In this document: piece after piece, positions 1 to 52,296 of the stretch
Numbering within the stretch: position 1 is the first letter of the stretch
Layout: each line of letters opens with the position of its first letter
Origin: Prevotella sp.
GTDB lineage: Bacteria > Bacteroidota > Bacteroidia > Bacteroidales > Bacteroidaceae
NCBI GenBank assembly: GCA_017458005.1
Contig: JAFTGH010000053.1
Coordinates: 1-52,296, forward strand
DNA: 52,296 bases
Direction: 5' to 3'
Translations under genes and position numbers: made by a program
Notes under the pieces: generated by a model
What the model was told of the DNA's origin: nothing
The model's database searches: none
Seen by the model: the letters and a program-made list of their open reading frames with translations, nothing else

Positions 1-1
1 A

Positions 2-127
2 TCGTCAAATGCTGCGGCAGAGTCTTTCAATGCCAAGGTCAAGGCTTTCAGGGCTGCACTCAGAGGTATCAGGGACGAGAAATTCTTCCTCTACAGGCTC
101 TCTATGATTTATGCTTATCCCCACTGA
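2..127 (+). mobile_element. C-terminal end of an ISL3-type transposase (partial)
   Basis: An open frame from base 2 to a TGA at 125-127 encodes 41 residues that begin SSNAAAESFNAKVKAFRAAL. The pattern 'NAAAE-x-FN-x-K-x-KAFRA-x-LRG', followed by an FFLYRL-x-x-IYAYP tail, is typical of the C-terminus of ISL3-family DDE transposases common in Bacteroidota. The 5' part lies outside the window, so integrity cannot be judged. It converges with the araC-type gene, and the two coding regions overlap by about 13 bases, so the regulator's last residues may come from the insertion end. No terminal inverted repeat could be identified. Confidence 0.7.
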
Positions 128-1053
128 TTATCGACTGACCCTATTTGCTGTGACCGATACTCTGCTGGCGACATTCCTATCTCTTTCTTAAAGAAACGGC
201 TCAGGTGCTGGGGATACTGGAAACCAAGATCGTAGGCAATATCCGTAATCGTCTTCTGCGGGTCAACAAGTTCACGTTTGATAGCATCGAGGGTATGCAG
301 TTTGATATGCTCCTGTGCGGTCTTTCCCGTCTCTTTGCGAATAAGGTCGCCAAAGTAATTAGGTGACAGGCATAGTTCCGAGGCGCAATAGCGGACAGTA
401 GGCAAACCGTTCCTCATGGCGTTATTACCCTCAAAATATCGTCTCAGCAATTGCTCAAAGCGAGAGAGCAGGTCGCTGTTGGTAATCTCACGAGTAATGA
501 ACTGGCGCTCGTAGAAACGCAACAAGTGGTCAAGTAATATCTCAATGTTCGAGACGATAAGGCGACGTGTCAGGCGGTCGATGCCATGCTCTAGTTCTGT
601 CTGTATCTCATTCAGACAATGCAGGAACACCTCACGCTCACGCTCCGACAGATGCAGTGCCTCATTAGCCTGATATTCGAAGAAGGTATATTCCTTCAGA
701 TTGCGGGCAAGTGACGTGCCGTGGATTAACTCCGGGGCGAAGAACAGTCCCCATCCGACTGGTTGGAACAATTCCTTGGCATCCTTGCCTAATGCCTCGT
801 TTGTCGGCTCTATGCCTACTACCTGTCCTGGTGCCGTAGATACCACAGACCCCTTGTCGTAGTCATAACGAGAGCGTCCATAGACAATATCGCAGAACTT
901 CTCGTCTTTCAGCATCACCGAGTAAAAGCCGTTCGTATGCCGCATGTGCCTCATAGGCTTTGCAAGTCCTAAGTTTACCACACTCACCATCGGATGCAGG
1001 GTCTCCACACCCAGCATCTCATTAAACTCCTGTATCGTCTCGAAATGTGTCAT
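115..1053 (-). CDS. AraC-family transcriptional regulator
   Basis: The protein is about 312 aa from the Met at 1053. An upstream in-frame Met at 1083 would place the -7 box inside the coding region, so it was rejected. The N-terminal ~190 residues form a cupin-like sensor. The C-terminal ~100 residues are a double HTH: the first helix-turn-helix lies around 'ASELCLSPNYFGDLIRKETG' and the second ends with the family signature 'DIAYDLGFQYPQHLSRFFKK', then G-x-SPAEYR. The gene is divergent from a flavodoxin gene and lies beside a reductase operon. The same two-half-site sequence occurs upstream of all three promoters, so it is probably their activator and autoregulated. The combination resembles YqhC with yqhD/dkgA in E. 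coli (inference). Confidence 0.9.
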   Translation of the reverse strand: MTHFETIQEFNEMLGVETLHPMVSVVNLGLAKPMRHMRHTNGFYSVMLKDEKFCDIVYGRSRYDYDKGSVVSTAPGQVVGIEPTNEALGKDAKELFQPVGWGLFFAPELIHGTSLARNLKEYTFFEYQANEALHLSEREREVFLHCLNEIQTELEHGIDRLTRRLIVSNIEILLDHLLRFYERQFITREITNSDLLSRFEQLLRRYFEGNNAMRNGLPTVRYCASELCLSPNYFGDLIRKETGKTAQEHIKLHTLDAIKRELVDPQKTITDIAYDLGFQYPQHLSRFFKKEIGMSPAEYRSQQIGSVDNQWG

Positions 1054-1072
1054 AAGGTTTTGTTTACGAGTA

Positions 1073-1080
1073 CAAAGGTA
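1073..1080 (-). promoter_or_regulatory. -7 promoter box of the araC-type gene
   Basis: On the minus strand this reads TACCTTTG, a match to the Bacteroidota -7 consensus TAnnTTTG. It lies 19 bases before the chosen start codon. Confidence 0.65.
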
Positions 1081-1110
1081 CAAAGAAATATCAAGAACCG
1101 TGTATAAATC

Positions 1111-1140
1111 TTACGGATTGAGTTACCAAAATTACGGATT
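1111..1140 (-). promoter_or_regulatory. Predicted AraC-type operator of the regulator gene
   Basis: Two identical half-sites TTACGGATT lie at 1111-1119 and 1132-1140, with starts 21 bp apart (two helical turns), as AraC-family proteins require. The proximal half-site is 30 bp from the -7 box. The surrounding 41 bases (1101-1141) match 34 of 41 bases upstream of the SDR operon (6603-6643). Confidence 0.65.
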
Positions 1141-1148
1141 CTTGCAAA

Positions 1149-1178
1149 AATCAGTAAAAATGATAAGCGAATCCGTAA
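1149..1178 (+). promoter_or_regulatory. Predicted AraC-type operator of the flavodoxin gene
   Basis: The half-sites AATCAGTAA (1149-1157) and AATCCGTAA (1170-1178) are the reverse complement of the motif at 1111-1140, again 21 bp apart. The downstream half-site is 31 bp before the -7 box at 1210. An 18-bp perfect inverted repeat (1124-1141 against 1169-1186) links it to the divergent site. Confidence 0.65.
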
Positions 1179-1209
1179 TTTTGGTATAACATTATTGGAA
1201 TAAAAGGCG

Positions 1210-1217
1210 TAAATTTG
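1210..1217 (+). promoter_or_regulatory. -7 promoter box of the flavodoxin gene
   Basis: TAAATTTG fits the TAnnTTTG consensus and is 31 bases before the ATG at 1249. No good -33 box is seen, which is consistent with activator dependence. Confidence 0.6.
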
Positions 1218-1248
1218 CAATATTAAATAATTTAAAGGAGAAAGAACT

Positions 1249-1773
1249 ATGACTAAAAAAGTTTTGATTGCGTACTACTCTCGTCGCGGGGAGAATTATG
1301 TAAACGGAAGTATAAAGAACCTGAAATTGGGTAATACGGAGGTGGTGGCAGCAAAGATCAAGGAGTTGCTGCCTGATGCTGACATATTCCAGATTGACAC
1401 AACCTACGAGTATTCAAAGGACTATATGACCTGCATCGAGGAGGCTAAGCAGGAACTGCATGACCAGATGCGCCCCGAGGTCAAGGATCCACTGGCGAGT
1501 ATTGACGACTACGACACCATCATCCTTGGCTATCCCAACTGGTGGGGCACGATGCCAATGGTTGTCTACACATTCCTTGAGAGTTACGACTTCACTGGCA
1601 AGACCATCATTCCCTTCTGTACCAACGAGGGAAGTGGTATGGGAAGCAGTGAGCGCTTCATTAAGAAACTCTGTCCGACAGCCAATCTGTTGAACGGCAC
1701 ACCGATTCACGGTGCTGAGGCTGCTAACGCTGATCGTGAGGCAAAGCATATCGCTGATTTAGCAAGACAATGA
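1249..1773 (+). CDS. Flavodoxin-family protein (flavodoxin_4 type)
   Basis: A 174-aa cytoplasmic FMN-binding protein. The phosphate-binding loop follows the first beta strand (VLIAYYSRRGENY). The FMN ring-binding loops are at 'GYPNWWGTMPMVV' and 'PFCTNEGSGMGSS'. This layout is typical of flavodoxins used as small quinone or flavin reductase partners. It is divergent from the AraC-type regulator and controlled from the same intergenic region, and a second, exported flavodoxin lies in the neighbouring operon. It probably transfers electrons in a stress-linked reductive pathway. The partner enzyme is not evident. Confidence 0.9.
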   Translation: MTKKVLIAYYSRRGENYVNGSIKNLKLGNTEVVAAKIKELLPDADIFQIDTTYEYSKDYMTCIEEAKQELHDQMRPEVKDPLASIDDYDTIILGYPNWWGTMPMVVYTFLESYDFTGKTIIPFCTNEGSGMGSSERFIKKLCPTANLLNGTPIHGAEAANADREAKHIADLARQ

Positions 1774-1775
1774 AG

Positions 1776-1807
1776 AGAGGTCAAGTCCCATAGAAGACTT
1801 GACCTCT
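1776..1807. terminator. Bidirectional intrinsic terminator
   Basis: A 12-bp perfect stem (1776-1787 with 1796-1807) with an 8-nt loop sits between the convergent flavodoxin and aldo-keto reductase genes. It is followed on the plus strand by TTTATATTATT. Confidence 0.8.
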
Positions 1808-1829
1808 TTATATTATTCACACTTGATAG

Positions 1830-2675
1830 TTATCCGTACGTCTCTATCAAGTATTTTACAAACTGAGGATCACCAAAGTTGATGGTACCTGTATCATGCT
1901 GATTCATGGTGGCAATCTGCTGCATCTCATCGGTAGTCAATGTAAAGTCGAAGATGTCAAAGTTTTGTGCCATACGCTCCTTATGACTCGACTTGGGAAT
2001 AGCGACAATACCACGTTGGGTAAGCCAACGAAGCGCAACCTGTGCGGCGCTCTTCCCATACTTGCTGCCAATGGCTGCCAGCGTCTCACTCTTCACAATA
2101 CCGTCAACACCCTGTCCACCAAGCGGTCCCCATGCCATCATTTTGGTGTTGGTCTCCGCAAGAATCGGTTAGATACCTGTCTGCTGAATCATCACATTAC
2201 ACTGCAACTGGTTCACCATCGGCTTCACATCCACATAATGGGCGAAGTCGAAGAAACGGGCAGCCTGGAAATTTGAGACACCAATGGCACGTACCTTACC
2301 TGCCTTATAGGCATTCTCCATGGCACGCCAGGAGCCAAACACATCACCATAAGCCTGATGAATCAGCAACAGGTCGATGTAGTCGGTCTGTAATTTGCGC
2401 AGACTCTCGTCAATGCTTTTGGCAGCCTTTCCCTCACCGGCATTGGATACCCAAACCTTTGTTACAAGGAAGATATCCTCACGTTTGATACCCGACTTAG
2501 TGATTGCGGCCCCTACACCTTCCTCATTAGCGTATGCCTGAGCCGTATCAATCAGTCTATAGCCTACTGACAATGCGTCACTGACGCAACGCTCTGCCTC
2601 CTGTGGTGGTACTAAAAACACACCATAACCCAATGTCGGCATCTGAATGCCATTAGAAAGTTTAATATATTCCAT
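1830..2675 (-). pseudogene. Aldo-keto reductase (DkgA-like), interrupted by an in-frame stop
   Basis: Two ORFs in the same frame (2675-2169 and 2168-1830) together encode a complete ~281-aa aldo/keto reductase. The catalytic residues of the family are visible: Asp and Tyr in 'LIDTAQAYANEEG', Lys in 'LVTKVW' and His in 'LLLIHQ'. The C-terminal NADPH-binding segment 'GIVAIPKSSHKERM' is in the second part. A single TAA codon at 2169-2171, after '...VMIQQTGI', separates them, and the reading frame continues without a shift into 'PILAETNTK'. One CAA to TAA change would explain it. It is the last gene of the minus-strand reductase operon, 10 bp after its neighbour. The 168-residue fragment lacks the cofactor-binding end, so activity is doubtful unless the stop is read through. 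Confidence 0.85.
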
Positions 2676-2685
2676 CGTGTTATAT

Positions 2686-3333
2686 TTATTTGTTATACCC
2701 GATTTTCTTCAACCACTTCTCTACACGACCTTTTCCCTCACGGGCATCATGACCGTAGATAGAGAAGGCATCGAGGAAGTTTGCTTTTGGATAGGTCTTC
2801 TTCAAATCCTTCACACAACTACCGAGACCAGAGCCCTCGTGAGTTGTGAAGGGGATGATGGTCTTGCCGTTCAGGTCGTATTTCTTGAAGAAGGTAAACA
2901 TCACTTGTGGATAGGTGCCCCACCATACGGGTCCACCAATAAATATGGTGCTGTATTTCGACATGTCGACGCTGCCCTCAAAGGGAGGCAACTCGCCATT
3001 CTGCTGCTCTTTCTTGGCAAGGTCACAGAGTGGTTTGTATGCCATGCCGTCATACTTCTTCGTCTTAATCTCAAACTGGTCAGCACCTGTTATCTCAGAG
3101 ATGTAGTCAGCGACGATTTTCGTATTGCCCACCTTGATGTTGCCTACGGCATAGTTATCACCAGCATGGGAGAAGAAAACTACAAGGATTTTGCCGTCTT
3201 TCTTGGCAGCCCCAGCCTGTATCTCTTCAGTTTCAGGATCGTTCACATTCACCTCACCTTTTTTATTGCCGCTACATGCGGTTGACACCAGCATACACAA
3301 AGCGGATGCCAGAATATATCTCGTTGCTTTCAT
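2686..3333 (-). CDS. Flavodoxin-domain lipoprotein
   Basis: A 215-aa protein with a lipoprotein signal (lipobox LVSTAC, Cys at about residue 20), a ~25-residue acidic linker and a flavodoxin domain. FMN-binding loops: 'FFSHAGDNYAVG' (phosphate), 'GGPVWWGTYPQV' and 'PFTTHEGSGLGS'. It is paralogous to the cytoplasmic flavodoxin at 1249. Anchoring at the inner or outer membrane would place FMN chemistry in the periplasm. It lies 13 bp after the alcohol dehydrogenase gene in the operon. Confidence 0.88.
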   Translation of the reverse strand: MKATRYILASALCMLVSTACSGNKKGEVNVNDPETEEIQAGAAKKDGKILVVFFSHAGDNYAVGNIKVGNTKIVADYISEITGADQFEIKTKKYDGMAYKPLCDLAKKEQQNGELPPFEGSVDMSKYSTIFIGGPVWWGTYPQVMFTFFKKYDLNGKTIIPFTTHEGSGLGSCVKDLKKTYPKANFLDAFSIYGHDAREGKGRVEKWLKKIGYNK

Positions 3334-3346
3334 TTTTTCTTCTGTT

Positions 3347-4510
3347 TTAAAGACTTGCTATTAATATTTCCTTAATGTCTTGCTCTGTCAGAGGAGCATA
3401 GGCTTTCTCCAGACCTTCGTTGACAGCAATATGATGCGCCATCTCATCAATACGACTATCGTCGATTCCGACCTCACGCAGATGCATCGGGATATTGATG
3501 CTCTCGAAGAACGTATAGGTAGCATCGATGGCTTTCTCTGCAATCTTCTGTCTAGGCAGTGAGGCATCGATGCCAAATACGTTGATACCATATTTCACGA
3601 AACGGTCGATGGTCTTATCATTCAGGATATGACGCATCCAACGTGGGGTGATGATGGCAAGCCCCTCACCATGCGTGATGTCGTAGTATGCACTCAAGGC
3701 GTGCTCGATGCCGTGGCAGGGCCAGCCACTGGGGCTGTTTCCCAGTGATAGGATGCCATTGCAGCCATAGGTGCAGCAGAGCATCATCTCCGCACGGGCG
3801 GTATAATCCTCAGGATTGTCTAAGCACTTACGGGCATTCACCATCAGCGATCGTAGCATCGACTCACAGAAACCATCATTCAACAGCGTGGAGTCGGCAA
3901 CAAAATACTGCTCCATGGTGTGGTTCATTGCATCCGCACAACCAGCGGCAGTCTGCTTCTTCGAGACACTGAACGTATAGACTGGGTCGAGGATGGAGCA
4001 TACAGGGAAGAGCAGTGGGTCCATATATCCAATCTTATCATTGGTCTCTGTACGTGAGATCACGCCTCCACAATCATATTCCGAGCCAGTAGCGGCAAGT
4101 GTCAGGATATCAACGATGGGCAGCGCTGCCTGTGCCTTTACCTTATAGGTAATCAAATCCCAGACATCACCATCGTATTTGGCACCAGCGGCAATTGCCT
4201 TCGAGCAGTCGAGTACGCTACCACCACCTACGGCAAGAATGACATCCACCTGTTGCTCCTTGCAGATACGGATACCATCAAGAACACTAGGGGCATACTT
4301 CGGGTTAGGCTGAATGCCAGAGAGTTCGAGAATCTCGAAGTCGGCAAGCAGTTCCTTCACTCGGTCGTAAAGACCTAACTTCTTAATGCTGCCACCACCG
4401 TAGGTCAGCAACACACGCTTGCCAAGAGGACGCATTACCTCTGGCAATTTCTGAATCGACTCCTTACCAAAGATGAGTCGAGTCGGGGTCATGTAATCAA
4501 AATTCTGCAT
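3347..4510 (-). CDS. Iron-containing alcohol/aldehyde dehydrogenase (YqhD/BdhA-like)
   Basis: A 387-aa group III alcohol dehydrogenase. The NAD(P)-binding GGGS loop is seen twice ('YGGGSIKK' and 'VGGGSVLDCSKAIA'). The metal ligands are in 'GCADAMNHTMEQYF' (Asp, His) and in 'HGIEHALSAYYDITHGEGLA' (two His). The length and the 'MQNFDYMTPTRLIFGK' start match the butanol dehydrogenase/YqhD branch, whose members reduce short-chain aldehydes with NADPH. It is in the AraC-regulated operon, 22 bp after the cupin gene. Aldehyde detoxification is the likely role by analogy with the YqhC-YqhD system; the substrate is not shown. Confidence 0.92.
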   Translation of the reverse strand: MQNFDYMTPTRLIFGKESIQKLPEVMRPLGKRVLLTYGGGSIKKLGLYDRVKELLADFEILELSGIQPNPKYAPSVLDGIRICKEQQVDVILAVGGGSVLDCSKAIAAGAKYDGDVWDLITYKVKAQAALPIVDILTLAATGSEYDCGGVISRTETNDKIGYMDPLLFPVCSILDPVYTFSVSKKQTAAGCADAMNHTMEQYFVADSTLLNDGFCESMLRSLMVNARKCLDNPEDYTARAEMMLCCTYGCNGILSLGNSPSGWPCHGIEHALSAYYDITHGEGLAIITPRWMRHILNDKTIDRFVKYGINVFGIDASLPRQKIAEKAIDATYTFFESINIPMHLREVGIDDSRIDEMAHHIAVNEGLEKAYAPLTEQDIKEILIASL

Positions 4511-4532
4511 AGTTATACTATTTAATAAATCA

Positions 4533-5705
4533 TTACTTTTTTGCAGCCTCTACCTCACGGATGCAGTTCAGGGCATTCAGCGTACGGGGATAGCCGATGA
4601 AGGGAAGGTTCGAGGAGATGACGGCAATGAGGAAGTCCTTGTCGTTGCCGACATGGTAGTTACCTGCGATGTGACCTTTCAACTGGGGCTCGCAACCACC
4701 CTGGGCCGCAAGGAAGCAGAAAGTGATGAGTTCACGGTACTTCATGTCCAACCCCTTACGGGTATAGTAATCGCCAAAGCAGTTGTCGGCAAGCCAGTAG
4801 TTGATATGACGACTGTCCTCGGGACCCGACTTCCAGAAGTCACGCATCCCTTCGCCGAAGCAGTCGACCTGTGCCTGTGTGCCAGCCTCACGACGGTTCT
4901 CCTGCGTAGTCTGCGCCTGTGGGGGCAGAGGTAGGGTGATGCCACGCTGTCCGAAGATTTCATTGGTGGCAGTCAGGAACGGACGTACACGACCTAACCC
5001 GAGATAGGCGGTAGCCTGATAGACAATCTCCTTTACCTCGACTGGTGTCACCCCATTATCAAGGGCTTTAGGCAGTATCTCACGATACTCATCGATACCC
5101 TGACAACCGAGCAGTGTCGCCAGATAGCAGATATGACGGGTATGGTCGTCAAGTTTGGTCTTTACCTGATTGACAACCTCATGATAGGCAAATGCCTCAA
5201 AACGTTCCGTGAACTCTGGGTCGGTAGAACTCTGCATTTGCTGACTGGCAGGCAGTTTGTCGTATTCCTCATCAACGACGGGCTCCAGCCATGTGGTGGA
5301 AGAACCTTCCTCCACTTTCGTCATGTAGGTGACGTGCTGCATCCATGAATCCTTGGCTGCGCCGTGCCAGTGCTTCGCCTCAGCAGGGATTGCCACCACT
5401 ACGCCTGGGCGCAGAACCACGGGTTCCTTTCCCTCTTCGATGTACCAGCCACAGCCAGCGACGCAGATAAGCACCTGCACCGACTTATGGTGGATATGCC
5501 AGTTGTTGCGGCAACGAGGCTCAAAGGTCACGTTCACTGGTCCACCGTTCTGTGCGTCGAGCGGAGCCAGATAACTGTTACCAATGAAATACTGGGCGTA
5601 GGCGGTGTTCAATTCTCCTTTAGGCCATACGCTAAAATCTACTTCTTGTGCACTCATATTCATTGTCGTTATGAAAGTGATGATGGTTATTAGAATCTTT
5701 TTCAT
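4533..5705 (-). CDS. Exported cupin - carboxymuconolactone decarboxylase fusion protein
   Basis: A 390-aa protein with an N-terminal signal peptide (cleavage near AQE at residue ~20). Residues ~60-130 form a cupin with the metal-binding 'NWHIHHK' motif and a later His in 'AKHWHGAA'. Two carboxymuconolactone decarboxylase-like (AhpD-fold) modules follow, at about 175-255 ('HTRHICYLATLLGCQG') and 310-385 ('ITFCFLAAQGGCEPQLKGHI'). Such cupin-CMD proteins commonly neighbour AraC regulators and reductases. The reaction is unknown; the AhpD fold would fit thiol-peroxidase or decarboxylase chemistry. It is the second gene of the operon, 3 bp after the SDR. Confidence 0.85.
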   Translation of the reverse strand: MKKILITIITFITTMNMSAQEVDFSVWPKGELNTAYAQYFIGNSYLAPLDAQNGGPVNVTFEPRCRNNWHIHHKSVQVLICVAGCGWYIEEGKEPVVLRPGVVVAIPAEAKHWHGAAKDSWMQHVTYMTKVEEGSSTTWLEPVVDEEYDKLPASQQMQSSTDPEFTERFEAFAYHEVVNQVKTKLDDHTRHICYLATLLGCQGIDEYREILPKALDNGVTPVEVKEIVYQATAYLGLGRVRPFLTATNEIFGQRGITLPLPPQAQTTQENRREAGTQAQVDCFGEGMRDFWKSGPEDSRHINYWLADNCFGDYYTRKGLDMKYRELITFCFLAAQGGCEPQLKGHIAGNYHVGNDKDFLIAVISSNLPFIGYPRTLNALNCIREVEAAKK

Positions 5706-5708
5706 TTC

Positions 5709-6548
5709 TTAATGTGTTGCTTTAAGATACTGCAGGTCTCCATACCAGTAACTGGCGGTGCATCCACCGTCGATGAGCAGGTCGGCACCACTGATGAAGC
5801 GGCCACGGGAGGACATGAGGAACTCGGCAAGGTCGCCCACCTCATCGGGAGTACCGGCACGACGGGCTGGCATACCCTCAATCATCTTTAGATAGCCCTC
5901 CTTGCGTGGACCATGCAGTTCGTCGTTGGCAAGCGGGGTGATGATGATACCAGGACTGATGCTGTTGATGGTTGCACCGCGATGCCCCCAGCGGGTGGCT
6001 TCGTACATCACTCTCAAAACATTGCAGCGCTTTGAGTATTGATAGGCTTTCAGTGTGTCATCAATCGCTTTGATGAAAGGAATCTCCAACAGTTCATCAC
6101 ACGGTGTCATGGCAAGCGCGTCGTTTTCCTCCTGTGGCAATGCGGGCAGACGGTGACCGCTTTGCGAAGAGATAATGACACCACTACCACCCTCGGCGAT
6201 GACCTTACCAAACTCCTCTATCAGCACACTCGTACCATAGAGGTCTACTTGAAGGATATGTTTTACGGGAGCCTGCGAGGGAGATACACCAGCGGCATTC
6301 ACCATGTGCTTCACCTCGCCCTTACTGGTGGCGAACTCCACCAGTCTCAGGATGTCCTCCTTAGAGCCGAGGTCACACTTCATCGTCGAGCACTCGAAGC
6401 CCGCATCCTCCAATGTCTTGGCGGCACGCTCAGCGTTCTCCACACTATAGTCTGCCAATACCACATGCTTACCTGCCGATACACGGCGAATAATTGCCTG
6501 TCCGATGCTTCCTGCACCAATCAGAACTGAAACTTCTTTCTTTGCCAT
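5709..6548 (-). CDS. Short-chain dehydrogenase/reductase
   Basis: A 279-aa SDR. The Rossmann glycine motif GAGSIGQ is near residues 12-18, the catalytic Ser is in 'VIISSQSGHRL', and the YxxxK pair is in 'YQYSKR'. A ~35-residue insertion between the Ser and Tyr motifs resembles the 3-alpha-hydroxysteroid/coniferyl-alcohol dehydrogenase subgroup. The C-terminus has the usual 'ISGADLLIDGG' segment. It is the first gene of the minus-strand operon, with its own -7 box and a copy of the AraC-type operator upstream. Substrate unknown. Confidence 0.9.
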   Translation of the reverse strand: MAKKEVSVLIGAGSIGQAIIRRVSAGKHVVLADYSVENAERAAKTLEDAGFECSTMKCDLGSKEDILRLVEFATSKGEVKHMVNAAGVSPSQAPVKHILQVDLYGTSVLIEEFGKVIAEGGSGVIISSQSGHRLPALPQEENDALAMTPCDELLEIPFIKAIDDTLKAYQYSKRCNVLRVMYEATRWGHRGATINSISPGIIITPLANDELHGPRKEGYLKMIEGMPARRAGTPDEVGDLAEFLMSSRGRFISGADLLIDGGCTASYWYGDLQYLKATH

Positions 6549-6571
6549 TTTGTATTATTATAGTTTTATAG

Positions 6572-6581
6572 TGCAAAGATA
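6572..6581 (-). promoter_or_regulatory. -7 promoter box of the reductase operon
   Basis: The minus strand reads TATCTTTGCA, a strong TAnnTTTG match, 23 bases upstream of the SDR start. It serves the operon running from 6548 to 1830. Confidence 0.7.
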
Positions 6582-6602
6582 CGAAGAAATTCCCAATCTT
6601 TT

Positions 6603-6643
6603 TGTATAAATTTTACGGATTCACTTACCATAATTACAGAAAC
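6603..6643 (-). promoter_or_regulatory. Predicted AraC-type operator of the reductase operon
   Basis: The half-sites TTACGGATT (6613-6621) and TTACAGAAA (6634-6642) have starts 21 bp apart. The proximal one is 31 bp from the -7 box. 34 of 41 bases match 1101-1141 upstream of the regulator gene. It also lies upstream of the divergent kinase promoter at 6704 and could affect it. Confidence 0.65.
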
Positions 6644-6680
6644 TGCAATTATTAGTATTTGTAAATTATGCTTTAAATAG

Positions 6681-6711
6681 TTGGATATTTACAGGAAATT
6701 TCTTATTTTTG
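6681..6711 (+). promoter_or_regulatory. Promoter of the kinase-glycosidase operon
   Basis: A TTG -33 element at 6681-6683 and TATTTTTG at 6704-6711 are separated by 20 bp, matching the Bacteroidota consensus. It excludes an in-frame start codon at 6709 for the kinase. It is the only clear promoter before 17354. Confidence 0.7.
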
Positions 6712-6738
6712 CAGAGATTTATTGAACAGAATACTGTA

Positions 6739-8517
6739 ATGAGACTAAAATACCTATTACTAACCCTTGCTGTAGTTACACCGACAGTGGCTACGCATGC
6801 CGATAATAAGGAATCCTATAAGGAATCGAAGGAATATGTGGCACTTCGTGATTCCGTGCATCATGCTTTTAATGATTCGGATAGTGCGCGCTTTTTTGCG
6901 TCTGTCGGGAAATTGGAGTCATATTTGTTGAGTCAGGATGATTTGCATGCCTACTATACACAACGATGCAATGAGATCGTGTTCCAACTCAACCGCCAAC
7001 GTATCTTTGAGGCTTATAAACTTGCCACCCAGTTGTCGAAGGAGTTGACAGAGAAGAAACTCGATAAAGAGATGTATATGGCTATCAACATGATGGGTCA
7101 TATCTATAACTTTAGCGGTAACAAGGAGGGAGCCAAGCAGTGTTTCTGGGAAGTGATACGCCGTATGGAGCAAGAAGGCTATACGGAGAGTCTGCCACCT
7201 ATCTATATGAATCTGGTGAATATCGTGATGGATGAGGATCCGCAAGAAGCATTGCGGCTGATAGATCAGGCAGCGTCTATTGCCAAGAAAACATCTCCGG
7301 AGCGTGTATTTGATATTGAGTCCCGTCGTACCCTTGCCTATTATCTATTGGGTGACAACCAGCGTTTTCAGGAAGGCTATAAGGCATATCGTGAGGGTGT
7401 GGAAAAAGGATTCTCGTCAGTCCATGGTCGAAAACTGGAGGTCTTCTACCTCGCGTCACAAGGGCATGTTGATGAGGCTGTGCGTCTGGCAGCCGAGAGC
7501 GGTGATGACCCCTATGAGACACAGGCTGAGATATATTCTGGTGCAGGACGTTGGCGTGAGGCGTACGAAGCCTATAAGAAGGGAGTGGCAGAGACTGACT
7601 CCCTGAACAGTCTGATCCTTAGCAGTTCGATGCAGGGCATCCAGAATGAATTGAAAATCTACGAGGCAGAGCGCAGGGCTAGTCGTCTTTGGCTCTATGG
7701 TCTGGTGGCGATAGTCATTCTTCTGTCCTCACTCGTGGTGGCACTGGTCTATATCGTCCAGATGCGGCGTCGCCATCTTCGTGAGATGAAGCAAGCCTAC
7801 GACAGGGTGCTGGAGTCTGATAAACTGAAGACAGCGTTCATACAGAATGTGAGTCATGAGGTCCGTACTCCCTTGAATGTCATCGCGGGCTTTGCCCAGG
7901 TGCTGGCAGCGACAGAATATGATATCTCCCCACAGGAGCGTCAGCGGATAGCCAATACCATGATGGGTAGTACCCGACGTATCACGACCATGGTTGATGA
8001 GGTGCTGGAGATGTCGATGAATGAGGCTGGAACGAAAGAGCAGAACCTGTCGGAGGTACAAGCGAACGTGACACTCCGTCGTATCATGGAAGACTTCCGA
8101 AGAGAGGTGGGACATCTCAGTACCAAGTTCTATTTTGAGACCACCCTTGACGATGACTTCATGATATGGACAAACGAGAGCATGTTACGGCATGTTATCA
8201 ACCCATTGCTTGACAATGCGGTAAAGAATACAGAGAGTGGGGAAGTAAGGATGGTCTGCGGGAAGACACCAGACCAGTTGGTGATTGCCATAGAAGACAC
8301 GGGACGTGGAATCCCTGCGGAGGAAGCAGAGCATATCTTCGAGCGTTTCGTGAAATTGGATAGTTTCAAAGAGGGAATGGGTCTTGGACTGACTATCTGT
8401 CGCTCTATGGCGAATCGTCTGGGTGGTGATGTCAAACTTGATACCTCATACGCAGGACCCGGTGCTCGTTTTGAAGTGAGTCTCCCTTTGACATATCAAG
8501 AAGATAATAACAAATAG
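6739..8517 (+). CDS. TPR-sensor histidine kinase
   Basis: About 592 aa from the Met at 6739; the longer frame from 6709 overlaps the -7 box. A signal peptide (residues 1-22) is followed by a ~290-residue periplasmic helical region with TPR-like repeats. A transmembrane helix lies near residues 315-340 ('WLYGLVAIVILLSSLVVALV'). The HisKA domain has phosphoacceptor His373 in 'NVSHEVRTPL', and the HATPase_c domain has an N box 'NPLLDNAVKN', G1 'DTGRGIP' and G2 'GMGLGL'. No response regulator is encoded nearby, so it is an orphan kinase. It starts an operon with three glycosidases, 8 bp upstream of the GH2 gene, so it may sense their oligosaccharide products. Confidence 0.9.
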   Translation: MRLKYLLLTLAVVTPTVATHADNKESYKESKEYVALRDSVHHAFNDSDSARFFASVGKLESYLLSQDDLHAYYTQRCNEIVFQLNRQRIFEAYKLATQLSKELTEKKLDKEMYMAINMMGHIYNFSGNKEGAKQCFWEVIRRMEQEGYTESLPPIYMNLVNIVMDEDPQEALRLIDQAASIAKKTSPERVFDIESRRTLAYYLLGDNQRFQEGYKAYREGVEKGFSSVHGRKLEVFYLASQGHVDEAVRLAAESGDDPYETQAEIYSGAGRWREAYEAYKKGVAETDSLNSLILSSSMQGIQNELKIYEAERRASRLWLYGLVAIVILLSSLVVALVYIVQMRRRHLREMKQAYDRVLESDKLKTAFIQNVSHEVRTPLNVIAGFAQVLAATEYDISPQERQRIANTMMGSTRRITTMVDEVLEMSMNEAGTKEQNLSEVQANVTLRRIMEDFRREVGHLSTKFYFETTLDDDFMIWTNESMLRHVINPLLDNAVKNTESGEVRMVCGKTPDQLVIAIEDTGRGIPAEEAEHIFERFVKLDSFKEGMGLGLTICRSMANRLGGDVKLDTSYAGPGARFEVSLPLTYQEDNNK

Positions 8518-8525
8518 CATATCAT

Positions 8526-10937
8526 ATGAAAAGAAAAGTAATTCTATGGCTTGCCGTCTTCGCTGTGGGACTGGCAGTACAGGCTCGTGAACGTTTGAAT
8601 TTTGACACAGGATGGCGTTTCATCCTAGCCGATTCGGCGCAGATGGCAAGTCCGTCGTACGACGACTCTAACTGGCGCCTCCTAAATCTTCCGCACGACT
8701 GGGCGATAGAGGGCGACTTCCTTGCCTCCAATCCCTCAGGAGCGAGTGGGGGAGCACTGCCTGGTGGTATTGGGTGGTATCGGAAAACCTTTACCCTTGA
8801 TTGCCAGAACACACCTGATGACTGTTATTTCATCGAGTTCGATGGTGTCTATATGAACTCTACCGTCTATGTGAACGGGCAGAAGGTAGGACACCGTCCT
8901 TATGGTTATAGTTCTTTCGAATATGAGATTACGAAATACTTGAAAAGTGGTACTAACGTGATAGCGGTCCGAGTAGATAACTCCGACCAGCCCAATTCCC
9001 GTTGGTATTCTGGTTGTGGCATCTATCGCCATGTATGGTTCACGCAGACCAGTCCTGTTCATGTGAAGCACTGGGGCGTTCATGTCGTTACAGACGCCAA
9101 GACAGGACAGGTGAAAGTGGACGTGGCAGTTCAAGGCTCAGGTTTCAAGGTTCAGAACACGGTCTTCGATGCCACAGGCAAAGAGGTGGGATTGAAAGTG
9201 AAGAAGCCCCGTCTCTGGTCTACTACCGACCCATATATATATAAGGTACGCACGCGAGTGATGGTCAAGGGACAGGTTGTCGACGAGGTATGGACCAATA
9301 CGGGTTTCCGTGATTTCAAGTTTGATGCCCAGACAGGTTTCTGGCTCAACGGCAAGAATATGAAACTCAATGGTGTCTGCGAGCATCATGACTTCGGTTG
9401 CTTAGGTTCCGCCCTTAATGAGGATGCCCTGCACCGTAAGTTGTCGAAACTAAAGGCGATGGGTGTCAATTCTGTCCGTTCCTCTCACAATCCTCCAGCA
9501 CCAGAACTCCTGAATATGTGCGATACGATGGGACTCATCGTGATGGACGAGAGTTTCGACATGTGGCGGCGTAAGAAGACGGCAGGCGACTATGCCCGTT
9601 TCTTCGACGAGTGGCATGAGCGCGACCTGACGGATTTGGTGGTCAGGGATCGTAACCATCCCTGTGTGCTGATGTGGTCTATCGGTAATGAGGTGCTGGA
9701 ACAGTGGTCGTCAGCGGATGCCGATGAGTTGACGTTGGAGCAGGCAAACCTGATTCTGAATGCCGGGCATGATGCGTCCATGCTGGCTCATGGTAAGGAA
9801 ATGAGTCCGAACTCATTGTTGACACGTCATCTTGCCGATATCGTTAAGCGTTATGACACAACCCGTCCTATCCTTGCAGGATGTAATGAGCCAGATCCTA
9901 ACAATCATCTCTTTAAGAGCGGTGCTATTGATATCATTGGCTTCAACTACCATCACCAATGGGTGAAGGATGTCCCCAAGAACTTCCCGGGTAAGCCGTT
10001 TATCTTCTCTGAGAGTGTGTCGGCATTGCAGACGACAGGATATTACAAGATGCCTTCCGATGCTGTCACATGGGCACCCGAGGAGTGGTGGCTTCCTTAT
10101 ACCGACCCGTCTATGATGTGTTCCTCGTATGACAATATGCATGCCTCTTGGAGTTCTACCCATGAGGAGACTTGGGATGTGGTGAAGCATAATGCTTTCG
10201 TGGGTGGACAGTATATCTGGACTGGTTGGGACTATATTGGTGAACCGACTCCCTATGGATTCCCTGCTCACAGCAGTTATTTTGGTGTTATCGACCTTGC
10301 TGGTCAGCCCAAGGATGTGTATTATATGTATCAGAGTGAATGGACTGATACCCCTGTGCTGCATCTCTTCCCCCACTGGAACTGGCTGGAAGGTCAGGAG
10401 ATTGATATGTGGTGCTACTATAACAACGCCGATGAGGTGGAACTCTTCATCAATGGCAAGAGTCAGGGAGTGCGCCGTAAGACGGCGGAGCAACCAGACG
10501 GGCGTTATGATATGCACCAGATGAAGGCGAAACTAAATAGCGAGTATCATGTGGGATGGCGTGTGACCTTTGAGCCAGGTGAGGTGAAAGTCGTGGCACG
10601 TAAAGACGGCAAACAGGTACGTGAGGAAGTCATCAAGACCGCAGGGCAGCCCGACCATATCCAGTTGAGCATCGACTATCAAGGCAAGAACACCACGTAT
10701 GTCAAGGCTGTGGTGGTCGACAAGGACGGAAACCGTTGTCCTTGGGCTGAGGATCAGATATTCTTCGACACGGATGCTACTATCATCGGTGTGGATAACG
10801 GCAGCCAGTTCTCGATGGAGCGTTTCAAGGACAACAAGCGCAAAGCGTTCTTTGGGCGTTGCTTCGTCGTGCTGAATGGGCATGGCACACTGACTGCTAA
10901 AGCAATAGGATTAAAATCAAACACGATACGACTATGA
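8526..10937 (+). CDS. GH2 glycoside hydrolase, probable beta-galactosidase
   Basis: An 803-aa exported enzyme with a signal peptide ending near AQA/RE. It has a GH2 sugar-binding jelly roll (residues ~25-180, 'LPHDWAIEGDF'), an Ig-like domain, and a TIM barrel from ~270. The acid/base is Glu389 in 'SIGNEVLEQW' and the likely nucleophile is Glu496 in 'FIFSESVSAL'. C-terminal beta domains include a DUF4982-like segment ('HWNWLEGQEIDMWCYYNN'). GH2 specificity cannot be fixed from sequence; beta-galactosidase is the commonest. With GH3 and GH31 it fits removal of galactose from xyloglucan-type side chains. Its end overlaps the GH3 start by 4 bp (ATGA). Confidence 0.9.
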   Translation: MKRKVILWLAVFAVGLAVQARERLNFDTGWRFILADSAQMASPSYDDSNWRLLNLPHDWAIEGDFLASNPSGASGGALPGGIGWYRKTFTLDCQNTPDDCYFIEFDGVYMNSTVYVNGQKVGHRPYGYSSFEYEITKYLKSGTNVIAVRVDNSDQPNSRWYSGCGIYRHVWFTQTSPVHVKHWGVHVVTDAKTGQVKVDVAVQGSGFKVQNTVFDATGKEVGLKVKKPRLWSTTDPYIYKVRTRVMVKGQVVDEVWTNTGFRDFKFDAQTGFWLNGKNMKLNGVCEHHDFGCLGSALNEDALHRKLSKLKAMGVNSVRSSHNPPAPELLNMCDTMGLIVMDESFDMWRRKKTAGDYARFFDEWHERDLTDLVVRDRNHPCVLMWSIGNEVLEQWSSADADELTLEQANLILNAGHDASMLAHGKEMSPNSLLTRHLADIVKRYDTTRPILAGCNEPDPNNHLFKSGAIDIIGFNYHHQWVKDVPKNFPGKPFIFSESVSALQTTGYYKMPSDAVTWAPEEWWLPYTDPSMMCSSYDNMHASWSSTHEETWDVVKHNAFVGGQYIWTGWDYIGEPTPYGFPAHSSYFGVIDLAGQPKDVYYMYQSEWTDTPVLHLFPHWNWLEGQEIDMWCYYNNADEVELFINGKSQGVRRKTAEQPDGRYDMHQMKAKLNSEYHVGWRVTFEPGEVKVVARKDGKQVREEVIKTAGQPDHIQLSIDYQGKNTTYVKAVVVDKDGNRCPWAEDQIFFDTDATIIGVDNGSQFSMERFKDNKRKAFFGRCFVVLNGHGTLTAKAIGLKSNTIRL

Positions 10938-13138
10938 GGAAATTCATGTTGTCCTTGTGTCTGTTGGGCTGTGGGATGGCTACGGCGCAGGCACAGGTGT
11001 ATCTCGACCCGAAGGCTCCGATAGAGGAGCGAGTGAAGGATGCGTTGTCACGTATGACCATCCATGAGAAGGTGCAGTTGCTGCATGCGCAGAGCAAGTT
11101 CACGTCGGCAGGTGTCCCCCGTCTGGGTATCCGTCAGTTGAATATGGACGACGGTCCTCATGGTGTTCGTGCCGAACTGGAGTGGAACTCGTGGTCACCG
11201 GCAAAATGGACGAACGACTCCGTGGTTGCCTTCCCGTCGCTGACCTGTCTTGCCGCCACTTGGAATCCCGAGATGAGTAGACTCTATGGTAAGGCGATTA
11301 GTGAGGAGTTTGCTTTCCGTGGTAAGGATATCCTGTTGGGACCTGGCTGTACCATTGCCCGCACCCCCTTGTGCGGTCGTAACTTCGAGTATACGGGAGA
11401 GGACCCTTACCTTGCTGGTGAGATAGTCACTCCTTATATCCAGGCGGCTCAGGCGAATGGTGTCGCCTGCTGTCTGAAACATTTCTTCTTGAACAATCAG
11501 GAGATCAACCGTTTTGGTGTGAATGTCAACGTCAGTGAGCGTGCCTTGCAGGAGATATACCTGCCAGCCTTCCATAAGGCGGTGTTGTTCGGAGACCTTT
11601 GGACGGTCATGGGCTCGTATAACCTTTGGAAGAATGTCCATTGCTGTCAGAATAACGACCTGTTGAATGGTATCCTGAAGGAGGAGTGGGGCTTCGATGG
11701 GGCTGTCGTCAGTGACTGGGGTGGCGTGACCGATACCCGTCAGGCAGCCTTAGGCGGAATGGATATTGAGATGGGGTCATATACTGATGGTTTCACGAAG
11801 GATAGTGAGTTCGGCTATAACGACTACTATCTTGCCGATAAGTTTGAGGATCTGATCAAAAAGGGTGAGATCCCCATGTCCGTACTGGACGACAAGGCGA
11901 CCCGTGTGCTGCGCACCATCTTCCGTACCTCGATGAATCCTAATAAGGTCGTCGGCTCCCAGTGCTCGGAGGAGCATTACGCCATCTGCCAGCAGATTGC
12001 CGAGGAGGGTATCGTGCTGTTGAAGAATGCCAGTCAGAAGAAGCAAGAGGCGCTGTTGCCTATCAACGCCTCGAGATACCAGCGTATCCTGGTCGTGGGT
12101 GAGAATGCCACCCGTTCCTTGACGGAGGGTGGTGGCTCTTCTGAGTTGAAGACCCTCTATGACATCTCTCCGCTGGAGGGGCTGAAGACCCTTTATGGCG
12201 ATAAGGTGGAGTATGCCCAGGGCTACTATTCCGGACGTGCGATGTACGGGCATCAGGAGGAACTCGACCCTGTTAGACAGGACTCTTTGCGACAAGACGC
12301 TCTTGCCAAGGCGAAGAATGCTGACCTTATTATATATATAGGTGGACTGAACAAGAATGCCAAGCAGGACTGCGAGTCGAACGACCGTGAGTCGTATGAC
12401 CTCTCGTTCGGACAGAACGAGTTGATCAGTGCGTTGGCAAAGATACAGAAGAATATCGTGGTGGTGACCTTTGGCGGTAATGCCTATGCCACCCCATGGA
12501 TTCAGCAAGTGCCAGCCTTGGTACACTGTTGGTACTTAGGTTCTATGTCAGGCACCGCCCTTGCCAATGTGCTGTCAGGAAAGGTGAACCCCAGCGGCAA
12601 GTTGCCTGTCACCTTCGCCAAGCGTTACGAGGACTATCCCTATGTGCAGTATGGTGAGAGGGCTTATCCTGGTGTCAACAACCAGGTATATTATGACGAG
12701 GATATCTATGTGGGCTATCGCCATTTCAACACCCGAAAGATAGAACCGCAGTTCGCCTTCGGTCATGGTCTCTCCTATACCACCTTTAAGTATGGAACCC
12801 CTACGCTGAGTGACGATAAAATCTATCATGAGTTAGGCACTATCACGTTGACCATCCCCGTGACGAATACGGGTAAGGTGGCGGGTAAGGAGACCGTCCA
12901 ACTCTATATCAACGACGAGAAGAGTTCCGAGCCTCGTCCCTTCAAGGAACTGAAGGCTTTCAAGAAGGTGGAACTGCAACCTGGTGAGACGAAGAACGTG
13001 TCCTTTGAGATTACGGGCAATGACCTTTGCTTCTATAGCGATCATGGCAGTTGGATCGTGGAGCCAGGTAAGTTTACCGCCTATATCTGTTCCAGTGAGA
13101 CGGATGTCCGCGCAAAAGTATCATTTACTAAGATGTAA
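10934..13138 (+). CDS. GH3 beta-glucosidase/xylosidase family enzyme
   Basis: A 734-aa exported enzyme (signal peptide 'MRKFMLSLCLLGCGMATAQA'). The N-terminal GH3 barrel carries 'NMDDGPHGVR' and the catalytic nucleophile Asp261 in 'VVSDWGG'. The second alpha/beta sandwich begins near residue 370, and a C-terminal fibronectin III-like domain is at ~630-734 ('NTGKVAGKETVQLY'). It is probably a beta-glucosidase, although GH3 includes beta-xylosidases. It is translationally coupled to the upstream GH2 gene and 6 bp from the GH31 gene. Confidence 0.92.
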   Translation: MRKFMLSLCLLGCGMATAQAQVYLDPKAPIEERVKDALSRMTIHEKVQLLHAQSKFTSAGVPRLGIRQLNMDDGPHGVRAELEWNSWSPAKWTNDSVVAFPSLTCLAATWNPEMSRLYGKAISEEFAFRGKDILLGPGCTIARTPLCGRNFEYTGEDPYLAGEIVTPYIQAAQANGVACCLKHFFLNNQEINRFGVNVNVSERALQEIYLPAFHKAVLFGDLWTVMGSYNLWKNVHCCQNNDLLNGILKEEWGFDGAVVSDWGGVTDTRQAALGGMDIEMGSYTDGFTKDSEFGYNDYYLADKFEDLIKKGEIPMSVLDDKATRVLRTIFRTSMNPNKVVGSQCSEEHYAICQQIAEEGIVLLKNASQKKQEALLPINASRYQRILVVGENATRSLTEGGGSSELKTLYDISPLEGLKTLYGDKVEYAQGYYSGRAMYGHQEELDPVRQDSLRQDALAKAKNADLIIYIGGLNKNAKQDCESNDRESYDLSFGQNELISALAKIQKNIVVVTFGGNAYATPWIQQVPALVHCWYLGSMSGTALANVLSGKVNPSGKLPVTFAKRYEDYPYVQYGERAYPGVNNQVYYDEDIYVGYRHFNTRKIEPQFAFGHGLSYTTFKYGTPTLSDDKIYHELGTITLTIPVTNTGKVAGKETVQLYINDEKSSEPRPFKELKAFKKVELQPGETKNVSFEITGNDLCFYSDHGSWIVEPGKFTAYICSSETDVRAKVSFTKM

Positions 13139-13144
13139 TAGTCT

Positions 13145-15457
13145 ATGAAGAAAATCCTATATTCTATCTGCCTGTTAGGCATCTCCCTGTCGGCGACGGC
13201 ACAGTTGCGGACTTCAGCGGGAGTACAGTATCTGCAGTGTATGCCCAAAGACCAGTCGGGCGATTTCTCCGACTTGAGCAATACCTATTTCCTTGCCGAC
13301 TCGCTCGCTTCCTTCGATGCGGCGAAAGGGGAGGGACTGATAAACTGGAAGCGCTATCGGCTCTCACCTCGTCAGGCTTTCAACCTCAACGGCTACTGGC
13401 CTGTGCGGATGCAGATGCTCGACTTCCCAGACACCCAGTATGACAACGACCCCAACCTGTCGTTTAAGATTGACTTCGTCAGTCCCCGTTGCGTGCGAAT
13501 CCGGATGGCAACGTCGCCCATCGAGGCTCCCCGTAAGGACAGCGAGAGCCTGATGCTTGCCGGTCCTGTGCCCTCGTCGTCGGCATGGCGTATGGTGAGC
13601 GATGGTAATACCATCGCATACAGGACAGACTATGGGACGGTGGAGATACAGAAATACCCTTGGCGTATCGTGCTGAAGGACAAGAACGGCAAGGTGATGA
13701 CGCAGACCCGTCATATCATCGATAATGACTCCTCGCAGGTGAAACTCCTTCCTTTCTCCTTTATCAAGCGTGGTGCCGACAACTCCCGCAGCATCAACCC
13801 CGTGCTGACGATAGCCCCGGGTGAGCGTATCTATGGTTGTGGTGAGTCGTTTGGTGCCTTGAACAAGGTGGGACAAAAGGTGCAGTTGATGGTGACTGAC
13901 CCGCAGGGACCGGAGACCGACGGACAGTATAAGCCCGTTCCGTTCTTCTTCTCCAACCGTGGCTATGGTATCTTCATGCATACCTCAGCCCCTGTCACCG
14001 CCGACTTCGGTGCGTCGTATATCGGTGCTGACCGCCTGTTTATGGCGGATGAGCAGATGGACTTCTTCGTGTTCTTCGGTGAGCCGAAGGATATCCTCAA
14101 TGAGTATACCAATATCACGGGAAAGTCACCGATGCTCCCCCTCTGGACCTTCGGTACGTGGATGAGTCGTATCACCTATTTCTCTCAGGAGGAGGGTCTG
14201 GAGATAGCCAAGCAACTCCGTCAGCATAAGATACCCTCTGATGTCATCCACTTCGATACGGGTTGGTTTGGGGTCGACTGGCAGTGTGACTATGAGTTTG
14301 CCAAGGACCGCTTCAAGAATCCCAAGGCGATGCTCGACCAACTGAAGAAAGACGGTTTCCATACCTGTCTCTGGCAGTTGCCGTACTTCACACCCAAGAA
14401 CCGTTTCTTCCGTGAACTCGTCGATGGCGGTATGGCGGTGACGAATGCGGCAGGTAGTCTGCCTTACGAGGATGCTGTCCTCGACCTGTCGAACCCCAAG
14501 ACCGTACAGTGGTATCAGGATAAGATCGCAGGACTCATCAGACTCGGTGTCGGAGCCATCAAGTGCGACTTTGGTGAGGCGGCACCCTATGACGGTTTCT
14601 ACTATAGTGGTCGTGGCGGAAAGTATGAGCACAACCTCTATCCCGTCCGTTATAACAAGGCGTTATGGGAGGCTGTGAAGGCGAATAGCGGCGAGGGTGT
14701 CATCTGGGCACGCTCCGCCTGGGCTGGTTCCCAGCGTTATCCCCTGCACTGGGGGGGCGATGCCGCTACGACGAATACAGGTATGCTGGGTGACCTGCGT
14801 GGCGGTCTCTCCTTCGGACTGAGCGGCTTCTCTTTCTGGAGCCATGACATGGGTGGCTTCGTGACAGCCTCGCCCGAGGATATCTACCGTCGTTGGCTGC
14901 CCTTCGGCTTCTTGTCGAGTCATACCCGTGCCCATGGTGCGCCTCCTACAGAGCCGTGGCTGATCAGTGAGAGTTTCACGAAGGCTTTCCGTCAGTCGGC
15001 GGAGATGAAATACAAACTCATGCCTTATGTCTATGCACAGGCAAAGGACTGCTCGGAGCGTGGACTGCCCATGGTACGCGCTTTGTTGGTGGAGTTCCCC
15101 GACGACCCGGGTGCCTGGCTCGTGGAGGATGAGTATATGTTCGGCTCCCAGATCCTCGTGGCTCCCTTGTTGGAGAGTGGCGACAGCCGTACCGTCTATT
15201 TGCCTCGTGGCAAGTGGATTGACTACCAGAGCGGTCAAGTGTATGACGGTGGCTACCAGACCATCAAGGTAGGTGAGATACCTTGTGTCATTCTGGTGCG
15301 TGACGGCTCGTTGATACCCCATGCGCCCCTTGCCCAGCGTACCGACCAGATACAGTGGGACAAGGTGGAGTTAAAGGCTTACAAGGCTGCTGCCACGAAG
15401 TGCACGGGTCTTCTCTTCAAACCAGGCGATACAACCATTCAGCAAATAGAGCAATAA
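13145..15457 (+). CDS. GH31 alpha-xylosidase (YicI-like)
   Basis: A 770-aa exported enzyme with a signal peptide ending near ATA/QL. The nucleophile is Asp475 in 'KCDFGEAAP'. The 'K-x-DFGE' form is characteristic of GH31 alpha-xylosidases such as YicI/XylS rather than alpha-glucosidases. The acid/base is Asp539 in 'HWGGDAA', preceded by 'RSAWAGSQRYP' as in YicI. With the GH2 and GH3 partners it would complete periplasmic breakdown of xyloglucan oligosaccharides (isoprimeverose units). A run of seven G at 14751-14757, just before the acid/base codon, is a potential slippage site, but the frame is intact. Confidence 0.93.
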   Translation: MKKILYSICLLGISLSATAQLRTSAGVQYLQCMPKDQSGDFSDLSNTYFLADSLASFDAAKGEGLINWKRYRLSPRQAFNLNGYWPVRMQMLDFPDTQYDNDPNLSFKIDFVSPRCVRIRMATSPIEAPRKDSESLMLAGPVPSSSAWRMVSDGNTIAYRTDYGTVEIQKYPWRIVLKDKNGKVMTQTRHIIDNDSSQVKLLPFSFIKRGADNSRSINPVLTIAPGERIYGCGESFGALNKVGQKVQLMVTDPQGPETDGQYKPVPFFFSNRGYGIFMHTSAPVTADFGASYIGADRLFMADEQMDFFVFFGEPKDILNEYTNITGKSPMLPLWTFGTWMSRITYFSQEEGLEIAKQLRQHKIPSDVIHFDTGWFGVDWQCDYEFAKDRFKNPKAMLDQLKKDGFHTCLWQLPYFTPKNRFFRELVDGGMAVTNAAGSLPYEDAVLDLSNPKTVQWYQDKIAGLIRLGVGAIKCDFGEAAPYDGFYYSGRGGKYEHNLYPVRYNKALWEAVKANSGEGVIWARSAWAGSQRYPLHWGGDAATTNTGMLGDLRGGLSFGLSGFSFWSHDMGGFVTASPEDIYRRWLPFGFLSSHTRAHGAPPTEPWLISESFTKAFRQSAEMKYKLMPYVYAQAKDCSERGLPMVRALLVEFPDDPGAWLVEDEYMFGSQILVAPLLESGDSRTVYLPRGKWIDYQSGQVYDGGYQTIKVGEIPCVILVRDGSLIPHAPLAQRTDQIQWDKVELKAYKAAATKCTGLLFKPGDTTIQQIEQ

Positions 15458-15464
15458 ATTATTT

Positions 15465-17354
15465 ATGCAAAGAATACTGACCATAATCCTTGTCCTGTTG
15501 GTGACGGCTCCTGCTGTTGCTGTTGAAAGTGATGGGGGAATAGATCCTGCATTGAAGGCAGAAAGCAAGCGTCGTGTAGACCATATCCGCGACCTTTATA
15601 ACTATGATAAGAACGACTCGTTGATTATACAGGCACACGAAGACTTGAAATTCCACAGCCAGTATGGATTGTGGGAAAATTATTACGACACATGGTTGCA
15701 TCTGGTGAATACCTATGTGTTCAGCGGGAAGGTAAATACGGGTCTGCAGGAAGTCAAGCAGATGCATAAGGACGCTGCCGAGCGGAACGACAAATATGGA
15801 CTTGCCCTTGCCAACTATGCGATGGGTAATGCCTATATCAATATGGGGTACACCGATGAGGCGCTCCAATGTTACAGGAAGGGCTTGGGGCATATTCATT
15901 CGTTAGAGAAAGTTCCTCATGTTGTTAATGATGTCTATTCCTATTATTGTGATGCCCTTAATGAGCAGAGAAATTATGGGGAGATGAAAAAAGTCACTGC
16001 CCAATGGAGAAAGTTTCTGGAGCAGCAGACTTCTGATGGTAATAAACTCAACAGGGTTAGTTATGACGTATGGTGGGCGTACTATTACATCGCCTGTGCT
16101 CAATGTGATCTGGGGCTCGGTCTGCTTGATGAGGCGGAGAAAGATCTTGATGAGACAGACAAACGTTCGGAAGGCAGTGGAGAGTTTATTCCAATGAGTG
16201 TGTTGTATTATCGTGCTCAACTCTATCTTCAGCGGAAGGATTACCAAAAAGCCATTGATTTTAATGACCGTCGCTACCAAAAGAGCAAGGGCTATGACGA
16301 TAAGTCGTCGATGGTACTGATCTACAAGCAGCGTGCAGAGATACTCGATGGACTTGGACGTTATCAGGAGGCTGTACAGATGTATAGGAACCTGCATGAG
16401 TTGAAGGACTCCATCTACAAACGGGATGCTCGTACGCAGATCAATGAGTTGAGTACTCTCTTCCATGTCAATGAGTTAGAGATGGAACAACGACTTACCC
16501 GTAGCAGGAATATGATGAATACGGCGGTTGTCATTGCCATTGCTCTGGCACTGCTGGTTGGCTACTGGTATTGGATGAACCGCAGGTTGAAGAGAAAGAA
16601 TGCGGAACTTGCCGAGATGAGTCGCCAATTAACCGAGAAGAACGAGGAACTGACTATTGCCCTCGACCATGCGGGAGAGTCCGACCGTATGAAGACCAAT
16701 TTCATCAAGAACGTCAGTCATGAGATCCGTACACCACTGAATATCCTCTCAGGTTTCTCTCAGATGTTGGCGATGCCTGATGCTGACCTTCCTGATGATG
16801 TGCGTCAGGAGGCGAGCCTGAAGATTCAGGAGAACACCAACCGTATCACGACCCTCATCAACCAGTTGCTGGCACTCTCGGAGGCTAACAGCCGTACCCA
16901 TATCGAGCGGTCTGATGACGTGCCTGTCAACCAGTTATGCGCCAATGCCGTCACGATGAGCGGTATTGCCGATAAACCCGATTACCATTTCGACCTTGTC
17001 ACGGAGACGGCAGACGACCTGGTAATCCGGACCTCTGCGCATTATGCGACATCGGCACTTGCGCATCTGTTGGGGAATGCGATGAAGTTCACCCCCTCGG
17101 GTGGCACGGTTCGCCTGCGTTGTACGTTAGAGGACAGTTTTGTCAAGATGACGGTAGAGGATACTGGCTGTGGTGTTCCTGCGGACAAGGCGGAGGATAT
17201 TTTCAGGGAGTTCGTCCAACTCGACGAGTTCAAGGACGGCGTGGGTATCGGACTTCCTTTGAACCGTAATGTGGCAAGGCGCCTTGGCGGTGATGTCGTC
17301 CTTGACACCAGTTATACCGAGGGAGCGAGATTCATCCTCACATTACCAGTATAA
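15465..17354 (+). CDS. TPR-sensor histidine kinase
   Basis: A 629-aa protein with a signal peptide (1-20), periplasmic TPR repeats (for example 'GLALANYAMGNAYINMGYTDEALQCY' and 'LDGLGRYQEAVQMY', quoted as separate segments) and a TM helix near 347-365. A short coiled coil precedes HisKA, which has His419 in 'NVSHEIRTPL'. HATPase_c has 'NAMKFT', G1 'DTGCGVP' and G2 'GVGIGL'. It is a paralogue of the kinase at 6739 and closes the same operon, 7 bp after the GH31 gene. No response regulator is adjacent. Confidence 0.9.
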   Translation: MQRILTIILVLLVTAPAVAVESDGGIDPALKAESKRRVDHIRDLYNYDKNDSLIIQAHEDLKFHSQYGLWENYYDTWLHLVNTYVFSGKVNTGLQEVKQMHKDAAERNDKYGLALANYAMGNAYINMGYTDEALQCYRKGLGHIHSLEKVPHVVNDVYSYYCDALNEQRNYGEMKKVTAQWRKFLEQQTSDGNKLNRVSYDVWWAYYYIACAQCDLGLGLLDEAEKDLDETDKRSEGSGEFIPMSVLYYRAQLYLQRKDYQKAIDFNDRRYQKSKGYDDKSSMVLIYKQRAEILDGLGRYQEAVQMYRNLHELKDSIYKRDARTQINELSTLFHVNELEMEQRLTRSRNMMNTAVVIAIALALLVGYWYWMNRRLKRKNAELAEMSRQLTEKNEELTIALDHAGESDRMKTNFIKNVSHEIRTPLNILSGFSQMLAMPDADLPDDVRQEASLKIQENTNRITTLINQLLALSEANSRTHIERSDDVPVNQLCANAVTMSGIADKPDYHFDLVTETADDLVIRTSAHYATSALAHLLGNAMKFTPSGGTVRLRCTLEDSFVKMTVEDTGCGVPADKAEDIFREFVQLDEFKDGVGIGLPLNRNVARRLGGDVVLDTSYTEGARFILTLPV

Positions 17355-17386
17355 GAAGGATGTGCCACAGCATATCCTTCTTTTTG
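17354..17386 (+). terminator. Intrinsic terminator of the kinase-glycosidase operon
   Basis: The stem AGAAGGAT (17354-17361) pairs with ATCCTTCT (17374-17381) and is followed by a T-rich tail to 17386. It directly follows the kinase stop codon. Confidence 0.75.
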
Positions 17387-17416
17387 TTTCCGAGAAGTTT
17401 AGCAAAAAGATGCTAA

Positions 17417-17749
17417 ACAACTTCACTTTGGAATACGGGCAATGGCTATATCCTGTCGCACTATGCCCGCTATGCCGCAGGTAAGACCCGTGTCAGTGTC
17501 ACCAGCAATCTGGAGGGCATACAGGCTACCGCCTATACCGACGGTCATGGCAACATTTCCTTAGTAGTGATGAATACCACCTCTGAGTTTCAGACGGTCA
17601 CCGTCAAAGGTGTCAAGGCAAGTACGACCAGTGCCGTCTTCACCAATGCCGCCGCCTCATGGCAGGCGACCACCGCCAAGAAGACAGACGAGGGCATCCA
17701 ACTCCTGCTCCCCTCTATGAGCATCACCTCCGTAGCGTTGGCTCAGTAA
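17417..17749 (+). pseudogene. Remnant of a GH30-like glycoside hydrolase (C-terminal end)
   Basis: After a stop codon at 17414-17416 the frame reads through ~110 codons to a TAA at 17747. It contains 'NGYILSHYARYAAGKTRV' and the beta-sandwich pattern 'AYTDGHGNISLVVMNTT', ending with 'SITSVALAQ'. This is the usual C-terminal beta-domain of GH30-type glucanases/xylanases. There is no catalytic barrel and no start codon before 17567, so it is a fragment left after deletion. A GTTTAGC...GCTAAAC inverted repeat (17397-17417) lies at the break. It suggests the operon once continued with an endo-acting enzyme. Confidence 0.65.
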
Positions 17750-17769
17750 TCCAAACACGATACAATCAT

Positions 17770-17800
17770 AAGCGGATGCGTCTTTTTGATGCGTCCGCTT
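17770..17800. terminator. Hairpin between the GH30 remnant and the ATPase gene
   Basis: A 13-bp stem (two G-U wobbles) with a TTTTT loop lies between convergent units. The U-tail is weak on both strands, so it is a probable rather than certain terminator. Confidence 0.5.
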
Positions 17801-17810
17801 ATTCCACAAT

Positions 17811-19151
17811 CTATCTTTCCGTTAGAAAGAATGCCATATAGTGTGGAAGGGTTAACATATTGCCACTATATCCAATATTGTAGTCACCCAACTTGATGGC
17901 ATGGTACACATGATATTTCTCTGGATGTGACAGAATGGTCTTAGTGCTCTTGACATTGCCTGTTGTTGACTTAGCCTCCACCAGTGTGCAGTGTCCTTGA
18001 TAACGGATAACAAAGTCTATCTCAAGTCCTGACTCTTTACGGAAGTAATACAATTTCCGTCTCATCTTTCCAAAAATATCCGCAATCAAATTCTCGAAGA
18101 TAGCGCCCTTATAGCCCAGCAAATTACCTTGTAAGACATCCAACTGAGTGCCCTCCTCCAGCATAGCAATCAACAATCCAGTGTCCGCCATATATACCTT
18201 AAACACCTCATCAATGGCATTACCGTCGAGTGGCAGTTCTGTAATGCTTAGATTCCGGCAACGCTGGATGATACCTGCATCCTCTATCCATTGCAGGCTG
18301 CCTTTGTACTGGGCAGCCTTGCCCCCCTTACGTATGACGGAATACTGGAACTTCTTGTTCTCCTTACTCAATTGTCGGGGGATGGACTCAAAGCATTCAC
18401 GGATATGTGGCTTGTCTTCATCGTTGGCATACTTCATCATGTCATCCTTATATTCGTCAATGATGGTGCGTTGGACATTCAACACACGCCCCATATCGTG
18501 GGTCTCTATAAAGGTATTGACGGCTTCGGGCATACCTCCCACAACAGTATATTGCAACAACAACTGTCGCATGCGTTGGTGAATGGCTTCCTCAATGGGG
18601 GTTTTCTCCACAAAATGTTGTTTAAGACGTTGTATCACCAAGTCGGGAATACCATTTGCCCAAAGATACTCCTCAAAGTCAAGTGGATACATCTCTATGA
18701 TTGTCTCGTAGCCAACAGGTACTGACGTTTTACGAAACTCTTCCCCGTTCTTTCTCCGTTGTCCATACCCCTTTACACCAAGTAGTGAACCTGTGGCTAT
18801 TACATCAAAACGTCCGTCAAGTTTGAAAAACTTCAATGCTGTACGTGCCTCTGGACATTCTTGAATCTCATCAAGTATCAGACATGTATTCCCCGGTTCA
18901 AAAGTCGCTCCGTTTACCATAGCCGTGATGTTTACTATGATATCGTCCACCACTTTTGAATTTTGGAAAGCAAAGGCGAGATCGGGTTGATGCACAAAAT
19001 TCAAACTGACCACATGGGCATAGTTCTCATGGGCGAATTTCTCTACGGAGAATGTTTTCCCACATTGGCGGCATCCCTTCAATACAAGTGGCTTATGATC
19101 AGGGGTTTGCTTCCATTCTTCCAGTACCGTCTCTATCTTTCTTTTTAGCAT
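17811..19151 (-). CDS. AAA+ ATPase with DUF4143 domain
   Basis: About 446 aa from the ATG at 19151. The frame stays open upstream to a TTG at 19232 through a 33-bp repeat, so the start is uncertain. The AAA_14 domain has Walker A 'GCRQCGKTF' and Walker B 'CLILDEIQEC'. The C-terminal DUF4143 half has the PD-(D/E)XK-like segment 'GLEIDFVIRYQGHCTLVEAKS'. Proteins of this family are widespread, frequently multicopy and horizontally mobile. Their function is not established; toxin-antitoxin or defence roles have been suggested for relatives. Confidence 0.88.
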   Translation of the reverse strand: MLKRKIETVLEEWKQTPDHKPLVLKGCRQCGKTFSVEKFAHENYAHVVSLNFVHQPDLAFAFQNSKVVDDIIVNITAMVNGATFEPGNTCLILDEIQECPEARTALKFFKLDGRFDVIATGSLLGVKGYGQRRKNGEEFRKTSVPVGYETIIEMYPLDFEEYLWANGIPDLVIQRLKQHFVEKTPIEEAIHQRMRQLLLQYTVVGGMPEAVNTFIETHDMGRVLNVQRTIIDEYKDDMMKYANDEDKPHIRECFESIPRQLSKENKKFQYSVIRKGGKAAQYKGSLQWIEDAGIIQRCRNLSITELPLDGNAIDEVFKVYMADTGLLIAMLEEGTQLDVLQGNLLGYKGAIFENLIADIFGKMRRKLYYFRKESGLEIDFVIRYQGHCTLVEAKSTTGNVKSTKTILSHPEKYHVYHAIKLGDYNIGYSGNMLTLPHYMAFFLTER

Positions 19152-19159
19152 ATGACTTT

Positions 19160-19240
19160 TTTCCAAGGGACTTTTTGATTGTTTAATCCACTTTTCCAAG
19201 GGACTTTTTGGCTGTTTGATCCACTTTTCCAAAGGACTTT
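19160..19240 (-). repeat. 33-bp direct repeat in the ATPase leader
   Basis: On the minus strand GGAAAAGTGGATyAAACArycAAAAAGTCCCTT occurs as two near-identical 33-bp units, followed by a third partial unit running into the ATPase 5' end. If translated, it gives an 11-residue repeat (KWIKQ-x-KSPLE). It lies between the promoter at 19247 and the ATG at 19151. Confidence 0.75.
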
Positions 19241-19246
19241 CAATGA

Positions 19247-19277
19247 CAAAAGTAGTAAATTCATCTAATATAACAAA
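19247..19277 (-). promoter_or_regulatory. Promoter of the ATPase gene
   Basis: On the minus strand, TTTG (19274-19277), 19 bp, then TACTTTTG (19247-19254): a full consensus. Transcription would begin near 19240, just ahead of the 33-bp repeats. Confidence 0.65.
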
Positions 19278-19420
19278 TAGTTTGGTGAGAACTTTTCTGA
19301 CTATTAAGTATTATTAAGTCAATTTTGCCTCAGGGAAGATAATTTTAAGATTTTCAGAACAGAATCCAAAAATATTATTACTAATTATACCTAATAGTTA
19401 GAGAAGTCAGGGAATTCCGT

Positions 19421-19807
19421 CTACACTTTCTCTTTCTCATATTTCAGATCCTGATAGAGTTCTGGACTGCCTCCTCTGCTCTCTGGCAGGAAGTGGAGGC
19501 GGACACCACGGATATGCTTCCTCGTCTTGAAATCCTTGGGATCATCCACTTTCTCACTCTCTATCTCCAGTTTCATCGTCCCCCATCTATATAATTTCAC
19601 CTTGTCACCTTGTCTGAGGTGATAGTTAATGACATGGGCGAGTCCCATCATAACGGTGATGACGGCACCCTCGTCTATTCCGTCACGCTGGGATACTTCC
19701 TTGATGATCTCGTCGCTGCTGACTGTCCTGTGATGGATGGTCTTCGCCTTATACTTGCCGAAGGTAGGTAGTTTCGGCTTGGTCTCTTTTACTAATTTGT
19801 ATTTCAT
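19421..19807 (-). CDS. HU-like DNA-binding protein (HU-HIG family)
   Basis: A 128-aa protein with a divergent HU/IHF fold. The N-terminal helical part includes 'TVSSDEIIKEVSQRDGIDEG', followed by 'LRQGDKVKLYRWGTMKLEIE', then a conserved 'RGVRLHFLPE' strand. Single HU-like genes of this type regularly accompany VirE-type genes in Bacteroidota. Its start is 20 bp from the left copy of the inverted repeat that encloses the VirE gene. It probably binds or bends DNA in this accessory locus. No terminator was recognised between it and the ATPase. Confidence 0.8.
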   Translation of the reverse strand: MKYKLVKETKPKLPTFGKYKAKTIHHRTVSSDEIIKEVSQRDGIDEGAVITVMMGLAHVINYHLRQGDKVKLYRWGTMKLEIESEKVDDPKDFKTRKHIRGVRLHFLPESRGGSPELYQDLKYEKEKV

Positions 19808-19827
19808 ATATATGAAAATTTTTAAAG

Positions 19828-19912
19828 AAGGTTGTCAGGTTGACAAAACACCGATATCCACAGCGTTTGCAACCTTTTTTGAGGTTGTCAAGGTTGACAT
19901 GAGGTTGTCATG
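19828..19912 (+). repeat. Left copy of 85-bp inverted repeat
   Basis: 82 of 85 bases match the reverse complement of 22183-22267. It contains five octamers GGTTG(T/A)CA at 19830, 19838, 19883, 19892 and 19903, like iterons. It overlaps the last 5 bases of the VirE-type coding region including its stop codon, and ends 20 bp from the HU-like gene. Confidence 0.9.
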
Positions 19913-21980
19913 CCGAGCATGTCACATAATAGCGGCGGCGATCGCTTCCCGTGCCTTTCTCAAAACCGTTCCTGCGTAGATAGTTCCCCAATAGGGTCGC
20001 ATTCGAACGGTTCTCGGCATCCATCCTCAGTCTGCCTAATAGTTCCGTAGGACTTAATAGTAATCTTTCATCCCCAGCCATGGGTTTACGGAAATGGTCC
20101 TCGAAGAGGGAGATGACATTGGGTGTCTCGTAATAGTCAGCGTTCCGCTCGACGATCTGCCGCTCCCGCTCTCCCGTGAAGGCGTATTCCTCCCCGTTCT
20201 CTATCTCCTGCACGATCTGGGCATAGAGTTGGGGATAGTCGATACGGTGGTCGCCCTGCGTGTCCGTGTCTATCACCCCGTCGACCTCCACCACCAGATA
20301 ACGGCGGCTGCCAGTCTCGTCCTTCAGGGGAACGAGGGAGTTGGTGGTGGCACAGAAGGCGGCATGGCGTTGCTGTTGCTCGAAGGTAGTGCTGTATAGT
20401 TTGCGCTCCTTCACGTCGGTGCGCTGGATGAGGTGTTTCAGGAAGGCGGTCTGCGCCTTGCTGATCTGGTCGTACTCGTCAATGTTGATGAGCAGGAAAC
20501 GGCTCAGGGCACGGAGCGCCTCCTTTTTGTTGCTGAAATCGATGCGGTCGATGTAGAACGGCATCAACTCACGGGGCAAGAGCATCCGCATGAAGGTCGA
20601 CTTGCGGGTGCCCTGTCCTCCGACGAGCATCAGCACCATCTGCGCCCCGTACATCGCATCCTGTCCCGCGCGCCACTGGCTGACCATCGACCGCATCCAT
20701 ATCTTGAAGTTCTCCCGCCAGTCGGCGGTCTTCGTGCTCACACGGTCGGCTAACTCGCCCAACCGGTCCCTGCCGTCCCATCGGGGCAGGTTGTCCAGCC
20801 ATTCCTTGACGGGGTCATAACTGCTGATACGCTCGGAGACGAGGATGCGCTCCATGTCGTGCCGCCACACCTTGATACCCTCGCGGATGGCGGCGTTGTT
20901 GATGTCGTTCTGTGCCTCCTGTGTCAACGGCTTCCACCAGAGGCGGAAACGGTATTTCTCCTGATACTCTATCTCGCCCGTCACCTTGTTGCGGCGGAAC
21001 ATATAGCGTCGTCTCAGGAATGCCTCTAATAACTGCTGGTGCATGAGTGTCGGCTCTATGGGGCTCTTCCTGCCTCTCTTCTGCTTCTCATAGGCGGTGT
21101 CGAAGGTCGTGCGCAGCAGCACCTCCTTGTCGAAGCAGTCCAGATACTCCAGCGAGAGTTTGACGGCGAGTTCCTGGTCAATGCCAGCCTTGCGGCACTC
21201 ACAGGCGAGTCGCATCAGGTGATGGTCAAAGTCCATGTAGCGGTCGTAGGCGAGTTCACGGCAGACGAAGTTGAATTTCGTCGCATCCATCTCCCTGCGG
21301 GTGTAGCCCGGCAGCACCTGCGTGTCGAGCGGCACCTCCTCTGCCAGATTGACAACAGGGGCGGTCTGCTCTGTCAGCGGCTCCGTCGGCTGCTCCATCT
21401 CAATCGGTTTCGCCTCTGGGTTCAGATACACCTGTGGATCGTAGGAGATACGGAAATGCTCCGTGCCGTCAGGTCTCACCTCCTCGGGTCTGACACTGGT
21501 GGAGGCAAGGGCATACTCCGCGGCACGCTTGTACGCATACTGCTGAAAAAGAGACACTTGTGAAGACTCCTCTGGCAGGCTCCCGCCCTTCAGCCTGTAA
21601 GGGATCAACACTTTCAGCGACTGACCGCTACTGCCGACAAACGACAGCAGGGTCTGCTCCCAGAGATTCACATGCTTGCGGAGTTGCTCCAGTGCGTCCT
21701 GTCCTTCCCTGATGCGGAACGACAGCAACACAAGTCCAGTGTAACTGTCCTTCTCGCCCTTCGAGGGGAAAATGAGTGGCAGATCCTCGGCGGCGACGGG
21801 ACCAGATGCCTCGCCGACCTCGGTCCTGATACACTCCAGTCCCCTGACGGCATTCACCCTTCGGACATACCTGCCCTCCCTGATCCACTCGGCAAGTGTG
21901 TTAAGCGTTAGACACTTCTCTTTCCGCTCATGGCGGTAGAGGTAACTCATCTTTAGTTTACTGGTTGGAATAAGTAACAT
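19908..21980 (-). CDS. VirE-type primase/ATPase (BT4734-like N-terminal plus VirE domain)
   Basis: A 690-aa protein (or 680 from the Met at 21950). The N-terminal ~190 residues resemble the BT4734/VirE_N domain, with 'GLVLLSFRIREGQDALEQL'. A helical middle segment follows. The VirE/DUF5906-like P-loop ATPase occupies ~390-620: 'EWLDNLPRWDGRDRL', the P-loop 'VGGQGTRKSTFM', Walker B 'FLLINIDEYDQI', and the sensor-like 'AAFCATTNSLVPLKDETGSRRYLVVEVD'. The final ~70 residues look like a small winged helix. In the P-loop the glycine before Lys is Arg. Proteins of this kind are replication or primase-like enzymes of mobile elements. The gene is visibly GC-richer than its AT-rich flanks and is enclosed by an inverted repeat, which suggests transfer. 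Confidence 0.8.
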   Translation of the reverse strand: MLLIPTSKLKMSYLYRHERKEKCLTLNTLAEWIREGRYVRRVNAVRGLECIRTEVGEASGPVAAEDLPLIFPSKGEKDSYTGLVLLSFRIREGQDALEQLRKHVNLWEQTLLSFVGSSGQSLKVLIPYRLKGGSLPEESSQVSLFQQYAYKRAAEYALASTSVRPEEVRPDGTEHFRISYDPQVYLNPEAKPIEMEQPTEPLTEQTAPVVNLAEEVPLDTQVLPGYTRREMDATKFNFVCRELAYDRYMDFDHHLMRLACECRKAGIDQELAVKLSLEYLDCFDKEVLLRTTFDTAYEKQKRGRKSPIEPTLMHQQLLEAFLRRRYMFRRNKVTGEIEYQEKYRFRLWWKPLTQEAQNDINNAAIREGIKVWRHDMERILVSERISSYDPVKEWLDNLPRWDGRDRLGELADRVSTKTADWRENFKIWMRSMVSQWRAGQDAMYGAQMVLMLVGGQGTRKSTFMRMLLPRELMPFYIDRIDFSNKKEALRALSRFLLINIDEYDQISKAQTAFLKHLIQRTDVKERKLYSTTFEQQQRHAAFCATTNSLVPLKDETGSRRYLVVEVDGVIDTDTQGDHRIDYPQLYAQIVQEIENGEEYAFTGERERQIVERNADYYETPNVISLFEDHFRKPMAGDERLLLSPTELLGRLRMDAENRSNATLLGNYLRRNGFEKGTGSDRRRYYVTCSA

Positions 21981-22053
21981 AATAGTTTGTTAGTTGGGTT
22001 GATACTAAACTTGTCCCTAATATTCCTGCAAATATCATGCCAACTTTTTGTCA

Positions 22054-22069
22054 AATTCTCTAGAGAATT
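22054..22069. promoter_or_regulatory. 16-bp perfect palindrome, copy 1
   Basis: AATTCTCTAGAGAATT, 74 bp upstream of the VirE-type start. An identical core recurs at 22119-22134. Probable protein-binding site. Confidence 0.6.
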
Positions 22070-22080
22070 GACCCGAAAGG

Positions 22081-22107
22081 AGGCACTTTCCACCCCGTTA
22101 GGTGCCT
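22081..22107. repeat. AGGCAC/GTGCCT inverted repeat between the two palindromes
   Basis: AGGCAC (22081-22086) and GTGCCT (22102-22107) with a 15-nt spacer form a central hairpin flanked by the two palindromes. Confidence 0.55.
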
Positions 22108-22117
22108 ACAAACGCTC

Positions 22118-22135
22118 CAATTCTCTAGAGAATTG
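22118..22135. promoter_or_regulatory. 18-bp perfect palindrome, copy 2
   Basis: CAATTCTCTAGAGAATTG. Its core is identical to copy 1, 65 bp away. It may be an operator pair or part of an origin. Confidence 0.6.
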
Positions 22136-22182
22136 AGCCACTACCTAGCCACATCCACTTGGTTCCCTTATGGGTACTCCAT

Positions 22183-22267
22183 CATGTCAACCTTATGTCA
22201 ACCTTGACAACCTCAAAAAAGGTTGCAAACGCTGTGGCTATCGGTGTTTTGTCAACCTGACAACCTT
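22183..22267 (-). repeat. Right copy of 85-bp inverted repeat
   Basis: Reverse complement of 19828-19912 with three mismatches. It carries the iteron octamer near 22185, 22196, 22205, 22250 and 22258 (the outermost copies are all conserved). It lies ~200 bp upstream of the VirE-type gene. Confidence 0.9.
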
Positions 22268-22360
22268 TTTTGAAAAATCTTCTGTTTATCATTTTATTTA
22301 TGCTGATGAGGCTGCAGTAAAAAATCTTCCTTCTTTCTTTTAGTTTTCAAAAATAATTAC

Positions 22361-22368
22361 TATTTTTG
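22361..22368 (+). promoter_or_regulatory. -7 promoter box of a short transcript
   Basis: TATTTTTG matches the consensus; the -33 element is weak. It is followed by a 20-codon ORF and a terminator. Confidence 0.5.
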
Positions 22369-22393
22369 CATTCAAAACCTATTAACCAAGAAC

Positions 22394-22456
22394 ATGAAAC
22401 TACTACAAAGACTTCAAACGATGCTGTTGACCGCTCTGCTAAACAAAGAAGCCTGA
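22394..22456 (+). CDS. Candidate 20-residue small protein
   Basis: ATG at 22394 to TGA at 22454-22456 encodes a 20-residue amphipathic peptide (MKLLQRLQTM, then LLTALLNKEA). It has a promoter box 26 bp upstream and ends inside an intrinsic terminator stem, so it would be a ~100-nt self-contained transcript. There is no similarity I recognise. It could equally be a noncoding RNA or a leader. Confidence 0.35.
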   Translation: MKLLQRLQTMLLTALLNKEA

Positions 22457-22477
22457 GCAAATCGCCCAGGCTTCTTT
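22445..22477. terminator. Bidirectional intrinsic terminator
   Basis: An 11-bp perfect stem AAAGAAGCCTG/CAGGCTTCTTT with an 11-nt loop. It ends the symporter operon on the minus strand (T-rich CTTCTTTGTTT) and the short plus-strand transcript. Confidence 0.85.
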
Positions 22478-22483
22478 ATAAAG

Positions 22484-24013
22484 TTATTCGTAGCACTTGA
22501 AGATCTTGTCGACCTTCTCACGGTTCATCTTTGGCGTGAGCAGACTGACAATCCATACCACAGGGAAACTGCCTACCATGGCTATGGCTCCACAGTTGAT
22601 GGGGTTAGCGATGGCATTACCAGAGAGCATGTTCACCACGATGAGTCCTACGCCCCAGATGTAACTTGCCCAAACGGCGGCAGGGGTGACCCCTTTCCAA
22701 TAGAGTCCCAACAGGAACGGAGCGAGGAAGGCACCAGCCAGCGCACCCCATGAGATACCCATGAGTTGGGCGATGAACGTGGGGGGATTGAGGGCTATCA
22801 GCAGGGAGATGGCGATGAAGAACACAATCAGCACACGCATCACCACTACCTTGCGACGCTCCACCTTCTCGGCAACCTCGTCGTCAATCACGCTGTCTAC
22901 AACCTCACCGTCCTCAGACTTCTTGTCACGATAGATCAGGTCGAGGGTCATCGTCGAACTGGAGGTCAGCACTAGTCCTGCGAGTGTCGACATCGAGGCG
23001 GCAAGGACGAGCAGCACGACGAGTCCGATGATGGCGTCGTTGAGGGTGACGAGCATCGAGGGCACAATGCTGTCGAAGGCAATCTTGCCGTCCACATAGA
23101 TAGCAGGGCTGTCGAACAGACGACCGAAGCCGCCGAGGAAATAGCAGCCACCAGCCACGAGGAGAGCGAAGATGGTAGAGATGACGGTACCACGACGGAC
23201 AGCCGCCTCGTCGGTGATACTATAGAACTTGCCCACCATCTGAGGCAGTCCCCAGGTACCTAAAGAGGTCAGGATGACGACACCCAACAGGTTCCAGGGG
23301 TCAGGACCGAAGAGGGTGGCGAACAACCCGCTTCCAGTCTCCGTGCTTCCATCGGCAGGCAGTGCGGCGAGTTTGTCGACAGCGGCAGTCAGTCCGCCCT
23401 GGCTGTTGATGACGGCAGTCACTACGAGGACGATACCGAAGATCATGATACAGCCTTGGATGAAGTCGTTGATGGCGGTAGCCTTATAGCCTCCGAGGAT
23501 GACATAGACGGCGGTGAGTACCGCCATCGTGATGGCACAATAGATATAAGGGATGCCGAAGCCCATCTCGAAGAGGGTGGAGATGCCCTTATAGACACCA
23601 GCGGTGTAGGGTATCAGGAACACGAAGGCGATGATAGAGGCGATGACACGCAGCCCCTCGCTGTCGTAGCGGATGCCGAAGAAGTCGGGCATGGTGCGTG
23701 ATCCGATAAACTGCGTCATGATCTTTGTGCGTCTTCCAAGGATGATCCATGCGAAGAGGGAGCCGATAATGGCATTGCCAATACCTATCCAAGTGGCGGA
23801 GAGTCCGTATTTCCATCCGAACTGTCCCGCATAGCCGATGAAGACCACGGCGGAGAAATAACTGGTACCATAAGCGAAGGCGGTGAGCCACGGTCCAACG
23901 GCACGTCCTCCAAGGACGAAGCCGTCGACACTACTTGCTTGTTTGCGTGAATAGATTCCTACACCCACCATGACCAGTAGGAAGAGAATCGTTAGGCTAA
24001 TTCTTAAAATCAT
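22484..24013 (-). CDS. Sodium:solute symporter (SSS family)
   Basis: A 509-aa integral membrane protein with about 13 hydrophobic helices. Typical SSS features are the early 'GGRAVGPWLTAFAYGTSYFSAV' region (helix 2) and 'AASMSTLAGLVLTSSSTMTLDLI' in helix 8, with Ser/Thr positions that bind Na+. It probably imports a small solute such as an amino acid or organic acid; the substrate is not deducible. It is the last gene of an operon with the MBL hydrolase and the porin, separated from the porin by a 45-bp gap that contains palindromic TCGATATA motifs. Confidence 0.92.
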   Translation of the reverse strand: MILRISLTILFLLVMVGVGIYSRKQASSVDGFVLGGRAVGPWLTAFAYGTSYFSAVVFIGYAGQFGWKYGLSATWIGIGNAIIGSLFAWIILGRRTKIMTQFIGSRTMPDFFGIRYDSEGLRVIASIIAFVFLIPYTAGVYKGISTLFEMGFGIPYIYCAITMAVLTAVYVILGGYKATAINDFIQGCIMIFGIVLVVTAVINSQGGLTAAVDKLAALPADGSTETGSGLFATLFGPDPWNLLGVVILTSLGTWGLPQMVGKFYSITDEAAVRRGTVISTIFALLVAGGCYFLGGFGRLFDSPAIYVDGKIAFDSIVPSMLVTLNDAIIGLVVLLVLAASMSTLAGLVLTSSSTMTLDLIYRDKKSEDGEVVDSVIDDEVAEKVERRKVVVMRVLIVFFIAISLLIALNPPTFIAQLMGISWGALAGAFLAPFLLGLYWKGVTPAAVWASYIWGVGLIVVNMLSGNAIANPINCGAIAMVGSFPVVWIVSLLTPKMNREKVDKIFKCYE

Positions 24014-24026
24014 AATTAATCTTTTT

Positions 24027-24053
24027 TCGATATATCGATAGGACGATATGTCG
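24027..24053. repeat. TCGATATA palindromic motifs, symporter-porin gap
   Basis: TCGATATATCGATA (24027-24040) and CGATATGTCG (24044-24053). The same motif recurs in the next gap of this operon. Confidence 0.6.
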
Positions 24054-24058
24054 ACTTG

Positions 24059-25144
24059 TTATTTTCTTTTGGAATAATCAAAGCGTATCTGCATCTGTGC
24101 CATGATGGCATTGCTGGCGCCATGGGTGAAGACACCATTGGCGAGATAGGCGCTCTTATAGACATACTGCACCTGGAAACGGCACTTGCGGAAGAACCAG
24201 TATTGCAGTCCGGCAATCACCTTGTGCTGGTCCATGCCGAGGGAGGTGTTGAAATTGAAGAAATCGTAGGAGCCTACGAACTCCAGACCTTTATACAAGG
24301 GGATGGCGCCAGTGACATAGGCACCACGGCTGGTGGTGTTCTTGTCCTTACCTTCTATATATTCCCCGTGTACATTGAAGTCTTTGGATTTATAGTCGAA
24401 GCCCACCGTCCAGCGGTTACGCTTATAGTTGTCACCTGCTTCAATGTCAGGATTATAGGGTGAGTTGGCGATGGCATGTCCTCGTCCCAACTGTCCTGTG
24501 GCTACGAGGTTGAGTCCTTTCACGGGGCGATACTCCAGTCGTCCGATGAAGTCCTTCTCCTTGTTGCCGTCTTTCTTGTTGATACCCTGTCCGTTCATCA
24601 CCTGTGCCTCGTAGCGGAACTTGCCGTCGTTAGTCTCACCAAAGATGGCGAGTCCGAGGTCACGACCGTATTGCACCCCCATCAGCGGGTCACTGCCACA
24701 GCCTGTCAGGTAAGTCACACCTTCTGAGTAGACATCGATAGCCTCCATAGAGGTAGGGGAAAGGGGATTCTCAAGAGATACGCCGTTCTTAAACTGTCCA
24801 AGGCGAACGGTCAAGGCCTTGTTGTTGGTAAAGCGATAGTCGGTATAAAACTCTTGTACGACACTTGAGAAGTCGTGCATGAACAGGAACGACCATCTGT
24901 CTGTGATTCGGGCGTTAGCCCAGAAGAGAACACGCTTGAGTTCAAAGGTTCCTTTGTCTTCTGCGTCTTGGTGTGTGTAGTTGAAGCCTCCTTGTGCGTA
25001 ACCATGCAACTCGATGCGGTCGGATACGTCCTTCAACCAGTCGATTGCTTCTTTCTTTTCACTCGATTGCCCCATAGCGGCAGTACTGCTGAAGGCGGCA
25101 AGCGCAACGGCAAGCAACGCCTCCTTGAAAAATTGTTTTCTCAT
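24059..25144 (-). CDS. Outer-membrane porin (OprO/OprP-like)
   Basis: A 361-aa protein with a signal peptide (cleavage near AMG/QS), then alternating amphipathic beta strands. It ends in a strand 'AIMAQMQIRFDYSKRK'. It contains 'DRIELHGYAQGGFNYTH' and 'SFLFMHDFSSVVQEFYTDYRF', segments typical of the phosphate-selective porin O/P family in Bacteroidota. It would form an outer-membrane channel that supplies the solute taken up by the co-transcribed symporter (inference). Confidence 0.85.
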   Translation of the reverse strand: MRKQFFKEALLAVALAAFSSTAAMGQSSEKKEAIDWLKDVSDRIELHGYAQGGFNYTHQDAEDKGTFELKRVLFWANARITDRWSFLFMHDFSSVVQEFYTDYRFTNNKALTVRLGQFKNGVSLENPLSPTSMEAIDVYSEGVTYLTGCGSDPLMGVQYGRDLGLAIFGETNDGKFRYEAQVMNGQGINKKDGNKEKDFIGRLEYRPVKGLNLVATGQLGRGHAIANSPYNPDIEAGDNYKRNRWTVGFDYKSKDFNVHGEYIEGKDKNTTSRGAYVTGAIPLYKGLEFVGSYDFFNFNTSLGMDQHKVIAGLQYWFFRKCRFQVQYVYKSAYLANGVFTHGASNAIMAQMQIRFDYSKRK

Positions 25145-25174
25145 CTTGATTTAATTTTTATATTGGTTTTGGAA

Positions 25175-25202
25175 TCGATATCTCGATATATCGATATATC
25201 GA
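25175..25202. repeat. 8-bp tandem palindromic repeat in the porin-hydrolase gap
   Basis: TCGATATC-TCGATATA-TCGATATA-TCGA, about 3.5 units, directly after the hydrolase stop codon region. As RNA it can form UCGAUAUAUCGA hairpins. Confidence 0.7.
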
Positions 25203-25205
25203 GAA

Positions 25206-25937
25206 CTATTTATATTTGCGGATTCTCACGTCGATGCCACTGCCAGCGAGCAACATCGTCACCTTGCGGATAGGTGTGTCGCTATAGTGGTAGGGGAACA
25301 GCACTTTCGGCTTGATGGTCTTTGCCGCCCTCACCAGTTGCTCTGGTGTCATGGTGTAAGGCTGGTTGCAAGGCAGGAAGGCGATGTCGATATCCTGCAG
25401 GTCAGCCATCTCAGGAATGTCCTCGGTATCACCAGCGACATAGATGCGCAGGTTCTCAATCGTCAGCACATAGCCGTTGTCACGTCCCTTGGGGTGGAAC
25501 TTCAGGTTGGCGGGGGTGGTGTTGTAGGCAGGAACTGCCTCCACGGTGATATTGTCACAAACCTCAGCCTTATCGCCATTCGCCATTACATAACCACTTC
25601 CCCATTGTGTATAGACATTATGGTTGGTGTAGATGACCGTATAGTTGCGGCGCAGTTCTGTCAGTGCCATCGAGTCGAAGTGGTCGTGGTGCTCGTGAGT
25701 GACGAAGATATAGTCCGCCTTGGGCCATGTGGTGAAGTCGGTATGTGGCTCCAGATTGATGACGGGGTCGAAATAGATCGTCTTCCCATTGTACTCCATC
25801 ATGATGCTGGCATGCTTGATGCAGGTGATCTTCACGGTCTTGCCGGATGCCGTCTGAAACACATCCGTCTCTCCCTGTTGCGCCATGCATCCAAGAGCAA
25901 GGCAAAGGGTCAGTAACATTACACTTAGTCTTCTCAT
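25206..25937 (-). CDS. Exported metallo-beta-lactamase-fold hydrolase (UlaG-like)
   Basis: A 243-aa protein with an N-terminal signal (cleavage near CMA/QQ; a lipoprotein is less likely). The metal motif HxHxDH is 'THEHHDHFDS', and further ligands are likely in 'VAGDTEDIPEM' and 'FPYHYSD'. The order matches UlaG/YtkL-type hydrolases, which act on lactones or phosphoesters. It is the first gene of the operon with a porin and a symporter, so it probably processes the same solute in the periplasm. A -7 box TAATTTTG lies at 25966-25973 on the minus strand. Confidence 0.87.
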   Translation of the reverse strand: MRRLSVMLLTLCLALGCMAQQGETDVFQTASGKTVKITCIKHASIMMEYNGKTIYFDPVINLEPHTDFTTWPKADYIFVTHEHHDHFDSMALTELRRNYTVIYTNHNVYTQWGSGYVMANGDKAEVCDNITVEAVPAYNTTPANLKFHPKGRDNGYVLTIENLRIYVAGDTEDIPEMADLQDIDIAFLPCNQPYTMTPEQLVRAAKTIKPKVLFPYHYSDTPIRKVTMLLAGSGIDVRIRKYK

Positions 25938-25965
25938 TTGTCGTTCTATATTGGTTAATTGGTGG

Positions 25966-25973
25966 CAAAATTA
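25966..25973 (-). promoter_or_regulatory. -7 promoter box of the hydrolase-porin-symporter operon
   Basis: TAATTTTG on the minus strand, 29 bases before the hydrolase start. Confidence 0.55.
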
Positions 25974-26058
25974 GTTATTTTCGGTTAAACAACCAAGCAT
26001 TTTGTTAATTTTGTATGGGAAGATATGCGTAAAGTACCATTCTAACCGATGTAGTTAC

Positions 26059-26070
26059 GTAAACGTTTAA
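26059..26070. promoter_or_regulatory. LacI-type operator, pectate-lyase operon
   Basis: GTAAACGTTTAA carries the palindromic core TAAACGTTTA seen in LacI/GalR-family operators. It starts exactly 57 bp before the -7 box at 26116. The same arrangement recurs at 29403/29460. Confidence 0.6.
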
Positions 26071-26115
26071 GCGAAATAAAGGAGGAAAAGCACATGGGGA
26101 ATGAAATAATCTTCG

Positions 26116-26123
26116 TATTTTTG
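26116..26123 (+). promoter_or_regulatory. -7 promoter box of the pectate-lyase operon
   Basis: TATTTTTG, 27-33 bp before the two possible ATGs of the small secreted protein. Confidence 0.65.
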
Positions 26124-26149
26124 CAACTGGAAATAATTTACTAAGACTA

Positions 26150-26500
26150 ATGAATATGAAAAAGTTTTTACTATTTTGTGGGATGTTCCTGTTGTCCATG
26201 ACGGTGATGGCAGAGGGAACAGAGCCTGAGAAGATCAATGCGACGGAGTTGTCCAGTATTACCTTCGAGGGTGACAAGGTGATTCTTCATTACAAGAATG
26301 GCACCACGACAACTGTTGATGACATGGATACTATCGTCATCGACCTGACGAATGCCTCAGGCATCGAGACCGTACGCCAGATAGAGGCTTTGAGAAGCAA
26401 GGGTGTCTACAACCTACAGGGACAGTACCTGGGGCAGGGTGTGGAGAACCTGAAGAAGGGTGTCTATGTCGTAGACGGCAAGAAAGTTATTATTAAATAG
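26150..26500 (+). CDS. Small secreted protein with Prevotella-type C-terminal module
   Basis: A 116-aa protein (114 from the second Met at 26156) with a signal peptide ending near VMA/EG. The C-terminal ~45 residues, 'GVYNLQGQYLGQ...LKKGVYVVDGKKVIIK', form a module found at the ends of many secreted Prevotella/Bacteroides proteins, including pectinases. Here it is almost free-standing. The middle contains 'LHYKNGTTTTVDDMDTIVID', a beta-rich segment that usually precedes it. It is 18 bp upstream of the pectate lyase gene, in the same operon. Function unknown; attachment or maturation of the lyase is conceivable. Confidence 0.75.
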   Translation: MNMKKFLLFCGMFLLSMTVMAEGTEPEKINATELSSITFEGDKVILHYKNGTTTTVDDMDTIVIDLTNASGIETVRQIEALRSKGVYNLQGQYLGQGVENLKKGVYVVDGKKVIIK

Positions 26501-26518
26501 GTGTAGGAGGAAAGGACT

Positions 26519-29395
26519 ATGAAGAGAATATCATCTATCTTTACACTGCTCGTCCTGATGCTGGGACAGGGCATGAACGCGAAGGCTCAGACGTGGGACT
26601 TCGCTTCTGTGGATGCGGCAGACCAGGAGAATCTGAATGCAGACACTCAGAATTGGACCTATGAATCATCCAACCAGCGTTGGTTGCAGCAGGCTGTCCT
26701 CACCAACGAAGCCTTGAAGGCTAACGGTGTGGAGTTGCAGTTTACGAAAGACTTGCTCTTTACTACTACGGCTGTTGACCAGATTCGTGTGGATATGAAA
26801 AAACGCAGTCTGACGCTTAACAATAAGAATGCAAAAGTTGTTATCTCAAATGTGAGGGCAGGACAGGTGCTGACCATTGTCTGTCAATCGTCCAGTAATT
26901 CTACTGCTCGTACGATAACAGCGACAAATGTCACAACGACATCAGGTTTCGTAGAGTCGACCAGCGAGACGACTAATGTGGGTACGGTAGATGCGGATGG
27001 TAATATCACCATCCAGTCGACAGGTGGTATGTATGTGAAACTCATCAAAGTGGCTGATGCTGGTGATAATGACGATGAAACGAGTGGTGACGATACTGGT
27101 GGTGACGATACAACCCCAACGACCAACGACTACTCTGTATCTGCTAACTCAACAAAGAATCAGGTTGTGCTGACACTGAGCGATGCTACTAAGAAATACT
27201 ATAATACGGAGTCTGTCAATGAGATTGCCTTTGGTGATAATAACCAGGTGACAGTGAAGCAGGCAGCAGGTGACTACACCTTTGACAATAACGTGGCTGG
27301 TATTGCCTTTAACAAGGCTGATAACGGACAGTCAGGTGAGGTGGATAACGTAGACGGCGTAGTGAAGATCACTGAGGCAAAGGGCTGGTTGGAGTCTGCT
27401 TACGTGAAATTCGAGAAACTGGATGGAGCGAAGTCATATAACGTATATGTCAAAGGTGGTAATTTCAGCGACTATACCAAGATTGACGCTCAACTGGTAC
27501 GCGACTACGGAAGTTACGGACGTGCTGACGTGGTAGGGCTGAAGGTGGCTTCCGACTATGCTATCAAAGTGGTTCCGTTGGATGCCGCAGGCAATGAGTT
27601 GGCAGAGAACGCCAATGAGGCTACTGGTATTAGTGTGAAGAGTTATAGTCGTGAGGGGTTTGCCTTTATGAACAATTATGTGCCTGGTGCCTATAATAGT
27701 GATGGTACGCTGAAGAGTGGTGCCAAGGTGTTCTATGTCACCAAGAATACCGCAAAGACAATTAAAACCACGGTTAAGACAGGTTCCAAGGATTCCAATA
27801 TTACTGAGTGCATAGGTATCCAGAGCATCATCGATGCCTACCAGAAGGGTTATGATACCACTCCTATCACCTTCCGCTTCATCGGTTTGGTAGAGAAGGC
27901 TGATCTCGATGGTATTAGCAGCAGTGAGGAAGGTCTCCAGATCAAAGGCAAGAACAAGGACAGTGAGATGAATATCACGATTGAGGGTATTGGTGACGAT
28001 GCCACTGTCAAGGGCTTCGGCTTCCTCGTTCGTAATGCCAAGAGCGTGGAGTTCCGTAACTTCGGCATCATGCGCTGCATGGACGATGGTATCTCACTGG
28101 ATACGGACAACTCGAATATATGGATTCACCACATGGATGTCTTCTACGGTCCTAACGGTGGTGGCGACCATGCCAAGGGTGATGGTGCTGTTGACGTGAA
28201 GAGCGACTCGAAGTATGTGACGGTTTCCTATAACCGCTACTGGGATACTGGAAAGACGAATATGTTTGGTATGAAGAGCGAGTCTGGTCCAAACTATATC
28301 AGTTACGACCATAACTGGTTCGACCATTCCGACTCTCGTCATCCACGTGTTCGTACGATGTCAGTTCATGTATGGAACAACTATTTCGACAATGTCGCTA
28401 AGTATGGCGTTGGTGCCACGTCTGGCTCCAGTGTCTTCGTGGAGAACAACTACTTCCTGAAGACCAAGAAGCCTATCCTCTCTTCTAAGCAAGGTACGGA
28501 TGCCAAGGGCTCTGGTACTTTCTCTGGTGAGAATGGTGGTATGATCAAGGCTTACGGCAACTACTTCGACAAGACGGCGAAGAACTTCAGTTACTATACC
28601 CAGAAGAATCCTGACGCTACCACTGGCTATGACGCTTACGAGACTACTACTCGTGATGAGCAGATTCCTGCTACAGAGGTAACGAAGCAGGGTGGCACGA
28701 AATATGATAACTTCGATACCAACTCCTCTTTGATGTACACTTATAATGCTGTTGCCGCAGAGGATGTTCCTGCCCTTGTGACAGGCTACTATGGCGCAGG
28801 TCGTCTGAATCATGGTGACTTCACCTATACATTTAAGGATAATGTGGGTAGTGACAATGATGACTCTGCCTACGATGCTACACTGGGTGGTCTGCTCGAC
28901 AACTACAAGAGTTCTCTCGTAGGTATCTTCGGTGACGAGAATGCCGACAGTGGAGAGCAAGGTGGTGAAGGTGGTGGTGACCAAGGCGGCGAAGGCGGTG
29001 ATGACCAAGGCGGAGAAACGCCAGAGGGAACAATCCTTGTATCGTTTGACGGATCCCCTTCTAATAGCATGTTCACAGCAGCAAATAACTATGGTGATGG
29101 TAAGATTACCTATAATGGTGTCTACTATAAGAAGGGTGAGAAGATGGACTCCAAAGGCTCTATTACCTTCACTCCAACCAAGGATTACAACATGACGATT
29201 GTCTTGGCAACAGCAAAGAATGGTCGGGATGTGAAACTGAATGGTACCACGACAACTGTTAGCGGCACAGAGAATACTGAAGGAAAGTATTATGAGATGC
29301 AGCCTATCGCAGTGACGGCTAATACAACATATACGATTACAAAAGGTAGTGCTGAGAGCATCGTCATGCTGATCATACTGGAGCCTGTGGAATAG
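26519..29395 (+). CDS. Secreted multidomain pectate lyase (PL1 family)
   Basis: A 958-aa exported protein with a signal peptide ending near AKA/QT. A beta-sandwich resembling a carbohydrate-binding module lies at ~25-180, then an Asp/Thr-rich linker and a fibronectin III-like segment (~205-370). The PL1 right-handed beta-helix spans ~385-770, with 'NIWIHHMDVF', Ca2+-site residues in 'DGAVDVKSDSKYVTVS' (Asp555, Asp559) and the catalytic motif RHPRVR (607-612). A Gly/Glu/Gln/Asp linker follows at ~805-835, then a second binding module. It cleaves polygalacturonate outside the cell. It forms an operon with the small secreted protein; no SusC/D pair is present. Confidence 0.9.
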   Translation: MKRISSIFTLLVLMLGQGMNAKAQTWDFASVDAADQENLNADTQNWTYESSNQRWLQQAVLTNEALKANGVELQFTKDLLFTTTAVDQIRVDMKKRSLTLNNKNAKVVISNVRAGQVLTIVCQSSSNSTARTITATNVTTTSGFVESTSETTNVGTVDADGNITIQSTGGMYVKLIKVADAGDNDDETSGDDTGGDDTTPTTNDYSVSANSTKNQVVLTLSDATKKYYNTESVNEIAFGDNNQVTVKQAAGDYTFDNNVAGIAFNKADNGQSGEVDNVDGVVKITEAKGWLESAYVKFEKLDGAKSYNVYVKGGNFSDYTKIDAQLVRDYGSYGRADVVGLKVASDYAIKVVPLDAAGNELAENANEATGISVKSYSREGFAFMNNYVPGAYNSDGTLKSGAKVFYVTKNTAKTIKTTVKTGSKDSNITECIGIQSIIDAYQKGYDTTPITFRFIGLVEKADLDGISSSEEGLQIKGKNKDSEMNITIEGIGDDATVKGFGFLVRNAKSVEFRNFGIMRCMDDGISLDTDNSNIWIHHMDVFYGPNGGGDHAKGDGAVDVKSDSKYVTVSYNRYWDTGKTNMFGMKSESGPNYISYDHNWFDHSDSRHPRVRTMSVHVWNNYFDNVAKYGVGATSGSSVFVENNYFLKTKKPILSSKQGTDAKGSGTFSGENGGMIKAYGNYFDKTAKNFSYYTQKNPDATTGYDAYETTTRDEQIPATEVTKQGGTKYDNFDTNSSLMYTYNAVAAEDVPALVTGYYGAGRLNHGDFTYTFKDNVGSDNDDSAYDATLGGLLDNYKSSLVGIFGDENADSGEQGGEGGGDQGGEGGDDQGGETPEGTILVSFDGSPSNSMFTAANNYGDGKITYNGVYYKKGEKMDSKGSITFTPTKDYNMTIVLATAKNGRDVKLNGTTTTVSGTENTEGKYYEMQPIAVTANTTYTITKGSAESIVMLIILEPVE

Positions 29396-29402
29396 ACTCT
29401 AT

Positions 29403-29414
29403 GTAAACGTTTAC
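29403..29414. promoter_or_regulatory. LacI-type operator downstream of the pectate lyase
   Basis: GTAAACGTTTAC, a perfect palindrome. It starts 57 bp before the -7 box at 29460, exactly the spacing of the operator at 26059. Confidence 0.6.
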
Positions 29415-29459
29415 GCTAATTATTTAGCATAAATCGATTGCAGGAAATGAAAAGTTTCG

Positions 29460-29467
29460 TATCTTTG
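29460..29467 (+). promoter_or_regulatory. -7 promoter box of the short RNA/trmO unit
   Basis: TATCTTTG, preceded by the GAAATGAAAAGTTTCG region also seen (as GAATGAAATAATCTTCG) before the 26116 box. Confidence 0.65.
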
Positions 29468-29474
29468 CCACAGG

Positions 29475-29560
29475 TTTAGAAACAAATTCACGAAAACAAT
29501 ACAACTACTAATTCAAATCAAGAAAGGAGCCGTGCGAGATGCATGGCTCCTCCTGTTTTA
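29475..29560 (+). ncRNA. Candidate short RNA or attenuated leader
   Basis: Between the promoter at 29460 and trmO lies an ~80-nt A-rich stretch that ends in a strong hairpin and a CCTGTTTT tail. Transcription would start near 29475. It could be a free sRNA or an attenuated leader for trmO. Confidence 0.35.
29525..29558 (+). terminator. Hairpin with U-tail ahead of trmO
   Basis: An 11-bp stem (29525-29535 with 29541-29551, one G-U) with loop GAGAT, followed by CCTGTTTT. It lies 23 bp before the trmO ATG and so can act as an attenuator. Confidence 0.65.
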
Positions 29561-29573
29561 AAAGTGAAGTGAA

Positions 29574-30236
29574 ATGAACATAGAACCCATCGCATATTTC
29601 CACTCTCCGTTCACGTCGAAGTTTGGCGTGCCACGCCAGAGTGGTCTCATAGAAGACCTTCAAGGCACTATCGTGTTTACCAAGGAATATTCGCAACCAG
29701 AGGCACTACGTGGCTTGGAGGCATACGACTACCTGTGGATGATATGGGGCTTCTCGGAGAATGAGACGGCAGAGAAGCATGCTACTGTTCGTCCTCCCTT
29801 GCTGGGAGGCAACGAGCGGATAGGGGTGTGGGCAACTCGCTCCCCCTTTCGTCCCAATAACCTCGGACTTTCCTCTGTCCGTATTCTCGCTGTCCATCCA
29901 GAGAGTCCCAGCATAGAGGTGCTTGGGGCTGACCTGATGGACGGAACACCTATCTACGACGTGAAACCCTACCTGCCTTATGTTGACTGTCATGCTGAGG
30001 CGCATGGTGGTTTTACGGATCATCACCCGTGGCAACGTTTGCAGGTAGTCATCCCTACGTCTTTCCGCCCTCATTATTCTGATCCGCAGTGGAGGATTAT
30101 CGAGGAATCCCTTTCCTTAGACCCTCGTCCGCATTATCATAGTGACCCTCAACGGGTGTATGTCATGCCCTTTGCTGAGAAGGAAATCAGTTTTGTCGTG
30201 GCAGACGGTGTCTTGACAATTGTAAAGATTGTATAG
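29574..30236 (+). CDS. trmO: tRNA (t6A37)-N6-methyltransferase TrmO
   Basis: A 220-aa member of the TrmO/TsaA (UPF0066) family, which methylates N6-threonylcarbamoyladenosine 37 of certain tRNAs using SAM. Visible signatures: the start 'IEPIAYFHSPFTSKFGVPRQ', the SAM-binding 'GVWATRSPFRPNNLGLSSVR' and 'DLMDGTPIYDVKPYLPYVD'. The length is normal for the family, with the C-terminal extension. It is a housekeeping tRNA gene placed behind an operator shared with the pectate-lyase operon and a strong hairpin. Confidence 0.93.
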   Translation: MNIEPIAYFHSPFTSKFGVPRQSGLIEDLQGTIVFTKEYSQPEALRGLEAYDYLWMIWGFSENETAEKHATVRPPLLGGNERIGVWATRSPFRPNNLGLSSVRILAVHPESPSIEVLGADLMDGTPIYDVKPYLPYVDCHAEAHGGFTDHHPWQRLQVVIPTSFRPHYSDPQWRIIEESLSLDPRPHYHSDPQRVYVMPFAEKEISFVVADGVLTIVKIV

Positions 30237-30262
30237 TTTTCTTGTCAAAAACTAAGGAAAAA

Positions 30263-30294
30263 TTTGGATTGTTGAATAATAATCCATATATTTG
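30263..30294 (+). promoter_or_regulatory. Promoter of the degenerate kinase gene
   Basis: TTTG (30263-30266), 20 bp, then TATATTTG (30287-30294): a full consensus. Confidence 0.7.
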
Positions 30295-30332
30295 CAGGCG
30301 TAACAAATACAAAAGTGGAAGGGTTATAGACG

Positions 30333-31124
30333 ATGTTGATGTATGTTATGATATTGATAGTCAGTCTGATAGCATTGTTGTGCAGTCTGCTGTATATCTT
30401 GTCCTTAAGGCGCAAGATTAGTGAGATGATGAAGTTTAATCGCATGAAGCATGCCTTCTTGGAGAATATCAACAATGAGATGCATGTTCCTTTGGATGCG
30501 ATGAAAGGACTGGCAGAGACGGTGTCGAAACAGGACCTGTATCTCTCGAAGAATGAGAAGCGCAATATCTCTGTTCAGATGAATTATAATGCGGAACTGA
30601 TAGGGACTTTGTTTGATGAGATCGTGTTGTTCTCGGGTAATAGTGACGAGGGACATCAGTTACATATTGACTCATTCAGTCCTAATGAACTTTGCCGTCG
30701 TTGTCTGGAGGCAAATATGTATAGCATCTATCATCGTCAGGCGGTGAAACTGAACTTCAAGCGGGAATTGAGTGATGAGTTCTTTGTGAGGAATGACCGC
30801 CATCTGGTGGAACTGGTTCTCAACAAACTGATTCTCAATGCCTGCAGGTTTACGGAGACTGGAGAGGTCATCGTGGGTTGTAACACAAGTGAGAACACCG
30901 ATCGCCTGACAATCTTCGTGGAAGATACGGGTCGGGGCGTTCCCGAGAATCGTCGTAATAACTTGTTTACATGGTTTGAGGAGCCTGATGACATGAATGA
31001 TGCCGCAGAACTTGACTTGAGTATCTGTTACCGTCTGGCACAGAAGATGGGCGGTGTTCTTTACATGGACGACAACTATATGCGGAAAGGCTCTCGCTTC
31101 GTGCTCATCCTGCCCCTCCGGTAA
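30333..31124 (+). CDS. Degenerate histidine kinase (predicted pseudokinase)
   Basis: A 263-aa protein with an N-terminal TM helix (residues ~3-25, almost no periplasmic part), a dimerisation helix and an HATPase_c fold. The H-box reads 'FLENINNEMHVPL', where active kinases have 'F-x-x-N-V-S-H-E-x-R-T-P-L'. Asn48 therefore replaces the phosphoacceptor His. The N box ('NKLILNACRFT') and G1 ('DTGRGVP') remain, but G2 is 'AELDLSI' instead of GxGL. It cannot autophosphorylate in the usual way. It may regulate other kinases such as the two TPR kinases in this window, or act as an anti-kinase. It converges on the AGCS gene with one base between the stop codons and no terminator. Confidence 0.85.
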   Translation: MLMYVMILIVSLIALLCSLLYILSLRRKISEMMKFNRMKHAFLENINNEMHVPLDAMKGLAETVSKQDLYLSKNEKRNISVQMNYNAELIGTLFDEIVLFSGNSDEGHQLHIDSFSPNELCRRCLEANMYSIYHRQAVKLNFKRELSDEFFVRNDRHLVELVLNKLILNACRFTETGEVIVGCNTSENTDRLTIFVEDTGRGVPENRRNNLFTWFEEPDDMNDAAELDLSICYRLAQKMGGVLYMDDNYMRKGSRFVLILPLR

Positions 31125-31125
31125 G

Positions 31126-32481
31126 TCAGAACTCCTCCGTCTTGTCTAATTGTCCTCGCCACAAGTATTTGCGAGTCTCGTGGACGATGACACCGCTTAA
31201 TGCCAATAGCGATATCAAGTTTGGTATTGCCATGAGGGCATTCATGCAGTCGGCAAGGTTCCATACAATACTGAGGTTCATCACACTGCCTATGAATATT
31301 GCCGCGATGTATATCACACGATAGACGATTACCCAACGTTTCCCCTTGAGATACTCCACGGCACGTTCACCATAGTAGCACCATCCTAAGATAGTAGAGA
31401 AGGCGAAGGTGAGTAACCCGATGGTCAATAAAGGAGTTCCTACTACGGGAATCTTCGAGAAAGCGACCTTTGTGAGTACCGCACCATTCTCGAAAGTGAT
31501 GTCGGGGTAGGCGAGGACGCTGCTGACAATGACAATACCCGTCATGGCACAGATGATGACCGTGTCCCAGAAAGTACCGCTACTAGACACCAATGCCTGA
31601 CGAACGGGATTGCGCGTCTGGGCAGCAGCGGCGACAATCGGGGCAGAGCCCAGTCCCGACTCGTTACTGAACAGTCCACGGGCGATACCATAGCGTGCTG
31701 CCATCATGACCGTGGTGCCGATGAATCCGCCTCCAGCGGCTTGCGGACTAAAAGCGGAGACGCAGATGAGTTTGATGGCTGGTATGACATAAGAGGCATT
31801 TACACCTATTATATATATACAGCCAGTCACATAGAACAAAGCCATAAAGGGTACAAGCATGGAGCAAACCCTGGCGATGCTCTTGACACCGCCCAGCACG
31901 ACGGCTCCAGCCAACAGGCAGATGAAGGCTCCTGTGATATAAGGAGACACTTGATAGGTCTCATGGGTCAGTGTGGCAATGGCATTAGCCTGTACGGTAT
32001 TGCCAATACCAAAGGAGGCGATGGCGGTGAAGATGGCAAACAGCACGGCAAGCCATTTCCATCCCAGTCCGTACTCCAAGGCAAACATCGGTCCTCCAAT
32101 CACTTTCCCGTCGGTCTTTTTCTTCCTGTATTTGATGGCGAGGAGTCCTTCCGCATATTTGGTGGAGATGCCAAAGACACCCGTCAACCAGCACCAGAGC
32201 ACAGCCCCGGGACCACCCAAGGCTATTGCCGTGGCTACTCCGATAATATTACCTGTGCCAATCGTAGCGGCAAGTGCCGTGGCAAGGGAACCGAACTGTG
32301 ATACATCACCCGTCGCGTCCTTGTCACGCTTGACGGACAGGCGGATAGCCTTGAAGATATAGCGTTGGGGGAAGCGCAGGATAATGGTCAGATAGATATG
32401 GGTACCCAGCAAGAGAATGATCATGGGCCATCCCCATAGTAGTTTGCCTAGTTCTGTGAAGAAATGATTAAGAGCCTCCAT
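31126..32481 (-). CDS. Alanine/glycine:cation symporter (AGCS family)
   Basis: A 451-aa integral membrane protein with about 11 helices. Family signatures: 'GSLATALAATIGTGNIIGVATA' near residue 65 and 'GLFSNESGLGSAPIVAAAAQT' near 270. It imports alanine or glycine with Na+ or H+. It lies 4 bp after the second DUF4230 gene, so it is probably the third gene of that operon. Confidence 0.93.
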   Translation of the reverse strand: MEALNHFFTELGKLLWGWPMIILLLGTHIYLTIILRFPQRYIFKAIRLSVKRDKDATGDVSQFGSLATALAATIGTGNIIGVATAIALGGPGAVLWCWLTGVFGISTKYAEGLLAIKYRKKKTDGKVIGGPMFALEYGLGWKWLAVLFAIFTAIASFGIGNTVQANAIATLTHETYQVSPYITGAFICLLAGAVVLGGVKSIARVCSMLVPFMALFYVTGCIYIIGVNASYVIPAIKLICVSAFSPQAAGGGFIGTTVMMAARYGIARGLFSNESGLGSAPIVAAAAQTRNPVRQALVSSSGTFWDTVIICAMTGIVIVSSVLAYPDITFENGAVLTKVAFSKIPVVGTPLLTIGLLTFAFSTILGWCYYGERAVEYLKGKRWVIVYRVIYIAAIFIGSVMNLSIVWNLADCMNALMAIPNLISLLALSGVIVHETRKYLWRGQLDKTEEF

Positions 32482-32485
32482 CGTG

Positions 32486-33076
32486 TTAGTCTTTGTATTG
32501 TATCTTGACTTGTCTGAACCCCATGCTTTGCATCACTTGACGTACTTGCGCATTGCCGTTCTGCTCTGCTATCTGGATGTTTTGTGGCGTTAATCCTCGT
32601 TGTAGCATGCGCTGGTACGCTCTGCGGAACAGAGCCTCACGGTCTTTTGTCGTCCATGAGCCGCTTTCGTAGAAACTCCTGGTGCGCGCCTCGTCAATGA
32701 AGTCACGGTCCAGCAGTCCAATCTTCGGTAAGGTAATCTCCAGCGTGTCGCCCCTTGGTGTGATCCATCCCGATTCCACCTGCTTGAGATTGACACCCAA
32801 TCGGAGGGTACCATAGTAGATCCTCACCAGATGGTCGTCAGTGAATATGCCTCGGCGGATGGTGTCTACCATCTCCTCATCACTGATAGAGAGGAACTCC
32901 CATTCGCCAATGTCCTTGATACTCTGTATCTGCTGAGGGGTAATGTCTATCTGCTGGTCGGCGCCTAATTCGATATGACTGGATTTCACACTACGGTAAA
33001 TCCAACCTGTCAGGAGCAATAGCAGGATGATGCCAATGCCAAGAATTGTCAGGACGCCTTTATTCTTTATTTCCAT
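32486..33076 (-). CDS. DUF4230 membrane-anchored protein
   Basis: A 196-aa protein with one N-terminal TM helix (~8-26). A DUF4230 domain follows, with 'EWEFLSISDEEMVDT', 'RIYYGTLRLGVNLKQV' and 'ITLPKIGLLD'. DUF4230 proteins are frequent in Bacteroidota and of unknown function. Its start overlaps the preceding DUF4230 gene by 17 bp, which indicates translational coupling. Confidence 0.85.
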   Translation of the reverse strand: MEIKNKGVLTILGIGIILLLLLTGWIYRSVKSSHIELGADQQIDITPQQIQSIKDIGEWEFLSISDEEMVDTIRRGIFTDDHLVRIYYGTLRLGVNLKQVESGWITPRGDTLEITLPKIGLLDRDFIDEARTRSFYESGSWTTKDREALFRRAYQRMLQRGLTPQNIQIAEQNGNAQVRQVMQSMGFRQVKIQYKD

Positions 33077-33743
33077 GTTCGATATTCCTATTGATGAGTG
33101 ACTGGATGTCCTTTATCCCAAAATCCTTACGGAACTGGATGATGATATCCTCTTCCTTGTAGCCCATCTGGGTAATGAGTGGTACCAAGACACGTGCGGC
33201 ATTCTCCTGAGCAGTAGGAATCATCCCTAACTGGGGGATGCTCTCAATGATGGCGGCACGTCCCTGTTGCTCGTAATTGCTCATCTCCTTGTCGGTAAAA
33301 TGAGAGCGTACCAGTCCGACATACTCCTTGATGTTCTTCTGGTCAATCTTCGAACTGGTCATCACTACTTGAGGGTCGGGCAGGGTGACGATGATCTTCC
33401 CACCTGTCCGCTCCACATTACGTTCCGAGAAATCGCTCATGTCGATATACGCCTTCAGCGTGGCATCCATCGGAATGGCTATCTTACGGTCGCCCAATGG
33501 CATCTTAAAGTCGAAATCCTGAGCAAGTAATGTCCCTTTTAGGCGGATGACATCGTCGTGCGTGACAATCTTGTGAATCTTGTATTCCGTTGTGTAGATG
33601 CGAGAACAATGTTGCACTTGTGTGATGAGGAAAGGCAGGGAGTCGACAGCCTCCTTGACCGTCTCCTCACGCTCCGATTGTCGCACTTGCTTCGTGCAAG
33701 CGACACAACACCCTATCAGCAGAATCCATATATATCTTCTCAT
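33060..33743 (-). CDS. DUF4230 lipoprotein
   Basis: About 227 aa from the Met at 33743. The frame extends to 33788 but crosses the promoter. A lipoprotein signal has the lipobox IGCCVAC. The domain contains 'YTTEYKIHKIVTHDDVIRLKG', 'KAYIDMSDFSERNV' and 'KIIVTLPDPQVVMTSSKI', matching the tandem paralogue downstream. The two DUF4230 proteins may form a pair across the periplasm. The -7 box TACCTTTG (33749-33756) is only 5 bases before the ATG, so the mRNA may be leaderless. Confidence 0.85.
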   Translation of the reverse strand: MRRYIWILLIGCCVACTKQVRQSEREETVKEAVDSLPFLITQVQHCSRIYTTEYKIHKIVTHDDVIRLKGTLLAQDFDFKMPLGDRKIAIPMDATLKAYIDMSDFSERNVERTGGKIIVTLPDPQVVMTSSKIDQKNIKEYVGLVRSHFTDKEMSNYEQQGRAAIIESIPQLGMIPTAQENAARVLVPLITQMGYKEEDIIIQFRKDFGIKDIQSLINRNIEHGNKE

Positions 33744-33748
33744 AATTG

Positions 33749-33756
33749 CAAAGGTA
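33749..33756 (-). promoter_or_regulatory. -7 promoter box of the DUF4230-AGCS operon
   Basis: TACCTTTG on the minus strand. The ATG follows after 5 bases. Confidence 0.6.
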
Positions 33757-33884
33757 CTCCACCCGGCTTTTGGCACAAAGTTATACATTTTTCTTTAATT
33801 GGGGGTGAGTTACGGCATACTTTCTTCTCAGAATTAAGCCTGTTTAACTTATGGCAGCCTCTAATGATGTATAGCACTTTCCAC

Positions 33885-33976
33885 TTGTTGACTTAGAGTC
33901 AGCAGGTCTGTTGACATGGAGTCAGCAACCTTGTCGACTGGAGTCAGCAGGTCTGTCGACTGAAGTCGACAACCGA
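33885..33976 (+). repeat. Left arm of mirrored hairpin array
   Basis: Four ~23-bp units with the cores TTGACTTAGAGTC, TTGACATGGAGTC, TCGACTGGAGTC and TCGACTGAAGTC, joined by AGCAGGTCTG or AGCAACCTTG linkers. Each core is itself a short palindrome (GAC...GTC). Confidence 0.8.
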
Positions 33977-33996
33977 TTAGAGCCTTTGTAATCATT

Positions 33997-34062
33997 GAAA
34001 AGTGCCGTTGGAATCAACGAAAAGTGCCGTTGGAATCAACGAGAAGTGCCGTTGGAATCAAT
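33997..34062 (+). repeat. Three tandem 22-bp repeats
   Basis: GAAAAGTGCCGTTGGAATCAAC twice without change (33997-34018 and 34019-34040), and a third copy with two substitutions (34041-34062). They are directly adjacent with no spacers. Confidence 0.9.
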
Positions 34063-34085
34063 CGATAGAACAATCCGATTTACCA

Positions 34086-34173
34086 GTTGACTCCAGTCAA
34101 CCGATTGTTCGACTCTAAGTCAACCGAGCGTTCGACTCCATGTCAACCGATTGTTTGACTCCATGTCAACCGG
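34086..34173 (-). repeat. Right arm of mirrored hairpin array
   Basis: Four units on the plus strand: TTGACTCCAGTCAACC, TCGACTCTAAGTCAACC, TCGACTCCATGTCAACC and TTGACTCCATGTCAACC. They are reverse complements of the three core types in the left arm. Confidence 0.8.
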
Positions 34174-34205
34174 TGCTTTCGGTGAGAAGAAAACTGAGGA
34201 TTAAT

Positions 34206-34236
34206 TTTGTTTTTTTGTTGAATTGCACTACCTTTG
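34206..34236 (+). promoter_or_regulatory. Promoter of the P-type ATPase gene
   Basis: TTTG (34206-34209), 19 bp, then TACCTTTG (34229-34236). The ATG follows after 6 bases, so the leader is very short or absent. Confidence 0.65.
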
Positions 34237-34242
34237 TAGCCC

Positions 34243-36843
34243 ATGAGCAAGAAAGTATATGTAGGACTCACTGATAAGGAGGTGTTGGAGAGTAGGGCGA
34301 AGTACGGCTCTAACATACTTTCCGAACCAGAGCGGGTTCCCTTGTGGAAGCGTTTCCTGAATAAGTTTACCGACCCCCTGATTGTCATATTGTTGATAGC
34401 AGGGGCTTTGTCCATAGGTATCTCATTTTATGAATACCTCGTCCTGTGTGAAGGCGTCGCAGTGTTCTTTGAGCCTGTAGGCATCTTCATCGCGATCTTA
34501 CTTGCTACAGGAATGGCTTTTCTCTTTGAGGTAAAGGCAGACAGGGAATTCTCGATTCTCAATCAGGTGAATGACGAGGAGCCTGTAATGGTGATTAGAG
34601 ACAGGCGACAAATACAGATTCCCAAATGTGACGTGGTAGTCGGTGATGTGGTGTTGATAGCCACAGGTGATGAGATTCCTGCCGACGGTATTTTGCTGGA
34701 AGCCGTATCCATGAGTGTTGACGAGTCGACACTGACAGGTGAGCCTCTATGTCATAAGAGTATCGACGAGCAGGATTTTGACAAAGAGGCGACATTCCCC
34801 ACCAATCAGGTATTGAGAGGGACAAAAGTCATGGATGGGCATGGTGTGTTCCAAGTACATGCCGTGGGAGATGCTACGGAGAATGGAAAGGTGTATGAGG
34901 CTGCTCAGATAGACGATAGCGTGAAGACTCCTTTGAATGAGCAACTGGATCGTCTTGGAAAACTGATTGCGAGTGCCAGTTATGGTATCGCATTCCTGGT
35001 CATTGTCGGACGTGTTCTGATGTATTTCCTGCACTACGATTTCGAATGGGTGTCTTTTGTCTCTTACCTCCTTCAGACCGTCATGATTGCCGTCACTCTG
35101 ATTGTCGTTGCTGTTCCAGAGGGACTTCCTATGGCGGTGACCCTAAGCCTTGCCTATAGTATGCGTCGCATGTTGAAAACGAATAATTTGGTACGTAAGA
35201 TGCATGCTTGTGAGACCATGGGAGCGACGACAGTGATTTGCACGGACAAGACAGGTACGTTGACACAGAACCAGATGCGTGTTAGTGAGGTGTCTTTCGA
35301 AGGAATGAAGTCCGACCTGCAGGAGTTCGTCTATCTAGGTATTGCGGTGAACACGACGGCATCCTTGCAGATAGAAGCCGATAGCCAGCCGACAGTATTG
35401 GGGAATCCAACAGAGGGCGCCTTGCTATTATGGCTGCAAGAACAGCATGTTGACTATCGTGTGTTGAGAGAGCAAGTGATGTATGAGGCAGAACTGCCTT
35501 TCTCTACAGAGCGTAAGATGATGGCTGTTGTCGTGTCCACAGGCAAAGGACGTATCCTTTATGTGAAAGGTGCTCCAGAGATAGTGGGTCAGAAGTGTGA
35601 TATGTCCGAGCCACAGAGAACGGAGATACAAAAATACCTGTATGATAAGCAGCGACAGGGAATGCGTACCCTTGGTTTTGCTTTCAAGCGGTTAGATGAT
35701 ACAGAGAAGCCTATTGCTGACCAACAATTATTGGTAGATGATATGGTGTTCCTTGGCGTTGTCGCCATTTCCGATCCTGTCCGTCCAGATGTGCCTCAAG
35801 CCGTCCGTGAGTGTCTGGATGCGGGTATTGCCGTCAAGATAGTGACAGGCGACACAGCGACGACAGCCTGTGAGATAGCCCGACAGGTCGGGTTGTGGAA
35901 TGATGGTGACTCAACCCGTCAGATGATCACAGGACCAGAGTTTGAGACATTGACCGATGAGGAGTTGTTGGAGAGGGCGATGGACTTGAAAGTGATAGCA
36001 CGTGCACGTCCCATGGACAAGAAACGATTAGTAGCGGCATTGCAGTCGCTAGGACAGGTAGTAGCGGTAACGGGTGATGGCACCAATGACGCTCCCGCTT
36101 TGAAAGTTGCCCATGTCGGTTTGTCAATGGGCGCTGGAACTGCTGTGGCGAAGGAGGCTTCGGATATAACGATTATCGACAACTCCTTCAGCAGTATCGG
36201 ACGTGCTGTCATGTGGGGACGTTCCCTTTATCGGAATATCCAGCGGTTTATCCTGTTCCAGATGACGGTCAATGTGGCAGCATGCCTCATCGTATTAGTG
36301 GGTGCTTTCATGGGAACAGAGGTACCTCTGACAGTGACACAGATGCTATGGGTCAATCTCATCATGGACACCTTCGCGGCGATGGCACTCGCCTCACTCC
36401 CTCCCTCTGAGGCTGTCATGCAGGAAAAGCCTCGTAATCGGCGTGCTTTTATCATTAACCGTGATATGGCATGGCAGATTGTCGGTGTTGGTTGCTTGTT
36501 CTTTGTCCTTTTGCTATTCCTCCTTGGACGGTTTGAGAGTCAGGGATGGACACTCTATGAGCAGAGCCAGTTCTTCACCATCTTTGTGATGCTTCAGTTC
36601 TGGAACATGTTTAATGTCCGTGCGTATGCCACGGGTGAGAGTGCTTTGAGGGTAAAGGGATGTCGTGGCTTCCTGTTTATTGCCCAACTTGTGTTCTTTG
36701 GTCAACTTCTGATTGTATCCTTAGGCGGGAGGATGTTCAATGTGACTCGCTTGTCTGTGACGGATTGGATAGTGATCATAGGCTCAACATCTCTTGTGTT
36801 ATGGATAGGAGAGGGGTGGCGATGGATGAAAAAACATCTATAA
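34243..36843 (+). CDS. P-type Ca2+-transporting ATPase (P2 type)
   Basis: An 866-aa cation pump. The actuator loop TGEP is at ~165, the phosphorylated Asp335 is in DKTGTLT, a nucleotide-binding domain follows with 'KGAPE', and the hinge is 'TGDGTNDAPALKVAHVG'. There are ten predicted TM helices. The helix 4 motif 'VVAVPEGLPMAV' and helix 6 'NLIMDTFAAMALA' (Asn and Asp Ca2+ ligands) match the plasma-membrane Ca2+ ATPase group. It exports Ca2+ from the cytoplasm. It is transcribed alone, downstream of the noncoding repeat array. Confidence 0.94.
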   Translation: MSKKVYVGLTDKEVLESRAKYGSNILSEPERVPLWKRFLNKFTDPLIVILLIAGALSIGISFYEYLVLCEGVAVFFEPVGIFIAILLATGMAFLFEVKADREFSILNQVNDEEPVMVIRDRRQIQIPKCDVVVGDVVLIATGDEIPADGILLEAVSMSVDESTLTGEPLCHKSIDEQDFDKEATFPTNQVLRGTKVMDGHGVFQVHAVGDATENGKVYEAAQIDDSVKTPLNEQLDRLGKLIASASYGIAFLVIVGRVLMYFLHYDFEWVSFVSYLLQTVMIAVTLIVVAVPEGLPMAVTLSLAYSMRRMLKTNNLVRKMHACETMGATTVICTDKTGTLTQNQMRVSEVSFEGMKSDLQEFVYLGIAVNTTASLQIEADSQPTVLGNPTEGALLLWLQEQHVDYRVLREQVMYEAELPFSTERKMMAVVVSTGKGRILYVKGAPEIVGQKCDMSEPQRTEIQKYLYDKQRQGMRTLGFAFKRLDDTEKPIADQQLLVDDMVFLGVVAISDPVRPDVPQAVRECLDAGIAVKIVTGDTATTACEIARQVGLWNDGDSTRQMITGPEFETLTDEELLERAMDLKVIARARPMDKKRLVAALQSLGQVVAVTGDGTNDAPALKVAHVGLSMGAGTAVAKEASDITIIDNSFSSIGRAVMWGRSLYRNIQRFILFQMTVNVAACLIVLVGAFMGTEVPLTVTQMLWVNLIMDTFAAMALASLPPSEAVMQEKPRNRRAFIINRDMAWQIVGVGCLFFVLLLFLLGRFESQGWTLYEQSQFFTIFVMLQFWNMFNVRAYATGESALRVKGCRGFLFIAQLVFFGQLLIVSLGGRMFNVTRLSVTDWIVIIGSTSLVLWIGEGWRWMKKHL

Positions 36844-36869
36844 TGTTAGGATTTATAGAAGAAAAGTAT

Positions 36870-36877
36870 TACCTTTG
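36870..36877 (+). promoter_or_regulatory. -7 promoter box of the lipoprotein gene
   Basis: TACCTTTG, 22 bp before the ATG at 36900. Confidence 0.6.
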
Positions 36878-36899
36878 CAACAAACAAAACGAATAACAG

Positions 36900-37460
36900 A
36901 TGAAAACAAACAGATTCAATCTCATCATGGTCGGTTGTCTTGCTATGATGGTGGTGGCTTGCGGTGAAAAGAAAAAAAGTAATGATATTATTACAGAACG
37001 TGTGGAGCAGCCCAAACCGCAAGAGCCTATCCGCCAGCAGCCATATTCCGGCAACAAAGATTTCAGTTGGATTGGTCGCACCTATCATCTTAGCATCGAC
37101 CGTCAGCCAAGTGACTCCTTACCGATGGTCAAGGATGAGATAGGACAGCAGTTTGTTGATAATATCATTACCTTGGTTGTCTCTCGTCAAGACGGCTCCA
37201 AGTTCTATAGCCATCAGTTTACAAAAAAGGATTTTGACAAGTATCTGGACGATGATTATCGGACAACAGGAATATTAGAGGGACTTGTCTTTGACAAGGC
37301 TGATGGTGATTGGCTGGAGTTTGCGGCGAGTGTTAGCCATCCGCAGACAGATGAGTATATCCCTTTGATTGTTCGTCTCTCACGAATGGGCGAACTATCT
37401 ATCAAGCGTGATGCCCAGATGGATACCAATGCGCTTGATGAAGAGGGGGAAGAGGACTAA
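36900..37460 (+). CDS. DUF4738-like lipoprotein
   Basis: A 186-aa protein with a lipoprotein signal (lipobox VVAC, Cys ~21) and a short charged linker. A globular domain contains 'DFSWIGRTYHLSIDRQPSDSL' (given as a recognisable segment, cut here) and 'ITLVVSRQDGS'. It ends in an acidic tail EEGEED. It resembles DUF4738 lipoproteins of Bacteroidales; function unknown. It is a single-gene unit with its own promoter and terminator. Confidence 0.7.
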   Translation: MKTNRFNLIMVGCLAMMVVACGEKKKSNDIITERVEQPKPQEPIRQQPYSGNKDFSWIGRTYHLSIDRQPSDSLPMVKDEIGQQFVDNIITLVVSRQDGSKFYSHQFTKKDFDKYLDDDYRTTGILEGLVFDKADGDWLEFAASVSHPQTDEYIPLIVRLSRMGELSIKRDAQMDTNALDEEGEED

Positions 37461-37463
37461 TAA

Positions 37464-37502
37464 AAAGCACGGTTATCGGCGAAGTGCCTCCAACCGTGCT
37501 TT
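37464..37502. terminator. Bidirectional intrinsic terminator
   Basis: An 11-bp perfect stem AAAGCACGGTT/AACCGTGCTTT with a 17-nt loop between the convergent lipoprotein and pgi genes. Confidence 0.85.
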
Positions 37503-37530
37503 AATAATGTCAACAGGAACAACTGTCCTA

Positions 37531-38883
37531 TTATGCCTCCTTGGCAAGACGCTCCTTAATGGCTTTTGAGTCAGCCTCGTAACCAGGTTTGTCAAGCAGT
37601 GCAAACATGTTCTTCTTATAGGCCTCAACACCAGGCTGGTTGAATGGGTTCACACCCAGCACATTACCACTGATGCCACAGGCAATCTCGAAGAAATAGA
37701 TCAGTTGACCAATATAATACTCGTTGAGTTCTGGAACAGAGATACGGATGTTGGGAACTCCACCGTCCACATGCGCAAGACGTGTACCCAACTCTGCCAT
37801 CTTGTTAACCTCATCCACACGCTTACCGGCGAGGAAGTTCAGACCGTCCAGGTTCTCCTCGTCAGAGGGGAACAAAAGGCTACGGTTAGGCTTCTCAATA
37901 CTGATAACGGTCTCAAAAATGGTGCGCTCACCATCCTGAATCCACTGTCCCATAGAGTGCAGATCAGTGGTAAAGTCAACGCTGGCGGGGAAGATACCTT
38001 TCTTGTCTTTGCCCTCAGACTCTCCATAGAGTTGCTTCCACCATTCACTGACGAAATGCAGTTTAGGCTGGTAGTTGACCATGATCTCGATTTTCTTGCC
38101 TGCACTATACAGACCGTTACGGACAGCCGCATACTGGGCAGCGAGGTTCTCTTCGAAAGGAACATCCTTACCACATGCCTTCTCCATATCTGCGGCACCT
38201 TGTACCAAAGCCTTGATATCAAAACCGGCACAGGCGATAGGCAGGAGACCTACTGGAGTCAATACAGAGAAACGTCCACCAACATTGTCGGGAATGATAA
38301 AACTCTTATAACCCTCTTTGTCGGCACAGGTGCGTGCTGCGCCACGTTTGGCGTCAGTTACCGCAACGATAACTTCCTTGGCAGCAGCCTTGCCCATCTG
38401 CGCCTCACACTGTTTCTTGAGCAGGCGGAAGGTAAGGGCCGTCTCAGTAGTTGTACCCGACTTGGAGATATTGATTACACCAAATTTCTTGTCTTTCAAG
38501 TATTCGGTCATCTCTGAGAGGTAGTCCTCGCCAATGTTGTTACCAGCGAAAAGGATGGTTGGATTCTTCTTGTCCTGGATCAGCCATGCGAAAGAGTTGC
38601 CTAATGCCTCGATAACGGCACGGGCGCCAAGATAGGAACCGCCAATACCAGCAACGACTACAACCTCGCATTTCTCTCTCAAGGTGTTGGCGACAGCCTG
38701 CACCTCGTCAAGGAAAGCAGGGGTGATACTGCTGGGCAGATGAAGCCAGCCTAAGAAATCATTACCTGGGCATGTGCCCTCTTCCAAAGCCTGCTGAGCG
38801 GCTTTCACTTTTGGCTCAAAAGCCTTCACGGCACCTGCCTCTAAGAAGCAAGCCGCTTTTGTGATGTCAAGTTTAATACTCAT
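37531..38883 (-). CDS. pgi: Glucose-6-phosphate isomerase
   Basis: A 450-aa enzyme of glycolysis that interconverts glucose-6-phosphate and fructose-6-phosphate. It is the short bacterial form (~450 aa) common in Firmicutes and Bacteroidota. Signatures: '[20 protein letters not shown]', the phosphate-binding '[15 protein letters not shown]', '[16 protein letters not shown]', and the catalytic region '[15 protein letters not shown]' with '[12 protein letters not shown]'. It is the third gene of the lysS-gpsA-pgi operon, 11 bp after gpsA. Confidence 0.96.
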
Positions 38884-38894
38884 AGTTTTATTTT

Positions 38895-39890
38895 TTATCT
38901 AAATGAATCTGTCAGAAGTTTAATCTCAATCTGTGGGGAGATACGCTCGTACAATATATTATATACCGCATCGAGGATAGGCATGTTGACATGGCAATGC
39001 CGATTGATCTCTTTCATACATTTGGTACCAAAATAGCCTTCGGCAATCATCTCCATCTCTATCTGTGCCGACTTGACAGAGTACCCCTTTCCTATCATGG
39101 TTCCGAAAGTACGGTTACGTGAGAAGTTGGAATAACCAGTTACAAGGAGGTCGCCCAGATAGACACTATCGACAATGTTCCGCTCAATAGGGTGAACAAC
39201 CTGCAGGAAGCGAGCCATCTCCTGTACGGCGTTCGCCATCAATACAGCCTGGAAGTTGTCTCCGAATTTCAGTCCGTTACAGATGCCCGCAGCGATAGCA
39301 TAGACGTTCTTTAAGACGGACGAGTATTCAATGCCGATGACATCGGTAGAGGTCTTGGTCTTGATATAATCGCTTGTCAGTACCTCTGCGAAAGCCTGCG
39401 CCTTCTCTCGGTCGGAGCATCCTACCGTCAGATAACTCAATCGCTCCAAGGCAACTTCCTCTGCGTGTGATGGACCTCCGATGCAGGCGAGATTCTCATA
39501 GGGGACATCATAAACCTGATGGAAATACTCTGAGCATACCAGATTCTCATCAGGCACGATACCTTTGATAGCCGTAATGATATATTTGTCTCGAATACGG
39601 GTCTTCAATTTCTTCAAATGACTCTTCAAATAAGGTGATGGCGTGACAAACACCAGTGTGTCATACATCTGTACAATCTTGTTGAGGTCAGAAGAGAAGA
39701 AAATCTCCTCCGTATTGAAGTGGACACTCATTAGGTAGGCGGGATTGTGCCCAAGGCGCTTGAAGTCCTCAATGCGATCATCACGGCGCATATACCATCC
39801 GATGTGGTGGGTGTGCCCCACTACAATCTTGGCAATCGCCGTAGCCCAACTGCCACCGCCAATGATGGCTATCTTCCCGCAGTCGTACAT
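38895..39890 (-). CDS. gpsA: Glycerol-3-phosphate dehydrogenase [NAD(P)+]
   Basis: A 331-aa cytoplasmic enzyme that makes sn-glycerol-3-phosphate for phospholipid synthesis from dihydroxyacetone phosphate. It has the N-terminal Rossmann motif '[14 protein letters not shown]', '[13 protein letters not shown]', '[13 protein letters not shown]', the catalytic Lys in '[19 protein letters not shown]', and the substrate-binding 'SRNRTFG'. It lies 25 bp after lysS. Confidence 0.95.
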
Positions 39891-39915
39891 ATTCTTGCTG
39901 TTTCCTTTTGACTAT

Positions 39916-41646
39916 TTACCTGTTTGATGCGTCAATCCACTTCTGAATATCGTCAACAGAGGGCTTTTGCATTTCCAACTTGTATTTCTTCACAATATCT
40001 CCGATCTTCTGTTGGAGTCCCTGTGCCTTCTCCTCCTTGATGTTGGAGATCAGGTTGAAGCCTGCCTTACGCAATACGGGCACCCATTCTTCTGCCACAC
40101 CGATCTCAGCCCATTCCGCAACAGAATTCTGAGGAATCTTCTTCTCGGGCTTCATCTGGGGGAAGAACAATACTTCCTGGATGAAAGTCTTACCAGTCAT
40201 CAGCATCACCAGACGGTCTATGCCGATACCGATACCAGAAGTGGGCGGCATACCATATTGTAAAGCACGCAGGAAGTCTTGGTCGATAATCATCGCCTCG
40301 TCGTCTCCCTTGTCAGCAAGTCTCATCTGCTCGATGAAGCGCTCCTCTTGGTCTATCGGGTCGTTCAACTCGGAATAGGCATTGGCGAGTTCCTTGCCAT
40401 TCACCATCAACTCGAAGCGCTCTGTGAGTCCAGGCTTGCTGCGGTGCATCTTGGTTAGTGGCGACATCTCAACGGGATAATCGGTGATGAATGTGGGCTG
40501 GATAAAGGTTCCCTCACAGAACTCCCCGAAGAGTTCGTCAATCAACTTGCCCTTTCCCATCGTCTCGTCGACCTCCATGCCTTTCTCCTTGCAGAATGCG
40601 CGGATTTCCTCCTCCGTCTTTCCGTCACAGTCGAAACCTGTTTTCTCCTTGATGGCCTCAAGGATAGGCAGACGGCGATAGGGTGCCTTGAAACTAACGA
40701 TATTCCCGTCAATTTCCCGTTCTGGTTTGCCGTTGACGGCAATACAGATGGTTTCCAGCAAATGCTCGGTGAACGACATCATCCAGTTGTAGTCCTTGTA
40801 CTGTACATACAGTTCCATACAAGTGAACTCTGGATTATGGTTACGATCCATACCCTCATTGCGGAAGTTCTTGCCGATCTCATAGACACCCTCAAAGCCA
40901 CCAACGATGAGTCGCTTGAGGTAAAGTTCGGTGGCGATACGCATATACATGTCCTGATCCAGCGCATTGAAATGGGTGATGAAAGGACGTGCCGAGGCAC
41001 CGCCTGCTATCATCTGGAGTGTTGGCGTCTCTACTTCGGTGTATCCTGCCTCATCCAGCACTTTACGTATGGTGCGGATGACGGTGGCACGCTGCAGGAA
41101 AGTATCTTTCACGCCGTCATTGACAACCAAGTCTACATAACGCTGTCTGTAGCGTAACTCGGGATCGTCAAATTTATCGTAGGCTACCCCATCTTTATAT
41201 TTGACAATAGGTAATGGCTTCAGCGATTTGGAGAGCAGCGTCAACTCCTGTGCATGGACGGAGATCTCTCCAGTCTGAGTGCGGAACACATAGCCTTTCA
41301 CACCGATAAAGTCGCCAATGTCCAATAAACGCTTAAATACTTTATTATATAGGTCTTTGTCTTCTCCTGGACAAAGGTCGTCACGGGACACATACACTTG
41401 GATTCTGCCTTTGCTATCCTGGATTTCCGCAAAACTTGCCTTTCCCATGACGCGGCGACTCATCATTCGCCCGGCGATGCAAACCTGTCGAGGCTCGTCC
41501 TCGTCACGGAAATTGTCGCGTATGTCAATAGAAAAAGCATTCGTTGGGTATTCTGCGGCAGGATAGGGGTTAATGCCCATCTGACGCAATTCTTGCAGAC
41601 TCTCGCGTCTGCCAATCTCTTGTTCACTGAGTTCTAAAACGTTCAT
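39916..41646 (-). CDS. lysS: Lysyl-tRNA synthetase, class II
   Basis: 576 aa from the Met at 41646 ('[10 protein letters not shown]'). The longer frame to 41736 crosses a -7 box at 41679-41686. The N-terminal OB-fold anticodon-binding domain includes '[23 protein letters not shown]' (split across the beta barrel). The class II core has motif 1 '[15 protein letters not shown]', motif 2 '[17 protein letters not shown]' and motif 3 '[14 protein letters not shown]'. A C-terminal ~60-residue helical extension is usual in Bacteroidota. Confidence 0.97.
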
Positions 41647-41678
41647 CTTTGTTTTTCTTAAGAAATGTAATATGGATG

Positions 41679-41686
41679 CAAAGATA
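41679..41686 (-). promoter_or_regulatory. -7 promoter box of the lysS-gpsA-pgi operon
   Basis: TATCTTTG on the minus strand, 32 bp before the lysS start. Confidence 0.65.
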
Positions 41687-41776
41687 CACATTTTATCTGA
41701 TACATCTTTCTTTTTAGAGTTTTTTATCATTCTCAAAGGTGAGTACGTTAAATAATTGCTAAAAATGCTGACAAAA

Positions 41777-41808
41777 TTTGGTAGGATGAGGATTTATAGT
41801 TATATTTG
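41777..41808 (+). promoter_or_regulatory. Promoter of the ROK-menaquinone operon
   Basis: TTTG (41777-41780), 20 bp, then TATATTTG (41801-41808): a full consensus. It is the only clear promoter seen before 50651 on this strand. Confidence 0.7.
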
Positions 41809-41830
41809 CCCAGATAATACTAACACTGAG

Positions 41831-42811
41831 ATGATAGAGACCAATTTAAATACCAAAGTAATAGGAGTGCACATCCGTGTCGACAGGACAGTTTATGCCT
41901 TGGTTGATATTCGTGGTAATCTGTTAGCGCAAGATGAGTTCGCTACCTCTGACTATCCCAATATCAGCGATTTTGTGACAAAGTTGTCTGATGGTGTCAT
42001 GACCTTGATGGAGTCAAATGGAGGCTATGAGACCGTGCGCTCTATAGGAATAAGTGTTCCCAGTGGGAATTTCCATACTGGTTGTATTGAGAACTCACCC
42101 AATCTTCCTTGGAAAGGTATCGTGCCCTTGGCTGCCATGTTGCGTGACCGCCTAGGTTTGGCTGTCGCTTTGGACAATAATGCCAATGTGGTGGCAATGG
42201 GAGAGCATGCGTTCGGCTCTGCTCATGGTATGAAGGATTTCATCGTTGTCACATTAGGTAGTGGCATGGGTAGTTGCTTGTTCAGTAAAGGTAAGATATA
42301 TCAAGGGACGAATGGCTTTGCAGGAGAAATTGGTCACACCACCTATATCTCAGGAGGTCGTCCATGCGGTTGCGGAAGGCAAGGCTGTTTGGAAAGATAT
42401 ACAGCGACAAAAGGTGTGTTGCAGACGGCACAGGAGGTCATGGATGAGTGCGACACTCCTTCCCTCATGAGGAGCGTACAGCAACTGACGGTGCAGTTGA
42501 TTGTAGAGTTCTGTAATCAGGGCGATGAACTTGCCATTGAGGTGATGCGTCGCACTGGTCGTGCCTTGGGCTTCGGACTTGCCAATTATGCGTCTCTGTT
42601 CACCCCCGAGGCCATCATCCTTGCTGGTGTTGTGTCAAAGGCGGGGAAGTGGCTGTTAGAACCAGCCGATGAGGCTTTCGAGGAGCATGTGTTCCATAAT
42701 ATGAAAGGAAAGGTGAAACTCATTGCCTCTATCTATGACGATAAGGAACTTAATGTGCTTGGTGCAAGTGTACTGGCATGGGATGTAAAAGAATATTCTC
42801 TCTTCAAATAG
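41831..42811 (+). CDS. ROK-family sugar kinase paralogue 1, active site altered
   Basis: 326 aa from the Met at 41831; the longer frame crosses the promoter. The length equals its paralogues. The ROK zinc motif 'CGCGRQGCLE' and the family segments 'NLPWKGIVPLAAMLRDRLG' and 'GFAGEIGH' are conserved. The catalytic Asp of the ROK 'NDA' motif is Asn117 here ('DNNAN'). The N-terminal phosphate loop Asp (DxGGT in ROK kinases) is His in 'GVHIRVDRT'. It is probably inactive as a kinase and may bind sugar as a regulator. First of three tandem copies. Confidence 0.85.
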   Translation: MIETNLNTKVIGVHIRVDRTVYALVDIRGNLLAQDEFATSDYPNISDFVTKLSDGVMTLMESNGGYETVRSIGISVPSGNFHTGCIENSPNLPWKGIVPLAAMLRDRLGLAVALDNNANVVAMGEHAFGSAHGMKDFIVVTLGSGMGSCLFSKGKIYQGTNGFAGEIGHTTYISGGRPCGCGRQGCLERYTATKGVLQTAQEVMDECDTPSLMRSVQQLTVQLIVEFCNQGDELAIEVMRRTGRALGFGLANYASLFTPEAIILAGVVSKAGKWLLEPADEAFEEHVFHNMKGKVKLIASIYDDKELNVLGASVLAWDVKEYSLFK

Positions 42812-42821
42812 CGAATTACCT

Positions 42822-43805
42822 ATGAACGAAAATGTAGCAAAGAGACATGTAGTGGGTGTCGATGTAAGTACGGAGTTGACTACTTATGCGGTGGTTGACA
42901 TCCTGGGGGGAATCATTGCCAAGGAGAGTTTCCCGACATTCGATTATCCCAATGTGAATGAGTATGTGACCGTACTTAGCGAGAAGATTATCACCCTCGT
43001 TGAGCAGCATGGCGGTTATGAGTCTGTCCGTTCTGTGGGAATGAGTGCGCCGAGCGGAAATTTTGTCACAGGTAGTATAGAGAATGCTTCCAATATACCT
43101 TGGAAGGGACATGTGCCTTTGGCTGCCATGTTGCGTGACCGCTTGGGACTTGCCGTCGCCTTGGGTAATGATGCCCATGTGACTGCTGTGGGAGAGAAGA
43201 CATTTGGTGCCGCTCGTGGATTCCGTAATTTCGTGATTGTATCTGTCAGTCATGGCGGTGTGGGAAGTTGCATCTATCTGGATGGTCATGCCCATCTGGG
43301 TGCTGAGGGTTTCGCAGGAGAGTTTGGACATATCTGTTTCAAAGAGAATGGGCGACAGTGTTCTTGTGGGCACTATGGCTGTCTGGAGGAGTATGTCTCT
43401 GCCCGTGGAATGGTGAAAACGGCTCAGGAGATTCTTCAAGAGACGGGAAAGACTAGCGTGCTGCAACAGGTGAATACGATGACTACGCAGGCGATAGCAG
43501 ATGCCTGTGAGCAAGGTGATGAGGTGGCTCTGGAGACCTTCCGCCGCACTGGTTCTATCTTAGGAAAGGCATTGGCTTCTTTAGCGTCGTTGACAGATCC
43601 CGAGGCGATTATACTGACTGGTGACCTGACGCTTTACAGTAAGTGGATCATGGATGTTATGAAGGAGAGTTTTGAGGAGAGTGTTTTCCATAACCTCAAA
43701 GGAAAGGTTAACATCCTGATATCCCCGCTGAATAATAGTGAGCGCGATGTGCTGGGTGCCAGTGCCCTTGCTTGGGAAGTCAAGGAGTATTCGCTGTTTA
43801 AGTAA
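42822..43805 (+). CDS. ROK-family sugar kinase paralogue 2
   Basis: A 327-aa paralogue. Catalytic Asp117 is present ('GNDAH') and the zinc motif is 'CSCGHYGCLE'. The phosphate loop is 'GVDVSTELTT' in place of the canonical DxGGT. It starts 10 bp after copy 1. It may be a glucokinase-like enzyme with altered specificity or activity. Near-identical C-terminal ends (VLGAS-x-LAW-x-V-x-EYSLFK) in all three copies show they arose by duplication. Confidence 0.87.
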   Translation: MNENVAKRHVVGVDVSTELTTYAVVDILGGIIAKESFPTFDYPNVNEYVTVLSEKIITLVEQHGGYESVRSVGMSAPSGNFVTGSIENASNIPWKGHVPLAAMLRDRLGLAVALGNDAHVTAVGEKTFGAARGFRNFVIVSVSHGGVGSCIYLDGHAHLGAEGFAGEFGHICFKENGRQCSCGHYGCLEEYVSARGMVKTAQEILQETGKTSVLQQVNTMTTQAIADACEQGDEVALETFRRTGSILGKALASLASLTDPEAIILTGDLTLYSKWIMDVMKESFEESVFHNLKGKVNILISPLNNSERDVLGASALAWEVKEYSLFK

Positions 43806-43844
43806 GTGCGAAAAATAAACAAATAACTAATTATTATTATATTC

Positions 43845-44825
43845 ATGGAAGTAGATAATGTTAAAACAAGGGTTGTTGGTGTCGATATCAGTAACGAACT
43901 CACCACTTATGCGATAGTCGACATCAGGGGTAATATCATAGCAGAAGACAGTTTTGCGACGACAGACTATCAGGATATCAACAATTTCGTGTCTGTGCTG
44001 AGTGAGAAAATAGTGGAGATTGTGGAGGCTAATGGCGGCTACGAGAAGATACGCTCCGTGGGCATCAGTTCACCGAGTGCCAGTTTTATCTCTGGGTCAC
44101 TGGTCAATGCGCCTAATTTGCCATGGAAGGGTGTCATCCCCTTGGCAGCGATGTTGCGTGACCGTTTAGGACTTGCCGTGGCGTTGGCTAATGATGCCCA
44201 TGTCTCTGCTTTAGGTGAGCATACCTTTGGCTCTGCGCATGGCATGAAAGACTTCATCGTCATCAACCTGGGTGTCGGACTGGGAAGTTGCTTCTTCTCC
44301 CGTGGACATGAGCATCAAGGCTTTGAGGGCTTTGCCGGTGAGATCGGACATACTTGCGTCGACGAGCATGGGCGGACCTGTGCTTGTGGCAAAATAGGAT
44401 GCTTGGAGGCATACGTTGGAGCAAAAGGTATTGTTCGTACTGCCGAGGAACTCATGGCGGCATCTGACGAGCCATCTATGATGCGTGATGTCGAGCGCCT
44501 GTCTCCACGTATTATCGCAGAGTTCTGCGACAAAGGTGATGCGATGGCGATAGAGGTGTTTAAACAGACTGGTCATAAGTTTGGACTTGGTCTTGCCAAC
44601 TATGCTAGTATCGTTAATCCTCAGGCAATCATCCTTACAGGTGGTATCTCTCATGCCGGGAAGTGGTTGATAGACCCGACTCGTGAGGCATTTGAGAAGC
44701 ATGTGTTTGGTAATATGCGTGGCAAGGTGAAGATTCTCGTCTCAGAGTTAAATGACCGTGAGCGTGATGTCTTAGGTGCCAGTGCCCTTGCTTGGGAAGT
44801 TCCGGAATATTCACTCTTCAAATAA
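43845..44825 (+). CDS. ROK-family sugar kinase paralogue 3
   Basis: A 326-aa paralogue with catalytic Asp117 ('ANDAH'), zinc motif 'CACGKIGCLE' and phosphate loop 'GVDISNELTT'. It is 39 bp after copy 2. Its stop codon overlaps the start of the hot-dog thioesterase (TAATG), so translation is coupled to the menaquinone genes. Confidence 0.88.
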   Translation: MEVDNVKTRVVGVDISNELTTYAIVDIRGNIIAEDSFATTDYQDINNFVSVLSEKIVEIVEANGGYEKIRSVGISSPSASFISGSLVNAPNLPWKGVIPLAAMLRDRLGLAVALANDAHVSALGEHTFGSAHGMKDFIVINLGVGLGSCFFSRGHEHQGFEGFAGEIGHTCVDEHGRTCACGKIGCLEAYVGAKGIVRTAEELMAASDEPSMMRDVERLSPRIIAEFCDKGDAMAIEVFKQTGHKFGLGLANYASIVNPQAIILTGGISHAGKWLIDPTREAFEKHVFGNMRGKVKILVSELNDRERDVLGASALAWEVPEYSLFK

Positions 44826-45238
44826 TGGATGTAGAGCATATCAAGCAAATTATCGAGCGAAAGCCGAATCTCAGTACCGCCCTCGGAATGGAGTTTATCT
44901 CCACCCCCGAGGACGATACGTGTATGGCTCGTATGAAGGTCGATGAGCGTAACCGCCAGCCTTTTGGCTTCTTGAGCGGGGGTGCCTCCCTTGCCTTGGC
45001 GGAGAATGTGGCGGGTGTCGGCTCCTGTGCGCTCTGTCCTGACTGTGCCTGTGTGGGTATCGAGGTCAGTGGCAGTCATGTGCAGGCGGTCAGTGAGGGT
45101 GATTCGGTGACTGCCTATGCTCGTCTGCAGCATCGAGGCAGCACCTTGCATGTGTGGAATGTAGATATCAAAAATACTGCGGGGGAGTTGATCTCTACCG
45201 TCCGTGTGACAAACTATATCATCAAAAATCATAAGTGA
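44825..45238 (+). CDS. menI: Hot-dog thioesterase, probable DHNA-CoA hydrolase
   Basis: 137 aa from the Met at 44825, overlapping the ROK stop codon. It is a PaaI/YdiI-type hot-dog protein with 'MEFISTPEDDTCMARM', 'PFGFLSGGASLALAENVAG' (the catalytic Glu in the long helix) and 'VTAYARLQHRGSTLHVW'. It directly precedes menF with one base between them. In the menaquinone pathway 1,4-dihydroxy-2-naphthoyl-CoA must be hydrolysed to DHNA, and this enzyme is the natural candidate. The gene symbol rests on context. Confidence 0.8.
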   Translation: MDVEHIKQIIERKPNLSTALGMEFISTPEDDTCMARMKVDERNRQPFGFLSGGASLALAENVAGVGSCALCPDCACVGIEVSGSHVQAVSEGDSVTAYARLQHRGSTLHVWNVDIKNTAGELISTVRVTNYIIKNHK

Positions 45239-45239
45239 C

Positions 45240-46259
45240 ATGTCGAGTTTCGCCCTCTTTCGTTTGCCGTATGAGCAACAATATACGCTGATAGAGCAAA
45301 CTTCGGGTGAACCGCTCGAATTAGTATCTTGTGGGGAGTTGAGTGGTAAGACGGGATTTGTCGTTTCGCCTTTTGCCCCTTCCTCTGATTGTCCGATACT
45401 CTTGATTCGTCCTGACAGGGTGACTCATGATTTTCCATCGACGATGGAGGTGCCTTTGAGGGACACCGCATCGTCTCTTTCCACGGATTCCTATCGGGAC
45501 TATCAGGTTGACTTTGCCAATTTCCATGCTCATCTGGACAATGGAGACTTCGCGAAGTTAGTCCTGTCACGTAGTATCTTTATCCCTTCGGATACCCAAA
45601 CGCACCCATTGGAGTTGTTCAGGAGAGCATGTGACCGTTATCCTCGGATGATGATCATTCTGGTTTACACCCCGCAGAGTGGGATGTGGCTGGCGGCGAC
45701 ACCGGAGATACTGCTGTCTGGTGGTGGCGAGCAGTGGCAGACAGTTGCCTTGGCTGGTACGATGCCCTTTGAGGAGGATGTCCGATGGAGTGACAAGAAT
45801 ATCCAGGAGCAGCGGTATGTCGCTACTTATATGATAGAGCAGTTGGAGCAGTTTACGACAGATTTCAAGGAGACGGGTCCTCGGACGATACGTGCCGGTC
45901 ATCTTGCCCATCTGCGTAGTGACTTCCATTTCAGCCTACATGATAATAAGGTGATAGGCGACCTCCTTCAGGCGCTTCATCCCACCCCAGCCGTATGTGG
46001 CTTACCCAAGCAGGAGGCTTTCCGTTTCATCCTGCATAACGAGCACCATGACCGTCGTTACTATAGTGGGTTTATGGGACCTCTGTTTGTGGAAGATAAG
46101 ACCAACCTCTTTGTTACCCTCCGTTGTATGCAACTCTTTGCAAATGGCTACCGCCTGTATGCTGGTGGCGGCATCCTGAAAGACAGTCAAGAGGAGCAGG
46201 AATGGCAGGAGACAGAGATCAAACTTGACACCATGCGTAATATTGTAAATAATGTATAG
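45240..46259 (+). CDS. menF: Isochorismate synthase
   Basis: A 339-aa chorismate-binding enzyme, short as in other Bacteroidota. Signatures: 'FAKLVLSRS', 'LAATPEILLSGGGEQWQTVALAGTMP' (the TMP/AGT region), 'HLRSDFHFSL', 'LHPTPAVCGLPKQEAFRFI' and 'YYSGFMGPLF', plus the closing 'YAGGGILKDSQEEQEWQET' with Mg2+-binding Glu. It converts chorismate to isochorismate, the first committed step of menaquinone synthesis. It overlaps menD by 8 bp. Confidence 0.93.
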   Translation: MSSFALFRLPYEQQYTLIEQTSGEPLELVSCGELSGKTGFVVSPFAPSSDCPILLIRPDRVTHDFPSTMEVPLRDTASSLSTDSYRDYQVDFANFHAHLDNGDFAKLVLSRSIFIPSDTQTHPLELFRRACDRYPRMMIILVYTPQSGMWLAATPEILLSGGGEQWQTVALAGTMPFEEDVRWSDKNIQEQRYVATYMIEQLEQFTTDFKETGPRTIRAGHLAHLRSDFHFSLHDNKVIGDLLQALHPTPAVCGLPKQEAFRFILHNEHHDRRYYSGFMGPLFVEDKTNLFVTLRCMQLFANGYRLYAGGGILKDSQEEQEWQETEIKLDTMRNIVNNV

Positions 46260-47793
46260 TAATAAAGAGAATGTAAATATATTGACCTCGTTGTTGGTGG
46301 CTCATGGCATTCGTCATGCCGTCGTGTGTCCTGGCAGTCGCAATGCGCCCATCGTACATAACCTCAACGAGTGTCCTGATATCCAGTGCTATCCCGTGAC
46401 AGATGAGCGCAGTGCGGGCTTCTATGCCTTGGGAATGGCACAATGCCTTAGCCAACCTGTTGCGGTATGCGTCACCAGTGGTACGGCATTGTTGAATCTT
46501 GCCCCAGCCGTTGCTGAGGCGTACTACCAGCATGTTCCGTTGGTCGTTATCTCTGCTGACCGTCCCATCCAGTGGATAGACCAGTTGGATGGTCAGACCC
46601 TGCCGCAGCCAGATGCTTTAGGACGATTCGTCAAGAAAGCAGTATCATTGCCAGAGCCCCATGATGAGGAGGAACGTTGGTATTGCAACCGCTTGGTGAA
46701 TGAGGCGTTAATCGTTCGCCATGCTCCTGTTCATATCAACGTGCCAATCAGTGAGCCATTGTTTGAGTTCACAGTCTCTTCGCTACCTGTTGAGCGGAAG
46801 ATAGAACTGTTGTCTGCGGATACACCGTCGCATACACTGAGTCATGTGTGCAGGATGTTCATGCAGTCGAAACGCCCGATGCTGGTTGACGGACAGCCAT
46901 TGAATCCTAATTTTGATGAGGCTGTCAGTCTCGTGATGGACGATGAGCGTTATGTACCCGATTTAGTATTGTATATCGGTGGCTCTATCGTCAGCAAACG
47001 GGTGAAGCGTTTCTTGCGGAAAGCAAAAGAGACATGGGCTGTCAACTGGACAGGAGAAGTCAATGACACCTTCCAGAACCTGACCCATGTCGTACAAGGT
47101 GACGGAGAGGTGATTGCCGACCAAGTACGTTTCATGCTGGAGCAACAGCCACATCCATTTGTACTGCAATGGCAGGAACTGCTGCATAGCGTTCGTCAAT
47201 ATGGAGGAGAATATGCTCCTGCCTATTCTCAGATGGCAGTCGTCAAGTATTTCGAGTCGCTTATTGATGGTGACAGTCATATCCACTATGCTAATAGTAC
47301 AGCCATTCGCTTGGCAAATATTTATGCCTGTCATTATGTTTATTGCAATCGTGGGGTAAATGGTATCGACGGGTCCTTGTCCACTGCCGCAGGCTTTTCA
47401 CTTGTTACGGACGACCCCGTATTCTGTGTCATTGGTGACTTGAGTTTCTTCTACGACCAGAATGCACTATGGAATCAGAACCTACGTGGTAATTTCCGAA
47501 TACTGTTGATGAATAACGGACGAGGGGGCATCTTTAATATGCTGCATGGTTTGGAACAGAGTCCTGCCCGTGACAAGTTTGTCGCTGCCGAACACCATAC
47601 TTCCGCCAAGGGTATCTGTGAGCAGAATGATATCGTTTACCTGAGGGCGGAGAACATGGCAGAGATGCAGGAGGGTGTTGACCGATTGCTTCAGGAGCAG
47701 AGCGATCGCCCCGTGCTTTTGGAAGTGTTTACGGATGCCGCAGAGGATGAGCGAGTTTTCAAAGAGTATTATGCGCAACTAAAAAAGAGATAG
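46252..47793 (+). CDS. menD: SEPHCHC synthase (thiamine diphosphate-dependent)
   Basis: A 513-aa ThDP enzyme that joins isochorismate with 2-oxoglutarate-derived succinic semialdehyde. The N-terminal pyrimidine-binding domain has '[15 protein letters not shown]' and the catalytic '[14 protein letters not shown]'. The C-terminal ThDP domain has '[18 protein letters not shown]' (GDLSF motif). It is somewhat shorter than the ~555-aa E. coli enzyme. It starts within menF and is followed after 2 bp by menB. Confidence 0.95.
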
Positions 47794-47795
47794 AT

Positions 47796-48617
47796 ATGGC
47801 ACAAAGAGAATGGAAAGAAATTAAGAAGTTTGAGGAGATCCTTTTCGAACAGTATAACGGTATTGCGAAGATTACGATCAATCGTCCTCGTTACCGTAAT
47901 GCCTTTACGCCTAAGACGACGTTGGAACTGTCGCAGGCTTTTGCCCTCTGCCGTGAGATGCAGAACATCCGAGTAGTCCTGTTGACAGGTGCTGGTGACA
48001 AGGCATTCTGCTCTGGTGGTGATATGCATGTCAAGGGGCGTGGCGGTTATGTCGATGACGAGGGAGTACCCCGTCTGAGTGTCCTCGATGTGCAGATGCA
48101 GATTCGTCGTCTGCCCAAACCCGTCATCGCCATGGTCAATGGCTATGCCATCGGTGGCGGTCATGTGTTGCATCTGGTATGCGACCTGACGATAGCCTCC
48201 GAGAATGCCATCTTCGGACAGACTGGTCCTAAGGTGGGCTCTTTCGACGCTGGTTTTGGTTCCAGTTATCTGGCACGCATCGTCGGACAGAAGAAAGCCC
48301 GTGAGATATGGTTCCTCTGTCGTCAGTATTCCGCCAAGGAGGCTGAGGTGATGGGTATGGTGAACAAGGTCGTACCCTTCGACCAGTTGGAGGATGAGTG
48401 TGTCGCCTGGGCAGAGGAGATGATGGAGCGCAGTCCTATCGCCCTTCGCATGATCAAGGCAGGACTGAATGCCGAACTTGACGGACAGGCGGGTATCCAG
48501 CAGTTGGCGGGCGATGCCACCATGTTGTATTATTTCCTTGATGAGGCGCAGGAAGGTGGCAAGGCGTTCTTGGAGAAACGTAAACCCGACTTTGAGCAAT
48601 ATCCGAAGATTCCATGA
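47796..48617 (+). CDS. menB: 1,4-dihydroxy-2-naphthoyl-CoA synthase
   Basis: A 273-aa crotonase-fold enzyme. '[19 protein letters not shown]', '[20 protein letters not shown]' (oxyanion hole) and '[20 protein letters not shown]' (catalytic loop with Asp and Ser) are MenB signatures. It cyclises o-succinylbenzoyl-CoA. It overlaps menC by 4 bp. Confidence 0.96.
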
Positions 48618-49645
48618 AGATAGAGATAGAGGAGCGGACGCTCCATTTCAAGCAACCTGCAGGAACCAGTCGTGGTGTCTATACAGAGCGACGCATTTGG
48701 CTGGTGACGATGACGGATGGAGAACGTGTTGGAGTGGGGGAGTGTGCGCCACTGCCCCAACTCAGTTGCGATGATATCCCGAATTATGCGGAAGTGCTCC
48801 GCCGTTTCTGTGATCAGGTGGAGCAGACAGGTGAGATAGATACAGACTCCATGCGCGACTATCCCTCCATGCTCTTCGGCTTGGAGACGGCATTATTGGA
48901 TGTGAGATGTAAGAAGGAAGATGGAAGAGGCATGCTTTTCGACACCCCATTCAGTCGTGGCGAGGAAGGCATCCCCATCAACGGACTGGTATGGATGGGA
49001 ACCTATGAGGAGATGCGGCAGCGCATCGAACAGAAGTTAGAACAGGGCTTCCATTGTGTCAAACTGAAGATTGGTGCCATCGATTTTGAGGCGGAGTTAG
49101 AACTGCTCAAGAAAATACGGGAGCGCTTCGGACCTCGGGACGTGGAACTGCGGGTGGATGCTAATGGCGCTTTCCCCTACGAGGAGGCACTCTATAAACT
49201 CGAACTGCTCTCCCAGTATGCGCTGCATTCCATCGAGCAACCCATCAAGGCAGGACAATGGAGTTATATGGCGGAACTCTGTAGGGAGTCTCCCCTCCGT
49301 ATCGCCTTGGACGAGGAACTCATTGGAGTCAACGACCCTGACCAGAAGCGACAGATGCTGAACATTATCCGTCCTGCGTATATCATCCTGAAACCGTCCT
49401 TGCATGGTGGTATGACGGGTGTCCGTGAATGGGTGGAGATAGCAAGCGATATGGGCATAGGCTCATGGATTACCTCTGCCCTGGAGAGTAATATTGGCTT
49501 GAATGCCATTGCCCAACTCGCTTCGGATATCTATGGTCCTGCTATTTGCATGCCACAGGGCTTAGGCACAGGACAACTCTTCACCGATAATATCCCCATG
49601 CCTTTAGAGATACGAGGCGACAGATTATGGGTAACGACAGACTAA
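48614..49645 (+). CDS. menC: o-Succinylbenzoate synthase
   Basis: A 343-aa enolase-superfamily enzyme. The catalytic Lys is in '[14 protein letters not shown]', metal ligands are in 'LRVDANGAF' (Asp), 'SIEQPI' (Glu) and 'LDEEL' (Asp), and the second Lys is in '[10 protein letters not shown]'. It dehydrates SHCHC to o-succinylbenzoate. It overlaps menB by 4 bp and is followed by a 37-bp gap. Confidence 0.93.
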
Positions 49646-49682
49646 CAAAATAACAAGAAGTTAAATACGTTAATATGTTATT

Positions 49683-50651
49683 ATGTCTTTAAAAGGTAAT
49701 CTGTCTTTAGAGGAGTTTCTAACTGAGTGGCATAACGACAGTCCGACCGTGCTGGTACATACCAGTGGCTCGACGGGTAAGCCCAAGCCGATGCTTGTGG
49801 AGAAACGACGTATGGAGGCTTCGGCACGGATCACGTGTCAGTTCCTGGGGTTGCATGAGGGCGACACTGCCCTGCTCTGTATGCCCCTCGACTATATCGC
49901 TGGTAAGATGATGGTGGTACGTGCGCTGACCTGTGGATTGCGGTTGGTCAGCGTAGAGCCGAAAGGCTGTCCAGCGTGGGAAGGTCCCGTCGACTTCGCC
50001 GCTATGGTACCCTTACAGGTATGGAACTTGCTGCAGCAAGCGCCAGAGCGACTTCGCCAGATTCGTCATCTGATTATCGGTGGTGGTGCCATCAACGACG
50101 AGTTGGCAACAGCGTTGAAAGACCTGCCCAATCATATCTGGAGCACCTACGGTATGACAGAGACACTTTCGCATATTGCCCTCCGACGGCTCAACGGTCC
50201 TGACCGTAGCGACTGGTACACTCCCTTCGAGGGTGTCGAGGTGTCGCTGAATGCGGAGAACTGTCTGGTCATCAATGCCCCAGTCGTTCATGACGGCTTA
50301 TTAGTCACGAATGATATCGCCGAACTCTCAACTCAGCAATTCCGCATCCTTGGCAGGAAAGACAATGTCATCTGCTCTGGAGGTATCAAGATACAGATAG
50401 AGGAGGTGGAGCGATTGTTGCACCCCCATCTTCACGAACCATATATCATCACCAAAGCACCAGATACGAGACTCGGTGAACAGGTCGTCCTGCTCACTGA
50501 GTCAACAGATATCGATGCTGTTCGCCATTGCTGCGAGCAGGTGTTACCCAAATACTGGCAGCCCCGTCGTTACCTCCATGTCGACCACCTCCCTCTCACA
50601 GAGACAGGCAAGCCCGCCCGTGCCGAGGCAGAGCGATTGGCAACCTTTTAA
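49683..50651 (+). CDS. menE: o-Succinylbenzoate-CoA ligase, short form
   Basis: A 322-aa AMP-forming ligase. The phosphate loop is 'HTSGSTGKPKPM', then 'YGMTETLSHIALR', the hinge 'RILGRKDNVICSGGIKIQIEEVE' region, and the C-terminal catalytic Lys in 'LTETGKPARAE'. It is much shorter than E. coli MenE (~450 aa) and lacks most of the usual N-terminal subdomain. Compact MenE forms are known in Bacteroidota. It is the last gene of the menaquinone operon; menH and menA are not in the window. Confidence 0.9.
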   Translation: MSLKGNLSLEEFLTEWHNDSPTVLVHTSGSTGKPKPMLVEKRRMEASARITCQFLGLHEGDTALLCMPLDYIAGKMMVVRALTCGLRLVSVEPKGCPAWEGPVDFAAMVPLQVWNLLQQAPERLRQIRHLIIGGGAINDELATALKDLPNHIWSTYGMTETLSHIALRRLNGPDRSDWYTPFEGVEVSLNAENCLVINAPVVHDGLLVTNDIAELSTQQFRILGRKDNVICSGGIKIQIEEVERLLHPHLHEPYIITKAPDTRLGEQVVLLTESTDIDAVRHCCEQVLPKYWQPRRYLHVDHLPLTETGKPARAEAERLATF

Positions 50652-50675
50652 CATTGTGATATGAAAGTTTTTCCG

Positions 50676-50683
50676 TATCTTTG
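50676..50683 (+). promoter_or_regulatory. -7 promoter box of pepD
   Basis: TATCTTTG, 22 bp before the ATG at 50706. Confidence 0.65.
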
Positions 50684-50705
50684 CAACAAATAATAGTAAA
50701 AGCAA

Positions 50706-52142
50706 ATGAAACAGCCTACTTCCGAACGTGTGTTGAGCATTTTTCATGAACTCAACCAGATACCACGTCCCTCCCACCATGAGGAGCGTGTTGCCGACTA
50801 TCTCTGTCAGTTCGCACAGCGTCTGCACTTAGACTATGAGCGTGACGCGGAGAACTGTGTGGTCATCCGCAAACCTGCTACTCCTGGCTATGAGTCCTCC
50901 GAGCCCATCGTGCTGTTGAACCACATGGATATGGTGTGCGTGGGAATGTCCGACCCCCTCAACGACCCTGTTGAGGCATATACCGAGAATGGTTGGATGA
51001 AGGCACGAGGCACATCGTTGGGAGCCGACAATGGCATAGGACTCTCTATGGCTCTTGCCGTACTGGAGAGCAACAGTATTGAGCATCCTGCCTTGGAGGT
51101 CATGACGACGACCAACGAGGAGGATGGTATGTCGGGGGCAGCGCAACTGTCGAAGGACTTCCTTCGTGGACGGAAGGTGATCAACCTCGACTCGGAGGAT
51201 TACGACACCATCACCACAGGTGCCGCAGGCGCTTGCTTGCAGTTCCACAGACTGCCGATGGTGCCGGAGCCAGCCCCCACTGGTAAGTATCGCTGGTATC
51301 ATATCCGTTTCGAGGGTGGTCTTGGCGGACACTCTGGTGTGGACATCAACAAGGGACGATGCAGTGCCGTCATCCCCGCATGGGCTGTTCTGGCGGCGAT
51401 CTATAACGAGTACGACTTCCATCTCGCCCGTATTGAGGTAGGGGAGGCTAATGCCTCTATCGCATCGACTGCCGACCTGACGGTATGTGTGCGCTCTGGT
51501 GAGGCTGCTGAGTTTGTCAAGGCGCAGGAGGAGAGCATCAACGAGTGGTTGCGTGAGGAATACGGAGCACGCGATCCTCAGATGCGTTGCACCATTACGA
51601 AATGCGACAGGCAGGAGACGGTCATCCCCACTGAGACCTTCGAGGCGCTGATGCGGTGCTTGGAGCAGATACCGCAAGGGGTTGTCAAGATGAGCGATGT
51701 GATGCAGGACACGGTGGAGACATCGAACAACGTGGGTCGTATCAGTACAGAGAGCGACCATATTCTCGTCAGCACCCATACCCGTAGTTTCATCGATGTT
51801 GATATGGCAAGGCTTAGTAAGGATATTGCGGAGACTTTCGCAACCAATGGCGGTCACTCAGAGACCGTCATGTCGGCACCCGCATGGCAGGAAGACCAGC
51901 AGTCGGCATTCCTCCAACTCACCAGTGACACGTTCCTTGACGTGTTAGGATGGCGCCCCCGTTTAGTGGCGATGCACTTCGTACTTGAGGCAGGTTTCTT
52001 CGTTCAGCACTATCCCGGCATCCAGATAGCCTGCATAGGTCCTCGCATCGTAGAGCCCCACTCGGCAAGTGAGCGAGTAGAGTTAAAGACCATTGATGAC
52101 ATCTGGCAAGTGCTGCTTGAATTGCTGAAACGGTTGAAGTGA
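50706..52142 (+). CDS. pepD: Aminoacyl-histidine dipeptidase (Xaa-His dipeptidase)
   Basis: A 478-aa M20C metallopeptidase. Zinc ligands and catalytic residues: His in 'LLNHMDMVCVG', Asp in 'GTSLGADNGIGLSMALAVLE', the Glu pair in 'TTNEEDGMSGA' and Asp in 'VINLDSEDYDTI'. The dimerisation lid includes 'GGLGGHSGVDINKGR', and a C-terminal His-containing segment 'GPRIVEPHSASERVE' completes the site. It hydrolyses dipeptides such as carnosine-like Xaa-His. It has its own promoter after the men operon. Confidence 0.93.
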   Translation: MKQPTSERVLSIFHELNQIPRPSHHEERVADYLCQFAQRLHLDYERDAENCVVIRKPATPGYESSEPIVLLNHMDMVCVGMSDPLNDPVEAYTENGWMKARGTSLGADNGIGLSMALAVLESNSIEHPALEVMTTTNEEDGMSGAAQLSKDFLRGRKVINLDSEDYDTITTGAAGACLQFHRLPMVPEPAPTGKYRWYHIRFEGGLGGHSGVDINKGRCSAVIPAWAVLAAIYNEYDFHLARIEVGEANASIASTADLTVCVRSGEAAEFVKAQEESINEWLREEYGARDPQMRCTITKCDRQETVIPTETFEALMRCLEQIPQGVVKMSDVMQDTVETSNNVGRISTESDHILVSTHTRSFIDVDMARLSKDIAETFATNGGHSETVMSAPAWQEDQQSAFLQLTSDTFLDVLGWRPRLVAMHFVLEAGFFVQHYPGIQIACIGPRIVEPHSASERVELKTIDDIWQVLLELLKRLK

Positions 52143-52193
52143 CTCTCTTACTTTCCGATTTTTGGCTTATTGGTCATTTTGAGTGGTGAAATC

Positions 52194-52223
52194 TTTGGAA
52201 ACGTCGATAAATACTTACCTTTG
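52194..52223 (+). promoter_or_regulatory. Promoter at the right end of the window
   Basis: TTTG (52194-52197), 18 bp, then TACCTTTG (52216-52223): a full consensus. Confidence 0.65.
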
Positions 52224-52240
52224 CAGCATTTATTATTAAT

Positions 52241-52294
52241 ATGATGCAAAAAATGCTTTTTCTGCGGTTCAAATTCTACGATAAAGTATGGTAA
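52241..52294 (+). CDS. Candidate 17-residue leader peptide or small protein
   Basis: ATG at 52241 to TAA at 52292 encodes MMQKMLFLRFKFYDKVW, 18 bp after a good -7 box. The 3' context is outside the window, so a leader peptide, a small protein and chance cannot be told apart. Confidence 0.3.
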   Translation: MMQKMLFLRFKFYDKVW

Positions 52295-52296
52295 GC

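Follow-up and report, generated by a model that had tools for sequence, protein, structure and literature searches.

A clade of VirE/VapE-type genes was found to have cognate, element-specific inverted arms and dispersed copies of those arms that lack the gene (inverted pairs as well as single arms). The last 73 residues of the encoded protein covary with the iterons of the arms and offer a protein-DNA code that can be tested. On balance, we favour the reading that the gene and its origin-like arms constitute a minimal selfish element that has dispersed through Prevotellaceae. VirE/VapE-type genes are common in gut Bacteroidota, where annotations usually label them as genes for virulence or for a primase.

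The element lies in a 52,296-nt stretch of Prevotella sp. DNA (the window). An inverted-repeat match described in an earlier note on this DNA was reproduced (19828-19912 against 22183-22267, 82 of 85 positions), and a looser limit lengthens the arms to 107 nt (19806-19912 and 22183-22289, 90% identity). As that note also described, each arm carries five GGTTG(T/A)CA octamers (together 10 of the 21 in the window), the arms enclose only one gene (19908-21980, minus strand), the stop codon of which (19908-19910) falls inside the left arm, an HU-type gene begins 20 bp beyond the 85-bp arm, and the enclosed gene is GC-rich (0.574 against 0.494 for the window). Octamers start at 19830, 19838, 19883, 19892 and 19903 in the left arm and at 22185, 22196, 22205, 22250 and 22258 in the right arm; refining the earlier description, their layout within an arm is two direct copies, a core with an inverted half-site, and three direct copies. 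The features are:

19421..19807, minus strand: HU-HIG family gene (PF18291), just outside the left arm
19828..19912, plus strand: left arm, read from outside to inside on the plus strand; at 90% identity it reaches outward to 19806
19830..19845, plus strand: outer pair of direct iterons of the left arm, GGTTGTCA and GGTTGACA
19851..19865, plus strand: core sequence of the left arm (CCGAT...), equivalent of the CCGATGTACAAAGGG-type core in other arms
19869..19874, plus strand: inverted half-site sequence GCAACC of the left arm, followed by a T run
19883..19910, plus strand: three inner direct iterons of the left arm, the last overlapping the stop codon of the gene
19908..21980, minus strand: VirE-type gene, 690 aa, with a PF08800 BT4734-like N domain and a PF05272 VapE-like AAA+ domain
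19911..20129, minus strand: codons for residues 618-690, the C-terminal part and proposed iteron reader, whose divergence follows the iterons
21981..22182, no strand: leader, from the gene start to the right arm
22054..22069, no strand: leader palindrome AATTCTCTAGAGAATT, copy 1
22119..22134, no strand: leader palindrome, copy 2
22183..22267, minus strand: right arm, read from outside to inside on the minus strand; at 90% identity it reaches outward to 22289
22185..22212, minus strand: three inner direct iterons of the right arm
22250..22265, minus strand: outer pair of direct iterons of the right arm

Just outside the right arm (22393-22480), an ORF of about 20 codons is followed by a terminator-like hairpin sequence.

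Within a collection of one genome per species, the best 80 of 414 relatives yielded 78 loci, 47 of which formed a clade with at least 54% identity, and 44 of these had both flanks. When 700 bp upstream of the gene were compared with 500 bp downstream (E < 1e-4), an inverted repeat was detected at 43 of the 44 clade loci, compared to 0 of 29 rubrerythrin loci under the identical test, and the inverted repeat therefore exceeds chance. The lone exception (L116) is apparently the same locus as L064, where the left arm survives along with a stub of the right one. Among the 31 more distant loci from the same 80 relatives, 26 had both flanks and 10 an inverted repeat; those of P. gordonii and Bacteroides sp. 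GM023 agreed in arm layout but had unrelated iterons (by eye), and both genomes also carry one gene-less inverted pair each. In 200 genomes of the genus, the repeat was found at the DNA level in 12 and a close gene homologue (≥56% identity) in 12, with both in nine, the repeat only in three (G022, G149 and G155) and the gene only in three (Fisher p 4e-11, a value that overstates the evidence because the genomes are related). The unmatched genomes (3/12 on either side) partly reflect incomplete genomes or other iterons. The leader is also shared, as a ATTCTCNNGAGAAT palindrome pair separates arm and gene in 30 of the 43 clade leaders, with a single palindrome in four and none in nine. Spaced by 43 or 64-65 bp, and with its 12-bp form occurring once in 212,625 bp outside leaders, the pair may be an operator.

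Forty left arms (the window's and 39 of the 43, leaving out L108, L109, L128 and L134) aligned, with a few odd rows, in a common order: two iterons come first, then a core near CCGATGTACAAAGGG and an inverted half-site, and more iterons follow a T-rich stretch. The iterons themselves differ fast from species to species. A left arm found its best partner in its own right arm at 31 of 43 loci, while at the other 12 an arm from another locus scored equal or higher. Five pairs of clade genes share a genome; their proteins are 53-80% identical and their arms differ, three pairs having arms of 72-76% identity and two having arms that barely align. Iteron distance was correlated with protein distance for every part of the protein (r 0.40-0.56); with the other parts held constant, the partial r was 0.41 for the C-terminal part (p 0.002), compared to 0.14 for the N part (0.06), 0.16 for the middle (0.02) and -0.16 for VapE (0.97), each from 500 permutations. 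At the level of covariation, iteron specificity was shown to follow the C-terminal part of the protein, residues 618-690, which a structure model predicts as helices and strands with pLDDT of about 75-90. The C-terminal domains of SaPI Rep and of SCC Cch2 are described as binding gene-adjacent iterons (PMC7581432). The half-site covaries with the iterons as well, with 32 double changes compared to 12.3 in shuffles (0 of 500), but an alternative pairing does likewise (28 against 13.0), so this covariation does not prove a hairpin.

Judged by its motifs, the protein qualifies as a VapE-like AAA+ ATPase, with Walker A, Walker B and arginine residues (GxGxxKST, IDE, GxRR) invariant in 17 aligned proteins. 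Searches of the protein against Pfam, NCBIfam, PHROG and PADLOC returned only VapE/primase-type matches and no transposase model, though a novel catalytic role is conceivable. The PHROG matches are phage helicases and primases, and distant relatives of the gene (all <60% identity) occur on plasmids and phages. Active AEP primases are described with a motif I of hhhDhD/E and a motif II of sxH (PMC5862659). Unlike the BT4734-like archaeo-eukaryotic primase family to which the N domain is related, 43 of the 45 clade sequences covering the motif I position (LLSF) have no acidic residue there and the other two one E each, and motif II has K in place of the expected H (by eye), with the D of motif III retained. 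The N domain thus lacks the motif set of an active primase and, on sequence grounds, is probably inactive.

A second, shorter form of the gene occupies the same arms. The core pattern CCGATNNACANAGGG gave 191 matches in 72 of the 200 genomes, whereas its reversed control gave 18 (hand-summed). Among the matches listed, five pairs about 1.5 kb apart were chosen (two in G035, one each in G166, G022 and G055). In every one of them the arms, 117-128 bp long, surround a single main ORF of 399-414 residues; the left arm in G022 is cut by a contig end. Three of the five proteins were scanned and contained VapE and DUF3874 and no PF08800, indicating that the primase-like domain is not required for arm association. 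The suggestion in the earlier note that the element is served by the primase is therefore doubtful, given both this shorter gene and the mostly missing motif I acids. Other chosen pairs were gene-less, four of them with arm pairing (L423-L425 and L428), whilst in two gene-less pairs of G045 arm pairing was looked for and not detected. Additional VapE-type genes lie at contig ends in the window's genome, two with an arm-like stretch and core (by eye), and five short ones (L023-L027, on contigs C60, C50, C16, C4 and C24) are cut off there, suggesting that similar copies break the assembly. The single-contig genome G024 holds five distant VirE paralogues (L086-L090), four of which share about 94-96% identity across as much as 4.4 kb, adjoining a gene that resembles a TOPRIM/DnaB-type primase-helicase (by eye).

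Dispersed copies without the gene were found in several genomes. The window's genome has 11 repeat matches, including the two window arms and two short ones (64 and 29 bp). On contig C45, a second inverted pair encloses about 540 bp and no gene, with leader palindromes beside one arm; an IS982-like transposase remnant (L018 3480-4062, named by eye) adjoins this pair, and CTCCTCACGG-containing repeats lie directly at the inner end of solos (L264, L266 and those on C48, C65 and C17). Genome G108 carries no fewer than 40 copies (56 candidates, 40 scored, 40/40 matched), which have the outer end and arm in common, many also with a leader palindrome. Of 30 loci examined there, 28 held intergenic copies, even though ORFs, measured in the same crude way, make up 71% of these loci. 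Neither gene starts nor gene ends were preferred, both facing copies about equally. An expectation that the repeat always flanks VirE genes does not hold, as most copies in these two genomes are solos. One cut-down solo is common to two species, the window's and G303 (by eye), and some copies are therefore old.

Signs of movement were mixed. The two G035 copies are alike to about the outer end of the right arm but stay alike for about 100 bp past the left arm. No target duplication was seen by eye at seven arm pairs, no clean empty site among the loci compared, and no transposase, nuclease or recombinase in the arm-bounded unit. In the nearest relative found, G303, the gene had no match at the DNA level among the 40 candidates scored out of 55; an HU locus of that genome (96% aa) still has the palindromes of the leader, with the gene gone and the arms gone but for a remnant, and other repeat copies in G303 are mostly partial. 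G303 also lacks a 7.85-kb block of the window (17357-25206, carrying ATPase, HU, VirE, symporter and porin genes) between neighbouring genes, and the two edges of the block adjoin there. It is conceivable, though unlikely, that a replication module left by integrated plasmids or satellites uses the arms as operators or origins, does not move itself, and had its arms and remnants scattered by larger elements and rearrangement. VapE-type genes are described as typical of replicating mobile elements (PMC5862659, PMC7581432), and the PHROG matches, the relatives on plasmids and phages and the joint occurrence of HU and gene in many neighbourhoods are consistent with such an origin. Passive remnants, however, would not be expected as the numerous, similar and largely intergenic G108 copies or as gene-less inverted pairs in several genera, and no integrase or packaging gene was present among the ORFs listed near the window gene or inside arms.

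The HU gene had been placed outside the element, which holds with respect to the arm but not as separation from the gene, since HU follows it at 39 of the 44 clade loci for which 700 bp downstream were available (a set slightly different from the 44 of the arm test). Flanking ORFs at 43 loci were diverse (40 left flanks in 39 groups, 38 right flanks in 34), with no two loci alike on both sides; the rubrerythrin comparison (18 groups of 29 upstream, 4 of 29 downstream) is only indicative because those loci come from the closest species. Past the HU stop codon, only nine pairs among 37 sequences retained similarity, five of them short, and the unit therefore seems to stop at that point, a boundary that an arm-to-arm unit leaves unexplained. 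Adjoining HU in the window (17811-19232) is an AAA_14/DUF4143 ATPase gene matching the PADLOC candidate defence model PDC-S01 (E 1e-151). The constancy of HU, together with the intergenic solos, the solo retained in two species and the conserved leader palindromes, could also point to host-useful sites kept by selection, at which helicase and HU serve chromosome structure, replication restart or gene control. We regard this as improbable, given the indifference of the copies to gene starts and ends, the rapid change of iterons between species, and the loss of the gene at the HU locus of G303, where repeats are mostly partial.

It is very improbable that an unrelated transposase moves the repeats as MITEs and that the gene was captured once between two copies. 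The IS982-like remnant and IS5/MITE239-like ends (compared by eye with those in PMC4596501) do adjoin two copies, but the iterons covary with the C-terminal part of the protein, and two differently built VapE-type genes lie within arms of one layout, so capture would have to recur. A one-off duplication or an invertible segment would suit the high identity between the window's two arms but is almost certainly wrong, as arms of other sequence flank 43 of 44 homologues and copies are dispersed; recurrence of the arms at other VirE loci already contradicts the duplication, and the inversion finds no support, with no recombinase inside and many solo arms.

For the selfish element that we favour, the ends of a minimal mobile element and an origin pair, previously offered as separate options, gain support jointly and not as alternatives, since arms are found around nearly every close homologue, also occur where the gene is absent, and resemble the iteron origins read by SaPI-type helicases in layout. 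The gene would encode a VapE-type, SaPI-Rep-like AAA+ initiator helicase, the arms would be its cognate iteron sites, built as small replication origins, and the C-terminal domain would read the iterons. Gene and arms, usually with HU, would have spread through Prevotellaceae, leaving gene-less inverted pairs and single arms. Several observations weigh against this reading: the search found neither transposase nor nuclease, neither target duplication nor clean empty site; HU is carried along from outside the arms, with similarity stopping past its stop codon; the G035 copies are alike beyond one arm; three of 12 genomes on either side have only the repeat or only the gene; one shared solo is old; and the rubrerythrin loci vary upstream too. 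The protein may bind and melt the arms as origins, arm-bounded DNA may be over-replicated, and host factors or a trans-acting enzyme may insert the copies. More tentatively, such elements could be a new class of mobile DNA, in which a lone VapE-type helicase gene within inverted iteron arms spreads by helicase-initiated replication without a transposase and seeds gene-less copies, whilst iteron specificity diverges with the C-terminal domain and co-resident elements ignore each other like plasmid incompatibility groups. If real, this mobility raises the question of whether a helicase with its own origins can spread without a transposase, and would account for one class of intergenic repeats in Prevotellaceae.

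Among known systems, the element would function most like the Rep/origin module of SaPIs (7pds, 7ola; SCC Cch2), sharing a Rep-type AAA+ helicase with iterons directly downstream. Unlike SaPI Rep, there are two inverted arms, one per side, along with dispersed and gene-less copies, and the gene stands alone with HU and not within a multi-gene island. High-copy intergenic repeats are likewise known in Prevotella intermedia (PINSR, 188 bp, 177-184 copies), but as described in PMC4755523, on which this comparison is based, PINSR has no terminal inverted repeats and no partner gene. The copies appear arranged like REPIN/RAYT or IS/MITE populations (PMC3116915, PMC4596501). In REPIN/RAYT systems, repeats are described on both sides of a gene present in one copy and, dispersed, as inverted pairs or singlets (PMC3116915), and here too the flanking repeats recur elsewhere as inverted pairs. 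The protein is not a RAYT, matching VapE and PF08800 and no Y1 (HUH) transposase model; a RAYT is a Y1 transposase where this is a helicase, the arms here are about 85-130 bp with iterons, and G108 holds mostly solos. Insertion sequences and their MITEs also combine a gene between inverted arms with gene-less arm pairs, but differ in that no recognised transposase and no target duplication were seen here. Ultimately, the element and its dispersed repeats may be related in the way of an insertion sequence and its MITEs, or of a RAYT and its REPINs, with a helicase replacing the transposase.
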